Source: an uncultured Rhodospirillaceae bacterium | GTDB taxonomy: Bacteria > Pseudomonadota > Alphaproteobacteria > UBA8366 | Assembly (NCBI GenBank): GCA_913043025.1 | Contig: CAJWLM010000005.1 | Coordinates: 1 to 64,000, forward strand | Length of the DNA: 64,000 nucleotides | Reading direction: 5' to 3' | Shown: positions 1 through 64,000 of the stretch, piece by piece | How the letters are laid out: the number at the start of each line of letters is the position of its first letter | How positions within the stretch are numbered: position 1 is the stretch's first letter | Notes under the pieces: model-generated | The model's database searches: none | What the model was told of the DNA's origin: nothing | The model's input: the letters and a program-made list of their open reading frames with translations, nothing else | Translations under genes and position numbers: made by a program

Positions 1-893
1 CCACGCCATCTGTGCCTGCGATCTGCTTGACCCAAATCTGAGTGCCATTCAACGGGAGCTACGCCAAAACGAGATTCAAAGCGCGTTAACCACTGTGCGC
101 TAAGTGCAATTTCAGGAAGTAAGACCAGAACCTGCCGACCGTGTCGCAAAGTTTCTGCAACGGCTTCAAAATAAACCTCAGTCTTGCCTGAACCTGTTAC
201 GCCATCAAGAAGAGTAACAGAAAACTTCTTATCCCGGATGCCTCCAATTAACTTGTCGGCGGCGAATTGTTGCAATTCTGATAATTTCGGTCCAGGACAG
301 TCCGGATCTGGAGATGGAAAGTGTACATCTGGCGACAGCTCTACTTTATTCAAAGCGCCCAAATCGCAAAGACCCCGTATTACTCCAGTGCTAACCCCTG
401 CCTCTTGTGCGAGTTCTCCCGCAACGCGGGGACACCCACCTTTCATTAAATCGAGCACCCTTTTTCTAGCAGGTGTCATTAGAAAATCGGTTGGTTCAGT
501 AGAAAGTGAAACTCCAACGCGAGATTTTGGAGGCTCTAGTGCCTTAGGCACACACATTACCATACGTAGTACTGCTCCAGGAGGACTAAACGTATAATCT
601 GCAACCCAATTTACGAATCGCCTGACCGAGTCGGGTAATGGTTGAACATCAACAGTCCCATCAACGAGCTTTAGGCGCTCTTCACTGACAATGCCATTAT
701 TACTAAAGCCCCATACCACACCAACAACTATGCGTTTGCCTAGCGGCACATAAACAAATGTTCCTAAAGGAATTTTTACGTCCCCGGGAGCTTTGTAATC
801 GTATACTCCAGCGAGAGGTAAGGGGATAAGAACCTGTATTATCTGCATGCCCGTTTTTTTTCCAGTGGTTGATGTAGTATGCGGTTCAGCCAT
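1..893 (-). CDS. priA: Primosomal protein N' (PriA helicase), N-terminal part, cut by window edge
   Basis: Replication-restart 3'-5' DNA helicase that loads the primosome at stalled forks. The reading frame was translated directly from the reverse strand: it is open from an ATG at 893 to the window edge, about 297 residues. The first ~100 residues match the PriA 3'-DNA-binding region (LIPLPLAGVYDYKAP, then GTFVYVPLGKR). A Walker A motif GVTGSGKT lies at residues 231-238, followed by VLVLLPEIALS and the PriA-type EWHSDLG segment. A second in-frame Met 15 residues downstream (MQIIQVLIP) is an alternative start. The C-terminal helicase half and zinc-binding region lie outside the window. It is divergent from the transaldolase gene, with about 80 bp between the starts. 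Confidence 0.95.
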   Translation of the reverse strand, partial: MAEPHTTSTTGKKTGMQIIQVLIPLPLAGVYDYKAPGDVKIPLGTFVYVPLGKRIVVGVVWGFSNNGIVSEERLKLVDGTVDVQPLPDSVRRFVNWVADYTFSPPGAVLRMVMCVPKALEPPKSRVGVSLSTEPTDFLMTPARKRVLDLMKGGCPRVAGELAQEAGVSTGVIRGLCDLGALNKVELSPDVHFPSPDPDCPGPKLSELQQFAADKLIGGIRDKKFSVTLLDGVTGSGKTEVYFEAVAETLRHGRQVLVLLPEIALSAQWLTRFESRFGVAPVEWHSDLGQADRRHRWR

Positions 894-971
894 CGGATAA
901 AGTATATTAAAGGCTATAACGAAAAATTTACTCGATCGCTATGATGATTTTGAAACTGTGAGGATGCAAAA

Positions 972-1628
972 ATGAAGTTTTTCGTGGACACTGCTGAAAT
1001 TGACGAAATTCGCGAATTAGAGAATACCGGTCTCGTAGATGGCGTCACGACAAACCCATCTTTGATAAACAAATCTGGGCGAAACTTTTTTGAAGTTGTT
1101 CGAGAAATTAGTTCCCTTGTAGATGGCCCGGTTAGCGCAGAAGTCGCTTCAACTGATTTTGACACTATGCTCAAAGAGGGCCAGAAATTGGCCGAAATAG
1201 CGACAAATATTGCAGTTAAGGTACCTCTAACACGAGCAGGCCTGAGGACCTGTAAATTATTAAGTGATAACGGAACAATGGTAAATGTGACGCTTTGCTT
1301 TTCAGCGAATCAGGCCATACTAGCGGCAAAGGCGGGCGCACGTTTTATTTCTCCCTTTGTCGGTCGGCTGGACGATATTGCTAATGATGGGATGGATTTG
1401 ATATCGGATATTTGTGACATCTACGCAAATTATCCTAATTTTTCTACAGAGGTGTTGGTCGCATCTGTTCGAAGTCCCATGCATGTGGTAGAGGCAGCAA
1501 AGATTGGAGCCGACGTTGCCACTGTTCCTCCCTCAGTATTGCACCAAATGTTTTCACATCCGCTTACCGACAAAGGTCTAGCTGACTTCACCTCCGATTG
1601 GGAAAAAACTGGCCAGTCTATTCTTTAG
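972..1628 (+). CDS. tal: Transaldolase, TalC/fructose-6-phosphate aldolase-like subfamily
   Basis: Small (218 aa) transaldolase of the TalC/MipB family, moving a dihydroxyacetone unit between sugar phosphates in the non-oxidative pentose phosphate pathway. The N-terminus [16 protein letters not shown] and the motif [10 protein letters not shown] are diagnostic. The Schiff-base lysine sits in NIAVKVPLT, and the phosphate-binding end SVRSPMHV...GADVATVPP is present. The ATG follows GAGGATGCAAAA, a usable ribosome binding site. It is followed after 7 nt by the DUF484 gene and then xerC, probably one transcript. Family members can be transaldolases or fructose-6-phosphate aldolases, and the sequence alone does not settle which. 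Confidence 0.93.
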
Positions 1629-1635
1629 GCAAAAA

Positions 1636-2349
1636 ATGAAACAAGATTCATCAAAAACAAAGAACACCCCCAAGATAACCGCAGCCGACGTTGTGGAGTA
1701 TCTGCGTGAACAACCCAATTTTTTTTCACAGCACCCAGAAGCATTGAGTGCCATCAGCTCGCCTGATAACGGCCTTGGTGATGGAGTGATTGATTTTCAA
1801 AGTGTCGTAATCAATAAGTTGCGCGACAGTGCAGAAGAATTCAAACAAGAACGGAAAGACCTTTTGCTCACTGCACGCACCAATCAACAAAGTCTGGGGC
1901 GTATCCATGAATGTGTATTGGCTGTACTAGCTTCGAAATCTTTCGAACAGGTGATCCACACGGTTACCACGGATTTTGCGGTCATGCTCGATTTGGATAT
2001 GGTCATTTTATGCATAGAAGCCGATGATGAGAAAATGCGCCTACTAGACACGCGAGGTTTAGTAGTTCTTCCGGAAGGAGAAGTCGAGCGTTGCCTGGGT
2101 GTTGAAAGACGCGTTAGCTTGCGAGGCGATGTTACGGGCGAAAAACAAATTTTTGGTGCCGGAGCATCACTAATTCGCTCCGAGGCTATCGTTCGACTTA
2201 ACATCTCCTCTGTGACACCTCCTTCCTTGATAGCTTTTGGTTCACGAGATCCAATGCGTTTCGATTCTGGCCAGTCAACTGAATTGGTAGCATTTCTCGC
2301 ATGCGTATTAGAACACGTGATAAACACATGGCTCGACATCCCAAAATAA
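1636..2349 (+). CDS. DUF484 family protein (GAF-like)
   Basis: 237-residue cytosolic protein of the DUF484 family, usually encoded immediately upstream of xerC in proteobacteria. Visible features are the family's N-terminal segment VVEYLREQPNFF with a following PE dipeptide, a helical middle region (residues ~55-95) and a GAF-like C-terminal half. No enzymatic motif is seen and no biochemical role can be assigned. It overlaps the xerC start by 22 nt, suggesting translational coupling. The conserved neighbourhood hints at a link to chromosome dimer resolution, but that is inference. Confidence 0.85.
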   Translation: MKQDSSKTKNTPKITAADVVEYLREQPNFFSQHPEALSAISSPDNGLGDGVIDFQSVVINKLRDSAEEFKQERKDLLLTARTNQQSLGRIHECVLAVLASKSFEQVIHTVTTDFAVMLDLDMVILCIEADDEKMRLLDTRGLVVLPEGEVERCLGVERRVSLRGDVTGEKQIFGAGASLIRSEAIVRLNISSVTPPSLIAFGSRDPMRFDSGQSTELVAFLACVLEHVINTWLDIPK

Positions 2350-3287
2350 TAGCCCTCCTCAACGATCCTATCTGTGCCGACTCCGCGCTAAGGGACTCAC
2401 TTTCTGATTGGTCTGCCTGGCTAGCTAATGAACGCCGTTTTTCTGGCCACACCGTGAATGCATACCTTCGCGATATAAAATTTTTCTTATACTTTATTGC
2501 TGATCATATTGGTGCTTCCCCAACACTTTCCACCCTCCAAAACCTTCAGACAGTTGATTTCCGTGCATGGCTGGCGAGTCGTGCCAATAATGGCCTCAAG
2601 AAAACAACTATCGCCCGAGCTCTCTCGGTCGTTCGAGGCTTTTTTTCATGGCTAGAACGTAATAGTTTAGGTGGAAACCCAGCAATTAAAGGTTTGAATG
2701 CTCCAAAAATTCCGCACGGGACGCCAAAACCGATTATGGCAAAAAATGCAATACATGCTGTGGAAACTATCAAAAATGAAACGGGATATTCTTGGGTCTC
2801 CACGCGTGATGCAGCCATCTTGTTATTACTCTACGGCGCGGGCCTCCGAATTAGCGAGGCGTTGGGAATATTGGTAAAAGATGCGCCGATTGGCAACAGT
2901 TTGACAATTTTGGGAAAAGGGAACAAAGAACGCACAGTGCCAATACTACCTGTTATCCAGATTGCTGTACGGTCTTATTTGAAAAGCTGCCCACACAATC
3001 TTATGCCAGAAGAAGCACTTTTTCGGGGTGTCAGAGGGGGGGCACTGAGTCCGAGAATAATCCAAAAAAGAATGCAGGTATTGCGAGAACAACTGGGCCT
3101 ACCTGATACTGCTACCCCACACGCACTGCGTCACAGCTTTGCAACCCACTTACTATCAAACGGCGGAGACCTTCGTTCGATACAGAAGCTTCTAGGGCAT
3201 GTTTCGCTATCAACCACACAAATATATACTGAAGTTGATGAAGGGCATATCCTTCAACAATATAATGCGCACCCACGCCGTAGGTAA
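2328..3287 (+). CDS. xerC: Tyrosine recombinase XerC
   Basis: Site-specific recombinase that with XerD resolves chromosome dimers at dif during division. From the ATG at 2328 (MARHPKIIAL) it is 319 aa, typical for XerC; an upstream in-frame ATG at 2301 would only add nine residues inside the DUF484 gene. An N-terminal SAM-like core-binding domain (residues ~25-115) precedes the catalytic domain. The catalytic set is complete: R174 (GAGLRISEAL), K197 (GKGNKERTVPI), H265-x-x-R268 (HALRHSFATHLL), H291 (LLGHVSLSTT) and nucleophile Y300. XerC versus XerD is called mainly from the DUF484 neighbour. Confidence 0.93.
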   Translation: MARHPKIIALLNDPICADSALRDSLSDWSAWLANERRFSGHTVNAYLRDIKFFLYFIADHIGASPTLSTLQNLQTVDFRAWLASRANNGLKKTTIARALSVVRGFFSWLERNSLGGNPAIKGLNAPKIPHGTPKPIMAKNAIHAVETIKNETGYSWVSTRDAAILLLLYGAGLRISEALGILVKDAPIGNSLTILGKGNKERTVPILPVIQIAVRSYLKSCPHNLMPEEALFRGVRGGALSPRIIQKRMQVLREQLGLPDTATPHALRHSFATHLLSNGGDLRSIQKLLGHVSLSTTQIYTEVDEGHILQQYNAHPRRR

Positions 3288-3375
3288 ATAAATCCTCCCG
3301 CTAAAATAAACCTCACTCCTTTTTACGATAATCACAACGGCTGAATGCGTGGCTCCATAAAATGTAAAATCAAGT

Positions 3376-3666
3376 TCAGTTGCTGTTTAATATGCGATAC
3401 AAAATCTGCCGCGCTCTGATGCGGGCTTTACAATTGATTTTGGCGAATTTCGGATATTTCTGAGCTATCTTATCCAGTTTATTTGCAAGCCAGAAAGACT
3501 CGAGGGAAAGCAAGTACGCACCAATAATTAAAAATATGATCCCCGGCATTACAGGTAATAAGATCCCTACGATTCCGAGGGAAATAAAGCCCCAACCTAC
3601 CGCCAATGTTATCAGACGGTTCCAGAAAGCTTTCAACCTGTTCCGCCGCGGAAGACACTTGCCCAT
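3376..3666 (-). CDS. Small membrane protein, DUF454/PGPGW-like
   Basis: 96-aa protein with two closely spaced hydrophobic segments (residues ~18-36 and ~41-55) joined by a PVMPGI turn, then a basic C-terminal tail. The pattern GWGFISLGIVGILLPVMPGI resembles the DUF454/YbaN and PGPGW-type inner-membrane families; function unknown. The frame is closed upstream by a stop about 10 codons before the ATG, so this start is well bounded. It lies 39 nt downstream of lpdA on the same strand and may be co-transcribed with it. Convergent with xerC. Confidence 0.7.
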   Translation of the reverse strand: MGKCLPRRNRLKAFWNRLITLAVGWGFISLGIVGILLPVMPGIIFLIIGAYLLSLESFWLANKLDKIAQKYPKFAKINCKARIRARQILYRILNSN

Positions 3667-3705
3667 TTTCAGAAGACAAACTCGTAGAACATATTAGTTC
3701 GCTCT

Positions 3706-5112
3706 TCATGCATGAATTTGCCTGTTAGATACGGCTAAGGCTGCCTCCTTAATTGCCTCGTTCAACGTCGGATGCCCGTGACAAGTCCGGGCCACGTCCT
3801 CTGCCGCGCCCCCAAATTCCATAACAGCCACCAACTCAGCAATCATCGTACCTGCATCAGCACCTATAATATGGGCACCAAGGATGCGATCGGTTTCCGA
3901 ATCTGCAAGAATTTTTACAAACCCTTCAGTGGTATCATTACAACGGGCCCTGCTATTTGCCGTGAAAGGAAACTTTCCAGAGTTGAATGATACTCCCTCT
4001 TCCTTTAATTGTTCTTCAGTTTTCCCCACCGATGCCACTTCGGGCCAAGTGTACACAATTCCCGGGATGGCATTGTAGTCAATATGGCCAGCCTGCCCAG
4101 CTAACATCTCGGCGACAATCGTACCTTCCTCCTCAGCTTTATGAGCGAGCATGGCACCTCGAATACAATCGCCTATAGCGTAGACACCGGAAACTGCAGT
4201 TTGAAATGAGTCATCAACCGCAATCAACCCGTTAGCGTCAAGATCGATGCCAATCTTTTCTAGACCAAGACCTTCAGTATAAGGCCGCCGCCCAACGGAA
4301 AGTAATACAGTGTCGCATTTAATTTCACTTTCCTCATTTTTGCTTACGGAAGCCAACCTTACTACAGCTGTCGACTTATTTGTACTTGCACCCAAGACCT
4401 TGGTGCCTAATAAAAACTTGAAGCCCTGCTTGGTTAAAATACGCTGAAAATGTTTTGCCACCTCAGCATCCATGCCGGGTGTAATCCTATCCAAAAATTC
4501 TACAACGGTGACTTCGGATCCAAGCCGGCGCCAAACCGAACCCATCTCGAGACCTATATACCCAGCACCAATTACCACCAGATGCTTTGGCACCCCAGAA
4601 AGCGATAGGGCTCCAGTCGAACTTACAATGCGTTTCTCATCAACTGTCACTCCAGGCAGAGGTGCGCACTCCGATCCTGTAGCAATTAAGATTGCTTCGG
4701 CCTCTAATATTTGCACTTTACCCTTATTCAAAGCCACTTCTACGTTTTTGCCATCAGCAAAAGCACCGTGGCCACTAAAGTAATCAACCTTATTCTTCTT
4801 AAAAAGATATTCTATGCCTTTGGTTAGGTCGTTAACAATCCGATCTTTCCGTGCCATCATCTGTTTAAGGTTTAGGGCAGCACCTTTGATATCAACGCCA
4901 TGATCAGCCAACTCGCCGCAAGCCTCAGCATATTTTTCAGAGCTTTGGAGCAGCGCTTTGGAAGGAATACATCCTACGTTCAAACAAGTGCCTCCTAAGG
5001 TACCGCGCTTTTCTACGCAGGCCGTTTTCATGCCGAGCTGGGCTGCTCTTATAGAAGCAACATATCCGCCAGGACCACCGCCAATGACAACCAAATCGTA
5101 TTTTTCCGACAT
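3706..5112 (-). CDS. lpdA: Dihydrolipoyl dehydrogenase (E3)
   Basis: FAD enzyme that reoxidises the dihydrolipoyl arm of the 2-oxoglutarate dehydrogenase complex with NAD+. The start chosen is the ATG at 5112 (MSEKYDLVVIGGGPGG), because homology begins there and GAGGAGA lies about 9 nt upstream; the open frame extends 40 further residues without support. The product is 468 aa. The FAD-binding GGGPGG, redox pair C43/C48 (GTCLNVGCIPSK), NAD-binding VIGAGYIGLEMGS and C-terminal His-Glu pair (HGHPTLNEA) are all present. It belongs functionally to odhB and odhA, from which it is separated here by four unrelated genes. Confidence 0.96.
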   Translation of the reverse strand: MSEKYDLVVIGGGPGGYVASIRAAQLGMKTACVEKRGTLGGTCLNVGCIPSKALLQSSEKYAEACGELADHGVDIKGAALNLKQMMARKDRIVNDLTKGIEYLFKKNKVDYFSGHGAFADGKNVEVALNKGKVQILEAEAILIATGSECAPLPGVTVDEKRIVSSTGALSLSGVPKHLVVIGAGYIGLEMGSVWRRLGSEVTVVEFLDRITPGMDAEVAKHFQRILTKQGFKFLLGTKVLGASTNKSTAVVRLASVSKNEESEIKCDTVLLSVGRRPYTEGLGLEKIGIDLDANGLIAVDDSFQTAVSGVYAIGDCIRGAMLAHKAEEEGTIVAEMLAGQAGHIDYNAIPGIVYTWPEVASVGKTEEQLKEEGVSFNSGKFPFTANSRARCNDTTEGFVKILADSETDRILGAHIIGADAGTMIAELVAVMEFGGAAEDVARTCHGHPTLNEAIKEAALAVSNRQIHA

Positions 5113-5293
5113 AGCAATATTATCTCCTCGAGTAATCAAATCGACAGTCAGATCAATATTTGCCTTTACCCTATCTGCGACAATCAGCTCTGTCACCTTC
5201 AAAAATATTAACAACAGCAAGGCTAGCGGCAAATGACCGTTCGCATTAGGATAGGCTAGGATCTATTCGTCCTAGAAACATGATGGAGAGAGC

Positions 5294-5707
5294 ATGACTG
5301 CCATTCTCGATAGTTTAATGACCGGACTCCCGTTTCTTTTGCTCCATTCCAGCGTAACATTTTTAATGTTGGGCGCCGGGTTATCAATTTATATTCGTAT
5401 TACGCCATTTGACGAAATATCGCTGATTAAGAATAAGAATAATGCTGCAGCCATTACTCTAGGAGGAGCTATAGTTGGATTTGCTATCCCCCTGGCTGCT
5501 TCGCTCAAAACGAGCCTCAACCTATGGGATATAGTAATTTGGGGGTTTGTAACCTTAATACTTATGTTGATTTCCTATAGAGTGATAGATTTTCTTGTGA
5601 GGGATTTAGCGCAACGAGTAGAGGCCAACGAAATTGGGCCAGCCATCCTGCTCGCAGCCATCAAGTTAGCTGTCGGGTTGATTGCAGCAGCCAGCGTTGC
5701 CGGCTAA
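5294..5707 (+). CDS. DUF350 integral membrane protein
   Basis: 137-aa protein with four predicted transmembrane segments (about residues 12-35, 50-70, 76-96 and 112-134). The central GGAIVGFAIPLAASL segment and the SYRVIDFLVRDL loop fit the DUF350 family of small inner-membrane proteins of unknown function. The ATG follows GGAGAGAGC. Twelve nt separate it from the downstream protease gene, so the two are probably co-transcribed. Together they form a plus-strand island inside the minus-strand TCA block. Confidence 0.8.
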   Translation: MTAILDSLMTGLPFLLLHSSVTFLMLGAGLSIYIRITPFDEISLIKNKNNAAAITLGGAIVGFAIPLAASLKTSLNLWDIVIWGFVTLILMLISYRVIDFLVRDLAQRVEANEIGPAILLAAIKLAVGLIAAASVAG

Positions 5708-5719
5708 GGGTGTTACGCA

Positions 5720-6616
5720 ATGCGATTACCAACCGGCTTGTCATTTATTTTTGCCGCTCTTGTTTGGAGCATTGGCGGATTATTCATTGAGCGCGAAAAT
5801 ATTCCACGAGACCGCAGCCCGAGCCCTTTTATGGAAACACCGGAAACGGGAGCACCAGGATTTATCAGTTCCATAAAGGAAGCCCAGCCCGAAAAGGTAC
5901 TACCTGATATTTCCCCAGGTGATCCCGAAATTTCGGTACATTGGGGAACTAGCGGTGGAAATGCCACAGGAACAGCCTTTCCAGTAAATAGTGGAGGATT
6001 TTGGTTAACGGCACGCCATGTCGTAGATAACTGCGTCCGAGTCGGGATATTTTCTTCACAAAACGCGCAGAAAGGGTTTTGGGTTCAAAAAGTATATGCT
6101 CATCCAAATGCGGATATTGCCGTATTACAGACTAGTCGTACACCTCCTGCCATTGCGATCCAACCCGTTTCCAAGACATTAACTATCGGCCAGACAGGTC
6201 ATCATTTTGGTTTTCCACAAGGCAAGCCCGGCGACTTGCTGTCAGAACTCATCGGGCGTCGGAAATTACGTAAGGTTGGTAGGCAAAGCTTTGCCGAACC
6301 GGCTATTGCCTGGGCAGTAAAACTTCAGGCCCCGCGCCTAGGTGCATTTGGTGGTATTAGCGGAGGACCAGTATTGGATCGGGAAGGTCAAGTCGTAGGC
6401 GTAACGGTAGCGGGTAATATTCGGCGTGGAAGGGTCATCGCCAGCTCTCCAAAAACAATTAATGAATTTTTACGATTTATTAGCATTAAGCCAGATGGAA
6501 CTCCCTCGGCCAATGTGCCTATAACGACATTAACTGAAGGTGCTTTTTCCGTCCATGGTGACTATCTCCGAAAAAACTTGTCTGTCGCTAAAGTCTTTTG
6601 TAAGGGCCGAGTTTAA
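5720..6616 (+). CDS. Membrane-anchored or exported trypsin-like serine protease
   Basis: 298-aa protease of the chymotrypsin fold. A hydrophobic N-terminal segment (residues ~7-22) acts as signal or anchor, followed by a proline-rich linker (~28-70). The triad is readable: H100 in LTARHVVD, D132 in NADIAVLQ and S214 in GISGGP. No PDZ domain follows, unlike DegP/HtrA, and the protein ends about 70 residues after the nucleophile. It is probably periplasmic. Substrate is unknown. The DUF350 neighbour might be a partner, but only by adjacency. Confidence 0.85.
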   Translation: MRLPTGLSFIFAALVWSIGGLFIERENIPRDRSPSPFMETPETGAPGFISSIKEAQPEKVLPDISPGDPEISVHWGTSGGNATGTAFPVNSGGFWLTARHVVDNCVRVGIFSSQNAQKGFWVQKVYAHPNADIAVLQTSRTPPAIAIQPVSKTLTIGQTGHHFGFPQGKPGDLLSELIGRRKLRKVGRQSFAEPAIAWAVKLQAPRLGAFGGISGGPVLDREGQVVGVTVAGNIRRGRVIASSPKTINEFLRFISIKPDGTPSANVPITTLTEGAFSVHGDYLRKNLSVAKVFCKGRV

Positions 6617-6621
6617 ACCAA

Positions 6622-6966
6622 TCAACCAAATTGGCTTAACTGAAAAAATCCAATTGCCCAAAAAACAAGAACCCCAGAGGCAAAACCAAAAAGTAACTGG
6701 CGCTTCATAAGAAAAAAAATTGCGAGAGCTACGGTTGCGGCAATGAGCCTGTCGAACAACAACGTTTCTCCCAAGGCACCAGTAGGATAAAATAACATAC
6801 GCAATGCAAGACCCGACGCCATAGCGTATGCGACGCACGTCATCCATTCAAAAATACGGCTTGTGGGGTCCACGCGGCCTGCGGCGAGAGCTCCTAGCGC
6901 ACGAGGCAATAGTGTTGCGACGGCCGCAACTAAGAAAAAAGTCCATTGCGATAAATCATTCACCAC
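6622..6966 (-). CDS. azlD: AzlD family branched-chain amino acid exporter subunit
   Basis: Small hydrophobic subunit of AzlCD-type amino acid exporters. The family motif AAVATLLPRALGAL is near the N-terminus and four hydrophobic segments follow. I place the start at the tandem GTG codons (6966 or 6963), which overlap the 3' end of azlC. The longer open frame back to 7020 adds 18 non-hydrophobic residues that look like azlC read in another frame. About 114 aa, normal for AzlD. It ends 5 nt from the convergent protease gene. Confidence 0.82.
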   Translation of the reverse strand: MVNDLSQWTFFLVAAVATLLPRALGALAAGRVDPTSRIFEWMTCVAYAMASGLALRMLFYPTGALGETLLFDRLIAATVALAIFFLMKRQLLFGFASGVLVFWAIGFFQLSQFG

Positions 6967-7690
6967 GCCGCTCCAAACGCAAACCCAGCAAGAATGCAAG
7001 TGTGCCACCCATAAATCCACCCAATACCAGGCCCCATCCCGGCAAACTCCAATCTATTACTACTACTGCACCACCACCAATAAGCACAGCAACGATAGGT
7101 AAAAGGGTGCGCGCGTTAGCCGCTAGCATTAGTAGGTAGATTGTAGGTATTATTAAAAGTGCCGAGTTAAAGTGGTATGGTACCTTACCAGCAACTATGT
7201 AGCCAACGATGGTCGCAATTCCAGCTAATGTAAGCACCGTTGTAGTGAAGCTAACAAAATAGACAGGCCGCTTACTTTGCTCAATTTTCAGTGCACACGT
7301 TGTCATATGGCTCCAGCTGATGACTGAGAGTAAATGCGCATATAACAAATGAAGAACACGGAAATTCTCTGCCCCCTTCACCAGCGGTAGCGTCGCCAGT
7401 GCTAAAGGAAAAAATCTAGCGTTGACAAAGAGAACTGCAAAAAAAAGCGCCGTCAAACTGCCCGAAGGATACAAGTCAACTAGGACAATCTGTCCGGGCA
7501 ATGCCCAAATACCTAGCGTCACCAAAACCGCAACCGACAAGTCAAGCCCATTTGACTCGGCAAGCGCTCCAAAACCGAGCATTGACGAGAAGACTGCTAT
7601 TCCAGGTACGCCTAGTGCGCTTCTTATACCATTCCAAATTACCGTATAATGATGTTTGGTTTTTGCTGTAACAAACACTTTTTTCATCAA
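6956..7690 (-). CDS. azlC: AzlC family branched-chain amino acid permease
   Basis: Large subunit of the AzlCD/YgaZH-like exporter in the inner membrane. Family signature GIRSALGVPGIAVFSSMLGF at the N-terminus, then ALPGQIVLVDLY and FVNARFFPLALATLPL, followed by several hydrophobic helices. Length 244 aa is typical. Two consecutive ATG codons (7690 and 7687) can start it. It overlaps azlD, consistent with coupled translation of two subunits. It starts 14 nt downstream of odhB on the same strand, so it may be read as the tail of the suc-odh transcript. Confidence 0.88.
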   Translation of the reverse strand: MMKKVFVTAKTKHHYTVIWNGIRSALGVPGIAVFSSMLGFGALAESNGLDLSVAVLVTLGIWALPGQIVLVDLYPSGSLTALFFAVLFVNARFFPLALATLPLVKGAENFRVLHLLYAHLLSVISWSHMTTCALKIEQSKRPVYFVSFTTTVLTLAGIATIVGYIVAGKVPYHFNSALLIIPTIYLLMLAANARTLLPIVAVLIGGGAVVVIDWSLPGWGLVLGGFMGGTLAFLLGLRLERRGE

Positions 7691-7704
7691 TCGATTAGAA
7701 AATG

Positions 7705-8949
7705 TTATACGTCTATTAATAATCTTTGCGGGTCTTCCAATACTTCTTTCATACGAACTAAGAAAGTTACGGCCTCCCGACCGTCGACAATGCGATGGTC
7801 ATAACTCAGTGCCAAGTACATCATCGAAGCAATTTCGATTTGATCGCCACGTACGATCGGTCGTTTTTGAATCGTATGCATGCCCAGAATTCCTGATTGG
7901 GGTGGGTTGAGGATAGGCATTGACATGAGAGAGCCATAAACTCCGCCATTTGATATTGTAAAGGTACCACCAGTCATTTCTTGGATAGTAAGCTTTCCGT
8001 CCCGCGCTCGCCTACCAAAGTCGGCAATAGTGCTTTCAATTTCCGCAAAAGTTAACTTGTCAGCGTCGCGAACAATAGGTACTACGAGACCCTGTGGTGT
8101 TCCCACCGCAACTCCCACGTCATAATAATTCTTGTAAATAATCTCGTCGCCGTAGATTTCAGCATTTACTGCAGGAATTTCTTTAAGTGCAATTATGGCT
8201 GCCTTGAGAAAAAAAGATAGAAATCCCAGTCTTGATCCATACTTTTTCTCAAAAATATCACGATACTCCGACCGAAGCGCCATAAGATTATCCATTCGGC
8301 ACTCGTTGTAAGTGGTCAAAATAGCTGCATTATTTTGGGCCTCTTTCAACCGCCGAGCAATGACCTGCCGCAACCGAGTCATGCGAACTCTTTCCTCACC
8401 GCGCTCGTCCACCGGCCGTGGAGGTAAAACAGAAGGATCACAGGATGTTAGTGGCGGCGTACTATGCTTATTCGTTTCTGCCGGAACAGCGGAGGGTGGT
8501 TTACTATCCTGGATCTTGAGAAACGCTAACACATCACCTTTTGTGATGTTACCTTTAGCTCCTGTAGCAGTAATCTGTTGTGGATCAATTTTGTTTTCTT
8601 CAACTAACTTACGCACCGCGGGAGAAAGGCCTGGAACTCGCGGTTGTGGTTTTTCTACCGGATGCTGATCTTCTCCAGCCGACGAATCTGCGGTTGGCGA
8701 CAACTCAGGAGCGCCTTCGTCTAAATTACCAAGCACGGAACCAACTGCAACCTCTGCCCCATCAACCGCAATGATTTTACTTAAGGTGCCTGCTGAAGGG
8801 GATGGCACCTCTAGCGACACTTTATCTGTTTCGAGTTCAACCAGAGGCTCGTCTACACCGACCGCATCTCCAACATTTTTAAGCCACTTGGCTACCGTGG
8901 CTTCATTAACTGACTCACCTAAAGTAGGCACTACTATCTCAACTGCCAT
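7705..8949 (-). CDS. odhB: 2-oxoglutarate dehydrogenase E2, dihydrolipoyl succinyltransferase
   Basis: Core of the 2-oxoglutarate dehydrogenase complex; transfers succinyl from lipoamide to CoA. Domains in order: lipoyl domain (residues ~2-77, lipoylated lysine in [11 protein letters not shown]), a Pro/Glu-rich linker, the peripheral E3/E1-binding domain (~108-145, [20 protein letters not shown]) and the catalytic acyltransferase domain (~185-414) ending with [16 protein letters not shown], which holds the catalytic His and Asp. A single lipoyl domain and 414 aa are typical. It lies 38 nt downstream of odhA. Confidence 0.96.
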
Positions 8950-8987
8950 TTTCGACTCCTCTTAGCCGCCATTCCTATTTTTCGACT

Positions 8988-11915
8988 CTATTCCTCGTAG
9001 GTCAGCGCAGCATTAACAAGATCAATCTGTTCTTTCAAATGCCGCTTTAGAAGACCCGTAGCCGGCGCTGCCGCAGATGCACGACCCGCATAAACTGGCC
9101 GCTTCTGCTTCATATCTAGCTCTACCATTAACTCTTCAACCAGGTCATTGATGAAAAACCATGCTCCCATATTTTTTGGTTCCTCCTGACACCAAACAAC
9201 ATGAGCGTTCTTAAACCTCGCAAGCTCATTACGAAGCGCGCTAGTTGGGAATGGATATAGCTGTTCTAACCGCAAAAGATAAGTATCCATTGCACCTCGT
9301 TTGTCACGCTCTTCTAATAGGTCAAAATAAACCTTACCAGAACAGATTACGACACGCTTGATAGACTCATCATCAAAGATTTTCCCACTATGCTGTGCGT
9401 GATCCCAAAGGACACGATGGAATGTAGATTTGGGACCAAACTCTTGAATCGAAGAGATGCAACGCTTATGGCGCAGTAAAGACTTAGGCGTCATGAGAAT
9501 GAGCGGTTTGCGAAATTCACGCCTAATCTGTCTGCGCAGAATATGAAAATAATTAGCTGGGTTAGTACAGTTAGCTACTTGAATATTATCTTCACCGCAT
9601 AGCTGCAAATAGCGTTCAAGCCGAGCTGAGCTGTGTTCGGGCCCTTGCCCCTCATAACCATGAGGGAGAAGAAGTACAAGGCCACTCATCCGCAGCCACT
9701 TAGATTCACCAGAGGAAATAAACTGATCTATAATAACCTGTGCACCATTTGCAAAGTCCCCAAACTGCGCCTCCCATAAGACGAGAGCATGAGGCTCTGA
9801 AACACTATAGCCATACTCATACCCAAGGACGCCAAACTCTGAAAGTGGGCTATCAATGACTTCAAACGGCGCCTGACCAAAATGGATGTTATTCAACGGC
9901 ACGTACCGGTTACCACTTTCTTGATCATTTAATACTGAATGTCGCTGGCTAAACGTTCCTCGCTGGCAATCCTCACCAGAGAGTCGAACCGGGGTTGACT
10001 CACAGAGCAGCGTCCCAAATGCAAGTGCTTCAGCCGTCGCCCAGTCGAAGCCCTCACCGGCCTCAATCATGGCTCTCTTCGCTTTTAATTGCCGTACGAT
10101 CCTAGAATGAACATTAACGTTAGGAGGAACCTTCGAAATAGCAAACCCAACCTCTCTTAGAAGGTCGAGGTTCACACCTGTTTTCCCACGACGCTCATCC
10201 CCTGAGGCAGTTGCCAATCCCGACCACTTGCCTTCAAGCCAGTTAGCTTTGTTGGGCTTAAAAGATTGTGCAGCTTCAAATTCAGTATCAAGATCTTTAT
10301 TGAAAGCCTCCACAATACCGTCAGCTTCACCCTTCTCAATTACATTCTCTTTCTCGAGTTGCTTAGCGTAAATAGTCCGCGTAGTCGCATGCCTTGCTAT
10401 CTTCTTGTACATCTGCGGCTGAGTAAAAGAAGGCTCATCACCCTCATTATGCCCATGGCGCCGATAGCAAATAAGATCAATGACTACGTCCTTCTTGAAA
10501 CGCTGCCGATATTCGGTGGCAAGACGTGCCACATGAACGCACGCCTCTGGATCATCCGCGTTAACGTGGAAAATTGGGGCACCAACTGCTTTTGCCATAT
10601 CTGAACAATAGGGCGAAGACCGAGAAAACGATGGCATGGTTGTAAAGCCAATCTGATTATTGACGATTAGATGTATGGTCCCGCCAGTTTCGTACCCATC
10701 AAGATCAGATAGAGCAAATGTCTCTGGAACTATACCCTGGCCAGCAAACGCCGCATCCCCGTGCATAAGGACAGCCATTACCTTTGCTCGCTCTTCATCA
10801 CCGCGTTGTAATTGCTTTGCTCTTACACGCCCCAACACAACCGTATTCACCGCCTCGAGATGACTCGGGTTCGGATTAAGGGAGAGCCTTACGACGTTGC
10901 CATCAAACTCCCGTTCTGTTGATGTTCCAAGGTGATACTTTACATCTCCTGAACCTTGGACATCCTCGGGAGCCGCTGGTTGGCCTTGAAACTCAGAAAA
11001 GATTGCTCGGTAAGGCTTGCCCATGACATTTGCAAGAACATTAAGGCGCCCACGATGCGGCATTCCTATCACAATTTCCTCGATTCCTAACTGGCCGCCA
11101 CGTTTGAGCATCTGCTCGAGCATTGGAACTGTAGTTTCGCCCCCATCGAGCCCAAACCGTTTCGCACCCTTGTGCTTCCGATCGATAAACTGCTCAAAAA
11201 GTTCAGCCTCTGTTAGGCGTTCCAAGATAGTGCGCTTGCCAAGCTTAGTGAATTTCGTTTGGTTCCGGGCACCCTCAATTCGCTCTTGAATCCAGCTTTT
11301 CTCATCCGGTTCTGTTTTGTGCATAAACTCAACGCCGATTGAGCCACAATAAGTCTCCCGAAGAATTTTAACAATATCTCGGAGCGTAGCCGATTCCAGT
11401 CCAAGCACGTAATTGATAAAGATAGGTCTATCCATATCGCTTTCACTGAAACCGTAGCTTTCAGGATCTAGCTCTGAATGTGGCGATGGTTTTTGAAGTC
11501 TCAAGGGATCTAAGTCTGCTTCTAAGTGACCCCGCACTCTGTAGGCTCTGATAAGCATCAGTGCACGAATTGAGTCCTGAGTTGCCTGCCGAATTTTGTC
11601 AGCACTGTCCACACCCCTCCCCATTTGAGACATAAGTGAGTTAGGTGGCAACTTCTCTTTGGAGGTGCCTAATACAGGATTGACCGCTGATAATGATGCT
11701 TCATTCTGCCCTAAAACCGATGTCTTCCGTGGAGCCCAACTTGGGCCGTTCAAGTCATTTACAACAGATTTCTCAAGTTCCTCTAAATTATCAAAGTAAG
11801 CAGACCATCCGGCGTCAATAGAATCAGGATTGTTCAGATATCTATCATACATCTCAGCAATGTAGGTCTCATTTGCGCCAAACAAGAAGGAGGTCTCACC
11901 AGAATACTGCACCAT
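8988..11915 (-). CDS. odhA: 2-oxoglutarate dehydrogenase E1 component
   Basis: Thiamine-diphosphate decarboxylase subunit converting 2-oxoglutarate to succinyl-lipoamide. At 975 aa it has the usual size for the alphaproteobacterial enzyme. The N-terminus SFLFGANETYIAEMYDRYL is the E2-docking segment. The cofactor region MHGDAAFAGQGIVPET followed by GTIHLIVNNQIGFTT, the active-site GMPHRGRLNVLANV and the C-terminal transketolase-like part (VVWCQEEPKNMGAW) are intact. It sits between sucD and odhB in the common alphaproteobacterial order. Confidence 0.97.
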   Translation of the reverse strand: MVQYSGETSFLFGANETYIAEMYDRYLNNPDSIDAGWSAYFDNLEELEKSVVNDLNGPSWAPRKTSVLGQNEASLSAVNPVLGTSKEKLPPNSLMSQMGRGVDSADKIRQATQDSIRALMLIRAYRVRGHLEADLDPLRLQKPSPHSELDPESYGFSESDMDRPIFINYVLGLESATLRDIVKILRETYCGSIGVEFMHKTEPDEKSWIQERIEGARNQTKFTKLGKRTILERLTEAELFEQFIDRKHKGAKRFGLDGGETTVPMLEQMLKRGGQLGIEEIVIGMPHRGRLNVLANVMGKPYRAIFSEFQGQPAAPEDVQGSGDVKYHLGTSTEREFDGNVVRLSLNPNPSHLEAVNTVVLGRVRAKQLQRGDEERAKVMAVLMHGDAAFAGQGIVPETFALSDLDGYETGGTIHLIVNNQIGFTTMPSFSRSSPYCSDMAKAVGAPIFHVNADDPEACVHVARLATEYRQRFKKDVVIDLICYRRHGHNEGDEPSFTQPQMYKKIARHATTRTIYAKQLEKENVIEKGEADGIVEAFNKDLDTEFEAAQSFKPNKANWLEGKWSGLATASGDERRGKTGVNLDLLREVGFAISKVPPNVNVHSRIVRQLKAKRAMIEAGEGFDWATAEALAFGTLLCESTPVRLSGEDCQRGTFSQRHSVLNDQESGNRYVPLNNIHFGQAPFEVIDSPLSEFGVLGYEYGYSVSEPHALVLWEAQFGDFANGAQVIIDQFISSGESKWLRMSGLVLLLPHGYEGQGPEHSSARLERYLQLCGEDNIQVANCTNPANYFHILRRQIRREFRKPLILMTPKSLLRHKRCISSIQEFGPKSTFHRVLWDHAQHSGKIFDDESIKRVVICSGKVYFDLLEERDKRGAMDTYLLRLEQLYPFPTSALRNELARFKNAHVVWCQEEPKNMGAWFFINDLVEELMVELDMKQKRPVYAGRASAAAPATGLLKRHLKEQIDLVNAALTYEE

Positions 11916-11955
11916 GACGCGCGCTCCTTTTCAAAGATTAATTTTGCACTCGCAG

Positions 11956-12834
11956 TTAACCTGAGCCCATTGATTTCAGCATCGTACTACCCAGCTCGGA
12001 TGGACTTTCAGCAACATGAATTCCGGCAGATTTGAGAGCATCAATCTTGTGCTCAGCAGTGTCCTTACCACCGGAAATTACCGCTCCCGCATGACCCATC
12101 CGCCGACCCGGTGGAGCAGTACGCCCCGCTATGAACCCAGTTACTGGTTTTCTGGTGCCGGACGCTTTTAGGAATTCGGCCCCTTTTGCCTCCGCATCTC
12201 CGCCAATCTCACCAATCATTATAATACCCTCTGTCTCATTATCGGCAACAAACCATTCTAAACAGTCAACAAAATCCGTACCATTTATAGGATCACCGCC
12301 TATGCCTATACACGTACTCTGACCGAGCCCAGCTGCCGTTGTTTGTGCCACCGCTTCATAGGTTAGGGTGCCGGAGCGCGAGACTATCCCTATTTTCCCA
12401 CGCTGGTGGATATGCCCCGGCATGATGCCAATCTTGCATTCATTTGGAGTAATTACTCCCGGACAATTTGGCCCAATCAATCGAGTATGACTAGTTTTGA
12501 GGGCCCGTTTGACTACCACCATGTCTCGAACAGGTATCCCCTCAGTTATACACACTATCAAAGGCAACTCTGCATCGATCCCCTCTAATATGGCCTCGGC
12601 AGCAAATGGGGGTGGGACGTAGATTACGGACGCTGTGGCGCCGGTTCGGTCAACAGCATCTTTCACAGTATCAAAAACGGGAAGATCAAGATGAGTTGTT
12701 CCTCCTTTCCCTGGAGTAACACCGCCAACCATTTGCGTCCCGTAACTTATTGCTTGCTCCGTATGAAAATTGCCCTGCAATCCAGTAATACCCTGACAAA
12801 TCAACCTCGTATTTTTGTCAACCAAAACCGCCAT
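11956..12834 (-). CDS. sucD: Succinyl-CoA synthetase alpha subunit
   Basis: Alpha subunit of the TCA-cycle ligase that converts succinyl-CoA to succinate with nucleotide phosphorylation. 292 aa. The CoA-binding Rossmann region starts with [14 protein letters not shown] and continues with [22 protein letters not shown] and the phospho-histidine loop [14 protein letters not shown] are complete. It begins 5 nt after sucC, so the two subunits are translated from one message. Confidence 0.97.
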
Positions 12835-12839
12835 CGTAT

Positions 12840-14027
12840 CTAACCCCTCACCGCTTCTACAATTTTCTTCGCGGCATCACCAAGATCTTCTCCGGAAATT
12901 ATGGTTAGACCCGAATCTGCCAATATTTTCTTGCCCTCGCCTACATTGGTACCCTCCAAACGCACAACTAATGGCACGGAAAGATTAACCTCTTTTGCCG
13001 CCTCTACAACGCCTTCAGCTATTATATCGCACCGCATGATCCCGCCAAAAATGTTAACTAAGATGCCTTTTACATTTTCGTCAGATAAAATTATTTTGAA
13101 AGCGGCAGTCACCTTTTCTGTTGTTGCACTTCCACCAACATCTAAAAAATTAGCAGGCTCTTGACCGTAAAGCTTGATTATATCCATCGTAGCCATGGCT
13201 AACCCTGCCCCATTAACCATGCAACCTATTGTGCCATCCAATTTAACATAGTTGAGATCATAGCTAGCAGCCTCAATCTCGGACGGGTCCTCCTCGGCTT
13301 CATCGCGCATTTTTTCGATTTCAGGATGACGAAATAGTGCATTATCATCAAAATTCATTTTAGCATCAAGCACTACCAAATCGTCCGCTTGTGTGACAAC
13401 TAAGGGGTTAATTTCGAGAAGAGTGGCATCGAGCTCGCAATACGTTCTGTAAAGGGTCTTTAGCAACTTAATGCCTGAAGATAGATTGCTGCCTTCTAAA
13501 CCAAGGCCAGAGGCGATGCGACGGGCGGAGAATCCTGTCATGCCGATCAATGGATCGATAGCAACCCGAGTAATTTTTTCAGGCGTCTTTTCTGCAACTT
13601 CTTCTATTTCCATACCGCCTTCTGTAGATGCAACCACAGTAACTTGGCTAGTTGCCCGATCAGTTAGTATTGCTAGGTAAAGCTCGCTACCTATTGCGCA
13701 TCCATCCTCTATGTAAATTCGACGCACCTCCTTACCAGACTGCCCGGTTTGCTTAGTGACTAGAGTGTTGCCAAGCATTGCTTTAGCATGTCCAACGGCT
13801 TCCTCTTTTGATTTGGCAAGCCTTACTCCGCCAATCTCTGGTTTTTCTTTGAAGGAGCCAGCTCCACGCCCACCCGCATGAATTTGCGCCTTCACAACCC
13901 AAACCGGCCCTCCAAGCCTATCAATAACTTTCTCTACTTCATCAATTGTGAATGCCGCAGCCCCTTCTGGAACTGGCACACCAAATTTTTTCAGAAGGCC
14001 TTTGGCCTGATATTCATGGATGTTCAT
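12840..14027 (-). CDS. sucC: Succinyl-CoA synthetase beta subunit (ADP-forming)
   Basis: ATP-grasp beta subunit of succinyl-CoA synthetase. The start at 14027 gives the canonical [21 protein letters not shown]-terminus and 395 aa; the open frame runs 18 residues further upstream without homology. The ATP-grasp elements [12 protein letters not shown] and LEINPLVVT and the C-terminal [15 protein letters not shown] phosphate-binding loop are present. A G-rich site (AAGGGGTTGGG) lies just upstream. The ~219 nt between it and the mdh stop probably hold the promoter or leader for the suc-odh genes. Confidence 0.97.
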
Positions 14028-14246
14028 AAATCCCAACCCCTTATCCGAAATTACTATTATCGACCACCAACAGTTAGTCAAACGAGGTTCTAACCAATCG
14101 TTCTAGGATCTTTCATAAAAGTGATTAATGTACTCGCGACAATAACTTAACCTTAAAACATCGCCATTCAAGGAAACAACATAGTCATGCACTAGATCGT
14201 CGTTGTGCAGGATTTCATTTCATCGGATATCGCAGATCGAAAAACA

Positions 14247-15248
<1,002 letters not shown>

Positions 15249-15307
15249 TTAGGCGCTTATTGACCATTTCCTTTATGTCCTACCGCCTTTGCTGAAGTAG
15301 AGCAAGT

Positions 15308-16483
15308 TTAGCCTGCGGCACCCTGGTGTGCTGTGTCTATATAGTCATCAGCCTGCATCTCCATTAAACGGCTAAGTGTGCGTTCGAATTCAAAAGCGTG
15401 AGTGGCGCCTTTATAAATATCATGTGGTGCCGTTGAAGCTGCCATAACGAGATTAACCCTTAACTCATACAGCGTATCGATCAGCGTGATAAACCGTTTA
15501 GCCTCATTGCGCGTCTCCTCGGTCAGATGCGGGACACCATCCAGTATTATTGTGTGGAACCTCTTCCCCAAATTCAAATAATCTTCTGCCCCACGCGGCT
15601 CACCGCAGAGCTGGTCAAAACCAAACCACGCTACACCCCGCGCAGCACGATTTACTTTAATATCACGACCTTTAACACTCACGATCTCAGGGCTCGAAAG
15701 AGCGCCTTCCGTCAGGTCAAAAAAAGATTTTTCCAACGCTTGGGTTGATGCCGGACCAAGGGGAAAATGAAATACCTTCATCTGTTTAAGGCGCGCAAGC
15801 CGATAATCGATCGGCGAATTTAACTCGATAGGATCAAGGCGCTGCTTCAATAACTCGATACAAGGCAGGAACCTCTCCCGCTGTAGTCCATCTTTGTAGA
15901 GTAAATCTGGCTCGAAGTTTGATGTAAGGACTATAACTACCCCAAGTTCAAAAAGGTTTTCAAAGAGCCTGCCTAGGATCATCGCATCTGCCACATTGGT
16001 AACGTGGAATTCGTCAAAACATAACAGCGATGCTTCAGACGCAATGGACTTTGCAATTTGCAGAAGCGGGTCCCGACCCCTTTTCGAAACTTTACTTCTC
16101 CGCCACGCATGAGCGGCATCATGAACCTCAATCATAAATTCATGGAAATGGATACGCCGTTTGCATTTGACCGGTGCACATTCAAAAAATAAATCGGTCA
16201 GCATGGATTTTCCACGCCCGACTGGCCCAAAAATATATAGGCCCTGGGGGCTTTTATGGTGTTTTTCCCCGAATCGAAACCAAGCCCTCCAGCCAGCCAT
16301 GGCAGGCTTAGCCTCATAATCATAAAGTAAGCCGTACAAATGTTGAAGTTTTTCAACAGCTTGCTCTTGCAATTCATCTGGCTTCAATGTTCCAATTTTC
16401 TTGCGACTCTCATATTCTTGGCGGGGGTCACTTTTTTTACCAACTAGATTTGAAGCCTCACTTTTAGTTTCAGTCATTGCCAT
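15308..16483 (-). CDS. zapE: AFG1-like ATPase, cell division protein ZapE
   Basis: 391-aa P-loop ATPase of the AFG1/ZapE family, linked in bacteria to Z-ring constriction and in mitochondria to membrane-protein quality control. Walker A GPVGRGKSML (residues ~85-94), a helical RIHFHEFMIEVH segment and Walker B LLCFDEFHVTNVADAMIL are present, followed by the family's C-terminal half (HTIILDGVPHLTEETRNEAK). Two starts (16483, 16477) are possible. Its position upstream of mdh and the suc genes is a widespread alphaproteobacterial arrangement. Confidence 0.93.
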   Translation of the reverse strand: MAMTETKSEASNLVGKKSDPRQEYESRKKIGTLKPDELQEQAVEKLQHLYGLLYDYEAKPAMAGWRAWFRFGEKHHKSPQGLYIFGPVGRGKSMLTDLFFECAPVKCKRRIHFHEFMIEVHDAAHAWRRSKVSKRGRDPLLQIAKSIASEASLLCFDEFHVTNVADAMILGRLFENLFELGVVIVLTSNFEPDLLYKDGLQRERFLPCIELLKQRLDPIELNSPIDYRLARLKQMKVFHFPLGPASTQALEKSFFDLTEGALSSPEIVSVKGRDIKVNRAARGVAWFGFDQLCGEPRGAEDYLNLGKRFHTIILDGVPHLTEETRNEAKRFITLIDTLYELRVNLVMAASTAPHDIYKGATHAFEFERTLSRLMEMQADDYIDTAHQGAAG

Positions 16484-16496
16484 CCAAACTCAGCGC

Positions 16497-17267
16497 TCAG
16501 TTACAAAAGGTATTTGACAGCGTACCAATGCCGTCAATTTTCACATCAATCTGCATCCCGGAGCGCATTGGCAATGCGCCTAACCCAGTGCCGCAGGAGA
16601 TAATGTCGCCGGGATAAAGAGTCATAAATGACGAAATTAAGTGAACTAATCGTTTGGGCCCGAAAAAGAGATCACTCAAAGGATAGTTCTGCCGTTCGCG
16701 ACCGTTGAGCTCAGCACGAATATTCACATCAGCCAAATTGACATCGCTTGAAACTATAGGGCCCATAGGTGTAAAGGTGTTAAAATTTTTAGCGCGTGTC
16801 CATTGGGCAAAATTATCATTTTCGCCTATTATTTGCGTCGCTGTGACATCATTGATGCAAGTATATCCAAATATTGCTTCTGCTGCCTCAATCTGAGATG
16901 CGTTATACACCTCACGCCCAATGACAATACCGAGTTCTGCTTCAAAAATCACACGGCCATCATAGTTATTTGGTTTCCTAATTACCCCGCCACTTGGCAA
17001 ATATGTATTGGAAGTTTTTATGAACACCAAGGGATCATCCGGCTGCTCTAATCCCTGCTTCACAGCGACCCCGCGCGAATTATTCCAAAGAGCTACCACT
17101 TTTGTTGGGGAGCAAGGTATGTCGAGCACTGCATTGCTAAATGGAAAAGTCTCATCAGTCTCTTCTGGGGAGTCGAACATACTACCCGTGCAAAGAACAA
17201 CCGTATCTTTAACAAGCTTCCCAAATCGATATTCGCCGTTATGCTGCACACCAATCCATTGAGTCAT
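16497..17267 (-). CDS. Fumarylacetoacetate hydrolase (FAH) family protein
   Basis: 256-aa member of the FAH superfamily (hydrolases, decarboxylases or hydratases of acyl-pyruvate-like acids). The metal-binding acidic residues are visible in IFEAELGIVIG and in YTCINDVTATQ; the NNYDGRVIFEAE stretch and the C-terminal GDIISCGTGLGALPMRSG fit the family. The substrate cannot be told from sequence; catechol meta-cleavage-type and acylpyruvate substrates are both possible. It is 13 nt upstream of zapE on the same strand and divergent from the Old Yellow Enzyme gene (71 bp apart), which might join it in a catabolic step. Confidence 0.85.
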   Translation of the reverse strand: MTQWIGVQHNGEYRFGKLVKDTVVLCTGSMFDSPEETDETFPFSNAVLDIPCSPTKVVALWNNSRGVAVKQGLEQPDDPLVFIKTSNTYLPSGGVIRKPNNYDGRVIFEAELGIVIGREVYNASQIEAAEAIFGYTCINDVTATQIIGENDNFAQWTRAKNFNTFTPMGPIVSSDVNLADVNIRAELNGRERQNYPLSDLFFGPKRLVHLISSFMTLYPGDIISCGTGLGALPMRSGMQIDVKIDGIGTLSNTFCN

Positions 17268-17338
17268 ATGTTGTACCCCTGGAATTAAAAAAACCTTCTC
17301 AACCCTAATCTAGCTACGCCGAAAGAGGGGTAAGACAA

Positions 17339-18532
17339 ATGCAAGACAATACAACTAAACCACTGTTGTTTGAACCCATAGAGATTCGTGGAATAAAAGC
17401 TAAAAACCGCATTGTAGTCTCTCCAATGTGCCAATATGTCTCAAATGAGGGAATGCCTAATGACTGGAACTTAGTCCATCTTGGACGCTATGCCTTCGGC
17501 GGCGCAGGTATAATCTATGGAGAGGAGACGGCAGTTGAAACACGCGGGCGCAAATCTTATCAATGCGCTGGCATATGGGATGATTGTCATATAGCCGGTT
17601 ATCGCCGGATAAATGAGTTTATAAAATCTCTCGGAGCAGTGCCAGCAATTCAGCTGGGGCATACCGGATCAAAAGCTTCATGCCGGGGTCCTATGGAACA
17701 GTTTGCCGCACTGACTGACGACGACGTAAAAAACGGGATGCCTCCATGGCAAGGGCTTGCACCAAGCGCATTGAATTCGGTGAAACGCCGCTTTTTGCCA
17801 AAAGAAATGGATTCAGGTGATATTTCTATTGTCCAAGGATGCTTTCGGGAGGCAGTAAAAAGATCGGTCGATGCGGGCTTTGAAATTATTGAAATCCATG
17901 GTGCACACGGTTACCTTTTGCATCAGTTTTTGTCCCCGACAAGTAATTTCCGAACAGATTCGTATGGCGGTGACCTCCAAGGCCGTATGCGCTTTCCTCT
18001 TGAAGTTGCCGAAATCGTCAGGGAAGCTCTCCCCAAAAATCTACCGCTATCATTTCGACTATCGGCAGTTGACGGCAAAGGCGGAGCTTGGGGTTTTTCA
18101 GAATCAAAGGTTTTTGCACGAGCCCTTGAGGAAAGAGGCGTTGATATTATAGATATTTCCTCTGGTGGCATTACAGGCGACGGCAATTTGCCCAACGTTC
18201 CAAGAGTACAAGGTTACCATGTAGGGTTTTCCGAAGGATTTAAACATGAGGTCGATGCATTAGTCATGGTGGTCGGTTCGATAACTAAACCTGAACAAGC
18301 TGAAGACATTTTGAGGAGCGGAAAAGCTGACCTGATAGGAATGTCCCGCGAGTTAATGTATCATAGCGACTGGCCATTGCATGCTGCTCGGGAATTAGGC
18401 GTGTCAGATTACTTTTCGCTGCAGCCCGACCCCTATGCTTTTAGACTAAGGAAGCGAGCAGCAGATAAGTTGTTAGCTAATAATGCACCCGAGGAGGCTA
18501 AAAAAGCTTTTGTGAAACTGTACAGGTCTTAG
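17339..18532 (+). CDS. NADH:flavin oxidoreductase, Old Yellow Enzyme family (YqjM-like)
   Basis: 397-aa FMN-dependent TIM-barrel ene-reductase. The N-terminus LFEPIEIRGIKAKNRIVVSP and MCQYVSNEGMPNDWNLVHLG show the thermophilic-like/YqjM subgroup, with Cys in place of Thr near the flavin. IQLGHTGSKAS, the substrate-binding His pair in IHGAHGYLLHQFLSP and the FMN phosphate site (VVGSITKPEQAEDIL, then ADLIGMSRELMYHSDWP) are present. Physiological substrate unknown. It is preceded by AAAGAGGGG. Divergent from the FAH gene. Confidence 0.9.
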   Translation: MQDNTTKPLLFEPIEIRGIKAKNRIVVSPMCQYVSNEGMPNDWNLVHLGRYAFGGAGIIYGEETAVETRGRKSYQCAGIWDDCHIAGYRRINEFIKSLGAVPAIQLGHTGSKASCRGPMEQFAALTDDDVKNGMPPWQGLAPSALNSVKRRFLPKEMDSGDISIVQGCFREAVKRSVDAGFEIIEIHGAHGYLLHQFLSPTSNFRTDSYGGDLQGRMRFPLEVAEIVREALPKNLPLSFRLSAVDGKGGAWGFSESKVFARALEERGVDIIDISSGGITGDGNLPNVPRVQGYHVGFSEGFKHEVDALVMVVGSITKPEQAEDILRSGKADLIGMSRELMYHSDWPLHAARELGVSDYFSLQPDPYAFRLRKRAADKLLANNAPEEAKKAFVKLYRS

Positions 18533-18720
18533 CGGTAATCGGATCTGCAGATATAGCTTATAACGTTGGCAGTGCGTTTGTTCAGCTCACCACAAAAAAT
18601 ATTTGGCTGCGATTAATAGAAAGTAAATAAACCTCGAATACCTGGTCAACAGGAATAAAATGCGTTTCACGAAGTCTATTTAGCGTACGCGCCTGATTTT
18701 AAAAATTATATAAATCTTCG

Positions 18721-19674
18721 CTATATTTTGTTCGCATTCCATTTAGCCAAATCTTGGTCAGCTAAGCGACGCGCCCGCGGCGACAACTCTGAGAAAAGAT
18801 CTATGAGCTTGGCGTAAGCTGCCTTTTGTTTTGGCCCTGTTTGGATGCTGTGAGCCAGTGTAAGGAAAAATATTGCCCAACGAGTAGACCGTTCATCAAT
18901 GTCTTCCCGATCCAACAGATCCATCACCTTATTCCTGTAGAGTGTAGCCGCTGGCACGTATGCAATTACATGCCTTTGTAAGGCGGAAACTGTAAACCAT
19001 CTTCTGGCCTTGTCTTCACTCTTTGTTACCCCTTCTCCTTTGAGGTACATCAATCCCAAATTATATGCAGCAGACGGATGTTGCTTATCTCCAGCCTTTT
19101 TCAGCCAGCGATAAGCCTGTTTCATATTTTTTTTTGTGCCGACGCCACCAAAATAAAGCTCACCTACACGAGAAGCGGCTTTAGTCTCACCAGACTTTGC
19201 TCCTTTTAGACAAAGATTGAATCCACGTTTTGTGTTTTTATTTGTACCATTCCCCAAAATATACAAATTACCCAACTCGCAGAAAGCGGGTTTATAACCT
19301 TGATTCATAGCAGCTGAGAGCCATTTAAACGCCTTACCATAATTCGGCTCACCAGCTTTACCCTTGGCCATGCAAATACCATAATTATGTTGCGCGGCAG
19401 CGTCTCCTCTCTCCGCGCCTTTGTGGAACAATCGGCAAGCGATCCCCTTATCTTTGTCGACGCCCAATCCCAACACATATAACTCGCCCAACGCATTAGG
19501 CGCCAGCTTGTCGCCCTTTGCCACACCAGCACGAAAGGATTTAACCGCATTCAAATAGTCTTTTTGATCTAAAGCTTTTTTTCCGGCCTCGAATTCGTTT
19601 GCCAGCCCTCCCCACGAAAGGGACAGAAAAACCCCCGCACACCACAACAAAACGAGCCTTCTATTATGGAGCAT
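18721..19674 (-). CDS. Exported Sel1-like repeat protein
   Basis: 317 aa with an N-terminal signal peptide (basic RR, hydrophobic VLLWCAGVFLSLSWG, likely cleavage after GGLA near residue 25). It is then built of about six Sel1-type TPR units, recognisable as repeated pieces such as ALGELYVLGLGV, AQHNYGICMAKG, ELGNLYILGNG and NLGLMYLKGEG. Sel1 proteins act as protein-protein adaptors, often in envelope or regulatory complexes; the partner is unknown. It lies directly downstream of sdhB (38 nt) on the same strand and may be read from the sdh promoter. Confidence 0.85.
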   Translation of the reverse strand: MLHNRRLVLLWCAGVFLSLSWGGLANEFEAGKKALDQKDYLNAVKSFRAGVAKGDKLAPNALGELYVLGLGVDKDKGIACRLFHKGAERGDAAAQHNYGICMAKGKAGEPNYGKAFKWLSAAMNQGYKPAFCELGNLYILGNGTNKNTKRGFNLCLKGAKSGETKAASRVGELYFGGVGTKKNMKQAYRWLKKAGDKQHPSAAYNLGLMYLKGEGVTKSEDKARRWFTVSALQRHVIAYVPAATLYRNKVMDLLDREDIDERSTRWAIFFLTLAHSIQTGPKQKAAYAKLIDLFSELSPRARRLADQDLAKWNANKI

Positions 19675-19712
19675 TGTTAAGGTTCTCCAGTAAGTCTATG
19701 GAAAAATATTAA

Positions 19713-20489
19713 TTATTGCCGAGCCAACATGAGTTTTTTTATCTCACCAATTGCCCCTGCTGGATTTAAGCCCTTAGGGCATGTTTTAGTGCAATTCATG
19801 ATGGTATGACAACGATAGAGCCGAAAGGGATCCTCAAGTTGATCCAGCCGTTCACCCGTATCCTCATCGCGACTATCAATTATCCAACGATACGCCTGTA
19901 AAAGGATGGCTGGCCCAAGGTATCTATCGCCGTTCCACCAGTATGAGGGGCACGACGTAGAGCAGCAGAAACACAAGATGCATTCATATAACCCATCTAA
20001 CTTGCGGCGCTCTTCCGGTGATTGTAACCTTTCCCTCGCCGGAGCCGGAGATTGGTTCTTCATCCAAGGCTCAATAGACGCTAGTTGCGCGTAGGCTGTG
20101 CTTAAATCTGGAACTAAGTCTTTCACCACCGGCATGTGCGGCAAAGGATATATTTTAACAGCTCCGCCCACATCTGAAATGTACTTAGTGCATGCAAGCG
20201 AGTTTGTGCCGTCAATATTCATTGCGCACGATCCGCAAACACCTTCGCGGCAGGATCGTCGAAAGGTAACTGTTGAGTCGATCTCATTTTTAATTTTAAT
20301 GAGCGCGTCCAATACCATTGGACCGCAATCATCTAAATCGACCTCAAAGGTGTCGACACGAGGATTCTCTCCGCTGTCTCCATCCCATCGATAGATCTTG
20401 AATGTCTTGAGATTTTTTGCCCCAGCAGGTGCCGGAAATGTTTTACCCGTACCTACTTTTGAGTTAGCGGGCAAAGTGAATTGCGCCAT
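19713..20489 (-). CDS. sdhB: Succinate dehydrogenase iron-sulfur subunit
   Basis: Electron-transfer subunit of complex II. 258 aa. The 2Fe-2S cysteines are in [16 protein letters not shown] and the following LAC; the 4Fe-4S group is in [16 protein letters not shown]; the 3Fe-4S group is in [17 protein letters not shown]. The N-terminus carries about 25 extra residues before the ferredoxin fold, as in other alphaproteobacterial and mitochondrial SdhB proteins. Last gene of the sdhCDAB set. Confidence 0.97.
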
Positions 20490-20551
20490 TTCTCGTCTCT
20501 TTTCCCTTTGCTAAATTACTATTTTCCAGTCGTGCGGATGGTGCGAGACGA

Positions 20552-22336
20552 TCAATACACTCTCGCTTTTGGCGGGAATGACTGAACCTCGTTAGTCATC
20601 GTTTGCATAACTACGGAACGATAATCAAGTTTGACATTACCCTCTTCGTCGCACCATGCCAGAGTATGCTTCATCCAATTCTCGTCATCGCGATCAGGGA
20701 AATCTTCTCGTGCATGCGCCCCACGACTTTCCTTTCGTTCGGCTGCTGATGTCATTGAAACCATTGATTGACCCAAAAGATTGTCCAACTCTAGTGTTTC
20801 GACCAGGTCTGAGTTCCAAACCATCGACGTATCACTAACACTTATGTCGTCTCGTTTCGACCAGGCCTCTTTCATTAATTTGACACCCTCGTCGAGGACC
20901 TCTCCTGTTCGGAATACTGCGCAATTTCCCTGCATTATACGCTGCATTTCAAGACGCAATGCAGCTGTGGGGGTTTCGCCATTTGCGTGACGAAATTTAT
21001 CTAGGCGAGCCAAAGCCTCGTCACCAGCATCTGACCTCAATTGTTTGTGTGAAGATTCAGAATCCACAGTCTCGGCACAGCGCTTCGCCGCAGCCTTCCC
21101 GAACACAACAAGATCCAGTAGTGAGTTTGACCCAAGCCTATTGGCGCCGTGCACTGAAACGCAAGCGGCTTCACCTATCGACATTAAGCCCGGGACGACG
21201 CTTTCTTTCCCATTTACCGTTAGCGCTTCACCGTAGTAATTCGTTGGAATACCCCCCATATTATAGTGGCAAGTCGGAATTATTGGGATAGGCTCTTTAT
21301 TAACGTCAACCCCGGCAAATACTCTTGCGGTTTCCGATATGCCCGGCAAGCGTTCTTCTATCACGTTTGGGTCAAGATGCTCTATGTGCAGGTGGATGTG
21401 ATCGCCTTCTGCACCTACACCGCGCCCCTCTCTTATTTCAATCGTCATCGAACGGCTAACCACATCCCGGCTAGCGAGATCCTTTGCTGAAGGAGCGTAA
21501 CGCTCCATAAATCTTTCACCCTCGGAATTTGTTACATAACCACCCTCACCGCGCACTCCTTCGGTGATTAAACACCCAGCACCATATATGCCGGTTGGAT
21601 GAAATTGCACGAACTCCGGATCTTGCAATGGCAACCCTGCACGTAAAACCATTCCTCCTCCATCACCTGTACAAGTGTGAGCACATGTTGCAGAGAAATA
21701 AGCTTTGCCGTAACCGCCTGTTGCAAGAATCACCATTTTGGCCTTGAACCTATGGATCGATCCATCATCTAAATTCCATGCCATCACACCAGCGATTTCG
21801 TCATCATCATTTCTGATTAAATCCAGCGCGAAATATTCGATAAAAAACTCAACCGAATGTTTGAGAGACTGTTGATAAAGCGTGTGTAAAATGGCATGCC
21901 CAGTACGGTCCGCTGCCGCACAAGTGCGATGTGCAGTGCCATCGCCGTAATTTGTTGTCATGCCGCCAAAAGGACGTTGATAAATTTTTCCCTCTTCAGT
22001 CCTGCTAAACGGCACACCGTAGTGTTCAAGCTCGATTACTGCGGGTACCGCCTCACGACACATGTATTCTATGGAATCTTGATCTCCAAGCCAATCTCCA
22101 CCCTTCACAGTATCATACATGTGCCAGCGCCAATCATCATCTCCCATATTTCCCAAAGAGGCCGACATGCCTCCTTGCGCTGCCACCGTGTGACTGCGGG
22201 TGGGGAATACCTTTGATATGCAAGCAGTTTTCAGCCCTGCCTCCGCAAGCCCAACTGTTGCTCGCAATCCTGCACCACCAGCGCCGACTACAACGACGTC
22301 GTATTCATGATCAATAATTGGATATGCTTCGCCCAT
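20552..22336 (-). CDS. sdhA: Succinate dehydrogenase flavoprotein subunit
   Basis: Catalytic subunit of complex II oxidising succinate to fumarate. Start ATG 22336 ([20 protein letters not shown]) has a GGGGGA site eight bases upstream, where the open frame also offers an unlikely TTG. 594 aa. The FAD motif [12 protein letters not shown], the covalently flavinylated His in SHTVAAQGG, the substrate-binding HPTGIYGAG, catalytic RGEGG and [17 protein letters not shown] are all intact. Overlap-tight spacing with sdhD (4 nt). Confidence 0.98.
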
Positions 22337-22340
22337 GATT

Positions 22341-22724
22341 TTATCCCCCAAAGGAAACTTTTATAATTGAGAAAGTAGCGGCAACGGCAAGACCTATGCT
22401 TGACAATTTCATTATGACTAACGCCGTTAGTTTCACTGCTTCGTGATGAACATAATCTTCTATCACTACCTGCAAACCCAGCTGCAGATGATGAAACGTT
22501 GCAATAACTAACAAAACCATAAAAATGCCGTTGGTTGGTTGTGCCAGCCATTTAACTCCGGCGTCGTAGTCACTTCCGGCAAGCGTCAATGCAGAATACA
22601 CAAACCAAAGTGTGAGAGGCACAAGAGCTATTGCGGTTATGCGCTGCGACCACCAATGATGTGACCCTGACTTCGCACTACCTAGACCGCGCACTCTACC
22701 AATCGGATGTTGTAAACCCATCAT
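22341..22724 (-). CDS. sdhD: Succinate dehydrogenase membrane anchor subunit
   Basis: Hydrophobic anchor that with SdhC binds heme b and ubiquinone. I start it at the paired ATG codons 22724/22721 ([20 protein letters not shown]), which follow AAGGAAAT; the frame extends 15 residues upstream into sdhC sequence. Three transmembrane helices and the family motif [16 protein letters not shown] (heme/quinone-side His) are visible. About 127 aa. Confidence 0.93.
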
Positions 22725-22731
22725 ATTTCCT

Positions 22732-23121
22732 TCAAAACACCAGAATATATAAACCGTACCAAAACCCACCTGTTAGGACCACAGAGAGTGTAAATACAGC
22801 ATAGCCTGACGCCCGCGCGATCGGCAAATCATACCCGAGACCAGCATCCCAAACCAAATGTCTGATCCCGTTTGCCAGATGGTAAAATAACGACCATGTC
22901 CAACCAATCAGCATCACATATCCGGGTATAGAAGTGAGGAAATTACGTAACAGTATATATCCATCAACGCCTCCGGCAAGAGCGACCAACCAAGCTACCA
23001 AAAAAAAGCTTCCGGCAATCAGCGCAATGCCGGTGGCCCTATGGAGTATTGACAAAGCCATCGTCCATTGCCACCGGTAAATCTGCAGATGTGGAGAAAG
23101 AGGCCTGCCAGTTGACGCCAT
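22732..23121 (-). CDS. sdhC: Succinate dehydrogenase cytochrome b556 subunit
   Basis: Cytochrome b subunit of complex II. Start ATG 23121 gives MASTGRPLSPHLQIYRWQW with a GAGGA site; the SPHLQIYRW and SILHRATG motifs are the standard SdhC quinone-site region, and the heme-ligand His lies in HLANGIRHLVWD. Three transmembrane helices, 129 aa. First gene of sdhCDAB, so the promoter must lie in the long gene-free stretch upstream. Confidence 0.95.
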   Translation of the reverse strand: MASTGRPLSPHLQIYRWQWTMALSILHRATGIALIAGSFFLVAWLVALAGGVDGYILLRNFLTSIPGYVMLIGWTWSLFYHLANGIRHLVWDAGLGYDLPIARASGYAVFTLSVVLTGGFWYGLYILVF

Positions 23122-24044
23122 TATCAAATCCTCAAAACTCAAAACAACATTTGTACTCTTTAATCATAACTTTATTCGAACCAAAACAACACAAATACGC
23201 AAATTGGAGAAAGAAAGTCAAAAAAAAGGGCTTTTTTCTAATCTGGGCGTTCATTAGACACCTTTCAAGTCCCAAGTCAACTTATGGTTCCGATACGTAG
23301 TTTTCGGTTGTAGCGAGAGGAAATTTGTTTCATTCAGTCGGTCAAACTCCAGCTGTTGTGCACACACTAACGAACCGATCCCATGCCGTTTATAGGGAGA
23401 TATTTTAGGTTGTTGAAAATTTGGGGGATAAGTTGTGTATCTTCTGTGCGTAAGCGAAAGGGTTATTCACAACAAAGTTCAAAACGCGTTTTGTTTACGC
23501 TAGACATTCGAATGTTCCACAGTCACCCTTTAGGTAGCATGTACTAGTGCTGAATTTGAGATCGTACAGAAGTAAGCGTGAAAGTGTTATAAGACCTGCT
23601 ACGCGCTCGGTACGAACCAGGTTTAGGGCTCAAGCGGTGTCGGAACATCTTGATAAAGCTTGAGAAGGGTAGCTGCGGTGTTCACAGCAAATCTGTCTAT
23701 GACAGAAAAGTTGCGCGGAAAGGATTTTTGTTCGCGAAAGAATATCGGAAGTACTTTTGAGCATAATGGCAGCGTCGTCGCCAGGGCGCCTGTTGTCTAA
23801 GCTCAGGTATTACCTCACTGACCTCGTGCGGGGAGCCTTACGGCTTCATAGGCGTCGGCAGCACCGCACAGGTGCTAATGCGACACGGTGGTCCCACCAA
23901 CTCCTGTCGTATTGCCGACGCCTTTTTTAAATAAAGAAAGACCGAACGTTACATTGTTAAATCCAGTAACACTCACAAGTTTCGAAAGTTGTTGTGCTAT
24001 AATATGTACATCGTCCAACCACAAAAATACACTGAATCATCCTA
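23122..24044. other. 923-nt gene-free stretch with several inverted repeats
   Basis: No convincing protein frame is seen between sdhC and the methyltransferase gene. The side next to sdhC should carry the sdh promoter. Further along there are several inverted repeats: ACCTG/CAGGT (23594-23598 with 23618-23622), CTCAAGC/GCTTGAG (23629-23635 with 23658-23664), CTGTC-TAT-GACAG near 23693-23705, the palindrome AGGTATTACCT near 23805-23815, AGCC-TTAC-GGCT near 23834-23845, then the strong stem listed separately. The density of hairpins suggests one or more structured RNAs rather than spacer. One perfect DnaA-box-like TTATTCACA sits at 23463. Confidence 0.6.
23760..23928 (+). ncRNA. Candidate structured non-coding RNA with 3' three-way junction and T-run
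   Basis: A perfect 10-bp stem (GGCGTCGGCA 23851-23860 with TGCCGACGCC 23913-23922) is followed at once by six T residues, as in an intrinsic terminator. The stem does not enclose a simple loop. It encloses two hairpins: GCACC-gcaca-GGTGC (23861-23875), and CGACA/TGTCG (23881-23885 with 23905-23909) capped by GGTG-gtcc-CACC. That makes a three-way junction. Two smaller hairpins precede it. The 5' end is uncertain; 23760 is the upstream limit of dense structure. I could not match it to 6S, RNase P, tmRNA or SRP RNA motifs, so the family is unknown. Strand is set by the T-run. Confidence 0.5.
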
Positions 24045-25535
24045 TCAACGCGCACATATAAGTAAAAGTCCGTCAATATTCTTTCTCTCTGTGATTTCCC
24101 AGCTTGCGCTTATCAATTTAGCAACAAGTTCTTTTTCTGAGTGGTCATTCACATACCCAGAAGCTCTTCGATCTTCGTGATCACGACTTACCCCCGCAGG
24201 CACGCAGTGATATACAATGTAAAGTCGTCCCGAAGATGATCTCAGCCTCTCGAACAAGCGGTCAACATCGTGAATATATTCAAGCACCCCAAGCAAAGTT
24301 GCCATATCCCAACGCCCTATTGGAAATTGGTTTTGATTAAGATCTGCAATAACAGTATTCTTTGAAAATCTTACGATATCGAGAGGCGTGTATTTCACAG
24401 CTATCGGAATCTTACGAAACAGTTCCATGGTGCCAGCACCAACATCAATCAGAGTCCCTGTCCGCAACAAATAGGGCATAACCATAGAAGCGCGCATTTC
24501 CGCGCCCTGCACTAAATTTGGAGGTCGGCACCAACGCCATCCATCAGTTGCCTTCGCCTTTATAATCCTTTTCGTAAACTTGGCACGAGCATTTCGATCG
24601 TAAAGTCGCTCTTCAACGTTCGATAAAGACGGTGGTGGTGGTGGGTACGGCTTAAAATAGCCATCATATACTGGGTCTGCCTCAACAGCCTCGATTAACG
24701 ATGGGGCAATGGCTAGAATATTACCAGTCTCGTCACCCGAGATCCAAGGCATTAAAACTCCGGGCATGTGAATGTGTGGAAACCAAAAAAGACGAAAGCC
24801 AAGTTCCAAAAGGCGTTCCGAAACCCTGTGAAACTCCTTTAGGGAATCTCGCTTTCCATACGCTGTTGACTTTTCGAAAATTACCGCCGCAACTCTTCCG
24901 GATTTTAGTGTCTCATCTGCTCCATCCAAAACTCCTGGTTCACCGCCCTCAACATCAATTTTTATGAATGTCCTCATCGCAGGCAGCCCCTCGCGCGCAG
25001 CAATAAGCTTATCCACCGAGATCATTTTAATATCCTCTCCTGAGGTAGGCTGAGCCTCTTTAGGACGCAGGGCTCCTGTTTGATGCCCCATTGTCGAAAA
25101 TGACCAAAGTTTTGTGAAGCCAGCATCCACGCCACAAGCAGCTTCAATAATCTCGATCTGCTCGTAACGCTGATTTAGTTCTGCCCATAATTTTAGTACA
25201 CGCGAATTACGAGGGTCAGGTTCTATAGCTACAACATTGACATCGCCACATGGAGCGCTGGCAGCAGATAAAGAGTAAATTCCGAAATGGGCCCCGACAT
25301 CAATAAACAAATCACCCGACACGAGATGACGATCCAAAAAACTGCGGTATGGATACTCATATCCACCGTAGAAGGCCTCGCAACGAGCAAGAAGAGCTAA
25401 CCCCGGGTCTTTAGCATAGTCAGAGGGCAACACCATGACGAAACGATCTGTTCCATCGCGATTTTTCTGGCATGATGCCAATAACAGGTTACCATCGCTG
25501 GACTCCGGCAGTTGAGGAAGTAACTTCTGGTCCAT
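24045..25535 (-). CDS. Double methyltransferase: FkbM domain fused to a second SAM-dependent domain
   Basis: 496-aa protein with two apparent Rossmann methyltransferase units. The first (residues ~75-270) is FkbM-like: SAM motif FIDVGAHFGIYS (D79-G85), acidic motif VVAIEPDPRN and the FkbM hallmark FIKIDVEGGEPGVLDG. A proline-run linker (PPPPPS near residue 300) leads to a second unit (~340-496) with LIDVGAGTMELF (D364), WDMATLLGVLEYIHD and a YIVYHCVP strand typical of class I methyltransferases. Targets are unknown; FkbM domains often methylate glycans or small molecules. It is divergent from the pyridoxal kinase and isolated otherwise. Confidence 0.8.
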   Translation of the reverse strand: MDQKLLPQLPESSDGNLLLASCQKNRDGTDRFVMVLPSDYAKDPGLALLARCEAFYGGYEYPYRSFLDRHLVSGDLFIDVGAHFGIYSLSAASAPCGDVNVVAIEPDPRNSRVLKLWAELNQRYEQIEIIEAACGVDAGFTKLWSFSTMGHQTGALRPKEAQPTSGEDIKMISVDKLIAAREGLPAMRTFIKIDVEGGEPGVLDGADETLKSGRVAAVIFEKSTAYGKRDSLKEFHRVSERLLELGFRLFWFPHIHMPGVLMPWISGDETGNILAIAPSLIEAVEADPVYDGYFKPYPPPPPSLSNVEERLYDRNARAKFTKRIIKAKATDGWRWCRPPNLVQGAEMRASMVMPYLLRTGTLIDVGAGTMELFRKIPIAVKYTPLDIVRFSKNTVIADLNQNQFPIGRWDMATLLGVLEYIHDVDRLFERLRSSSGRLYIVYHCVPAGVSRDHEDRRASGYVNDHSEKELVAKLISASWEITERKNIDGLLLICAR

Positions 25536-25619
25536 GGAAACTTTCAGCTTACTGGATTGGCATATAAGTTTTCAAATAACAACAATGCGACCAAAAAAAC
25601 ATCGCGTAAAGAGGAAAAA

Positions 25620-26462
25620 TTGGCAATTTTATCTATCCAGTCCAATGTCATAACCGGTTATGTCGGAAATGCAGCGGCGCGTTTACCACTGCAAAGACTT
25701 GGCTTCGAAGTCTGGGCTTTAGACACAGTCATTTTGTCAAACCACCCAGCTATTTGTCCACCTACCGGTCAAACCAGCACTCCTGGGCAAATTTTAGATT
25801 TGTTTAACGGAATACACTCGCAAGGACTTTTAAATAAATGCGTCGCAGTACTTGGTGGGTATTTGGGTAATGCGGAGAATGGACCCGCATTGGTACATGC
25901 GGTTGTTAAATCAAGAGAAGAAAATAAGCGCGCTTTATTTATTTGTGATCCTGTGATGGGTGATAACGGTAGAATCTATGTCCCTGGAGATATTGTTAGT
26001 TTCTACAAAAATAGAGCTATGAGTTTAACTGATATAGCGCTTCCCAATGCATTCGAGGCAAGCTTATTGACGGGTATCTCCGTAACAAACGTCAGTACAG
26101 CATTGCAAGCCATCCAAACCTTGAGAAACCAGGGCCCGGACACAATAGTGATTACGGGTGTCGAGGCACCAGACAACTCAAAACTTGCGACCTTGATATC
26201 TTTCAAAGACGAAACGTGGCAAATCACAACACCTAAGGTTGAGATACAATCGCACGGCGCAGGCGATTTACTAAGCGCGCTTTTTACTGGGCATTATATC
26301 CGGAGCGGAAACCACCTGATGGCGGTGTCAGGTGCCGTGGCGGGCGTTTATGCAGCATTAAAAAACGCAAAAAAAACCCGAAGTGAAACATTATCATTGG
26401 TTTCTGTTCAAAAAATAATCCTGGATCCACCGGAAATCTTTGCGCCAGAGCGGCTGAGGTAA
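25620..26462 (+). CDS. pdxY: Pyridoxal kinase
   Basis: PfkB/ribokinase-like kinase that phosphorylates pyridoxal in the vitamin B6 salvage pathway. I choose the TTG at 25620 because GAGGA lies six bases upstream and homology begins exactly there (AILSIQSNVITGYVGNAAA, as in PdxY/PdxK). The frame remains open upstream to another TTG at 25557, adding 21 polar residues. From the chosen start it is 280 aa. Substrate/ATP elements FICDPVMGD, LPNAFEASLLTG and the catalytic SHGAGDLLSALF (anion hole GAGD) are present. Confidence 0.9.
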   Translation: MAILSIQSNVITGYVGNAAARLPLQRLGFEVWALDTVILSNHPAICPPTGQTSTPGQILDLFNGIHSQGLLNKCVAVLGGYLGNAENGPALVHAVVKSREENKRALFICDPVMGDNGRIYVPGDIVSFYKNRAMSLTDIALPNAFEASLLTGISVTNVSTALQAIQTLRNQGPDTIVITGVEAPDNSKLATLISFKDETWQITTPKVEIQSHGAGDLLSALFTGHYIRSGNHLMAVSGAVAGVYAALKNAKKTRSETLSLVSVQKIILDPPEIFAPERLR

Positions 26463-26514
26463 TAATTTAATAAGCTTGCTTAGTATTTTGACATTACAAT
26501 CTTCTACCGCTACA

Positions 26515-27528
26515 TTACATGAATTTGTTTATCAGAACCTCGGCAATCTGGACCGTGTTCAACGCAGCTCCTTTCCGTAAGTTATCCGCAACCAACCAAA
26601 ATGCGAGACCGTTTTCCACCGTTGAATCATCGCGAAGGCGGCTGACATAGACCGCATCCTCACCAGCACTTTCAAGTGGTGTTACATAGCCTCCATTCTC
26701 TCGATCATCAACGACGAGCACACCGGGCGCCTTACGAAGCACATCACGTGCTTCGGCTTCAGAAACATCATTATCAAATTCCACATTTACAGCCTCACCG
26801 TGCCCAACAAAAATAGGCACACGCACGCAACTCGCTATCACTTTGATATCGGGGTCAATAATTTTCTTAGTTTCGGCCGCCATCTTCCACTCTTCTTTCG
26901 TGGAACCATCATCAAGAAAAGAATCGATATGGGGAATTGCATTGAATGCTATCTGCTTCGTGAAGTGTTCTTTTTTTATTTCCGAATTTACGTAAATATT
27001 ACGAGTCTGCTCAAATAGTTCATCCATTGCGCTTTTACCCGATCCTGAAACCGACTGATAAGTGGCAACGACCACGCGTCGGACATGGAATGCGTCATGT
27101 AAGGGCTTAAGCGCTACTACCATCTGAATTGTCGAGCAATTTGGATTTGAGATAATATTCCGTTTTTTATATAGATTGATTGCAGCCGCATTCACTTCTG
27201 GCACTATCAATGGTACGTCGGGGTCCATTCTAAATTGCGAGGTGTTATCAATTACAACCGCCCCTGCTTTCGCCGCCTTAGGCGCAAATTCGGCGGACAC
27301 CCTTGCGCCAGGGGAGGAAAGAACGATGTCAGTACCCTTGAAATTGAACTTCGCCAAATCCTGTACATCAAGAATAGCTTCATCACCAAATGACACCTGC
27401 TTGCCTGCAGACCGTTCTGAAGCAAGGGCTACAACCTCATCAACTGGAAATCCTCTCTCTGCCAGGATCTTGAGAATTTCCCGGCCTACATTTCCGGTCG
27501 CACCCACCACAGCTATTTTATAACCCAT
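26515..27528 (-). CDS. asd: Aspartate-semialdehyde dehydrogenase
   Basis: Reduces aspartyl phosphate to aspartate semialdehyde, the branch point to lysine/DAP, threonine and methionine. Start ATG 27528 (MGYKIAVVGATGNVGREIL) with AGGAA upstream. 337 aa. NADP motif GATGNVG, catalytic Cys in SNPNCSTIQMV and the catalytic His in CVRVPIFVGHGEAV are present. It is the last gene of the leuCDB-asd run and convergent with pdxY. Confidence 0.96.
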   Translation of the reverse strand: MGYKIAVVGATGNVGREILKILAERGFPVDEVVALASERSAGKQVSFGDEAILDVQDLAKFNFKGTDIVLSSPGARVSAEFAPKAAKAGAVVIDNTSQFRMDPDVPLIVPEVNAAAINLYKKRNIISNPNCSTIQMVVALKPLHDAFHVRRVVVATYQSVSGSGKSAMDELFEQTRNIYVNSEIKKEHFTKQIAFNAIPHIDSFLDDGSTKEEWKMAAETKKIIDPDIKVIASCVRVPIFVGHGEAVNVEFDNDVSEAEARDVLRKAPGVLVVDDRENGGYVTPLESAGEDAVYVSRLRDDSTVENGLAFWLVADNLRKGAALNTVQIAEVLINKFM

Positions 27529-27637
27529 TTTTTGTTTCCTTCCCCGCATTTTTTCGCGCGGCAGTGAAAAATAAAACTATTGTATGACGAAAGATTATTA
27601 TTGATCGTAATAGGAAGCTAAAAATCATGTACAAAGT

Positions 27638-28750
27638 TTATGCCTCTGACATTCTCATCAATTTTTCTAATAATGCGTCACCCATTGCATCGGTGGATAA
27701 TTCAGTTGCGCCCGGTTCAGTGATGTCGGCAGTCCGCATACCATCATCGAGGACCGCACACACGGCCCTCTCTACAAGCAATCCATCCTCAACCATATCA
27801 AGTGAGTGTTTTAGCATCATGGAAAAACTAAGGATTGCAGCCAATGGATTTGCAATATTCAATCCAGCAATATCAGGAGCACTTCCATGGACGGGTTCAT
27901 ATAATGCTAACCTGCGACCATTTGAGTCAGGCGCCCCAAGAGAGGCGGATGGCAGCATACCAAGCGAACCTGTTACCATTGACGCACAATCCGACAAAAT
28001 ATCGCCAAACATATTGTCAGTAACAATGACATCAAACTGTTTTGGCTCGCGCACCAATTGCATCGCGCAATTATCGACATACAAATGGCGCAACTCAACA
28101 TCGCTGTACCGATCGCGCTGAAGGTTCGTCACCACATCCCGCCATAATATACCCGTCGCCATCACATTTTCTTTATCGACTGAATGCAAAATACCTTCTC
28201 TCTCGCGGGCAAGCTCGAATGCTACCTCGGCAACACGATAAATTTCATTTTCCCTATACCGCTGCGTATCAATGGCTATGCGCTCATTTTCCTTGCCCTC
28301 AATACCGCGCGGCTCACCAAAATATATGCCTGATGTGAGTTCTCGTACTATTAAGATATCCAATCCCTTGATGACTTCAGATTTCAATGAGGAAGCCCCG
28401 AGTAATGCGTCAAATGTCATTGCAGGTCGTAGATTGGCAAAAAGATCCAATTTTTTCCGTAGTTTCAGCAAGCCTGCTTCAGGCCGAATATCTCGGGGTA
28501 AATGATCAAACTTTGGACCGCCAACAGCACCCATGAGCACAGCATCTGCTGTTTTCGCTTTGTCCAAAGTTTTGTCCGCGAGTGGCTCCCCATACGCCTC
28601 GACCGCCGCACCTCCAAAATAGTCGTCCTCAACTTCAAGCGTAACGGACCTTACATCAGATAGCCAATCGATGACACGGCGCACCTGGTCAACTACCTCC
28701 GGGCCGATGTAATCGCCAGGCAATATCAAAATTTTCCGGTTTACAGCCAT
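27638..28750 (-). CDS. leuB: 3-isopropylmalate dehydrogenase
   Basis: NAD-dependent oxidative decarboxylase of leucine biosynthesis. Start ATG 28750 ([20 protein letters not shown]), GAGAGG upstream. 370 aa. Substrate arginines ([14 protein letters not shown]), the metal-binding aspartates in [17 protein letters not shown] and the NAD-adenosine site [12 protein letters not shown] are intact. Minus-strand neighbour of leuD and asd; 109 nt to asd. Confidence 0.97.
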
Positions 28751-28948
28751 AACGAGCACCTCTCACAAAACAACAAATGAAGATCGAAAAGATGAGCCTT
28801 CAAGGTTTTGCAGAAAATCAAGTAGGCACTCCATAACACTTATCCATCTAAGAAAATCCATTAACAGGAAATTGAGTTCAACCGCACGAATATCGAATTT
28901 CTTAAGAGACCGTAAGCCTATCAAAGCATAATTCGGGCATAAGCCTCT

Positions 28949-28974
28949 AAAAATTTAAATGCGGGCTTTGCCCG
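28949..28974 (-). terminator. Possible intrinsic terminator after leuD
   Basis: About 30 nt past the leuD stop, read on the minus strand, there is a 5-bp stem CGGGC/GCCCG (28962-28966 with 28970-28974) with a 3-nt loop, followed by ATTTAAATTTTT. The stem is short and the T-run interrupted, so termination may be partial, leaving leuB and asd partly coupled. Confidence 0.4.
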
Positions 28975-29003
28975 GATAAAAACAAACCCTATTTTATCCA
29001 CAT

Positions 29004-29630
29004 TCAATTGCTCTCATTCTCCAAGTAAAGCCAAGGCTGATTTACCCGTTGCTTGCTTTCAAAGCTATCGATCTTTCTTTGCTTTTGTAAAGTAAGACCG
29101 ATATCGTCTAATCCTTCTAAAAGACATTTTCTCCGAAATTCGTCAATTTTGAATGCAACCCTGCCTCCATTAGGTCGTATTATAGTCTCAATATTGAGAT
29201 CTACGGTAAGCTCAGGATTTTCCCTATCTGAAGCATCCGCCATTAATGCTTTTAATTGATCTGATTTGACGGTGACTGGTAATATGCCGTTTTTAAAACA
29301 GTTGTTGTAGAATATATCTGCAAAGCTTGTCGATATGATGCACCGAATACCAAAGTCTAGCAGTGCCCATGGCGCATGTTCTCGGGAAGACCCACAACCA
29401 AAATTATCACCAGCAACAATAATCCCAGACCGTCTATACGGCTCTTGGTTCAAAACAAATTCTGATTTTTCAGTCCCGTCAACATTGAAGCGAAGCTCAT
29501 CAAATACAACACTCCCAAGTCCCGTGCGTTTTATTGTTCGCAAATATTGTTTCGGAATGATCATATCGGTATCGATATTAATTCTATCCATGGGCGCCGC
29601 TATGGCTGTGAGCCTTGTGAAGTTTTCCAT
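29004..29630 (-). CDS. leuD: 3-isopropylmalate dehydratase small subunit
   Basis: Small subunit of isopropylmalate isomerase. Start ATG 29630 ([20 protein letters not shown]) fits family length (208 aa); a GTG at 29675 with GAGGGAG nearby is an alternative that adds 15 residues. Motifs [11 protein letters not shown], the swivelling-domain [20 protein letters not shown] and [13 protein letters not shown] are present. Works with LeuC, which is encoded upstream with a short spacer that may hold a small frame. Confidence 0.96.
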
Positions 29631-29693
29631 ATGGTTTTTAAGTACGTTGCTTTTACAACAACCTCGCTCCCTCACAAAACAAACCTAAACTAT

Positions 29694-29912
29694 CTAGCGT
29701 TTGCACCCGCGAAGCAAACAAATCATGGAGAGATCAGGCTTATAGGTCCTGCCCCGGTGCTCCGACAGCACCCCAGTAATTTTTATTTTACCATTATCCA
29801 ACTCTTTACTAACCCAGCTATGTTCACTGATGTCATGACCGAAAAGTTGACCAAATGGGTGCAAATTATCATCACTATAATTGCCATGATGTTGGTTTTC
29901 TTTACCCCTCAT
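29694..29912 (-). CDS. Possible small protein between leuC and leuD, unrecognised
   Basis: 72-codon frame whose ATG shares an ATGA overlap with the leuC stop, the arrangement used for translational coupling. It starts [15 protein letters not shown] and has no transmembrane or signal segment and no motif I recognise. It fills most of the 280-nt leuC-leuD spacer. Against it: the spacer also contains a hairpin (GGTGCT/AGCACC around a 5-nt loop, near 29758-29775), and nothing in the composition proves selection on protein. It may be chance. Confidence 0.25.
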
Positions 29913-31312
29913 GGCAACATTCCCCGAACATCAGTTAACTCTCCTGTCACCGCGGCTGCTGCTGCCATCGCTGGGCTTACCAGGTGTGTGCGACCCTGAC
30001 GACCTTGACGACCTTCAAAATTTCGGTTGGATGTTGATGCACAGCGCTCTCCCGGCTCCAGCCTATCAGTATTCATGGCAATACACATAGAACAGCCTGG
30101 CGAGCGCCATTCAAACCCTGCTTCAGTAAGAATTCTATCGAGGCCTTCTTCTTCCGCCTGTAGTTTTACTAATCCAGAACCAGGTACAACTATCGCGCGA
30201 ACACCATCGGATACCTTACGCCCCTTGGCAACCTCGGCCGCTGCTCTAATATCTTCAATTCGACCATTAGTACAAGAACCAATGAACACTCGATCGACTG
30301 GAATACCTGCCATATTCATACCCGCTCGCAGCCCCATGTAGTCAATTGCGCGTCGCCAACTGTCGCGAGCATCCTCGGTGGGCGCATCTGCTGGATCCGG
30401 AACCTGACTGGTAATCGGCGCTACCAATTCCGGGCTAGTCCCCCACGTCACCTGTGGCACTATTCCGCTCACATCTATTATGACTTCCTTGTCATAACTT
30501 GCGCCCTTATCTGAGGGTAAAGTCTTCCAATACGATACGGCCTGATGCCACAGATCTCCTTTTGGTGCTCGCGGACGCCCCTGAAGATAAGCAAATGTAG
30601 TATTGTCGGGGGCTACGAGACCGGCCCTAGCGCCGGCCTCTATGGTCATATTACTGACCGTCATTCGACCTTCCATTGTTAATGCTTCAATTGCCGGACC
30701 AGCATATTCTATAACGTGCCCCGTGCCCCCTGCGGTGCCTATCTTAGCTATAACAGCTAATATAAGATCTTTAGCGGAACAGCCCGCAGGTAAATCTCCA
30801 TCAACGCTAATTCGCATCGATCTAGCCGGGGCTTGGATCAAGGTTTGAGTTGCCAGCACGTGTTCAACTTCTGAGGTACCTACACCGAAAGCAAGCGCAC
30901 CAAATGCCCCATGCGTTGCCGTATGGCTGTCCCCACAAACAATGATTGTCCCAGGAAGAGTGAACCCTTGCTCAGGACCAATGACATGCACTATTCCATT
31001 TCTAGCGTCATCAACCTCGTATAGCTCGACCCCAAATTCAGCACAATTACGTCGCAGCGTATCAATCTGAAGCTGTGAGTCCTCATCTATTTTTTCATTC
31101 CAATCCGTTGGCACATTATGGTCAAGCACAGCGATCGTTGCATCGGGTCGACGAACACTGCGACCAGCTTGACGCAATCCCTCATAGGGCTGAGGCGTTG
31201 TAACCTCGTGAGTTAAGTGACGATCAATATAAAGTAGGCAGGTCCCATCCCCCTGGACATCTACCAGGTGGCTATCCCATATTTTCTCGAATAAAGTTTT
31301 CGGATCTGTCAT
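29909..31312 (-). CDS. leuC: 3-isopropylmalate dehydratase large subunit
   Basis: Aconitase-fold large subunit that isomerises isopropylmalate with a 4Fe-4S cluster. 467 aa. The N-terminus [34 protein letters not shown], cluster-binding [18 protein letters not shown] and the second cysteine pair in [13 protein letters not shown] are complete. Lies downstream of rplS, linking ribosome assembly genes with leucine biosynthesis in one minus-strand array. Confidence 0.97.
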
Positions 31313-31349
31313 CTACCGCCCACGTTATGCCTTTACCTCGGGCCCCTTA

Positions 31350-31844
31350 TTATTCTTTGTCGACTTTTTCTTCATCAAGCTTTTTAGGCTCCGATGCCTG
31401 GTCTGCTGTTTCAATGTTTTGGGTAGCATCCTCGTTCACCGCAGCCACAACAGCTTCCGATACAGTCTCTTCTTGCTCACGACGATAGCTGGTATCTTCT
31501 GCGATACGAGCGGATTTACCACGCCTTCCGCGCAAATAATAAAGTTTAGCTCGGCGAACTGAGCCTCGCCGCACAACATCTATGCCGTCAATGCGCGGGC
31601 TGAGCAAAGGGAAGATTCGCTCGACCCCTTCACCATTACTAATTTTACGCACAGTAAAGGAACTATTAAGCCCTGCATTTTTACGCCCAATACACACACC
31701 TTCAAAGGCTTGTATACGTTCCCGGCTACCCTCAACAACACGTACATTTACACGCACAGTGTCTCCAGGTTTGAAACTAGGGACCGAACGTTTCTCTTGC
31801 AGCGCCGAAGTCTGACGTTCTTCAAATTTTTGGATGGTATTCAT
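31350..31844 (-). CDS. rplS: Ribosomal protein L19 with acidic C-terminal extension
   Basis: Large-subunit protein at the 30S-50S interface. The core (residues ~1-120) is normal: [49 protein letters not shown] and [16 protein letters not shown]. An additional tail of about 42 residues (~122-164), rich in Glu, Ala, Asp and Lys, is longer than in most L19 proteins. It follows trmD by 18 nt. Confidence 0.96.
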
Positions 31845-31862
31845 AATAAAATGCCTTCTATC

Positions 31863-32561
31863 TTATTGCTGTGCAGTGTAGGTAGACCAAAGGTCCGGTC
31901 TGTGATTTCGAGTAAGCCTTTCTGATTGTTCGCGTCTCCAAGCGCTAATTTTCTTATGATGCCCGGAAAGCAAAACTTCCGGAACGGAACGGCCACGCCA
32001 TACTTGCGGGCGAGTATAATGCGGGTATTCCAAAAGCCCTCTTTCGAAACTCTCTTCTAAGAGGGATTCTCCATCGCCCAAAATTCCCGGAATGAGGCGA
32101 ATACAGCAATCAATTATGGCAATGGCAGCAGGCTCTCCGCCCGAGAGCACAAAATCCCCAAGACTTACTTGGTGTGGCTTGTGCACGTCTAAAAACCGCT
32201 CGTCTATTCCCTCATAGCGCCCGCACACGAAAACGATTCCTGGACCATCAGCAAAGTCTCTCGCCATTTTCTGATCAAACGTTTTACCGCGCGGTGTTAA
32301 ATATACAACAGGTCTATCCCCAATTTCTGATATTGAACTCAACGCTGAGTCAATTACATCTGCCCTCATTACCATACCAGGCCCCCCACCGCACGGTGTA
32401 TCATCAACAGTCTTGTGTCTATCATGAGCAAATTTGCGAATATCAGTTGCCTCGAAAGACCACAAACTTCTCTCCAAAGCTTTCCCGGCAATGGACGAAC
32501 CCAACGGCCCTGGAAACATTTCTGGAAATATTGTCAGTATATCCACCTTCCAGCCTGACAT
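31863..32561 (-). CDS. trmD: tRNA (guanine37-N1)-methyltransferase
   Basis: SPOUT methyltransferase that makes m1G37 to prevent frameshifting. 232 aa. [18 protein letters not shown], the knot region [32 protein letters not shown] and [12 protein letters not shown] are all present. Its ATG overlaps the rimM stop (TAATG), so translation is coupled. Standard rpsP-rimM-trmD-rplS order. Confidence 0.97.
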
Positions 32562-33103
32562 TACAGATACTCCACGCCATTACGTTGCCCGTTTTCCCGC
32601 CCCTCGACGATTTCGGGCGGAACCACAACCAGACAACCAGCATTCATTTCTACCACTGGAAAGATTTTCCGCGTAAAGGGTAGTAAGTTTGTTTGACCAT
32701 CTGTGCCTATTATTTCAAGCACATCACCAGCTCCATATTCTTGCACCGACTTAACCCTTCCGAACACCTCGCCAGTCTCAAGTACAACGTTCAAGCCCAC
32801 TAAATCTGCATAATAAAACTCATCTTCTTCTGCTGGAGGCAAAATATCACGTTCAACATAGAGTTCCGTACCTACTAGCGCCTCGGCAGAATTACGGTCA
32901 CGCACGTCATTCACCCTTCCCAGCAGCAAACCGCGCGAATGACCAGTCACATTGATATTGTAAACATCGACGCCCGACGCATCGGTAAACGGCCCATAGG
33001 CCGGAAGGTTATCCGGGTCGGTGGTGAAACTTTTTACTCGAACCTCACCGCGCACACCATGCACGCTTGCAATGACACCCATTAGTAATCGGTCTGGATC
33101 CAT
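32561..33103 (-). CDS. rimM: Ribosome maturation factor RimM
   Basis: 16S processing / 30S head maturation factor. Start set at ATG 33103 ([20 protein letters not shown]), where homology begins; the open frame runs back over the end of rpsP, and a GTG at 33124 is an alternative. About 180 aa. The N-terminal beta-barrel motif [13 protein letters not shown] and the PRC-barrel segment [12 protein letters not shown] are present. C-terminus overlaps trmD by one base. Confidence 0.93.
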
Positions 33104-33131
33104 ATCGATCGCTTCGCTTGACACTGTTAGC

Positions 33132-33725
33132 TTATCCCTCTTTCTTTTCAGAAACTGCGCCAGCTTCACTATCCGAAGAATCTTTTTGATCTTCAAGCTT
33201 ACCTTCTTCAGATTTGGTCTCTTCCGCAACAGCACCCTCAGTTTTGCCTTCATCAGAAACGGAGGCGTTGCCCGAAGCGGATACAGCATCGGCTGGAAGT
33301 TTGTCTTCTTGAGATTGTTCCGCAGCGGGCTCCTGATCGGAGGTGACTTCTTCTCGTGGGGTTTCAGCCGCAGTGTCTTCTGCTGCCTTCCTTTTTTCCT
33401 CCTGCGCTGCTAGACGCTCTAACGTTTTAGCACGAGGCTTATCTTTCTTAGTTTGAGAGGGGATTACCGGTGCCGGCCGCATGTCTGCAGCTGCGAGCAT
33501 ACGAGCTATGCGCGTCGACGGTGTCGCGCCAATCGAGAGCCAATGTTCGATGCGCTCGCTCACCAGAACCACACGCGCAGGATCATCCTTCGGTAACATT
33601 GGATTATAGGTCCCCAATTTCTCTATGAACCGGCCATCTCTGGGCATCCGTGAATCCGCCACCACAATCCGGTAAAATGGGCGTTTTTTCGCCCCGCCTC
33701 GTGTTAATCGTATACGTAATGACAT
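33132..33725 (-). CDS. rpsP: Ribosomal protein S16 with long acidic low-complexity tail
   Basis: Small-subunit protein. The S16 core (residues ~1-85) is ordinary: [40 protein letters not shown] and [12 protein letters not shown]. From about residue 110 to 197 it continues into a Glu/Ala/Ser/Asp-rich, presumably disordered tail. S16 is normally 80-110 aa, so the protein is nearly doubled. Some alphaproteobacterial S16 proteins have extensions of this type, though this one is long. Upstream of rimM. Confidence 0.95.
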
Positions 33726-33773
33726 AATAATTTCTTTCCTCGGCTTTCGATTACTAAGTGTTGTAGTTACAAG

Positions 33774-35150
33774 TTATACGCCGCCAAAACCGGGCGGGAA
33801 ACCAGGCATTCCAAGTCCAGAAAGGCCATGTCGCGATAACCCTTTATTACCCATTTTACCCATCTTTTTCATCATTTTATTTAATGTTGTTAGTTGTTTG
33901 AGCAACTTATTGACCTCTTGTACCGTAGTGCCCGAACCAGCGGCAATACGACGTTTCCTAGACGCTTGTATTAGTTTTGGCTTCAATCGTTCTCTTGATG
34001 TCATAGATTGAATGATTGCCTGCTGGTGCAAAATCATCTTTTCATCGACATTCGCCTCAGTCATTTGCTTTTTCATCTTGCCAACACCTGGGAGCATGCC
34101 CATTAAACCTGAAAGGCCTCCCATATTGGTGACTTGACGAAGTTGATCAGCCATATCGTTGAAATCCATTTGTCCCTTTTTTGCTTTAGCCGCCAGCCTT
34201 TCAGCTTCTTCCTCCTCAACACTTTCATTGACTCGTTCCACCAAGCTGACCACATCACCCATACCAAGAATGCGTCCTGCAATACGCTCAGGGTGAAAGT
34301 TTTCTATTGCATCAAGCTTTTCGCCAGTCCCTATGAGCTTAATAGGGCAACCAGTGGTTGCGCGCATCGAAAGCGCTGCACCTCCACGAGAGTCACCATC
34401 AACCCGCGTCAAGATAATTCCTGTAAGATCAAGCCGTTGTTTAAATTGTTCAGCTGTATTAACGGCATCTTGACCAGTCATAGCATCGGCAATTAGCAAT
34501 GTTTCTATCGGCTTGACCTGAGCATAGATGGCTGCCAATTCGGCCATCAAAGCTTCATCAATAGCAAGACGGCCTGCCGTATCCAGCATAACTGCATCAT
34601 AGCCACCAAGCGATCCAGCCTGCATCGCGCGTTTGGTGATTTCTATGGGAGGTTGACCCTCTATTATAGGCAGAGTCGTAATTCCTGCTTGTTCGCCCAG
34701 TATTTTAAGCTGTTCCTGTGCTGCCGGTCTGGCAACATCAAGCGAGGCCATCAAGACCTTTTGGTTTTCTTTTTCGATTAAGTACTGACTGATTTTTGCA
34801 CTGGTTGTTGTTTTCCCTGAACCTTGAAGACCCACCATTAGATAAGCTCCCGGTGGATTTAGAGGGATTTGTAATTTTATATCGTCGCTTCCCAGAATTT
34901 CGACCAAGGCATCGTGCACTACCTTGATGACCATTTGACCCGGAGTTACTGATTTCAGAACCTTCTCGCCAACGGCTTCTGATTTTACTTTTTTTATGAG
35001 ATCGCGCGCTACAGGCAATGCCACATCGGCCTCTAATAAGGCAATTCGAACATCGCGCAGGGCCAAGTCGACATCGTTTTCTTTTAATGTACCGCGGCGT
35101 TTAAGACCTTCAAAGACCTCATTCAACCGTCCTGATAAAGAATCGAACAT
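33774..35150 (-). CDS. ffh: Signal recognition particle protein Ffh
   Basis: SRP54 GTPase that binds signal peptides and docks with FtsY (encoded about 2.3 kb away on the other strand). Start ATG 35150 (MFDSLSGRLNEVFEGLKRRG); 13 upstream residues in the frame lack support. 458 aa. N domain, G1 GLQGSGKTTTSAK, VDTAGR-type motif in VMLDTAGRLAIDEAL, TRVDGDSRGGAAL, and a Met- and Gly-rich C-terminal M domain (from ~325) with the RKRRIAAGSGTTVQEVN signature. Confidence 0.97.
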   Translation of the reverse strand: MFDSLSGRLNEVFEGLKRRGTLKENDVDLALRDVRIALLEADVALPVARDLIKKVKSEAVGEKVLKSVTPGQMVIKVVHDALVEILGSDDIKLQIPLNPPGAYLMVGLQGSGKTTTSAKISQYLIEKENQKVLMASLDVARPAAQEQLKILGEQAGITTLPIIEGQPPIEITKRAMQAGSLGGYDAVMLDTAGRLAIDEALMAELAAIYAQVKPIETLLIADAMTGQDAVNTAEQFKQRLDLTGIILTRVDGDSRGGAALSMRATTGCPIKLIGTGEKLDAIENFHPERIAGRILGMGDVVSLVERVNESVEEEEAERLAAKAKKGQMDFNDMADQLRQVTNMGGLSGLMGMLPGVGKMKKQMTEANVDEKMILHQQAIIQSMTSRERLKPKLIQASRKRRIAAGSGTTVQEVNKLLKQLTTLNKMMKKMGKMGNKGLSRHGLSGLGMPGFPPGFGGV

Positions 35151-35388
35151 GACTGCTGTCACCCAAACATTTATACCAAAATCCAACAAACGCTAGTGAG
35201 CGAAACTCGCGGACTAACGGGGCCCCTCAAGACCAATGTTATCTTAACAAGAAAATTTAGCGCGGAAGGTGTACGATTGGCAGACGCCGAAGTCAAGAAG
35301 CATCCATCTAATTTTCGATTCTTAAATCATTGGACTTTAAACCTTTTCGGGCCATAAATGGGCCACAAAAATGGAATAGGAAGCAATA

Positions 35389-36216
35389 ATGGCATCATTC
35401 GTCAAAATGCATGGGCTAGGAAACGATTTTGTCGTTATAGATCAGAGAAAAGAAACCGAAGGAACCCATTGGATTTCTGCAGACCAAATCCGCCTAATTA
35501 GTGATCGACGTCGCGGCGTAGGATGCGACCAAGTAGTTTTTATTTATCCAGCCAGAAGCTTTGAAGCATCTGCGCGATTGCGATTTTTTAATGCCGACGG
35601 AAGTGAATCAGATGCCTGTGGAAATGCCTCCCGTTGTGTTGCCTCTCATCTAATGACTTTATCAAACAACTCAGAAGTTACCTTGGAGACCAACAACAGC
35701 ATTCTTCACGCTACTCTTAAGCCAGATAACCTAGTAACTATCGACATGGGATCACCCAAACTTGAATGGACTGATATACCCATATCGGAACCATGCGATA
35801 CCCTCCATTTACCTGTTTTAGAAGGTGAACTCAGTGACCCGGTCGGGGTCAGCATGGGTAACCCGCATTGTATATTTATTGTGGAAGATGCAGAGAAAGT
35901 AAATTTGACAGAAGCCGGCCCCAAGATTGAGAATAATGCGTTATTTCCCGCCCGAACTAATGTTGGGGTGGTCAGCAAACTTTCAGCTAGTAGTTTTAGA
36001 CTTCGCGTCTGGGAAAGAGGGGCTGGAGTCACAGAGTCATGTGGAACCGGCGCATGCGCAGCCGCGGTAGCTATCCATAGACGAGAAATCGGTGGACGTG
36101 AGGTAATGATCGAAATGGATGGAGGTCAATTAAGAATTTATTGGCGAAAAGAGGATGACCACGTTTTATTAACAGGACCAGTCGAAACAAGCTTTATTGG
36201 CGAGTTAAAGCTATGA
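35389..36216 (+). CDS. dapF: Diaminopimelate epimerase
   Basis: Converts LL-DAP to meso-DAP for lysine and peptidoglycan. 275 aa. Both catalytic cysteines are present: in DACGNASRCVASH and in ESCGTGACAAAVA. MHGLGNDFVVID near the N-terminus and MGNPHCIFIV are family motifs. The ATG follows AGGAAGCAAT. Stop overlaps the mtaB start by ATGA. The ~240 nt between it and ffh is a divergent promoter region. Confidence 0.97.
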   Translation: MASFVKMHGLGNDFVVIDQRKETEGTHWISADQIRLISDRRRGVGCDQVVFIYPARSFEASARLRFFNADGSESDACGNASRCVASHLMTLSNNSEVTLETNNSILHATLKPDNLVTIDMGSPKLEWTDIPISEPCDTLHLPVLEGELSDPVGVSMGNPHCIFIVEDAEKVNLTEAGPKIENNALFPARTNVGVVSKLSASSFRLRVWERGAGVTESCGTGACAAAVAIHRREIGGREVMIEMDGGQLRIYWRKEDDHVLLTGPVETSFIGELKL

Positions 36217-37478
36217 TGAGCAAACGAAGTCAGTCCGATGTTATAACGTTCGGCTGCCGCTTAAACGCATTCGAAAGCCAAGTAATGAAAGATAATTTGA
36301 GTGTGTCGGCGAATGAGAATACCGTAGTGTTCAATACCTGCGCGGTCACTGCAGAAGCGGAAAGACAAGCTCGACAGGCTATTCGCAAAGTGAGGCGTGA
36401 GCGTCCAGATGCTCATATCGTTGTAACTGGCTGCGCAGCACAAATCAAACCGGAGCGGTATGCATCGATGGACGAGGTTGATCTCGTCCTAGGTAATATT
36501 GAAAAACTTCAACCAAGTGCCTTTGCAACTCAGCAGAAAGAAAAGGTTCAGGTTGACGATATTATGTTAGCCACAGAGACCGCAAGCCATCTTATTACTG
36601 GTTTAGAAAACAGGGCCCGCGCCTTTGTGCAGATTCAGAATGGCTGCGATCACCGCTGTACCTTTTGCGTAATACCTTTTGGCCGAGGCAATAGCCGTTC
36701 GGTGCCAATAGGCGTCATAGCTCAACAAATCCACAAATTAGTGGAGGCCGGGTATCACGAGGTAGTTCTTACTGGCGTAGATATAACGTCATATGGAGCT
36801 GACCTCCCCGGGAAACCAGGTCTGGGGCAGTTGGTACGTAGACTTTTGCGACAAGTCCCTGACCTATCTCGTCTTCGCCTCTCATCAATAGACTCTTTTG
36901 AGGTCGATGACGCGCTTATGCGCACACTTGCGGAGGAACAGCGCTTAATGCCGCACCTACATCTGTCTCTACAATCTGGCAGTGACATGATCCTTAAACG
37001 GATGAAGCGCCGCCATACTAGGCTCGATGCTATTCGCACATGCCAAATGATAAAAAATTTGAGGCCCGATATAGTATTTGGTGCAGATCTGATTGCAGGC
37101 TTTCCAACAGAAACGGATGAGATGTTCAATGATAGCCTTTCTTTAATAAACGATTGTGGCCTAACTTGGCTTCATGTCTTTCCGTATTCGGCCCGCCCAG
37201 GCACACCAGCGGCGCGAATGCCCCAACATCCAAAAAAACTCCGCCAGGAACGGGCAGCAATGCTTCGCAAGGCTGGCAAAAAAGCCGAGCAAACTTTTTT
37301 TTCTAGTTTACTAGGAAAAAAAGCCCGCGTGATTGTCGAACAAAGTAAGCATGGCCGGACCGAGCAATTTGCTCCCATTTTACTTGACCAAGAGGCACCA
37401 GAGGGCGCGCTTCTTGAAGTCAAAATCACTGGAGTTTACAAAAATAGACTCACAGCTGAAGTGCAAGGTGCAGCATGA
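36213..37478 (+). CDS. mtaB: tRNA t6A37 methylthiotransferase MtaB
   Basis: Radical-SAM enzyme making ms2t6A in ANN-decoding tRNAs. 421 aa. The N-terminal MTTase domain has the three cluster cysteines (TFGCRLNAFES, FNTCAV, VTGCAAQ); the radical-SAM cluster is CDHRCTFCVIPFGRG. SLQSGSDMILKRMKRRHT and the C-terminal TRAM-like region (EVKITGVYKNRLTAEV) complete it. Overlaps dapF and ftsY by four bases each (ATGA), so the trio is a tightly coupled operon. ATG 36216 is an equally possible start. Confidence 0.95.
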   Translation: MMSKRSQSDVITFGCRLNAFESQVMKDNLSVSANENTVVFNTCAVTAEAERQARQAIRKVRRERPDAHIVVTGCAAQIKPERYASMDEVDLVLGNIEKLQPSAFATQQKEKVQVDDIMLATETASHLITGLENRARAFVQIQNGCDHRCTFCVIPFGRGNSRSVPIGVIAQQIHKLVEAGYHEVVLTGVDITSYGADLPGKPGLGQLVRRLLRQVPDLSRLRLSSIDSFEVDDALMRTLAEEQRLMPHLHLSLQSGSDMILKRMKRRHTRLDAIRTCQMIKNLRPDIVFGADLIAGFPTETDEMFNDSLSLINDCGLTWLHVFPYSARPGTPAARMPQHPKKLRQERAAMLRKAGKKAEQTFFSSLLGKKARVIVEQSKHGRTEQFAPILLDQEAPEGALLEVKITGVYKNRLTAEVQGAA

Positions 37479-38407
37479 GCTCGGAGAGCTGGCTTAGTAG
37501 ATTACGCAAAGGACTTTCCAAATCCTCTTCCCGTCTGACAGAGGGGGTGACAGCTGTTCTCACTGGTCGTCGGCTTGATGCAGAGGCAATAGAAGAGCTA
37601 GAAGAAACCCTAATTTTAGCTGACTTAGGTCCTTCTATGGCCTCCCGCCTCGCCAGAACCCTTAGTCAAAAACGTTTTGAAAAGAATGTGGAGTCTCGTG
37701 AGGTGCTTCGTTTCTTGACAGGCCTGATAACCGAAGTTCTGGAGCCGATTGCTACACCACTCATATATAGGTCCGATAAAAAACCTCACATCATTTTAAC
37801 TGTCGGTGTTAATGGGTCAGGTAAAACGACAACTGTTGGGAAACTCGCACAGCAACACACAAAAAAAGGCAGAAAGGTCATGTTAGCGGCTGCTGACACC
37901 TTTCGTGCTGCGGCAGTCGAACAGCTAGAGGTATGGGGCAATCGCACCTGTAGCACAGTTGTTTCTGCCGAAACAGGGGCCGACGCAGCAAGCCTCGCTT
38001 ACAAGTCAATTGAACAAGCTAAGTCAGATGGCACCCAAGTTTTACTCATTGACACGGCCGGCCGCCTACACAACAAAGGCAACCTAATGGCCGAGCTGGA
38101 AAAAATTGTCCGTGTCATAAAAAAAATTGATCCGGAAGCACCCCACGACTGTGTTTTAGTGCTAGACGCTACCACAGGTCAAAACGCTATCGCCCAGGTC
38201 GAATTTTTTCAAAAAACGGCTCCTATTACAGGCCTTATCGTCACCAAGCTTGATGGCAGCGCCAAAGGCGGAGTGCTCGTAGCTCTAGCTGACAAGTTCA
38301 AAATCCCCGTGCACGCTGTAGGCGTAGGGGAAACAGCCGAAGATCTGCAACCTTTTGAAGCTCATGATTTTGCCGAAAGCCTTGTGGGGTTGGAAATTGA
38401 GTGTTGA
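37475..38407 (+). CDS. ftsY: SRP receptor FtsY
   Basis: Membrane-associated SRP GTPase that receives Ffh-ribosome complexes. 310 aa, with only a short amphipathic N-terminus and no acidic A domain, as is normal for many alphaproteobacteria. N domain residues ~1-85; G1 [56 protein letters not shown]; and [12 protein letters not shown] near the end. Third gene of dapF-mtaB-ftsY. Confidence 0.97.
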
Positions 38408-38417
38408 TTTGGAATTC

Positions 38418-38672
38418 CTAAACAAGGACGTTCAGATAGAAACCGCGGAGGGCAACGGTTTCTTGAGGTCGACCCTCAATATCAATTGCCAACAATCTAG
38501 CTAACCGCAAAAGAGCACCTTCAATATCACTCGGATCAAAGTTCCCATGCTGTTTGGGCAACATGGGCTTTTCTAGTTCATTCCCTGCCGTTCCACTGGC
38601 CAGAGTGCGATTTGGGGTTATACCTTTTGGGGTTATACTTGACTTTTCTATTTTTGGCCCGTTACCAACCAT
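38418..38672 (-). CDS. Small hypothetical protein
   Basis: 84-codon frame, convergent with ftsY and separated from it by 10 nt. Residues ~1-40 are polar and look disordered; residues ~45-65 (DPSDIEGALLRLARLLA) form a plausible amphipathic helix. No family recognised and no strong ribosome binding site (GAGAT about 9 nt upstream of ATG). It follows the JmjC pair on the same strand after 44 nt and could be their third gene, but coding status is uncertain. Confidence 0.4.
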   Translation of the reverse strand: MVGNGPKIEKSSITPKGITPNRTLASGTAGNELEKPMLPKQHGNFDPSDIEGALLRLARLLAIDIEGRPQETVALRGFYLNVLV

Positions 38673-38716
38673 TTATTAGATCTCTACGAAGTTGTTCATA
38701 ACAATACTCCCGCAAG

Positions 38717-39853
38717 CTACCCTATCTGTTCGATAGCACTCATTTTAATTAATATTCGTAACTCATTGTTGATGTCTCTATCAGGAAAAGCCTCAGCGAA
38801 CTCACTGTCGGTAAACCAGTCTCTGCCGCATAGCCAATCCCGGATCAATGAATCTTCACCAAGAAGACTGCCGGCATCCTCAACCTTAAAGGTAGAAACC
38901 CTTCCGGCAAAAGGCATGTCGTAGGCTGGAAAACTCTCCTGAACGGCAGCATTTTTTTGATGGTTGCAAATCAACTGTTTCGCTTCGCAACCAGAGATAA
39001 TTTCTTCCAAACGCTTACCAAGCATGGCCAAGTGGCTTTTTAGGGCATCTTTCTGATCGTAGTGAGGCAGTGGCTTATTGAACAAAGGGTCATGTTCAAG
39101 CTGCGCCTTAACCACGTCAAACACATTTACACCCACTAATGGTACAATACCAAATGTCAGATGCAAACTAGCCTCACTTGAAGCAATAGCGTCGTGATAC
39201 TGACCACGTGGGATGTAAAGGAAATCACCGGGAGTTAACTCCACCTTCTCAGTACAGTCTCCTTTAAGCCTTTCATTTTCCTCAGCACCCAATTTAAACA
39301 CGTAAGGGGAACTCGATAAGGGCTTCTCATAAAAGCCTTCATAAAGATTCCAAAATTTACGACCAGCTATCTGAAGCACAAAAACATCAGTCCCATCAAA
39401 ATGAGTGGCAAACCCCTGACTAGCTTGCCAAGAGCAATAAATATTGCACTTAACCTGAGCTCTAAATTGCAGTTGCAAACAACCGGCAACACCGGAAAGT
39501 TCGGGTGTGAGTGTATCTGCATGATTGAGCACTAATGTTGCACCATCTTCCAGGTGTTTGTGAATTAGTTCCGGTACCGGACGCTGAATTACGTGCCCAT
39601 CACGGTCCGTCTCAACCACACAATAAGTTTTTGGGTCCAATGTTGGCCCCTGTTTAGCAAGCGTCAGCAAACGACCCGTCCAAAGTGTGCTATCGGCTAA
39701 CAGTTCATTGATTGCATCCCATGAAGCAACATCCTCAAATTTATCATCATTACCTGCAACATAGAGATGAGCCTTCCCACGATAATCCAACTCAAATTTT
39801 TCTCGAGTAACAGGTGAAATGAGGTCGGCAAAACGGCGTATGGTCTTACTCAT
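38717..39853 (-). CDS. JmjC/cupin-type Fe(II)/2-oxoglutarate oxygenase-like protein
   Basis: 378 aa from ATG 39853, which overlaps the upstream gene by ATGA. Resembles bacterial JmjC cupin proteins of the ROXA/YcfD type (ribosomal protein hydroxylases). The iron triad looks complete: H151-F-D153 in ATHFDGTDVFVLQIAGRKFW and H220 in PRGQYHDAIA; the fold continues with ELTPGDFLYIPRGQYH and LHLTFGI, then a C-terminal winged-helix-like region (~285-378). It probably hydroxylates a protein side chain, but the substrate is not predictable. It is a diverged tandem copy of the gene upstream, sharing order and length. Confidence 0.8.
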   Translation of the reverse strand: MSKTIRRFADLISPVTREKFELDYRGKAHLYVAGNDDKFEDVASWDAINELLADSTLWTGRLLTLAKQGPTLDPKTYCVVETDRDGHVIQRPVPELIHKHLEDGATLVLNHADTLTPELSGVAGCLQLQFRAQVKCNIYCSWQASQGFATHFDGTDVFVLQIAGRKFWNLYEGFYEKPLSSSPYVFKLGAEENERLKGDCTEKVELTPGDFLYIPRGQYHDAIASSEASLHLTFGIVPLVGVNVFDVVKAQLEHDPLFNKPLPHYDQKDALKSHLAMLGKRLEEIISGCEAKQLICNHQKNAAVQESFPAYDMPFAGRVSTFKVEDAGSLLGEDSLIRDWLCGRDWFTDSEFAEAFPDRDINNELRILIKMSAIEQIG

Positions 39854-40977
39854 GACCCATACAATCCCGAAACGGACTCTAAAAATCCGCAATCCTCAAG
39901 TTCCCGAAGGTCATCCAAGATTTCTTTTTGCTGCCGTTTTGGGAAAGTTCCAAAGATCCTATCAAGCTCGAAAATCTCAGACTCTTTGGCCCAACGCGCA
40001 ATCTCAATGGCCCCTTCACCAAGTCCCGCTGGAATCTTAGCGTACACTCCAGTCCTATAGACGCTTGCAACCTTATGGCGTGGTAATGAAAATGTTGCGA
40101 ATTTGGCCAAAGACATTTGAAGGCGCTGAAATTTAGCCACCCGGATCCCAAAGTCATCACTTGCCAATATCTTGCTAGCTTCGCTTGCCAATTCTTGCAA
40201 ATGAGCATCGCTTGAGAGTTCCTCATCATAAAATGGGAGGTCACCACGGAATAGCGCCGAGTCCGTCAAACATTCATTAATAAGAGAGAAAAGCGCTACT
40301 CCATTTGGACGCTGAAGAAAAACAGTTAGTGTTAGACATTCCTTGTTAACTCCGGCGTATCTGTAAAACTGTCCCGATGGAAGATAAAGTACATCACCAG
40401 TAGTCATTTCAAGTTCACCAGCAATTTGGTCAGGTTGAATGTCATCCGTCGCAGTAGCTCGTTCTTCGAATAGCGCCCAATAAGAGCTGCCACTTAACTG
40501 TATGTGAAAAGCGTCAGCAGCTTCAAAATCAGGAATCTCGCTTGGTTCATGTGGCCCTGCACAACGTAGTCTAACCTCTGCATTAGACCCGAATGCGGAA
40601 CCTAAAGCTTGCGTCAAATAAAGAAGAGAATGACTAGCTCCCTCAAACTTGTTCAACTCTAAATAAGCACCACTGGCCAAATACTCAAAAACGATTGCTG
40701 GATCTGGGCGGAAAATCGGCTGTAAATCTCTATTTATTCCACCAAAACAATATTTTTCTGCTGGAACTAAAGAGCCTTTGTTGTGTAATTTTAAAGTTTT
40801 GCTGGACCAGAGCTTAGAATTATTCAGCCAGGTGTTTACCTCCTCCCAACCAAAAAGATTGGCCGTTTTTTCAGCCTGACCGCCCACAAACGCGGGGGCC
40901 TCGTCGAGATGTTCCTCAAAAAATGTCTCGACTGGGAGCGGATCGAGCAAACCGCGTAAATTCATGTAGTTCTGCAT
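39850..40977 (-). CDS. Degenerate JmjC/cupin-like paralogue lacking iron ligands
   Basis: About 375 aa, aligning by eye along its length to the downstream JmjC protein: FEEHLDEAPAFVGG, SKLWSSKTLKLHNKGSLVP, FHIQLSGSSYWALFE and TTGDVLYLPSGQFYRYAG mirror its counterpart. At the positions of the three iron ligands it has D150, E152 and Y205 instead of His, Asp and His, so it should not bind iron in the usual way. The start is uncertain: ATG 40977, ATG 40965 (MNLRGLLDPL, best by homology) or ATG 41019. Overlap with the active copy suggests co-translation, perhaps as a pseudo-enzyme partner. Confidence 0.75.
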   Translation of the reverse strand: MQNYMNLRGLLDPLPVETFFEEHLDEAPAFVGGQAEKTANLFGWEEVNTWLNNSKLWSSKTLKLHNKGSLVPAEKYCFGGINRDLQPIFRPDPAIVFEYLASGAYLELNKFEGASHSLLYLTQALGSAFGSNAEVRLRCAGPHEPSEIPDFEAADAFHIQLSGSSYWALFEERATATDDIQPDQIAGELEMTTGDVLYLPSGQFYRYAGVNKECLTLTVFLQRPNGVALFSLINECLTDSALFRGDLPFYDEELSSDAHLQELASEASKILASDDFGIRVAKFQRLQMSLAKFATFSLPRHKVASVYRTGVYAKIPAGLGEGAIEIARWAKESEIFELDRIFGTFPKRQQKEILDDLRELEDCGFLESVSGLYGS

Positions 40978-41113
40978 CGCACTGAGACCGACGAAAATAA
41001 ATAGATATAACTCAACCATAGTGTAAACTATCTGGGTAAACCCACCAACCAGTCAGATGCCTGCGTGCCAAGATGTCGCGTTAAAACAATTTTCTATTTA
41101 TCGGTGCTTAAAG

Positions 41114-41686
41114 ATGTTTCCAGCCTCGCCACCTAAATGGCTCCGTCCCGCTTCAGAATATGTGCCTCTCGCTATCTTCTTTGCTGCCTTTTACACCGGA
41201 GGAAAAGACCTCATAACGGCAACAGCGGCTTTTATGATTGCAGTATTGATTCTTACTGGGGCTCTACTGATATGGCGTCAAAGACCGCCGACAATGTTTA
41301 TAGTTACAACAGCTATCGTCCTGATTTTCGGTGCTCTAACTTTGTGGTTTGATGATGAACGTTTTATCAAGATGAAACCCACTATTGTCCAAGGGTTATT
41401 CGCAATTGGTCTAATCACCGGCCTTTTACTCAAGAAGCCCTTATTGAAATCACTTTTAGGATCGGCTTGGAGCCTGGAGGACCGCGGGTGGCAAATATTG
41501 AGTTCAAGATACGCAGTATTTTTCATTTTTATGGCTGCGTTAAATGAAATTGTTTGGCGTAATGTATCTACAGAGCTTTGGCTCAATTTTAAAATATTTG
41601 GGATTTTAATCCTAACTTTTCTTTTTACCGCTTGCCAAATACCGCTTTTTTCCCGTTACAAAGCCGGTGAAGAAAAAAATAATTAA
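41114..41686 (+). CDS. yciB: Septation protein A family membrane protein (YciB/IspZ)
   Basis: 190-aa inner-membrane protein with five or six hydrophobic helices. PLAIFFAAFYTGGKDLITATAA, LTLWFDDERFIKMKPTIV and AVFFIFMAALNEIVWRNVS are the YciB signatures. The start at 41114 (MFPASPPKWLRPASEYVPLA) suits the family; an ATG at 41057 would add 19 residues. In many Alphaproteobacteria yciB directly follows ftsY; here the JmjC pair and a small frame lie between them on the opposite strand. Confidence 0.9.
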   Translation: MFPASPPKWLRPASEYVPLAIFFAAFYTGGKDLITATAAFMIAVLILTGALLIWRQRPPTMFIVTTAIVLIFGALTLWFDDERFIKMKPTIVQGLFAIGLITGLLLKKPLLKSLLGSAWSLEDRGWQILSSRYAVFFIFMAALNEIVWRNVSTELWLNFKIFGILILTFLFTACQIPLFSRYKAGEEKNN

Positions 41687-41692
41687 AATCTG

Positions 41693-42238
41693 TTAATTAC
41701 CCCACTCATTGTCCGGGTTGCTAAAAGGTTGGCTACAATTCTTTCCTTTAGACGCATGGTGATGATTGAGAGCCCAACTGACTGATGGGAAGGCTAAGTC
41801 CTCCCAAGGTATATGCTCCCAAGCGAAAAGATCCACCTCAAGGCTTTCAATTCCAGGAGCAAATACGCGATTACTCAATTCCGCATTATAAATCATCTGC
41901 ACCTGACTTATGCGGGGGATGTTGTAGACCGCAAGAAGTCCATGAATAATTATATCAGCACAAGCCTCTTCCATGACTTCTCGCCTAGCACCATCTACTA
42001 CCGTCTCATTTAACTCTAAATACCCAGCGGGTATAGTCCAATATCCCTTCCTAGGCGATATCGCCCGTCGACATAGCAGATACTGCTCCTGCCAAACCAC
42101 CACCGCGCCTGCAACTATTTTGGGGTTATCATAAAGAACATAGCCGCATTCAGGGCAGACCATTCTTTCACGGTTATCATCCTTTGGGACTTTCACAATA
42201 CGCGGCCCAATCGTTACCCCTTTATCTAACTCTCCCAT
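41693..42238 (-). CDS. Nudix hydrolase with N-terminal zinc-ribbon-like segment
   Basis: 181 aa from ATG 42238 (MGELDKGVTIGPRIV), preceded by AAGGGAAAAG; ten further upstream residues lack support. A short CPECG segment with YVLYDNPKIVAGAVV precedes the Nudix fold. The Nudix box starts at GYLELNETVVDGARREVMEE and fits GX5EX7REUXEE, though the usual Gly after EE is replaced (EEACADI). Hydrolyses a nucleoside diphosphate linked to another moiety; ADP-ribose- or NADH-type substrates are the usual choices for this subgroup. Convergent with yciB. Confidence 0.88.
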   Translation of the reverse strand: MGELDKGVTIGPRIVKVPKDDNRERMVCPECGYVLYDNPKIVAGAVVVWQEQYLLCRRAISPRKGYWTIPAGYLELNETVVDGARREVMEEACADIIIHGLLAVYNIPRISQVQMIYNAELSNRVFAPGIESLEVDLFAWEHIPWEDLAFPSVSWALNHHHASKGKNCSQPFSNPDNEWGN

Positions 42239-42561
42239 ATCTTTTCCCTTGTAACCAATAGCCCTCAAACTACCATCATCAAAAAAAATCCATTGATAAA
42301 ATACCGAGATTTAAGACTTCAAATGCACATTCCTTTATGCCCATCATTTATTCCCTGAACATAACAATAATTTTAATTGTCCCCGGCTCGACTAATCTTT
42401 CTAGAACAATACCTGATTTGGATAAACCCAAGTTCTTCTAATTAAGACTCTCTAATTTTAAACAGATCGTTTTTTAGAACCCTGCGACCCAAGCAGAATT
42501 ACTTATGTAGGTCGCTTCTATGCCTTATAGGAGAACCATGACCTCAGCTGCCCACTCTCAA
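42239..42561. other. 323-nt intergenic region, Nudix gene promoter side
   Basis: Lies between pgk and the Nudix gene on the minus strand. AT-rich, no gene. One 6-bp inverted repeat (GCGACC 42484-42489 with GGTCGC 42510-42515) has a 20-nt spacer and no T-run on either strand, so it is not a convincing terminator; it could be an operator. Confidence 0.5.
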
Positions 42562-43761
42562 CTATTTTCCTGTTCCACTGAGTGCCTCTACACCAGGCAG
42601 TTGTTTTCCTTCAAGCCACTCAAGAAATGCGCCGCCAGCTGTCGAGACATATGTGAAATCCTCGGCAACGCCAGCTTGATTCAAAGCCGCCACCGTATCG
42701 CCCCCGCCTGCAACTGAAGTCATGACACCGTTTCTTGTCAGCTTAGCCGCCGTTACAGCGATTGCATTTGTACTTTGATCAAATGGGGGCACTTCAAAAG
42801 CGCCCAATGGCCCGTTCCATAGCAAAGTTCTACATTCAGTCAGTTTGGCACAAAGGCCAGACACACTCTCAGGTCCTATATCAAGAATCATTTTATCTTT
42901 CGGAACACCTGCTATTTTTACAACGTCTGTAAATACATCTGTCTCTAAAGCAGGCGCGATTACTACATCAGACGGCAAGACGAGTTCACAACCCCTATTA
43001 TCAGAATTTGCAATAATCTTTCGCGCCGTGCTTACCATATCATTTTCAATCAAGCTCTTGCCTACATCAACGCCGATCGCACAAAGAAAAGTATTGGCCA
43101 TTGCCCCACCTACCACCACAAAATCCATTCGTTCGGTTAAATTGCCCAGAACTTCAAGCTTAGTTGAGATCTTTGCGCCACCGACTATGGCACCAACTGG
43201 CCTTTTGGGATGTTCCAACGCAGAACTAAGAGCCGTTAACTCTGCCTGCATGTTGATTCCAGCAACGCTCGGCAATAGGGAGGCGATTCCAGCCGTCGAT
43301 GCATGAGCCCGATGAGAGACCGAAAATCCATCGTTCACAAATATGTCGCCTAGCTCAGCAAGCTCTGAAGCAAAAATCGAACAATTAGTTTCTTCCCCCG
43401 AGTGGAACCGCAGATTTTCTAGGACCGCAATCTGGCCCTGCCCCAATGCACTGACCGTTTCTTTGGCAGCTGTTCCTATGCAATCAGATGCAAATGCCAC
43501 AGATCTATCGTTTAATACCTTGGATAAGGCATTTGCTACTGGCTTAAGTGATAGTTCGGGTATTTTTTTGCCCTTTGGGCGACCAAAGTGAGACATTACG
43601 ATTACACGGGCCCCTTCGTCAGTCAGTCTATCCAGGGTCGGCTTTAAGCGTTCCAAGCGAGTCAAGTCACTTACAGAACTATCGTGAACGGGAACATTTA
43701 GGTCCGCTCGAACCAACACCCGCATACCTTTAACGTTTACATCATTAATGGTTTTGTACAT
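42562..43761 (-). CDS. pgk: Phosphoglycerate kinase
   Basis: Glycolytic/gluconeogenic ATP-forming kinase. Start ATG 43761 (MYKTINDVNVKGMRVLVRAD); 34 upstream residues in the frame lack homology. 399 aa. RADLNVPV, SHFGRPKGKK, FVNDGFSVSHRAHASTAG, the hinge GAIVGGAKISTKLEVL, LWNGPLGAFEVPPFD and the nucleotide loop VAGGGDTVAAL are present. Monocistronic here and divergent from the methyltransferase (100 bp). Confidence 0.97.
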   Translation of the reverse strand: MYKTINDVNVKGMRVLVRADLNVPVHDSSVSDLTRLERLKPTLDRLTDEGARVIVMSHFGRPKGKKIPELSLKPVANALSKVLNDRSVAFASDCIGTAAKETVSALGQGQIAVLENLRFHSGEETNCSIFASELAELGDIFVNDGFSVSHRAHASTAGIASLLPSVAGINMQAELTALSSALEHPKRPVGAIVGGAKISTKLEVLGNLTERMDFVVVGGAMANTFLCAIGVDVGKSLIENDMVSTARKIIANSDNRGCELVLPSDVVIAPALETDVFTDVVKIAGVPKDKMILDIGPESVSGLCAKLTECRTLLWNGPLGAFEVPPFDQSTNAIAVTAAKLTRNGVMTSVAGGGDTVAALNQAGVAEDFTYVSTAGGAFLEWLEGKQLPGVEALSGTGK

Positions 43762-43861
43762 TGCCTGCCTTTCAACAGCATAAATGCCTGGGTAATGGAT
43801 TTTTCCTTTGAGAGCAACGCTTGGACTAGATTTAACAAGGGAGACGCCTACAATTAAATAC

Positions 43862-44896
43862 ATGGCTATGTCATTAAAAAAATTTTCTTACGCGATTTCG
43901 CAACGATTACGCTGTGGGTGGTTTCTCTCAAATCATGCTGCGACGATGCGCTTATCAAGACCTATGCGGCGCCCAGCGAGCTCGACAGCGAGTACCTTTC
44001 CATCCGCTCGGGAGATATCGTCGGATCTGTCAAGCTTACTTTCCCGTGACTGGGCCAATATCGAAGCTGGCTTGTATGTTGCGCCAGAACAACAATGGCC
44101 TAATCCTATTCGCATTTTAAAAAAAGCTAGGGCTTATTTTCGTGACTTGCAAAAAGTTAATCAACGTATAGTTACCGGAAACAGTCGTGAAGTGGCTCAT
44201 TCGCTTCATAACACTTCTTTGCCGGCCTATTATCTTCAAAACTTTCACTTTCAGACTGACGGCTATCTCAGTGAAGCTTCAGCTGACCTGTACGATTATC
44301 AGGTAGAGGTTCTTTTCAGCGGTGGGGCTGAGACGATGCGTCGGCAAGCTTTAATCCCTCTACGCGCAGCATTCTGTGACAAAAATATCCGTGACGTTAA
44401 TGTTCTAGATTTAGCCTGTGGCACTGGACGGTTTATGGCAACCATAAAACAAAATTATCCACGCCTTGCGGTTTCCGGCATTGACCTCAGCGCACCATAT
44501 TTACGTCTCGCAAAACAAAATCTTATACACTGGTCACGCTTTAAACTCGTCCACGGTAATGGTGAAAGCCTTCCTTTCTCGAATGAAAGTTTTGACGCAG
44601 TAAGCTGCATTTACTTATTTCATGAGCTGCCTCGGCCTGTTCGTCGCAATGTTACAAATGAAATTTATCGTGTCCTCAAACCAAAGGGGCGCCTCATCTT
44701 CGTCGATTCACTTCAGCCAGGAGACCATCCACCCTTCGATTCCTTGTTAGCTCATTTTCCTCATGCAACTCATGAACCGTTTTATACTGACTTTCTAAAT
44801 GATGATCTTGAGCACTTGTTTTGTTCGGCAGATTTTAAAATACATTCATTGGAGCGCGCATTTTTCTCGCGCATAATGACATTGGTTAAGCAATAA
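43862..44896 (+). CDS. Class I SAM-dependent methyltransferase
   Basis: 344 aa from ATG 43862 (MAMSLKKFSYAISQRL). The N-terminal ~150 residues are basic, with an RRPASS segment, and of unknown fold. The methyltransferase core follows with VLDLACGTGRFMATI (motif I), SGIDLSAPYLRLAKQN, NGESLPFSNESFDAVSCIYL (motif II/post I) and EIYRVLKPKGRLIFVDS. It resembles UbiE/MenG-type or lipid methyltransferases, but the substrate is open. It precedes the envelope-glycan gene trio by 90 nt on the same strand. Confidence 0.85.
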   Translation: MAMSLKKFSYAISQRLRCGWFLSNHAATMRLSRPMRRPASSTASTFPSAREISSDLSSLLSRDWANIEAGLYVAPEQQWPNPIRILKKARAYFRDLQKVNQRIVTGNSREVAHSLHNTSLPAYYLQNFHFQTDGYLSEASADLYDYQVEVLFSGGAETMRRQALIPLRAAFCDKNIRDVNVLDLACGTGRFMATIKQNYPRLAVSGIDLSAPYLRLAKQNLIHWSRFKLVHGNGESLPFSNESFDAVSCIYLFHELPRPVRRNVTNEIYRVLKPKGRLIFVDSLQPGDHPPFDSLLAHFPHATHEPFYTDFLNDDLEHLFCSADFKIHSLERAFFSRIMTLVKQ

Positions 44897-44986
44897 GTTT
44901 CTTATTTAAACTCGCCATGTGGGCAACGATGATTTATGAAATTCTGACTTGAGCTTTGCGAACAACGAGTATGCCAGGATTTATAC

Positions 44987-45766
44987 GTGCCACAATCTCT
45001 TCTTAAAGCCGCTAAAAACACAGAAGACGGTAGTCTGGAACTTTCCGTAGTCATACCGATGAGGAATGAGGAAGGGAATGTACTGCCTATAGTGAATGAA
45101 GTTAATACCGAGCTTGCACAACTCGAACACTTTGAAATAATTTGTGTTGACGACGGTAGCGACGATAACACAGAAAATGAACTACGCCAGGCAAAGGTAA
45201 ATTTCCCCAAACTCCGCATAATTCAACATATGCAACCTTGCGGCCAAAGCACAGCCACGCGGACGGGCATTTGCGCTGCGTATGCACCATGGATTGTTAC
45301 CCTCGATGGCGATGGTCAAAACCCCCCTTCGGAAATTCTTAACCTGGTAAATGCCCGAGAGCACGCTTTAGAGAAAAACTCAAAGATTGGGCCATTGATG
45401 ATTGCCGGACAGCGCGAAACTCGCATGGACGATTTGTTTCGAAGATTTTGTTCTATCGGAGCAAACGGCTTACGAAGCTTGGTGCTTGGAGATGGCATTC
45501 GCGACACCGGTTGCAGCTTAAAGCTGTTCCGGCGCGATACTTTCCTGGATCTTCCTTATTTCGATCACATGCATCGATTTTTACCTGCACTTGTTCAACG
45601 TGCCGGAGGGCATGTCATCACTGTAGATGTAAAACATCGACCGCGTGCAAATGGGCTCACGAAGTATGGTCTTATGAACCGGCTTTGGACTGGCATAGTC
45701 GACCTTATAGGGGTTTTGTGGCTCATGCGCCGGGCAAAACAACCCAACATTAATGAATTGGATTAG
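44987..45766 (+). CDS. Family 2 glycosyltransferase, polyprenyl-phosphate sugar synthase-like
   Basis: 259 aa with a GTG start preceded by AGGA eight bases upstream. GT-A signatures LSVVIPMRNEEGNVLPIV, FEIICVDDGSDDNT, LDGDGQNPPSEIL and DTGCSLKLFRR match the DPM1/ArnC group that charges undecaprenyl or dolichyl phosphate with a sugar. Unlike ArnC it has no C-terminal transmembrane pair; it ends with one weak hydrophobic stretch (IVDLIGVLWLM). With the GT39 and LAB_N genes downstream it probably supplies lipid-linked sugar for envelope modification. Confidence 0.9.
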   Translation: MPQSLLKAAKNTEDGSLELSVVIPMRNEEGNVLPIVNEVNTELAQLEHFEIICVDDGSDDNTENELRQAKVNFPKLRIIQHMQPCGQSTATRTGICAAYAPWIVTLDGDGQNPPSEILNLVNAREHALEKNSKIGPLMIAGQRETRMDDLFRRFCSIGANGLRSLVLGDGIRDTGCSLKLFRRDTFLDLPYFDHMHRFLPALVQRAGGHVITVDVKHRPRANGLTKYGLMNRLWTGIVDLIGVLWLMRRAKQPNINELD

Positions 45767-45771
45767 CTCAA

Positions 45772-46092
45772 ATGGAAGAACTATCTGCAAAGTTGAAAAA
45801 TATCCTCGCCGACCCTGAAGCAGCAACTTGGTTAGCGGTTGGCTTTGCTGGCCAAGCACTATTTTTTATGCGTTTCTTCGTTCAATGGATCCACAGTGAA
45901 CGACAGCGCAGGAGCATCATACCGGTTGCATTTTGGTACTTCAGCCTTGGAGGAGGCGCTACGCTGTTAACGTATGCCATTTATCGCGCTGATCCTGTAT
46001 TTATTGTGGGCCAATTTTGCGGATTATTTATCTACGCACGCAATCTTTACTTCATAATGCGTGCACGCCGTGACCCAGAGCCCACTTGTTAA
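45772..46092 (+). CDS. Stand-alone lipid-A-disaccharide synthase N-terminal-like membrane protein (LAB_N)
   Basis: 106 aa with three hydrophobic segments. VGFAGQALFFMRFFVQWIHSE, SIIPVAFWYFSLGGGATLL and GQFCGLFIYARNLYFI are the conserved features of the LAB_N domain, found as a small membrane protein next to glycosyltransferases and occasionally fused to LpxB. Function is not established; SMR-like flipping of lipid-linked sugar is a reasonable guess. It starts 5 nt after the GT2 gene and ends 21 nt before the GT39 gene, so the three are one operon. Confidence 0.88.
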   Translation: MEELSAKLKNILADPEAATWLAVGFAGQALFFMRFFVQWIHSERQRRSIIPVAFWYFSLGGGATLLTYAIYRADPVFIVGQFCGLFIYARNLYFIMRARRDPEPTC

Positions 46093-46113
46093 GAGATTGA
46101 TGTTTACCCGAGC

Positions 46114-47652
46114 ATGAAAAAATACCTCGACAGAATACTTAATTCAAATCTGGCATTTGTTTCATCTAGACACGGAATGCACGCTATTTTGGCTGGTGTA
46201 ATTTTATGGTGTTGGTTTTTACGCTCATTTGTCTTCGCCGGAGTTGGACCCGACGACGCTGAGCAGCTTATATTTTCTCAATCATTTGACCTTGGGTATA
46301 GCACAGGGAATCCTCCATTAATTACTTGGCTAGTTATTCTTTTTCAGCAAATTTTTGGCGTAAGCGTCATAACAATCATGTCTCTCAAATTCCTTTTGCT
46401 GTGGCTGGCTTATTACCTAATGTGGTGCTGCGCTATTCGTGTATTGATAGATGAAAAACTTGCTACCTTGGCAACACTCTCCCTTTTTGCAGTTTATTAC
46501 ATCGCCTGGGATTCAGTATTTCATTACTCAAACTCTCTTTTGATGATAGTTTTCATAGGCGCCACCTTCTTAAAGATTCTACAATTAAATGAGAAGCCGA
46601 CAGCGAAGAATTATGCATGGCTCGGACTATTGATCGGCCTAGGTTTGCTCGCAAAGTATACTTTTATTCTTTTTTTCATCCCTTTACTGGCGGCTGCCAC
46701 CTTTGATTCGCAGCTTCGTCAAAGAGTAATGCACCCACTTTTTTTAATCACCGTAGTTATAGCCATCGTCATTAACATTCCACATGGCTACTGGATGATT
46801 GAAAATCATACTCTATTGCAACAACGCGCGGTTGACAGATTTTCTCAAATGGGGAGTGAAAACTTTTTCACAGCAAGAGCTCTGGGCACCTTAGAAGTGG
46901 GCCGCATTTTGTTTGATATTTCTATGCCCTTACTTGCTATTTTAATGGTCATATTTTGGCCCGCCTGTAAGCGGGTTAATTGGAAGGAAGAGCCAATTAA
47001 ACGCTACCACAACATTTTGGCACGCACATTCCTCATCGCAATCGGTTTGACACTTATAGGCTCATTAGTATTTGGCATCTCTCGGATCCGAAGCCATTAC
47101 ATGATGATATTATTGCTTTTTCCAATTTTATTTTTTGCACGAGTAAAATTTAGTGATATTCGGGCATGGCGCCTAAAGGCATACGCCGCAACGCTCACTT
47201 CTATTGTTTGTATGATTATCTTTGGGCTTGGGTTAAAATATTTTGTTGACCCCAAACGCAGTGGCAAAGCGTACTACAACATTCCCTACCCTGCTTATGC
47301 ACAGCAGTTACGTTCTAGCGGCTTCACTCATGGCACAATCTTTGCGGACTGGCATACAAACCCAATTGCCGGAAATCTTCGCGTCCAATTTCCAGAGTCT
47401 CGGGTACTTGATTATCTTTGGACCCACTATACCCCTCCGGGGTCGCTCAAACCCGGAAAGTGTCTCATAATCTGGACACCTCGCTCTGACGGATCTCGGC
47501 GCCGCGAATTTTTGAACCAAGCCAACCTAATCTTAAAATCTAGCATAGACCTAGAAACACCCGCTCGTTTCCTCAAAGCAGAAATGCCACCCGGGGGTAG
47601 AATTGCGCAGCTCGCATTCGTATTGGTAGAAGGCCAAGGCAAATGCAAATGA
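46114..47652 (+). CDS. Family 39 glycosyltransferase (ArnT/PMT-like) integral membrane protein
   Basis: 512 aa with about eleven hydrophobic helices. The first extracytoplasmic loop has the GT39 acidic motif in VGPDDAEQLIFSQ, followed by GYSTGNPPLITWL, matching ArnT-type transferases that move a sugar from a polyprenyl phosphate to lipid A or another acceptor in the periplasm. The C-terminal ~150 residues are a soluble periplasmic domain. Third gene of the GT2/LAB_N/GT39 set; the donor sugar cannot be told. Confidence 0.88.
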   Translation: MKKYLDRILNSNLAFVSSRHGMHAILAGVILWCWFLRSFVFAGVGPDDAEQLIFSQSFDLGYSTGNPPLITWLVILFQQIFGVSVITIMSLKFLLLWLAYYLMWCCAIRVLIDEKLATLATLSLFAVYYIAWDSVFHYSNSLLMIVFIGATFLKILQLNEKPTAKNYAWLGLLIGLGLLAKYTFILFFIPLLAAATFDSQLRQRVMHPLFLITVVIAIVINIPHGYWMIENHTLLQQRAVDRFSQMGSENFFTARALGTLEVGRILFDISMPLLAILMVIFWPACKRVNWKEEPIKRYHNILARTFLIAIGLTLIGSLVFGISRIRSHYMMILLLFPILFFARVKFSDIRAWRLKAYAATLTSIVCMIIFGLGLKYFVDPKRSGKAYYNIPYPAYAQQLRSSGFTHGTIFADWHTNPIAGNLRVQFPESRVLDYLWTHYTPPGSLKPGKCLIIWTPRSDGSRRREFLNQANLILKSSIDLETPARFLKAEMPPGGRIAQLAFVLVEGQGKCK

Positions 47653-47839
47653 ATTAGTTTTTCATAAAAAATACTGGAGTCTTTAATACGACTTATCTTT
47701 CGGAGTGCTCTCGAAGAAAACAAACAAATGTACATCCGGAATCAAGGCTTTTACGACGATTCTTTAAGTGATCAAATTCTAACAAATGCCGCAGTACCGT
47801 GATGATAAAACACTTGAGGTGTAAAATTGGAGGAATAGA

Positions 47840-48715
47840 GTGGTTGAATTGCAGGTCATATCAGATGCCAAAAATTCACTTGGCGAAGGGCCGATGTGGA
47901 ACATTCGGGAGAATGCACTTTACTGGACAGATGCGAAAGGGCATCCACGAGTGCAGAGGTGGGAGCCAAAAACCGGAAAGATAGATGAGTGGGAGATGCC
48001 TGATGTAATCGGCTCATTTGTTTTTCGCAAAACTGGCGGACTGATTACTGCTCTGAAATCAGGTTTCTATAAGTTTGATTTAGAAAAATCTGAAGCTGAA
48101 AAATTCTACGACCCTGAACCGGCTTCTCCAACAACTCGTCTAAATGATGGCAAATGTGATCGACACGGGCGTTACTGGTGCGGATCTCTGGACGACAGCG
48201 GAAGGCCTGGCGGGGCGCTTTATCGCGTTGACCCAGACCTCAGAGTTCACAAAATGGATGAAGGCGTAAAGTGTTCCAATGGTATTGCTTTCAGTCCTGA
48301 TGATAAGTTTATGTACTTTTCTGATTCCCGCAACGGAACCTGCTGGAGATATAATTACGATTTAAACAACGGCCAAATAGCTAACAAAACACTCTGGGTT
48401 GACAATCGCGGCAAGCAAGCTCGAATAGATGGAGCAACTGTAGATTCTGAGGGATTTTACTGGGCAGCTCACATACGCCATTGGGAAATTGCCAAGTATG
48501 CACCTGACGGCACGATAATGGAAACTATCGAGTTACCCGTGCAGCACCCGACAATGTGCACATTTGGAGGAGAAAATCTTGATATTCTATTCGTAAGTTC
48601 GGGTACAATTTTCTTAAAAAGGGAGCAGATGGAGGAGCAGCCGCTTGCTGGAGCCCTTTTCGCTATTCATGGAACCGGTGCGACCGGTCTTCCTGAACCA
48701 TTCTTTGCGGGATAA
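47840..48715 (+). CDS. SMP-30/gluconolactonase-like protein
   Basis: 291-aa six-bladed beta-propeller hydrolase. GTG start with GGAGGAATAGA directly upstream. Metal-binding residues are in the expected places: LGEGPMWN (Glu), TTRLNDGKCDRHGRYWCGS (Asn/Asp), CSNGIAFSPDDKFMYFSDS (Asn, Asp) and IDGATVDSEGFYWAAH. Likely lactone hydrolysis in sugar-acid catabolism, for example on arabinono- or gluconolactone. The stop codon is only 6 nt from the 3' end of the opposite-strand tRNA gene. Confidence 0.9.
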   Translation: MVELQVISDAKNSLGEGPMWNIRENALYWTDAKGHPRVQRWEPKTGKIDEWEMPDVIGSFVFRKTGGLITALKSGFYKFDLEKSEAEKFYDPEPASPTTRLNDGKCDRHGRYWCGSLDDSGRPGGALYRVDPDLRVHKMDEGVKCSNGIAFSPDDKFMYFSDSRNGTCWRYNYDLNNGQIANKTLWVDNRGKQARIDGATVDSEGFYWAAHIRHWEIAKYAPDGTIMETIELPVQHPTMCTFGGENLDILFVSSGTIFLKREQMEEQPLAGALFAIHGTGATGLPEPFFAG

Positions 48716-48721
48716 TAAAAA

Positions 48722-49013
48722 TGGTGCGCCCGACAGGATTCGAACCTGTGGCCCCCAGATTCGTCACACTACAACTTTCGTTGCCACCCCAAATTTGTGG
48801 AGTGTTTGTGCGCTGGACTTTCTCTTCATCATACCAACAAATGTTGGCTTAGATGCCGCCCGTAAAGTCTCTACACCGTTCCCTAATGGGACTTGGCTCG
48901 GGATTGCCATTCTACAGGTTTCCCCGACTTTGAGCGATTCTACACTTAGAGTTTCCCCTAAGGCACCCAATTTCTTAGGAATCTGGTGCTCTATCCAACT
49001 GAGCTACGGGCGC
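48722..49013 (-). tRNA. tRNA-Arg(CCU) interrupted by a group I intron
   Basis: Read on the minus strand, the 5' exon (49013-48977, 37 nt) gives acceptor GCGCCCG, D-arm GCTCAGTTGGATAGAGC, anticodon stem CCAGA and loop start TTCCT. The 3' exon (48761-48722, 40 nt) gives AA, stem TCTGG, variable GGGCC, T-arm ACAGG-TTCGAAT-CCTGT, acceptor CGGGCGC, discriminator A and encoded CCA. Joined, they form a perfect 77-nt cloverleaf with a seven-base anticodon loop TTCCTAA, so the anticodon is CCU. The intervening 215 nt are described separately. Without splicing the tRNA cannot function, and it may be the only decoder tuned to AGG. Confidence 0.96.
48762..48976 (-). ncRNA. Group I self-splicing intron in tRNA-Arg(CCU), 215 nt, no ORF
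   Basis: The 5' exon ends in U (48977) and the intron ends in G (48762), the group I rule. The internal guide GGG can pair with exon CCU as a 3-bp P1. P2 is CTTAGGG-GAAA-CTCTAAG (48945-48962), closed by a GNRA loop. Conserved elements in order: P (CAAAGTCGGGGAAACC, 48917-48932), Q (AATCCCGAGCC, 48895-48905), R (TGTAGAGACTTTACGG, 48860-48875) and S (GAAGAGAAAGTCC, 48815-48827); AGACT of R pairs with AGTC of S as P7. Small size, short P1 and tRNA location match the tRNA-intron subgroup known from Agrobacterium tRNA-Arg(CCU) and Azoarcus tRNA-Ile. No homing endonuclease is present. Confidence 0.93.
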
Positions 49014-49328
49014 TAGATTTTTATAGACCCAATATTCATAGCTTGATGTGCTTCTAAATGAAATTAAAACTTTGGACGCTCATCGAGGCAAGACCTGAAT
49101 AATTTCGCAACTTCTTTTTATTTTTTGGGCGATGTGCACAAATCTAAAAGAATTTTATTTTTCGCTCACACTAGAACTAAAAATCTACCTGCACCGCTAT
49201 CATTGTTATTGTAGGAATGTTTTCTAACTATTTGCAGTTTTTGAACGGTGGCCTTGATATTGTATTGAAGTCTCGTGGCCAATACTGAAGCATTTCATCC
49301 GAAAATCGCTCTAACATTCGCAACAACG
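49014..49328. other. 315-nt gene-free region upstream of the tRNA
   Basis: Lies between the tRNA 5' end and the PagL-like gene, both on the minus strand. The tRNA promoter must be here; TATAAAAAT ends a few bases before the tRNA but is too close to be a clear -10 for a mature start. AT-rich, with no further feature seen. Confidence 0.4.
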
Positions 49329-49883
49329 CTATTTGTCGGTAAACAGGCTTTTCAGCGGATGAGAATAAACCAACATCACTGTTTCGGTCCCTGGGTTATT
49401 GTCACCAATGTTTGCATTTGAGAGATGTGTGATTCCAACACCAAGCCGTGCTCGGTTATCAAATCGCCAAGCCAGTTCCACACCAGACCGAAATTCGAGT
49501 ACATGACCTAAATCCTGACCCTCCCCATCTAGGTAGAAGCCGACGGCTGAGCCCAAATTAAGCACTATCCGACGCCCAAAAAAAATGTCTCCCGACAGGC
49601 CAAACCATCCGTAAATACTTGCATCGGTAGTACCCAGTACGCCAAGAGATGGACGAATGTGAAGCAATTCCAAATCTGGCCCTGCTCGGTATTCGATACT
49701 GAATGCCCCTGCCTGATCTCTATCTGCACAACAACTACCAATATCACCAGCGCCTAATTTGATGAAAGCGGGATCTTCATTAGCTGCGCTCGCCACCGGC
49801 ACCACAATTGATAATGCCAACAGCAAATAAACAAAAAAGGCCGAGCCTAATGAGGCAAGGCGAATGGGTGTCATTTTAGACAC
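49329..49883 (-). CDS. PagL-like lipid A 3-O-deacylase (acyloxyacyl hydrolase family)
   Basis: 184 aa with an N-terminal signal peptide (hydrophobic residues ~13-31, likely cleavage after ASA near residue 33). The remainder alternates like an outer-membrane beta-barrel and ends in a C-terminal hydrophobic strand. The PagL catalytic signature HLSNANIGDNNPG is present near the end (H153, S155). It removes the 3-O-acyl chain of lipid A in the outer membrane in characterised relatives. Near the GT2/LAB_N/GT39 genes, it strengthens the envelope-remodelling theme of this region. Confidence 0.8.
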   Translation of the reverse strand: MSKMTPIRLASLGSAFFVYLLLALSIVVPVASAANEDPAFIKLGAGDIGSCCADRDQAGAFSIEYRAGPDLELLHIRPSLGVLGTTDASIYGWFGLSGDIFFGRRIVLNLGSAVGFYLDGEGQDLGHVLEFRSGVELAWRFDNRARLGVGITHLSNANIGDNNPGTETVMLVYSHPLKSLFTDK

Positions 49884-49982
49884 GATTATCGGTGCTCCGT
49901 TTATATTTTTTTTTATAATACGAACAAATCATGAATACGCAAGTTCATAATCAAAAAGCTAGGCTTCAACAAATTCAGAACA

Positions 49983-50960
49983 TCAAGTATCACTAATTTT
50001 TTTTGTTGATCTAAAATCATTGGTTGCCTTTATCAAAGCCCTCATTATACCAGGCTCCATAGCTGAATGACCAGCGTCTGGGACGACAGTGTATTCCGCC
50101 TTCGGCCATGCACGGGATAAAATATCAGCACTTTGTATAGGACAAACCATATCGTAACGACCTTGAACGATTGCTCCAGGAATATCCTGCAATATTTCAA
50201 ACTTCTGTACCAATTCATCTTTTTCTAGGAACAAATTGTTACGGAAATAATGCGCTTCAATTCTTGCAAGCCCAAGGGCCCGATTTGGATTTTCGAAAAC
50301 GGATCCGATTTCGGGGCTCAACCTTAACGTTGAGCACGATGCTTCATAACGGCACCACGCTTGGGCAGCAGCCATGTGTACCTCTGGATCTGGATCAATT
50401 AATCGCTCATAATAAGCACCCAGAATATCCTGCCTCTCAGTCGGCGGAAGGAATTCGATAAACGCTCTCCATGCCTCAGGAAAAATTGCCCCCATCCCCT
50501 TCAGAAACCATTCAATCTCATGGTCTCGACAAAGGAATATACCTCTAAGAACGAGTGCAAAACACCTTTCCGCGTGAGCGTAAGCATAGGCTAGAGCTAA
50601 GCTAGAGCCCCATGAGCCACCAAATACTAACCATTTTCCAACTCCAAGGTGGTTTCTCAGTACTTCTAAGTCTGAAATAAGGTGGGGAGTGGTATTTTCA
50701 TCAAGACGACCTAGAGGCACAGACCGACCAGAACCCCGCTGATCTAAAATGATAATACGATAGTGGGCTGGGTCAAAAAACCTCCGGTGCACAGGCGTTG
50801 CACCAGAGCCCGGTCCCCCATGCAAGAACAAAGCTGGCATTCCATCTGGGTTACCGGATTCTTCCCAGTAAAGGCGATGATAGTCATCTACATCCAAGAT
50901 ACCAGTGCGATAAGGTTCAATTTCGGGGTAGAGGTCCGAAAGGTGCAGAGCAGTATTCAT
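49983..50960 (-). CDS. pip: Proline iminopeptidase
   Basis: 325-aa alpha/beta hydrolase (peptidase family S33) cleaving N-terminal proline from peptides. ALFLHGGPGSGATP (oxyanion region), LDQRGSGRSVPLG, nucleophile Ser in FGGSWGSSLALAYA, Asp in VQGRYDMVCP and His in VPDAGHSAMEPG are all present, and the N-terminus LYPEIEPYRTGILDV fits the family. Cytosolic. Divergent from the M48 protease gene. Confidence 0.95.
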   Translation of the reverse strand: MNTALHLSDLYPEIEPYRTGILDVDDYHRLYWEESGNPDGMPALFLHGGPGSGATPVHRRFFDPAHYRIIILDQRGSGRSVPLGRLDENTTPHLISDLEVLRNHLGVGKWLVFGGSWGSSLALAYAYAHAERCFALVLRGIFLCRDHEIEWFLKGMGAIFPEAWRAFIEFLPPTERQDILGAYYERLIDPDPEVHMAAAQAWCRYEASCSTLRLSPEIGSVFENPNRALGLARIEAHYFRNNLFLEKDELVQKFEILQDIPGAIVQGRYDMVCPIQSADILSRAWPKAEYTVVPDAGHSAMEPGIMRALIKATNDFRSTKKISDT

Positions 50961-51315
50961 ATTTCCCAGACGTCGAAGAAAAAAAATATAGTAGTTATAG
51001 GTCGTTACATTTCAATCGGCCAGACAAAGCTTATGCTGTGAAAGTCTATATTTGCGATAACAATGCTAATAAGTGCGCTTATTCAAATCAAATATGAAAC
51101 CTGCGCTCAAACTGGTAGCATCCAACTCAATTGTCATCCATAATTGGGCTTTTATGGCAAATGATGAGAAGGATATCGGATTATCTACTATTCTGTTTTC
51201 TGCTTCCTTTTAGAAACTCACAATGTTGATTAAGATTTGTGGCTAAGTTTTAGTTGCGCAAGATTTAGTGAGACCCGAATAAAGAGGGCCATGTAAGTAA
51301 AGTTGGAATTGTTTC
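50961..51315. other. 355-nt divergent intergenic region
   Basis: Between the starts of pip (minus) and the M48 protease (plus). AT-rich, so promoters for both are expected, but no motif stands out enough to place them. No gene or repeat is seen. Confidence 0.4.
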
Positions 51316-52773
51316 ATGAACTTTAGTTTGAATAGGCGCCATTTTTGCGGTCTAGTTGCGGGTGCATCGCTAACTAGCATTTGCCCAAACTGTGTTGCCA
51401 CGGCACTCTCACCGAGTGAAGAGAAGTATCTCGGCCAGCAGAATCATCCTAAGATTATTGAAGAATATGGTGGCGTTTACGATGACCCAAAGGTTGGAGG
51501 CTACTTTGCTCTTGTAGCCTCACGGCTGGTCCGCGCCACTGATCACAGCAATATAGGATTTCGTTTCACTTTGCTAAATAGTCCAGATGTCAACGCATTT
51601 GCCTTACCCGGCGGGTTTATTTATATCACGCGTGGCCTGGTCGCGCTCGCTAGCGACGAATCTGAAATAGCAGGAGTGCTCGGCCATGAAATTGGCCACG
51701 TAGTTGCGCGTCACACATCCAAAAGAATTGAAGAGGCTGAGCGAGCTAAACGCGACGCAATGGCTGTCGGCTTACTTGGATCGGTTCTCGGCACAAAAGG
51801 GCTTGGCGACGCTGCTATCGGCCTAGCGCAGCAACGTCTTGCCGGGTTTTCACAGGAACAGGAGCACGAAGCAGATGTTCTCGGTGTCCGTTTTATGGGC
51901 AGAGCCGGTTACAACCCAGACGGATTAGCGAGCTTTCTTGAAAATCTGCGCGCCCATAGTCAGTTGAGCGCGGTAATATCCGGCCGGCCGCCAAGCAGCG
52001 TCGATGCGCGTAACATGATGTCTAGTCATCCAAGAACGGTGGAGAGGGTACATCGGTCAATTCGGCATGCAGAAATCGCCCGCGGTGGATGGCAGTTAAA
52101 CTACAGGAAGCAGTTTTTAAAAAATATCGACGGAATGGTGTTCGGCAATGATCCAGACCATGGCGTACTGCGGGGACGCACCTTCATCCACCCGAAACTT
52201 CGTTATAAAGTGCAGGTACCTAAAGGTTTCAACATAGAGAATTCCAGCACCGAGCTCATCGCTCGGGGCCCTTACAGTAGCGGTATTATTCTCGATTTCC
52301 AAATGAAGGCATTCCAAGGGGCGATGACGAGTTATCTGTCCAATGGCTGGGCACGCCAGGTACGGCTAAATGATTTAGAGAGAATTCGCATAAACGGCAT
52401 GGATTCTGCCACAGGGTGGGCCGAGGTGAATTCAAGAAAGGGGCGTATGATTCTGCGAACAGTTGCTATACGGTATAATCGAGGAATAATTTTTCGATTC
52501 CTATTTATCTGCCCTCAGCGTTATGCCGCTCAGTTGTCACTAAAAATGAGAAACACGGCCTACAGTTTCCGCCGACTTAGCACCACCGAAATAAATTCCA
52601 TCCGCCCATTCAACCTCAAAATTGAGAAGGTGGAGGAAACGGAGAGCGTTCAAAATATTAGTGCCAGAATGGCTTTACCTAGCCATAGAGAGTTGTGGTT
52701 CCGGGTTTTAAACAACAATGTAAGGGGCCGCAGCCAAGTAGCCAAGGGCCAATTAGTTAAGATTGTTGTCTAA
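51316..52773 (+). CDS. Exported M48 family zinc metalloprotease (BepA/YfgC-like)
   Basis: 485 aa. The N-terminus NRRHFCGLVAGASLTSICP has a twin arginine before a hydrophobic stretch, so Tat or Sec export is likely. Peptidase M48 domain ~35-250: H124-E125-x-x-H128 in GHEIGHVVARH, and the third ligand Glu in EQEHEADVLGVRFM. The C-terminal half (~270-485) lacks obvious TPRs and differs from BepA; it looks like the extra domain of alphaproteobacterial M48 proteins. Likely periplasmic quality control of outer-membrane proteins. It ends close to the convergent rpoH gene. Confidence 0.9.
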   Translation: MNFSLNRRHFCGLVAGASLTSICPNCVATALSPSEEKYLGQQNHPKIIEEYGGVYDDPKVGGYFALVASRLVRATDHSNIGFRFTLLNSPDVNAFALPGGFIYITRGLVALASDESEIAGVLGHEIGHVVARHTSKRIEEAERAKRDAMAVGLLGSVLGTKGLGDAAIGLAQQRLAGFSQEQEHEADVLGVRFMGRAGYNPDGLASFLENLRAHSQLSAVISGRPPSSVDARNMMSSHPRTVERVHRSIRHAEIARGGWQLNYRKQFLKNIDGMVFGNDPDHGVLRGRTFIHPKLRYKVQVPKGFNIENSSTELIARGPYSSGIILDFQMKAFQGAMTSYLSNGWARQVRLNDLERIRINGMDSATGWAEVNSRKGRMILRTVAIRYNRGIIFRFLFICPQRYAAQLSLKMRNTAYSFRRLSTTEINSIRPFNLKIEKVEETESVQNISARMALPSHRELWFRVLNNNVRGRSQVAKGQLVKIVV

Positions 52774-52794
52774 AGCTCATATAACTTGTAGTTA

Positions 52795-53676
52795 CTAGTT
52801 CGGGAAAAGATCATTTCTAACCGGCACAGATCCCAACAAGTGCTGCCGTAATTTCCCTAATGCACGCTGTTCCAACTGACGCACACGTTCTTTACTCACT
52901 CCTAGAGCCTTCCCAAGTTGCTCTAGTGTGGCACCTTCATCTACCAACCGCCGTTCACGGATTATTTTACGCTCTCTGTCGCTTAGTTCACTTAAAGCAC
53001 TTTCAAGCCACCGGGATCTCGTTTCTGCATCTTTTAAACCGATCACCACCTGTTCGGGGGAAAGACTATCGTCAGGGAGCAAGTCCTGTAACTGATCATC
53101 CGAGCCGTCTATAACTGTAGAATTCAAGGACTGATCTCCACTGCCCAAGCGAACTTCCATACCCTCTACGTCAGTGATTTTAACTTTTAACTCATCCGCA
53201 ATTTTTTGCCTCGCAGTATCGCCCATTAAACTTGCATTTGCTCCATCAATGCGAGCTCTCAATCGCCTTAAATTAAAAAACAATGATTTCTGCGCAGATG
53301 TGGTACCAGTTCTCACTATCGACCAATTTCTTAGAATAAAATCCTGTATTGCTGAACGTATCCACCAGGACGAATATGTGGAAAAACGAACCTCTCTATC
53401 TGGATCAAAACGTTCTGCTGCTTGCATCAAACCAATCATTCCCTCCTGAACTAAGTCTCCAAGAGGCAGCCCGTAGTGCCTAAAGCGCCCAGCAATGCTG
53501 ACTGCAAGGCGCGTATATGCATTGATCAGGGAGTGCAGTGATGCTTCATCCTTTTCATTACGCCACGCCAATGCAAGCTCGAATTCTCGTTCACGTGAGA
53601 GGAGAGGTTCTTTCATAGCGGTGCGGATAAACCGTGAATTGGCAGCTTGAGTTTCTGGATCTTCTGTAATGGCCAC
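52795..53676 (-). CDS. rpoH: RNA polymerase heat-shock sigma factor RpoH
   Basis: Sigma-32-type factor. I choose the GTG at 53676 as start (MAITEDPETQAANSRF) because AGGAG lies seven bases upstream. The ATG at 53691 is itself part of that site, and the frame extends further up without homology. 293 aa. Region 2: AYTRLAVSIAGRFRHYGLPL, DLVQEGMIGLMQAAERFDP, FSTYSSWWIRSAIQDFIL; the RpoH box follows (QKSLFFNLRRLR); region 4: ALGVSKERVRQLEQRAL. The NWSIVRTGTTSAQKS context resembles the alphaproteobacterial RpoH2 type. A target promoter is proposed upstream of htpG. Confidence 0.93.
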   Translation of the reverse strand: MAITEDPETQAANSRFIRTAMKEPLLSREREFELALAWRNEKDEASLHSLINAYTRLAVSIAGRFRHYGLPLGDLVQEGMIGLMQAAERFDPDREVRFSTYSSWWIRSAIQDFILRNWSIVRTGTTSAQKSLFFNLRRLRARIDGANASLMGDTARQKIADELKVKITDVEGMEVRLGSGDQSLNSTVIDGSDDQLQDLLPDDSLSPEQVVIGLKDAETRSRWLESALSELSDRERKIIRERRLVDEGATLEQLGKALGVSKERVRQLEQRALGKLRQHLLGSVPVRNDLFPN

Positions 53677-53956
53677 AACCGCTCTCCTCATTTTAAAAAA
53701 TGAACTTACAACTATTATGGAAACGTTCATTCTCCAAAATTGGATCACTAATCCAACTTAAAAAGGGTCGTAATTCGTCCAAGATGCTGTAACGGCTGAT
53801 GGAGAGTGGCCTATTTTTCCCAGTATCTCGGAAAAGCTATGATTTGTCGACCTGCCAAATACTTTGTAGGTGCATTTAAAACCTGCTGTGCTCCCTACGT
53901 CGCATTAGGCGGGTCGTCAGAGCGCTTTTTTACAACAGAGCCTCCAGTGCCTGCGT

Positions 53957-54454
53957 TTATGCGGCTTGAAGAATTTGCTCTAATTTTTCTGTAGCTTCAT
54001 CCTCATCTATAGACTCAACCGCAGCCAATTCACGTGAAAGACGCTCGAGTGCAGCCTGATAGATTTGTCGTTCGCTGTAGGATTGTTCAGGCTGGCCTTC
54101 GCTTCGGTGTAGATCGCGAACTACCTCTGCAATTGAAACTGGATTACCTGAATTAATCTTTGCCTCATACTCCTGCGCTCTTCGGCTCCACATTGTTCGA
54201 CGCACCCTACTGCGTCCCTTAAGGGTTTTTAGCGCGGACTTCATTTCATCTTTCGAAGATAATTCACGGAGACCGGAATCCTCTGCTTTTGTGACAGGCA
54301 CCCTAAGTGTCATGCGATCATGCTCGAAGCTTATGACAATCAAGGTGATTGACTCCTGCTCAATCTCCTGCTTTTCGATGCCAGTCACGCGTCCAACGCC
54401 GTGTGTCGGGTAGACTACCCAGTCATTTTTTTTAAATTTTTGTTTTGTAGCCAT
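53957..54454 (-). CDS. carD: CarD-like transcriptional regulator
   Basis: 165-aa CarD_CdnL_TRCF protein that binds the RNA polymerase beta subunit and stabilises open complexes. The RNAP-interaction domain is at the N-terminus (KKNDWVVYPTHGVGRVTGIE, then LRVPVTKAEDSGLRELSS); a helical, DNA-contacting C-terminus follows (WSRRAQEYEAKINSG, ...IAEVVRDLHR). Adjacent to fdxA and rpoH on the same strand, as in many Alphaproteobacteria. Confidence 0.94.
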   Translation of the reverse strand: MATKQKFKKNDWVVYPTHGVGRVTGIEKQEIEQESITLIVISFEHDRMTLRVPVTKAEDSGLRELSSKDEMKSALKTLKGRSRVRRTMWSRRAQEYEAKINSGNPVSIAEVVRDLHRSEGQPEQSYSERQIYQAALERLSRELAAVESIDEDEATEKLEQILQAA

Positions 54455-54834
54455 ATCATTATTCTCTCTGGTGGGCCTTGACGGTAATGACCATTTAGTT
54501 GTGTTTAAATCTACAAGTTAGTTTCCCAAACTATATTTGCCAGATCGGGCTATCATAGCACCAAGACGCATATAGCGGTGTGTTCGCCAAGGAATACTCC
54601 ATAGACGCTTAAAATATCTTACAAATATATTGCCTTTAACGGCCCTTTCGCCTCAACTTACCCCTGCCATGGGCTGTTTTGTCGTTGTGGTGAAGCTCCT
54701 AGACTTACACCCTTACACTTATAACTTCCATAATATCATAAAATAATCTGTTTTCCTATGGATTACACGCCTATCATTGATTGAACTTTTCGTTCGATTT
54801 TTGCAGAAGAGCGCACGATTTGCCTATCGAAGCG
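54455..54834. other. 380-nt gene-free region between fdxA and carD
   Basis: Should carry the carD promoter and possibly the end of the fdxA transcript. I see no strong terminator: a GAAC/GTTC hairpin near 54782-54797 is too weak. No gene, repeat or RNA motif recognised. Confidence 0.4.
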
Positions 54835-55170
54835 TCAGACTTCTCCAGGCTCCGCACTGAAGTATTTTTCGTACTTACCAGATTCATTGGCGAAAGAATC
54901 AGCATCTGGCGGCTCCTCACCCTTAACAGTAATGTTGGGCCACTTTTCCGCGAATTCTTTGTTCAATTCAACCCAAGCCTCTGCCGTATCATCCGTGTCA
55001 GGCACAATGGCCTCACATGGGCATTCTGGCTCACAGACACCACAATCTATACATTCATCAGGATGAATAACCAGCATATTTTCGCCTGCATAAAAACAGT
55101 CTACTGGACACACCTCTACGCAATCCTGATATTTGCATTTGATGCAGATATCTGTGACTACATAGGTCAT
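54835..55170 (-). CDS. fdxA: Seven-iron ferredoxin FdxA
   Basis: 111-aa small electron carrier. Start ATG 55170 ([20 protein letters not shown]) follows AGGAGAGG. Cysteines for one 3Fe-4S and one 4Fe-4S cluster are arranged as [18 protein letters not shown] and [16 protein letters not shown]. The C-terminal half is the acidic extension typical of the alphaproteobacterial/Azotobacter FdI type. Cytosolic; partners unknown. Confidence 0.95.
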
Positions 55171-55416
55171 TAAGGCCTCTCCTTGCAAAATGAGTTATCG
55201 AAACTGTTTACATCCACCATTACAACCCGTTTTCTCTGAATCACTAAATAAATCATATGCAGTACCTGATGACTATGAGTTGAATTTCCAAATCACAATA
55301 TATGCATAAATCAAAAAAATCTGACTATTCAACCGATTGGACTAACACAAGGGCAGGCCATTATCCAAGCCTCTAATAAACTGTGTGTTAATTGTAAAAA
55401 GTAAACCGTCCCAGTT

Positions 55417-55812
55417 TTAAGTGAAACCGAAATAAGTCTTAAACCGTTCTAGGGCTCGCCTATTTTTCTTGGTTGGCCTTCCGGAGCCTGGAATGCGCGA
55501 AGGAGCTGACGACAAGGAATGCTTATTGTCAGCCGGCTGTTGGGTTTCCAGATCCTCGTAAAGGCCTCGTGCCTCTGGAGCCGGGCCACGCCTTTCTCCG
55601 AACGCGGTCACTCGGATAACACGAATTCGTTGACCTTGCGCAAACGTTAGAACATCTCCTATGTGAATTTGATAACGTGCTTTTTTTACGATCTCTCTGT
55701 TAACTCTGAACTTTCCACCAATGATCTGTTTTGCAGCAAGAGTTCGACTTTTAAAAAATCGGGCGTGCCAAAGCCACTTGTCTAATCGAAGTTTGTCGCT
55801 TGTTTGTTTCAT
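55417..55812 (-). CDS. S4-domain RNA-binding protein (Hsp15/HslR-like)
   Basis: 131 aa. The S4 domain occupies residues ~7-70: LRLDKWLWHARFFKSRTLAA, GGKFRVNREIVKKA and HIGDVLTFAQGQRIRVIRV. The C-terminal 50 residues are basic and probably disordered. HslR in E. coli rescues stalled 50S-nascent chain complexes; orthology here is likely but not proved. It begins 8 nt after the helicase gene, a conserved alphaproteobacterial pair. Confidence 0.9.
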   Translation of the reverse strand: MKQTSDKLRLDKWLWHARFFKSRTLAAKQIIGGKFRVNREIVKKARYQIHIGDVLTFAQGQRIRVIRVTAFGERRGPAPEARGLYEDLETQQPADNKHSLSSAPSRIPGSGRPTKKNRRALERFKTYFGFT

Positions 55813-55820
55813 GCTTTTAC

Positions 55821-58304
55821 TTACCGTTCGATCAAATCTTTCAGCGCTGCGAAAGGAGAATCAGGGTTTATGTGCCTTTGCTGCACGGTAGAACCTGCCG
55901 ATTTGCGTTTAGCCGTTGCCCTAGGCTTTAGTGTTAGACCCATCTCATCGATAGAGGTTCGGAAGCCGAGACATTTTGCGAGAGCTGCAAAATTACCTTT
56001 GTTACAATCTGCCAGCTCTAAGAGATCCGGGGTAACTAAGAAAGGCCCTTGGCGACCCCTCCGCCTCAGGATAGACGCTAGTTTTTCAACTCGATCAATA
56101 CGAAGCGCCCTACCGCCGAAGGTAAAATGGCCTGTTGATAACCAGAAACTTTTGCTTGCTTTGCTAACTTCGTGGCCGACCCGACGGTCCTTAGATCCTA
56201 TTGCCGGGACGGAGTGTTGGTTGGCAGTTGCCCAAAGAAGGGCCCTTAGTCGCACCTTTTTGTTTGTGAGAAGTTCGGGAATATAAATCGACGATATGCC
56301 GACTTTTACATTTTCGGACTTAAGAAACTTCCGGCCTGCGGGGTCAATGCCTGCCAATTGTGGTGACAGTGTATTCCTCGGCGTAGATCCCAGACCCTCA
56401 ACCAAACGGAAGAGAAGCCCACGCACCGATGCCGGACAATCTGCTGACAACAGAGGCAAGAGAGAATCAAATTCAGTCTGAAGGTACGAAAACAACCAGC
56501 GCGTTATTCGCCGTTCAATTTGCTGGCGCTGTTGATTTTCAATATTCTCATTCCGAACGAGAAGCACTCCCGGCTTTAGAGCTGCGGATCCTCTTTTGAT
56601 CCGCGCTATTGGGGATTTTCTCCACAATATCGCACCACAAAGGCTGAGCTCGAAATCATCGTCACAAGACCCCACTAAAGCAGCCACACGCCCTTTCATT
56701 CCCTGCCTTAGCGCTCGAAGCGCAGCTGACATTATAACTTTGTCACATAAAGCATCGTCCGACGGGATAAACTTCAAACCCTCCAGCCTGCCAACTTCTT
56801 CACCTTCTACCTGCAATATTCCATCAGCAGTTAAGCAGGTTAATAGGCAACCGCCGTCCCGTTTTCTATGAAACATCGCTGCTTTACGATCAATGAAACG
56901 CTGGGCTAACTTTTTGTGTAGTGAATCAGAGAGACGATCTTCAATATCACGAGTACGCTCCTGCCAATAGATGGCATTATCCAACCATTCAGCGCGATGT
57001 GATACATAAGTCCAAGTTCGGATATGTGCTATCCTAACCGTTAAACTATCAATTCCACCATTTTCACAATCGAGATGCCCAATCTGGGCTGCAACCCAAT
57101 CCTCTGGAAGGCGGCCATAATTTTGGTTTAAGTGTAGGTAGATCTCGCGTAGCAACCCAAAGTGATTATCAACTAGTGTCTTTCTAAAATCTGGGATTTG
57201 ACATACTTCCCAAAGCCGGCGCAACGTATCAGGATTTGTCGCAATTTTTCTAACCGCCGGATCATTGGAGAGGTGCAGAAGCATCTCATGGTCTTCGGCA
57301 ACCCTTGAAGGTATTAACTCAGGCCTAGGCGGCAAAACTTCGAGACTTTTTAAAAGATGCTTTGGCGACTTATAATCGAGCTGTGCATTCCGCCAATAAA
57401 TTTCTTTCATCGATTCGAAATTATGATTCTCGACCAAGTCCACAATATCCGCCCCGAGAGGCTTAATATCATTTGTGACTCCGAAAGTGCCGTCATTCAT
57501 ATACCGCCCTGCGCGTCCAGCGACTTGCCCTATCTCTGCCGGAGATAATTGCCGCATACGTTTGCCATCAAATTTACGGAAACCTGCAAAGGCTACGTGA
57601 TCAACATGCATATTCAGGCCCATACCTATAGCATCTGTCGCGACCATGTAATCTACCTCACCTTTTTGATAAAGCGCGACCTGAGCACTACGAGTTCGCG
57701 GGCTAAGAGCACCTAATACAACAGCAGTACCCCCGCGCTGACGGCGCACCAACTCGGCGATTGAGTATACCTCATTCACAGAGAAAGCGACTATTGCCGA
57801 TCTTCTCGGTAATCGACTAATTTTCCGTGCCCCAGAATAACGAAGCTTAGAGAAACGGTTTCGGTCTTCAATTTCCGCCTCGGGGATGAGTTTTTTTATT
57901 ATTGGTCTGATCGTATCAGCACCAAGAAACATAGTTTCATGACGACCACGCGAATTCAAAAGCCGGTGTGTGAAGATATGCCCTCGCTCTACATCACCGC
58001 ACAACTGGATTTCATCAATAGCGAGAAAATCCACTGCCCGGTCCATGGGCATTGATTCAACAGTGCATACAAACCACTGTGGATTGGGGGGGACTATCTT
58101 TTCCTCGCCGGTTATTAATGCAACAGCCCCCTTACCTTTGAGTGAGGTAATCCGGTCATAATTTTCCCGCGCTAAAAGACGCAGTGGGAACCCAATCATA
58201 CCCGATGAATAACCGAGCATACGTTCAATCGCGAAATATGTCTTCCCGGTATTGGTCGGACCTAAAATTGCTCGTATACGGTTAGAGTTGTTTGTAAGAT
58301 TCAT
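55821..58304 (-). CDS. SUV3-like RNA/DNA helicase
   Basis: 827-aa superfamily 2 helicase of the mitochondrial SUV3 type. Walker A ILGPTNTGKTYFAIERM (near residues 13-29), GMIGFPLRLLARENYDR, motif II AIDEIQLCGDVERGH, SAIVAFSVNEVY, ATDAIGMGLNMHVDHVAF and motif VI GQVAGRAGRYMNDG are intact. The ~500-residue C-terminal part is larger than in mitochondrial SUV3 and has basic stretches near its end. In mitochondria the homologue acts in RNA decay; the bacterial role is largely unstudied. Divergent from htpG. Confidence 0.92.
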   Translation of the reverse strand: MNLTNNSNRIRAILGPTNTGKTYFAIERMLGYSSGMIGFPLRLLARENYDRITSLKGKGAVALITGEEKIVPPNPQWFVCTVESMPMDRAVDFLAIDEIQLCGDVERGHIFTHRLLNSRGRHETMFLGADTIRPIIKKLIPEAEIEDRNRFSKLRYSGARKISRLPRRSAIVAFSVNEVYSIAELVRRQRGGTAVVLGALSPRTRSAQVALYQKGEVDYMVATDAIGMGLNMHVDHVAFAGFRKFDGKRMRQLSPAEIGQVAGRAGRYMNDGTFGVTNDIKPLGADIVDLVENHNFESMKEIYWRNAQLDYKSPKHLLKSLEVLPPRPELIPSRVAEDHEMLLHLSNDPAVRKIATNPDTLRRLWEVCQIPDFRKTLVDNHFGLLREIYLHLNQNYGRLPEDWVAAQIGHLDCENGGIDSLTVRIAHIRTWTYVSHRAEWLDNAIYWQERTRDIEDRLSDSLHKKLAQRFIDRKAAMFHRKRDGGCLLTCLTADGILQVEGEEVGRLEGLKFIPSDDALCDKVIMSAALRALRQGMKGRVAALVGSCDDDFELSLCGAILWRKSPIARIKRGSAALKPGVLLVRNENIENQQRQQIERRITRWLFSYLQTEFDSLLPLLSADCPASVRGLLFRLVEGLGSTPRNTLSPQLAGIDPAGRKFLKSENVKVGISSIYIPELLTNKKVRLRALLWATANQHSVPAIGSKDRRVGHEVSKASKSFWLSTGHFTFGGRALRIDRVEKLASILRRRGRQGPFLVTPDLLELADCNKGNFAALAKCLGFRTSIDEMGLTLKPRATAKRKSAGSTVQQRHINPDSPFAALKDLIER

Positions 58305-58498
58305 TTGACGAGTGAAACCGAATTCCAGGCAGCGAAACAGAAACCATGGCCCAAGACCCTTTGCAATCTGCAGTGTAGGTGCAGCTGATTAAGCGTTAAA
58401 CTGTCACGTTTATTATATTTATGCACTTAACACTCACCCCACGCAGAGTGCCAAAATACTCCACGTTAAGTAAATTTTCTTCAAGGTTTATTCAACCC

Positions 58499-58529
58499 CT
58501 TGCAACGGCAACGTTATCGTCACATATAG
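58499..58529 (+). promoter_or_regulatory. Putative RpoH (heat-shock) promoter of htpG
   Basis: A -35-like CTTG (58499-58502, within CCCCTTGCAA) and a -10-like CACATATAG (58521-58529) are 18 nt apart. This matches the alphaproteobacterial RpoH consensus (CTTG, 17-18 nt, CYTATNTNNG) well except at one -10 position. It lies about 35 nt upstream of the htpG ATG, a classic heat-shock target. Confidence 0.65.
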
Positions 58530-58563
58530 CCGTAAGGATAAATTCGCAAAGGGATGCTATATC

Positions 58564-60480
58564 ATGGCTAAATCAAGCGCAAAAAAAAAGGCTGAGAAGC
58601 TCTCCTTCCAAGCCGAGGTAAGTAGGCTTTTACATATTGTGGCGCACTCGCTTTATTCGGAACGAGAAATTTTCTTGCGCGAATTGATCTCAAATGCCTC
58701 AGATGCTTGCGATCGTCTGCGCTATGAGGCGTTAACAAAACCTAAACTCACCAAAGGCGACCCAGACTTACACATCAATATAAGCGTCGACAAACGTTCG
58801 AGTTCAATCACCATAGCAGACAATGGTATCGGCATGAACCGCAAGGAGTTAATCGAAAATTTGGGGACAATCGCGCGGTCAGGTACAGCAGCTATTCTCG
58901 ATAAAATAGCCTCCGACAAAACGGAGAAAAAAAACGATAAAGATGGAATGAGTTTAATTGGTCAGTTTGGTGTAGGTTTTTATTCGGCTTTTATGGTTGC
59001 CGAAGAAGTCACTGTTGTTACTAAAAAGGCAGGCGCGGCTGGTGCCTTCCAATGGCAATCTGACGGCAATGGTGAATTCACGCTCAGCGAAGCAGAACGT
59101 GATAGCCGTGGGACTTCTGTGACCCTTCGAATCAAAAAAGATGCAAAAGAATTCATGGAGCCCGACCGGCTTCGCCATATCGTTAAAACGTACTCAGACC
59201 ATATCCCAGTGCCGATTAATCTAGTTGAAGGCGAAACGTCTAGTCGTGTTAATGACGCCTCCGCACTCTGGACACGAACACGAAGCCAGATCAAGGGAGA
59301 CCAGTACAAAGAATTCTATCACCATGTCGCCCATGCTAACGATGATCCCTGGGCAACACTTCATTTTCGGGCCGAAGGGGTAATCGAATATTCTGGATTG
59401 CTTTTCATTCCAACCGCTCGACCATTCAATATTTTCCATCCGGACCGCAAAAACCAAGTAAAACTGTATGTTAAACGTGTTTTTATAACAGATAACTGTG
59501 AGGAATTGCTTCCATCATGGTTACGTTTCTTGAGAGGTGTCGTCGATTCAGAGGACCTTGATTTAAATGTCAGCAGAGAAATGCTGCAGAATAATCCAAT
59601 TGTTGCCAAAATAAGAAAAGGTATAGTCACTCGTGTTCTCAATGAGCTCAAAAAACGGGCTACAAAAGAACCCGACTCATACGCTGGGTTTTGGGACGCG
59701 TTTGGCCCTTTAATAAAAGAAGGCCTCTATGAAAGCTTCGAAAACAGATCTGACTTGCTGGCTCTTTTTCGCTGTCATTCAACTCACGGTGAAGGTTTAG
59801 TGAGCCTAGCCGATTACATAAAACGCATGAAAAAGGGACAAGACTCAATTTATTACATAACAGGAGAAAATATAGAAACCTTGATGAAAAGCCCGCAAAT
59901 AGAAGGGTTTCAGGCTCGAGACATTGAGGTGTTGCTTCTTGCCGACCCTATAGATGATTTTTGGGTGCCATCAGTCGGAAAATTCGACGAAACTCCCTTC
60001 AAATCCGTAACCCAAGGCGGTGCAGACCTCAGTGACATTAAATCTGCTTCGTCGAAAAAGAAGAAGACCCCCGCTAAAAAGGACTCCCCCGGCACACAAG
60101 AGGGCATGGAGCAACTCATAAGGGCACTTAAAGAGATTTACGCTGAAAGTGTATCGGATGTGAGGACATCGGAGCGGCTCACAGCCAGTGCGGTTTGTTT
60201 GGTTGCAGAGGAAGGTAGCCTAGATATGAATCTGGAAAGATTGTTGCAACAACATCAACAGCTCGACAAAAAAGCTTCACGTATCCTCGAGCTCAATCCA
60301 GACCACGAGCTGATTAAGGCACTTGCAAAAACCGCAAAAAAGAAAAATGGAAATACCCAAATCGCAGATGCTGCATTACTTCTATTGGACCAAGCTCATA
60401 TCATGGAGGGAGAATCTGTGACAGACCCGGTTGCTTTCGCGAGACGGATGGAGACGTTCATGAAAAATGGTTTGCAGTAA
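58564..60480 (+). CDS. htpG: Molecular chaperone HtpG (Hsp90)
   Basis: 638-aa cytosolic Hsp90. ATP-binding N-terminal domain: ELISNASDACDRLRYEAL, ITIADNGIGMNRKELIENLG, GTIARSGTAAIL and GQFGVGFYSAFMVA. Middle domain catalytic loop region DSEDLDLNVSREMLQNNPIV. The linker before the C-terminal domain contains a Lys-rich stretch (SSKKKKTPAKKDS, near residue 500) that is unusual. Short basic N-terminus SKSSAKKKAEKL precedes the fold. Preceded by a likely RpoH promoter. Confidence 0.97.
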   Translation: MAKSSAKKKAEKLSFQAEVSRLLHIVAHSLYSEREIFLRELISNASDACDRLRYEALTKPKLTKGDPDLHINISVDKRSSSITIADNGIGMNRKELIENLGTIARSGTAAILDKIASDKTEKKNDKDGMSLIGQFGVGFYSAFMVAEEVTVVTKKAGAAGAFQWQSDGNGEFTLSEAERDSRGTSVTLRIKKDAKEFMEPDRLRHIVKTYSDHIPVPINLVEGETSSRVNDASALWTRTRSQIKGDQYKEFYHHVAHANDDPWATLHFRAEGVIEYSGLLFIPTARPFNIFHPDRKNQVKLYVKRVFITDNCEELLPSWLRFLRGVVDSEDLDLNVSREMLQNNPIVAKIRKGIVTRVLNELKKRATKEPDSYAGFWDAFGPLIKEGLYESFENRSDLLALFRCHSTHGEGLVSLADYIKRMKKGQDSIYYITGENIETLMKSPQIEGFQARDIEVLLLADPIDDFWVPSVGKFDETPFKSVTQGGADLSDIKSASSKKKKTPAKKDSPGTQEGMEQLIRALKEIYAESVSDVRTSERLTASAVCLVAEEGSLDMNLERLLQQHQQLDKKASRILELNPDHELIKALAKTAKKKNGNTQIADAALLLLDQAHIMEGESVTDPVAFARRMETFMKNGLQ

Positions 60481-60675
60481 AATAAATTTATCATGGATGG
60501 TTTAGGCCACCAAAATAACCTCCCCTGGAGCCGGCAAATTAAAAAATTTGCCTTCCGATGGGCAAACTTATAAAAATCCTTGGATTAATGTCTCTTCCAA
60601 TGTGGTTTAAATGATGTTGCTGGAGAACATAAAAAGATTTTGGACCTCTGCCGATAATAACGGATTTTTTAAGCT

Positions 60676-63435
60676 ATGAGTTTATACGCAGAATATTTAA
60701 AAGAAATTAAAACGCGAGAGGCGACTGGTTTACACCCCAAACCAATAGAAGATGGCGATCTGCTAGGTGAAGTTATTGAACAGATAAAAGATAAAAATAA
60801 CAAACACCGAGACGAATCTATTGATTTTTTTATTTATAACACACTACCTGGGACTACCAGCGCCGCAGCGATCAAGGCGAAATTTCTTAAGGAAATTATC
60901 CTTGGCGACACCACGGTAGAAAAAATAACGCCCTCTTTTGCCTTTGAACTGCTGTCACACATGAAGGGAGGTGCATCTATCGAAGTGTTACTCGATTTAG
61001 CATTCGGTGATGACGATCATATCGCCGAACAAGCTGCAAAAGTCATAAAAACGCAGGTATTTTTATATGAAGCGGATACAGAGCGCCTCAAGAAGGAATA
61101 CCTCGCAGGGAATAAGGTTGCGAAAGATATTCTAGAGAGCTACGCGGATGCAGAATTCTTCACGGATCTACCTGACATTGATGAAAAGATCAAAGTTGTA
61201 ACTTTTGTGGCCGCAGAGGGCGATATTTCCACCGATCTTCTGTCCCCCGGCAATCAAGCCCATTCTAGGGCAGACAGAGAGCTCCATGGCAAAAGCTTCA
61301 TCTCAGAAAAGACACAAAAAGAGATTAGAGATCTACAGACACAGCATCCAGACAAACGTGTGATGTTGATCGCTGAAAAAGGCACAATGGGGGTTGGGTC
61401 TTCCCGCATGTCTGGCGTTAACAATGTTGCTTTGTGGACTGGAAAACAGGCAAGCCCCTACGTACCTTTCGTTAATTATGCGCCTATTGTGGCGGGAACT
61501 AATGGTATTTCACCAATTTTCATGACTACGGTTGGGGTTACTGGGGGCATAGGCATTGATCTGAGGAATTGGGTTAAAAAGTTAGATTCTGATGGTAACC
61601 CTATACTCAATAACGATGGTAATCCTGTTCTGGAGGAAAAATACACTGTTGAAACAGGAACTGTCCTAACGATCGATACTAAAAAACAAAAATTAACCAA
61701 TGATGATGAAAGCGAGGAACTTAGGGATTTATCGGCGTCTTTCTCACCTCAAAATATTGAGTTTATCAAAGCTGGTGGGTCTTATGCTGTAGAATTTGGC
61801 AAAAAATTACAAACCTTTGCCGCCTCGACACTTGGTATTAGCCCCAAATCAGTCTTTGCACCATCAAAGGAATTCTCACACGACGGGCAAGGGCTCACAG
61901 CAGTTGAAAAAATATTCAACAACAATCTTGTTAACCTTGAAGATGACGGTGTACTGCATGCAGGTTCAGATGTGAGAGTTAAGGTCAATATTGTTGGCTC
62001 ACAAGACACGACTGGACCAATGACGGTTCAAGAACTCGAAGCAATGGCGGCTACTGTCATATCACCGATCCTTGACGGCGCATATCAATCTGGATGCCAC
62101 ACAGCATCAGTATGGGATGACAAGGCCAAAGCAAATACCCCGAAGCTGATGAAATTTATGAATGATTTTGGCCTTATTACAGGACGAGACCCAAAAGGAA
62201 AATATCCACCATTCACAGATGTCATTCATAAGGTATTGAATGACATAACAGTAGATGATTGGTCGATCATTATAGGTGGGGATTCTCATACCAGGATGTC
62301 AAAAGGGGTCGCATTCGGCGCAGACTCAGGAACAGTTGCCCTTGCATTAGCGACAGGTGAAACCACCATGCCAATTCCTGAGTCCGTTAAGGTCACTTTT
62401 AAAGGTCGGATGAGTGATCACATGGACTTTCGTGATGTGGTGCATTCAACGCAAGCACAGATGCTTGAGCAATTTGGCGAAAATGTATTCCAGGGCAGAA
62501 TCATTGAAGTCCATATAGGGACGCTGCTTGCAGACCAAGCCTTTACCTTCACTGACTGGACTGCCGAAATGAAGGCAAAAGCGTCTATCTGTATTTCAGA
62601 TGACAAGACTCTCATTCAATCACTTGAAATTGCAAAGGACCGCATCCAAGGAATGATCAATAATGGCATGGATAACGATGTCCATATGCTCCAGTCTTTA
62701 ATCACAAAGGCAGAAAACCGCATAGCCGATATAAAATCCGGTGAAAGACCAGCCCTAGCTCCTGACAAAAATGCCAAGTATTTTGCAGAAGTCGTGGTTG
62801 ATCTGAGTTCAATCGATGAGCCAATGATTGCTGATCCTGATGTTGAAAACATAGATGTTTCAAAACGTTACACTCATGACACGATCCGTCCAATCTCCTA
62901 TTATAATGCTGAAAAGAAGGTTGACCTTGGTTTCGTTGGTTCCTGCATGATTCACAAAGGCGATCTTAACATTGTAGCTCAGATGTTCAGGAATTTAGAG
63001 AAAACGCACGGCAAGGTAGAATTTAACGCCCCACTCGTTGTTGCGCCTCCTACCTACAACATCGTTGATGAGTTGAAGGAAGAGGGGGATTGGAGCATCC
63101 TGCAAAAATACGCAGGCTTTATATTTGACGACGATGCGCCGAAAGAGGCCAATCGTGTAAAGTATGATAACATAATGTATTTGGAACGACCCGGCTGCAA
63201 CCTGTGTATGGGTAATCAAGAAAAAGCGGAGAAGGGTGACACTGTTATGGCAACATCGACGCGCCTATTTGAAGGCAGGGTAGTCGAAGATGCAGATGAC
63301 AAAAAAGGTGAGTCTCTGCTGGCCTCAACACCTGTGGTCGTGCTTTCTACGATTCTGGGGCGCACACCGAGTATCGAGGAATATAAGTCGGCTGTGGACG
63401 GGATTGATTTGACTAATTTTGCGCCGCCAACGTAA
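60676..63435 (+). CDS. acnB: Aconitate hydratase AcnB (2-methylisocitrate dehydratase type)
   Basis: 919-aa AcnB-type aconitase for citrate/isocitrate interconversion. The HEAT-like N-terminal domain (~1-160), swivel domain with PGNQAHSRADRELHG and IAEKGTMGVGSSRMSG, and the catalytic domains with GGDSHTRMSKGVAFGADSG are present. The 4Fe-4S ligands are in VGSCMIHKG and PGCNLCMGNQEKAEKG. The GLHPKPIEDGDLLGEV, DGNPILNNDGNPVLEEKY and YTHDTIRPISYYN segments resemble the Bacteroidetes/Flavobacteria form as I remember it. The gene looks more AT-rich than its neighbours by eye. Most Alphaproteobacteria use AcnA, so acquisition by transfer is plausible. Confidence 0.95.
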   Translation: MSLYAEYLKEIKTREATGLHPKPIEDGDLLGEVIEQIKDKNNKHRDESIDFFIYNTLPGTTSAAAIKAKFLKEIILGDTTVEKITPSFAFELLSHMKGGASIEVLLDLAFGDDDHIAEQAAKVIKTQVFLYEADTERLKKEYLAGNKVAKDILESYADAEFFTDLPDIDEKIKVVTFVAAEGDISTDLLSPGNQAHSRADRELHGKSFISEKTQKEIRDLQTQHPDKRVMLIAEKGTMGVGSSRMSGVNNVALWTGKQASPYVPFVNYAPIVAGTNGISPIFMTTVGVTGGIGIDLRNWVKKLDSDGNPILNNDGNPVLEEKYTVETGTVLTIDTKKQKLTNDDESEELRDLSASFSPQNIEFIKAGGSYAVEFGKKLQTFAASTLGISPKSVFAPSKEFSHDGQGLTAVEKIFNNNLVNLEDDGVLHAGSDVRVKVNIVGSQDTTGPMTVQELEAMAATVISPILDGAYQSGCHTASVWDDKAKANTPKLMKFMNDFGLITGRDPKGKYPPFTDVIHKVLNDITVDDWSIIIGGDSHTRMSKGVAFGADSGTVALALATGETTMPIPESVKVTFKGRMSDHMDFRDVVHSTQAQMLEQFGENVFQGRIIEVHIGTLLADQAFTFTDWTAEMKAKASICISDDKTLIQSLEIAKDRIQGMINNGMDNDVHMLQSLITKAENRIADIKSGERPALAPDKNAKYFAEVVVDLSSIDEPMIADPDVENIDVSKRYTHDTIRPISYYNAEKKVDLGFVGSCMIHKGDLNIVAQMFRNLEKTHGKVEFNAPLVVAPPTYNIVDELKEEGDWSILQKYAGFIFDDDAPKEANRVKYDNIMYLERPGCNLCMGNQEKAEKGDTVMATSTRLFEGRVVEDADDKKGESLLASTPVVVLSTILGRTPSIEEYKSAVDGIDLTNFAPPT

Positions 63436-63520
63436 ATCGAGAAATTAAATACCAACGGTTTAAAACCGATCTATGAAACCCAGGCGCATCTGAAGTATGG
63501 ATCCTGTCCTTCCACAATCC

Positions 63521-63718
63521 TCAAAGGCGTGACCGTAGCCAGGAATAAATAAAAAACAAGGCGGAAGTTACCATTATTGCAAGTCCTAAAAGAGTTGGAC
63601 GATAGGGTTCCCCGCGAAATGTGCTGAGTGCAAGATCAATGAAGAATGCTCCGCAAAAAAAAACAATGTAAATCCTGCGTTTCTCACTGTCAGTTGGTCG
63701 ATCGTCACCTTGTTGCAT
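63521..63718 (-). CDS. Small hypothetical membrane protein
   Basis: 65 codons with two hydrophobic segments (residues ~15-31 and ~43-59) separated by a short polar loop, N-terminus acidic and polar. ATG 63718 has GAGGA six bases upstream, which supports translation. No family recognised. It is divergent from the TauD-like gene. Confidence 0.5.
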   Translation of the reverse strand: MQQGDDRPTDSEKRRIYIVFFCGAFFIDLALSTFRGEPYRPTLLGLAIMVTSALFFIYSWLRSRL

Positions 63719-63800
63719 TCATAATCCTCAAAACTATGCTAGTTGTGATATCAAGTGTAACCTATCCTCACCCTGAAAATTAAAATAGTATTTACGCAAT

Positions 63801-64000
63801 ATGTCCAAACTCTCAACTTCTAAACTCGAAAATGATCCCGCTGCTTGGCGGGGACACGATATGATGGCGCGCGATGATTGGCACGTGCCAATCAATACTA
63901 CGCAGCGTAAGGAATTAGATTCTGCTATCGAACATGCAAAGGGGCTTGATAAAAATGTTTTAGCTCTGACAAAAAATGATTTCCCGTTACCTACCCTCGG
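63801..64000 (+). CDS. TauD/TfdA-family dioxygenase, N-terminal fragment (cut by window edge)
   Basis: Open frame translated directly from ATG 63801 to the window end (66 codons). Its start (SKLENDPAAWRGHDMMARDD) and the pieces KELDSAIEHAKG and LTKNDFPLPTL match the N-terminus of alphaproteobacterial TauD/TfdA-type Fe(II)/2-oxoglutarate dioxygenases. The catalytic HxD and distal His lie beyond the window, so activity cannot be judged. Confidence 0.75.
   Translation, partial: MSKLSTSKLENDPAAWRGHDMMARDDWHVPINTTQRKELDSAIEHAKGLDKNVLALTKNDFPLPTL

Follow-up and report, generated by a model that had tools for sequence, protein, structure and literature searches.

IC3-type group I introns are known in cyanobacterial tRNA-Leu, in Azoarcus tRNA-Ile and in Agrobacterium tRNA-Arg(CCU), where a group IC3 intron was reportedly described by Reinhold-Hurek and Shub in 1992. 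We describe here the intron that interrupts a tRNA-Arg(CCU) gene in the window, by which we mean the whole 64-kb stretch of DNA that was analysed. The Agrobacterium intron has the same host tRNA and anticodon, also lies in the anticodon loop, is likewise alphaproteobacterial and is not known to carry an endonuclease; the window intron measures 215 nt. The IC3 ribozyme of Azoarcus tRNA-Ile(CAU) resembles the window intron in being compact and devoid of P5abc, in carrying GNRA loops on P2 and P9 and in its insertion in the anticodon loop, whereas it differs in host tRNA and guide sequence and is slightly shorter. The tRNA-Leu(UAA) introns of cyanobacteria, plastids and alphaproteobacteria have the same fold, and most of those compared were 62-73% identical to the window intron; however, they are inserted after position 34, inside the anticodon, and the window intron after position 36 of tRNA-Arg. 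Group I introns are established in the tRNAs of alpha- and betaproteobacteria (PMC4033280), and for the alphaproteobacterial ones this source refers to the 1992 paper. The window intron is ordinary in kind, a further IC3 tRNA intron of a type already known.

Structure and Detection of the tRNA-Arg(CCU) Gene

Joining the minus-strand exons 49013-48977 and 48761-48722 (GCGCCCGTAGCTCAGTTGGATAGAGCACCAGATTCCT+AATCTGGGGGCCACAGGTTCGAATCCTGTCGGGCGCACCA) gives a 77-nt tRNA-Arg(CCU) with an encoded CCA, and ARAGORN recovered a complete cloverleaf from this spliced sequence. When run in intron mode on the unspliced DNA, the program returned the same gene as (cct)i(38,215), with the insertion ttcct-intron-aatct, which places the intron between nucleotides 36 and 37 of the anticodon loop. 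The exon boundaries proposed in the initial annotation, which had joined the two halves into an intact tRNA-Arg(CCU), thus agreed base for base with those found in both modes. The gene is present as a single copy in the genome. The features of the locus are provided in Table 1.

Table 1. Features of the interrupted tRNA-Arg(CCU) gene (positions in the window)
Feature	Positions	Strand	Sequence and evidence
5' exon of tRNA-Arg(CCU)	48977-49013	-	3' end TTCCT; holds the whole anticodon CCU, position 36 last; ARAGORN, spliced and unspliced
Group I intron, IC3-like, 215 nt	48762-48976	-	Starts AAGAAATTGGG, ends GTGTGACG; terminal omega-G 48762; RF00028, 53.2 bits; P1-P9 covariation
3' exon of tRNA-Arg(CCU)	48722-48761	-	AATCTGG... 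through the encoded CCA; ARAGORN; 100% match to same-genus genome
P1	48966-48979	-	Exon C48979-C48978-U48977 with guide GGG 48968-48966; loop closed by AA-GAAA-UU; sequence, Rfam alignment, helix test
P2 hairpin	48945-48962	-	CUUAGGG-GAAA-CUCUAAG; 7-bp stem, GAAA tetraloop 48955-48952; both-side changes in 7/7 pairs
P7 5' strand, R element	48865-48869	-	GACUU, pairs with AAGUC 48820-48816; 100% of cells paired
P8 with 11-nt tetraloop-receptor-like motif	48827-48855	-	UCUAAG 48853-48848 / UAUGA 48833-48829; sequence and alignment
P7 3' strand, S element	48816-48820	-	AAGUC; structure map and covariation
P9b hairpin	48771-48784	-	GCAAC-GAAA-GUUGU; second GNRA loop, GAAA 48779-48776; structure map and covariation

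The expectation that ordinary tRNA finders would miss this gene was borne out. ARAGORN with default settings, without intron mode, found no tRNA in the 64-kb window, and a genome-wide Rfam tRNA search gave 39 matches, none of them at the tRNA-Arg(CCU) locus. The authors of tRNAscan-SE state that their program was not built for detecting group I introns in tRNAs (PMC8450103). Routine annotation loses such genes, and default tRNA searches of the window genome would give it no tRNA-Arg(CCU). Two other signals overlap the locus. A plus-strand ORF of 123 aa (48645-49016), antisense to the tRNA and the intron, was taken as mechanical, and a match to the HPnc0260 antisense RNA, below the cut-off and over the 3' end of the tRNA on the opposite strand, was set aside.

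Identification as a Group I Intron

The covariance search gave a minus-strand match to the Rfam group I family RF00028 at 48987-48787, with an E-value of 1.1e-10 for the window and a score of 53.2 bits that is near the curated cut-off of 50 bits. This match, which upheld the initial reading of the 215-nt insert as a group I intron, was the sole Rfam match over cut-off in the window and the only one to RF00028 in the 3.08-Mb genome. The minimum free energy fold of the whole precursor was more stable than all of 200 shuffled sequences (z = -3.5), a fold used for the z-score only, since it cannot represent a pseudoknot and so does not model the active structure.

A structure of 13 helices (P1-P9, with the P3/P7 pseudoknot) was tested for covariation by aligning 20 related introns from tRNA genes. 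Paired cells amounted to 91.7%, against a shuffled mean of 76.1%, and changes on both sides were found in 42 of the 60 pairs, against 26.2 in shuffled alignments (none of 500 reached as many) and 16-24 in slid controls. The covariation score was 0.473, compared with 0.187 for shuffled alignments and no more than 0.125 when the structure was slid. Being hand-drawn on the window intron, the structure has an advantage over its slid versions, although the counts of both-side changes do not depend on that alone. P3, P4, P6, P7 and the outer part of P8 were paired in 100% of cells and never broken, and the fifth and last pair of P7 occurred as UA, AU and GC. The RF00028 match and the alignment both show the conserved catalytic core of P3-P4-P6-P7-P8 with the P3/P7 pseudoknot. 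Covariation support for P1 was partial (61.7% of cells paired), as the guide sequence changes along with the exon of each host.

Intron Anatomy and Subgroup

P1 has the sequence CCU-AA-GAAA-UU-GGG, with the wobble pair U48977·G48968 at the 5' splice site. P3 (CGCUC/GGGCG) forms a pseudoknot with P7; P4 is UCGGG/CCCGA, P6 and P6a are short, and P8 is followed by P9, P9a and P9b. The U/G boundary, the GNRA-capped P2 and the P, Q, R and S core elements noticed at the outset were all present. A terminal G was found in all the related introns listed except one, the boundary of which is uncertain. P5 is a 12-nt hairpin (CCUGUAGAAUGG) and the P5abc extension is absent, in keeping with the IC3 subgroup, which has no P5(a-d) regions (PMC11835236). 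Insertion in the anticodon loop is also an IC3 trait, as are the GNRA loops on P2 and P9 and the receptor sequence in P8, whose contacts are predicted; the receptor-like motif in P8 is the probable dock of the P2 GAAA loop. The layout fits the IC3 subgroup.

In the list of window ORFs, none of at least 90 aa was contained in the intron, which at 215 nt is too short to encode a homing endonuclease; the enzyme had rightly been described as missing. The suggestion that the intron is nearly minimal in size did not hold, given that related introns run from about 200 nt (200-210 nt in the shortest) and that the Azoarcus ribozyme has 197 nt (PMC12373953). With 215 nt, the window intron is compact and sets no record.

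From gene structure, fold and conservation, the insert is almost certainly a compact group I intron of the IC3 (tRNA) type that holds no ORF and separates nucleotides 36 and 37 in a tRNA-Arg(CCU) gene of single copy; by the chemistry known from its family, it would splice to leave a mature tRNA. It is very unlikely that it is instead a decayed group I intron that has lost splicing, in which case tRNA-Arg(CCU) would be dead and tRNA-Arg(UCU) would do its work. The modest RF00028 score and the presence of a tRNA-Arg(UCU) gene in the genome would agree with decay, but the catalytic helices are all intact, the exons form a complete cloverleaf and are identical to those of the same-genus genome, and the length of the intron is unchanged in that genome. 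Moreover, several differences between the introns preserve pairing (G·U to A-U in P2, U·G to C-G in P9a and C-G to U·G in P6a). A non-group-I insert, whether inserted by chance or a tRNA intron of the archaeal bulge-helix-bulge type, has a negligible probability: the site in the anticodon loop, beside the anticodon, is like that of archaeal and eukaryotic tRNA introns (PMC4033280), but the Rfam match, the P3-P9 core with its pseudoknot and covariation, the terminal G and the U·G wobble all count against it.

Proposed Splicing and Role of the tRNA

Group I splicing begins when an exogenous guanosine, held in P7, attacks at the 5' splice site; the exon released in this step then attacks after the intron's terminal G (PMC3984707). 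As all the required elements are present, we infer guanosine-initiated splicing for the window intron. The precursor tRNA would be transcribed whole and the intron would fold around P3-P9, with guanosine bound in P7. The guanosine would attack after U48977, positioned by the U·G wobble of P1, and the freed exon would then attack after the terminal G48762, so that the 215-nt intron is released and an AGG-reading tRNA is formed.

AGG accounted for about 11% of the arginine codons (106 of 924) in 35 long ORFs, a count restricted to mechanical ORFs in the window with a length of 250 aa or more. The genome also encodes tRNA-Arg(UCU), tRNA-Arg(CCG) and tRNA-Arg(ACG). The interrupted tRNA-Arg(CCU) is probably useful, and it may not be strictly essential: tRNA-Arg(UCU) could also read AGG by wobble, so that failure to splice need not kill the cell.

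Distribution of the Intron

The intron is shared within the genus and patchy in the wider family. A second genome of the genus (G002) carries it at the same site, with the same length of 215 nt, 94.4% identity and exon halves that are 100% identical, in a tRNA-Arg(CCU) gene that is split over two contig ends. In the other same-genus genome, which is 84% complete, neither the tRNA-Arg(CCU) gene nor the intron was found. The tRNA-Arg(CCU) of seven further family members is uninterrupted, with TTCCTAA intact. In six of them the gene adjoins orthologues of the window genes at 49329-49883 and 49983-50960, which identifies it as the same locus and lets the empty state of the exact site be read directly. 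The initial suggestion that the intron may be inherited vertically has to be qualified: the intron is shared with G002 within the genus, but the orthologue is uninterrupted in most of the family.

In two of these seven genomes (G005 and G009), tRNA-Thr(CGU) is itself interrupted at position 36/37 by a related intron with 72% identity to that of the window. The tRNA-Thr(CGU) locus of the window genome is uninterrupted, with orthologous genes on both flanks. Outside the genus, the closest intron (75.8% identity) was that in tRNA-Thr(CGU) of G014, which belongs to another family of the same order and has one neighbouring gene in common with the Thr locus of the window genome. The three Thr(CGU) introns, which are 72-76% identical to the window intron, share its 36/37 position and its small P5; they differ in their threonine host and in the guide, which tracks the exon in the alignment, being GCG for CGU and GGG for CCU. 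Presence and absence hence differ at both the Arg and the Thr locus within one family, which implies gain or loss at both. The Thr(CGU) introns at 36/37 were located in L004, L005 and L008 (about 1432-1723, 1438-1729 and 1471-1765), from two families of the same order; ARAGORN gave the third as tRNA-Ile. A limited open-access literature search, which is a weak test, found no report of tRNA-Thr(CGU) as a group I intron host. A further genome of the family (G004) carries an intron in tRNA-Leu(UAA).

At a threshold of E <= 0.001, RF00028 matched in 6 of the 11 genomes of the family and in 31 of the 385 sampled genomes of the class (about 8%), a frequency that tempers the earlier description of such introns as rare. 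The hosts include Leu(UAA), Lys, Gly(CCC), Arg(CCU) and Thr(CGU); they were reread from the exons because the isotypes given by ARAGORN in intron mode were wrong for several (for example, the Thr(CGU) of G014 was called Ile). Lysine-tRNA introns of the class (L010, L019, L024, L026 and L036) form a clade with 99/99 support and have insertion points unlike those of the Arg and Thr introns. In L036 (the G090 tRNA-Lys intron), P8 carries a short repeat of AACGCAAGGGGG-like units, which suggests an expansion inside a peripheral loop. High RF00028 scores were also obtained outside tRNA genes, in G008 and G253 (L003 and L015, about 1501-1730), where the matches may lie in protein-coding sequence.

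Three Arg(CCU) introns came out of a pattern scan of contigs that was probably too strict to reveal others; one was part of the set before, one belongs to a SAR116 genome and one to a Verrucomicrobia MAG. The last (contig L042, 5462-5760) is a group I intron of 222 nt (71.4 bits) in tRNA-Arg(CCU), diverged from those of alphaproteobacteria, and could be the result of transfer or mis-binning.

Origin of the Intron

The Arg and Thr introns form, together with one Leu intron, a single group with 96/90 support, and a second tree left out two long-branch Arg introns (from the Verrucomicrobia MAG and G296) because their placement was unsure. AU tests of an Arg lineage, an Arg plus Thr clade and a Thr clade rejected none of the three (p = 0.24-0.33), and the tree does not discriminate among a move from one tRNA to another, lateral transfer and loss. 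As an alternative to a move from tRNA-Thr(CGU) within the order, transfer from another intron-bearing tRNA-Arg(CCU), for instance of SAR116-like bacteria, or ancestry in Arg with loss elsewhere in the family, has a probability that we place slightly below even. The Arg(CCU) introns of the SAR116 genome and of G199/G068 fall inside the same 96/90 group, and a single Arg(CCU) clade is compatible with the data (p-AU 0.24). Nevertheless, a clade of the window Arg intron with the Thr introns is likewise compatible (p-AU 0.33), the Arg locus keeps the gene neighbourhood of the family, and outside the genus it is the order's Thr(CGU) intron that lies nearest, both in identity and along the tree.

The same lineage of introns is found in tRNA-Thr(CGU) of related genera, and perhaps the intron, which encodes no homing endonuclease, has moved between tRNA genes. 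In its specific form, an endonuclease-free intron would have jumped within one order from Thr CGU to Arg CCU, and possibly to Leu UAA, between loop positions that match or nearly match, with its guide refitted to each new exon; we advance this tentatively, at a probability somewhat below even. If true, such a jump between tRNAs would represent natural ectopic spread, for example by reverse splicing followed by recombination. Among close relatives, each of two tRNA loci occurs both empty and filled, which offers a clean system for following how endonuclease-free introns are gained and lost.
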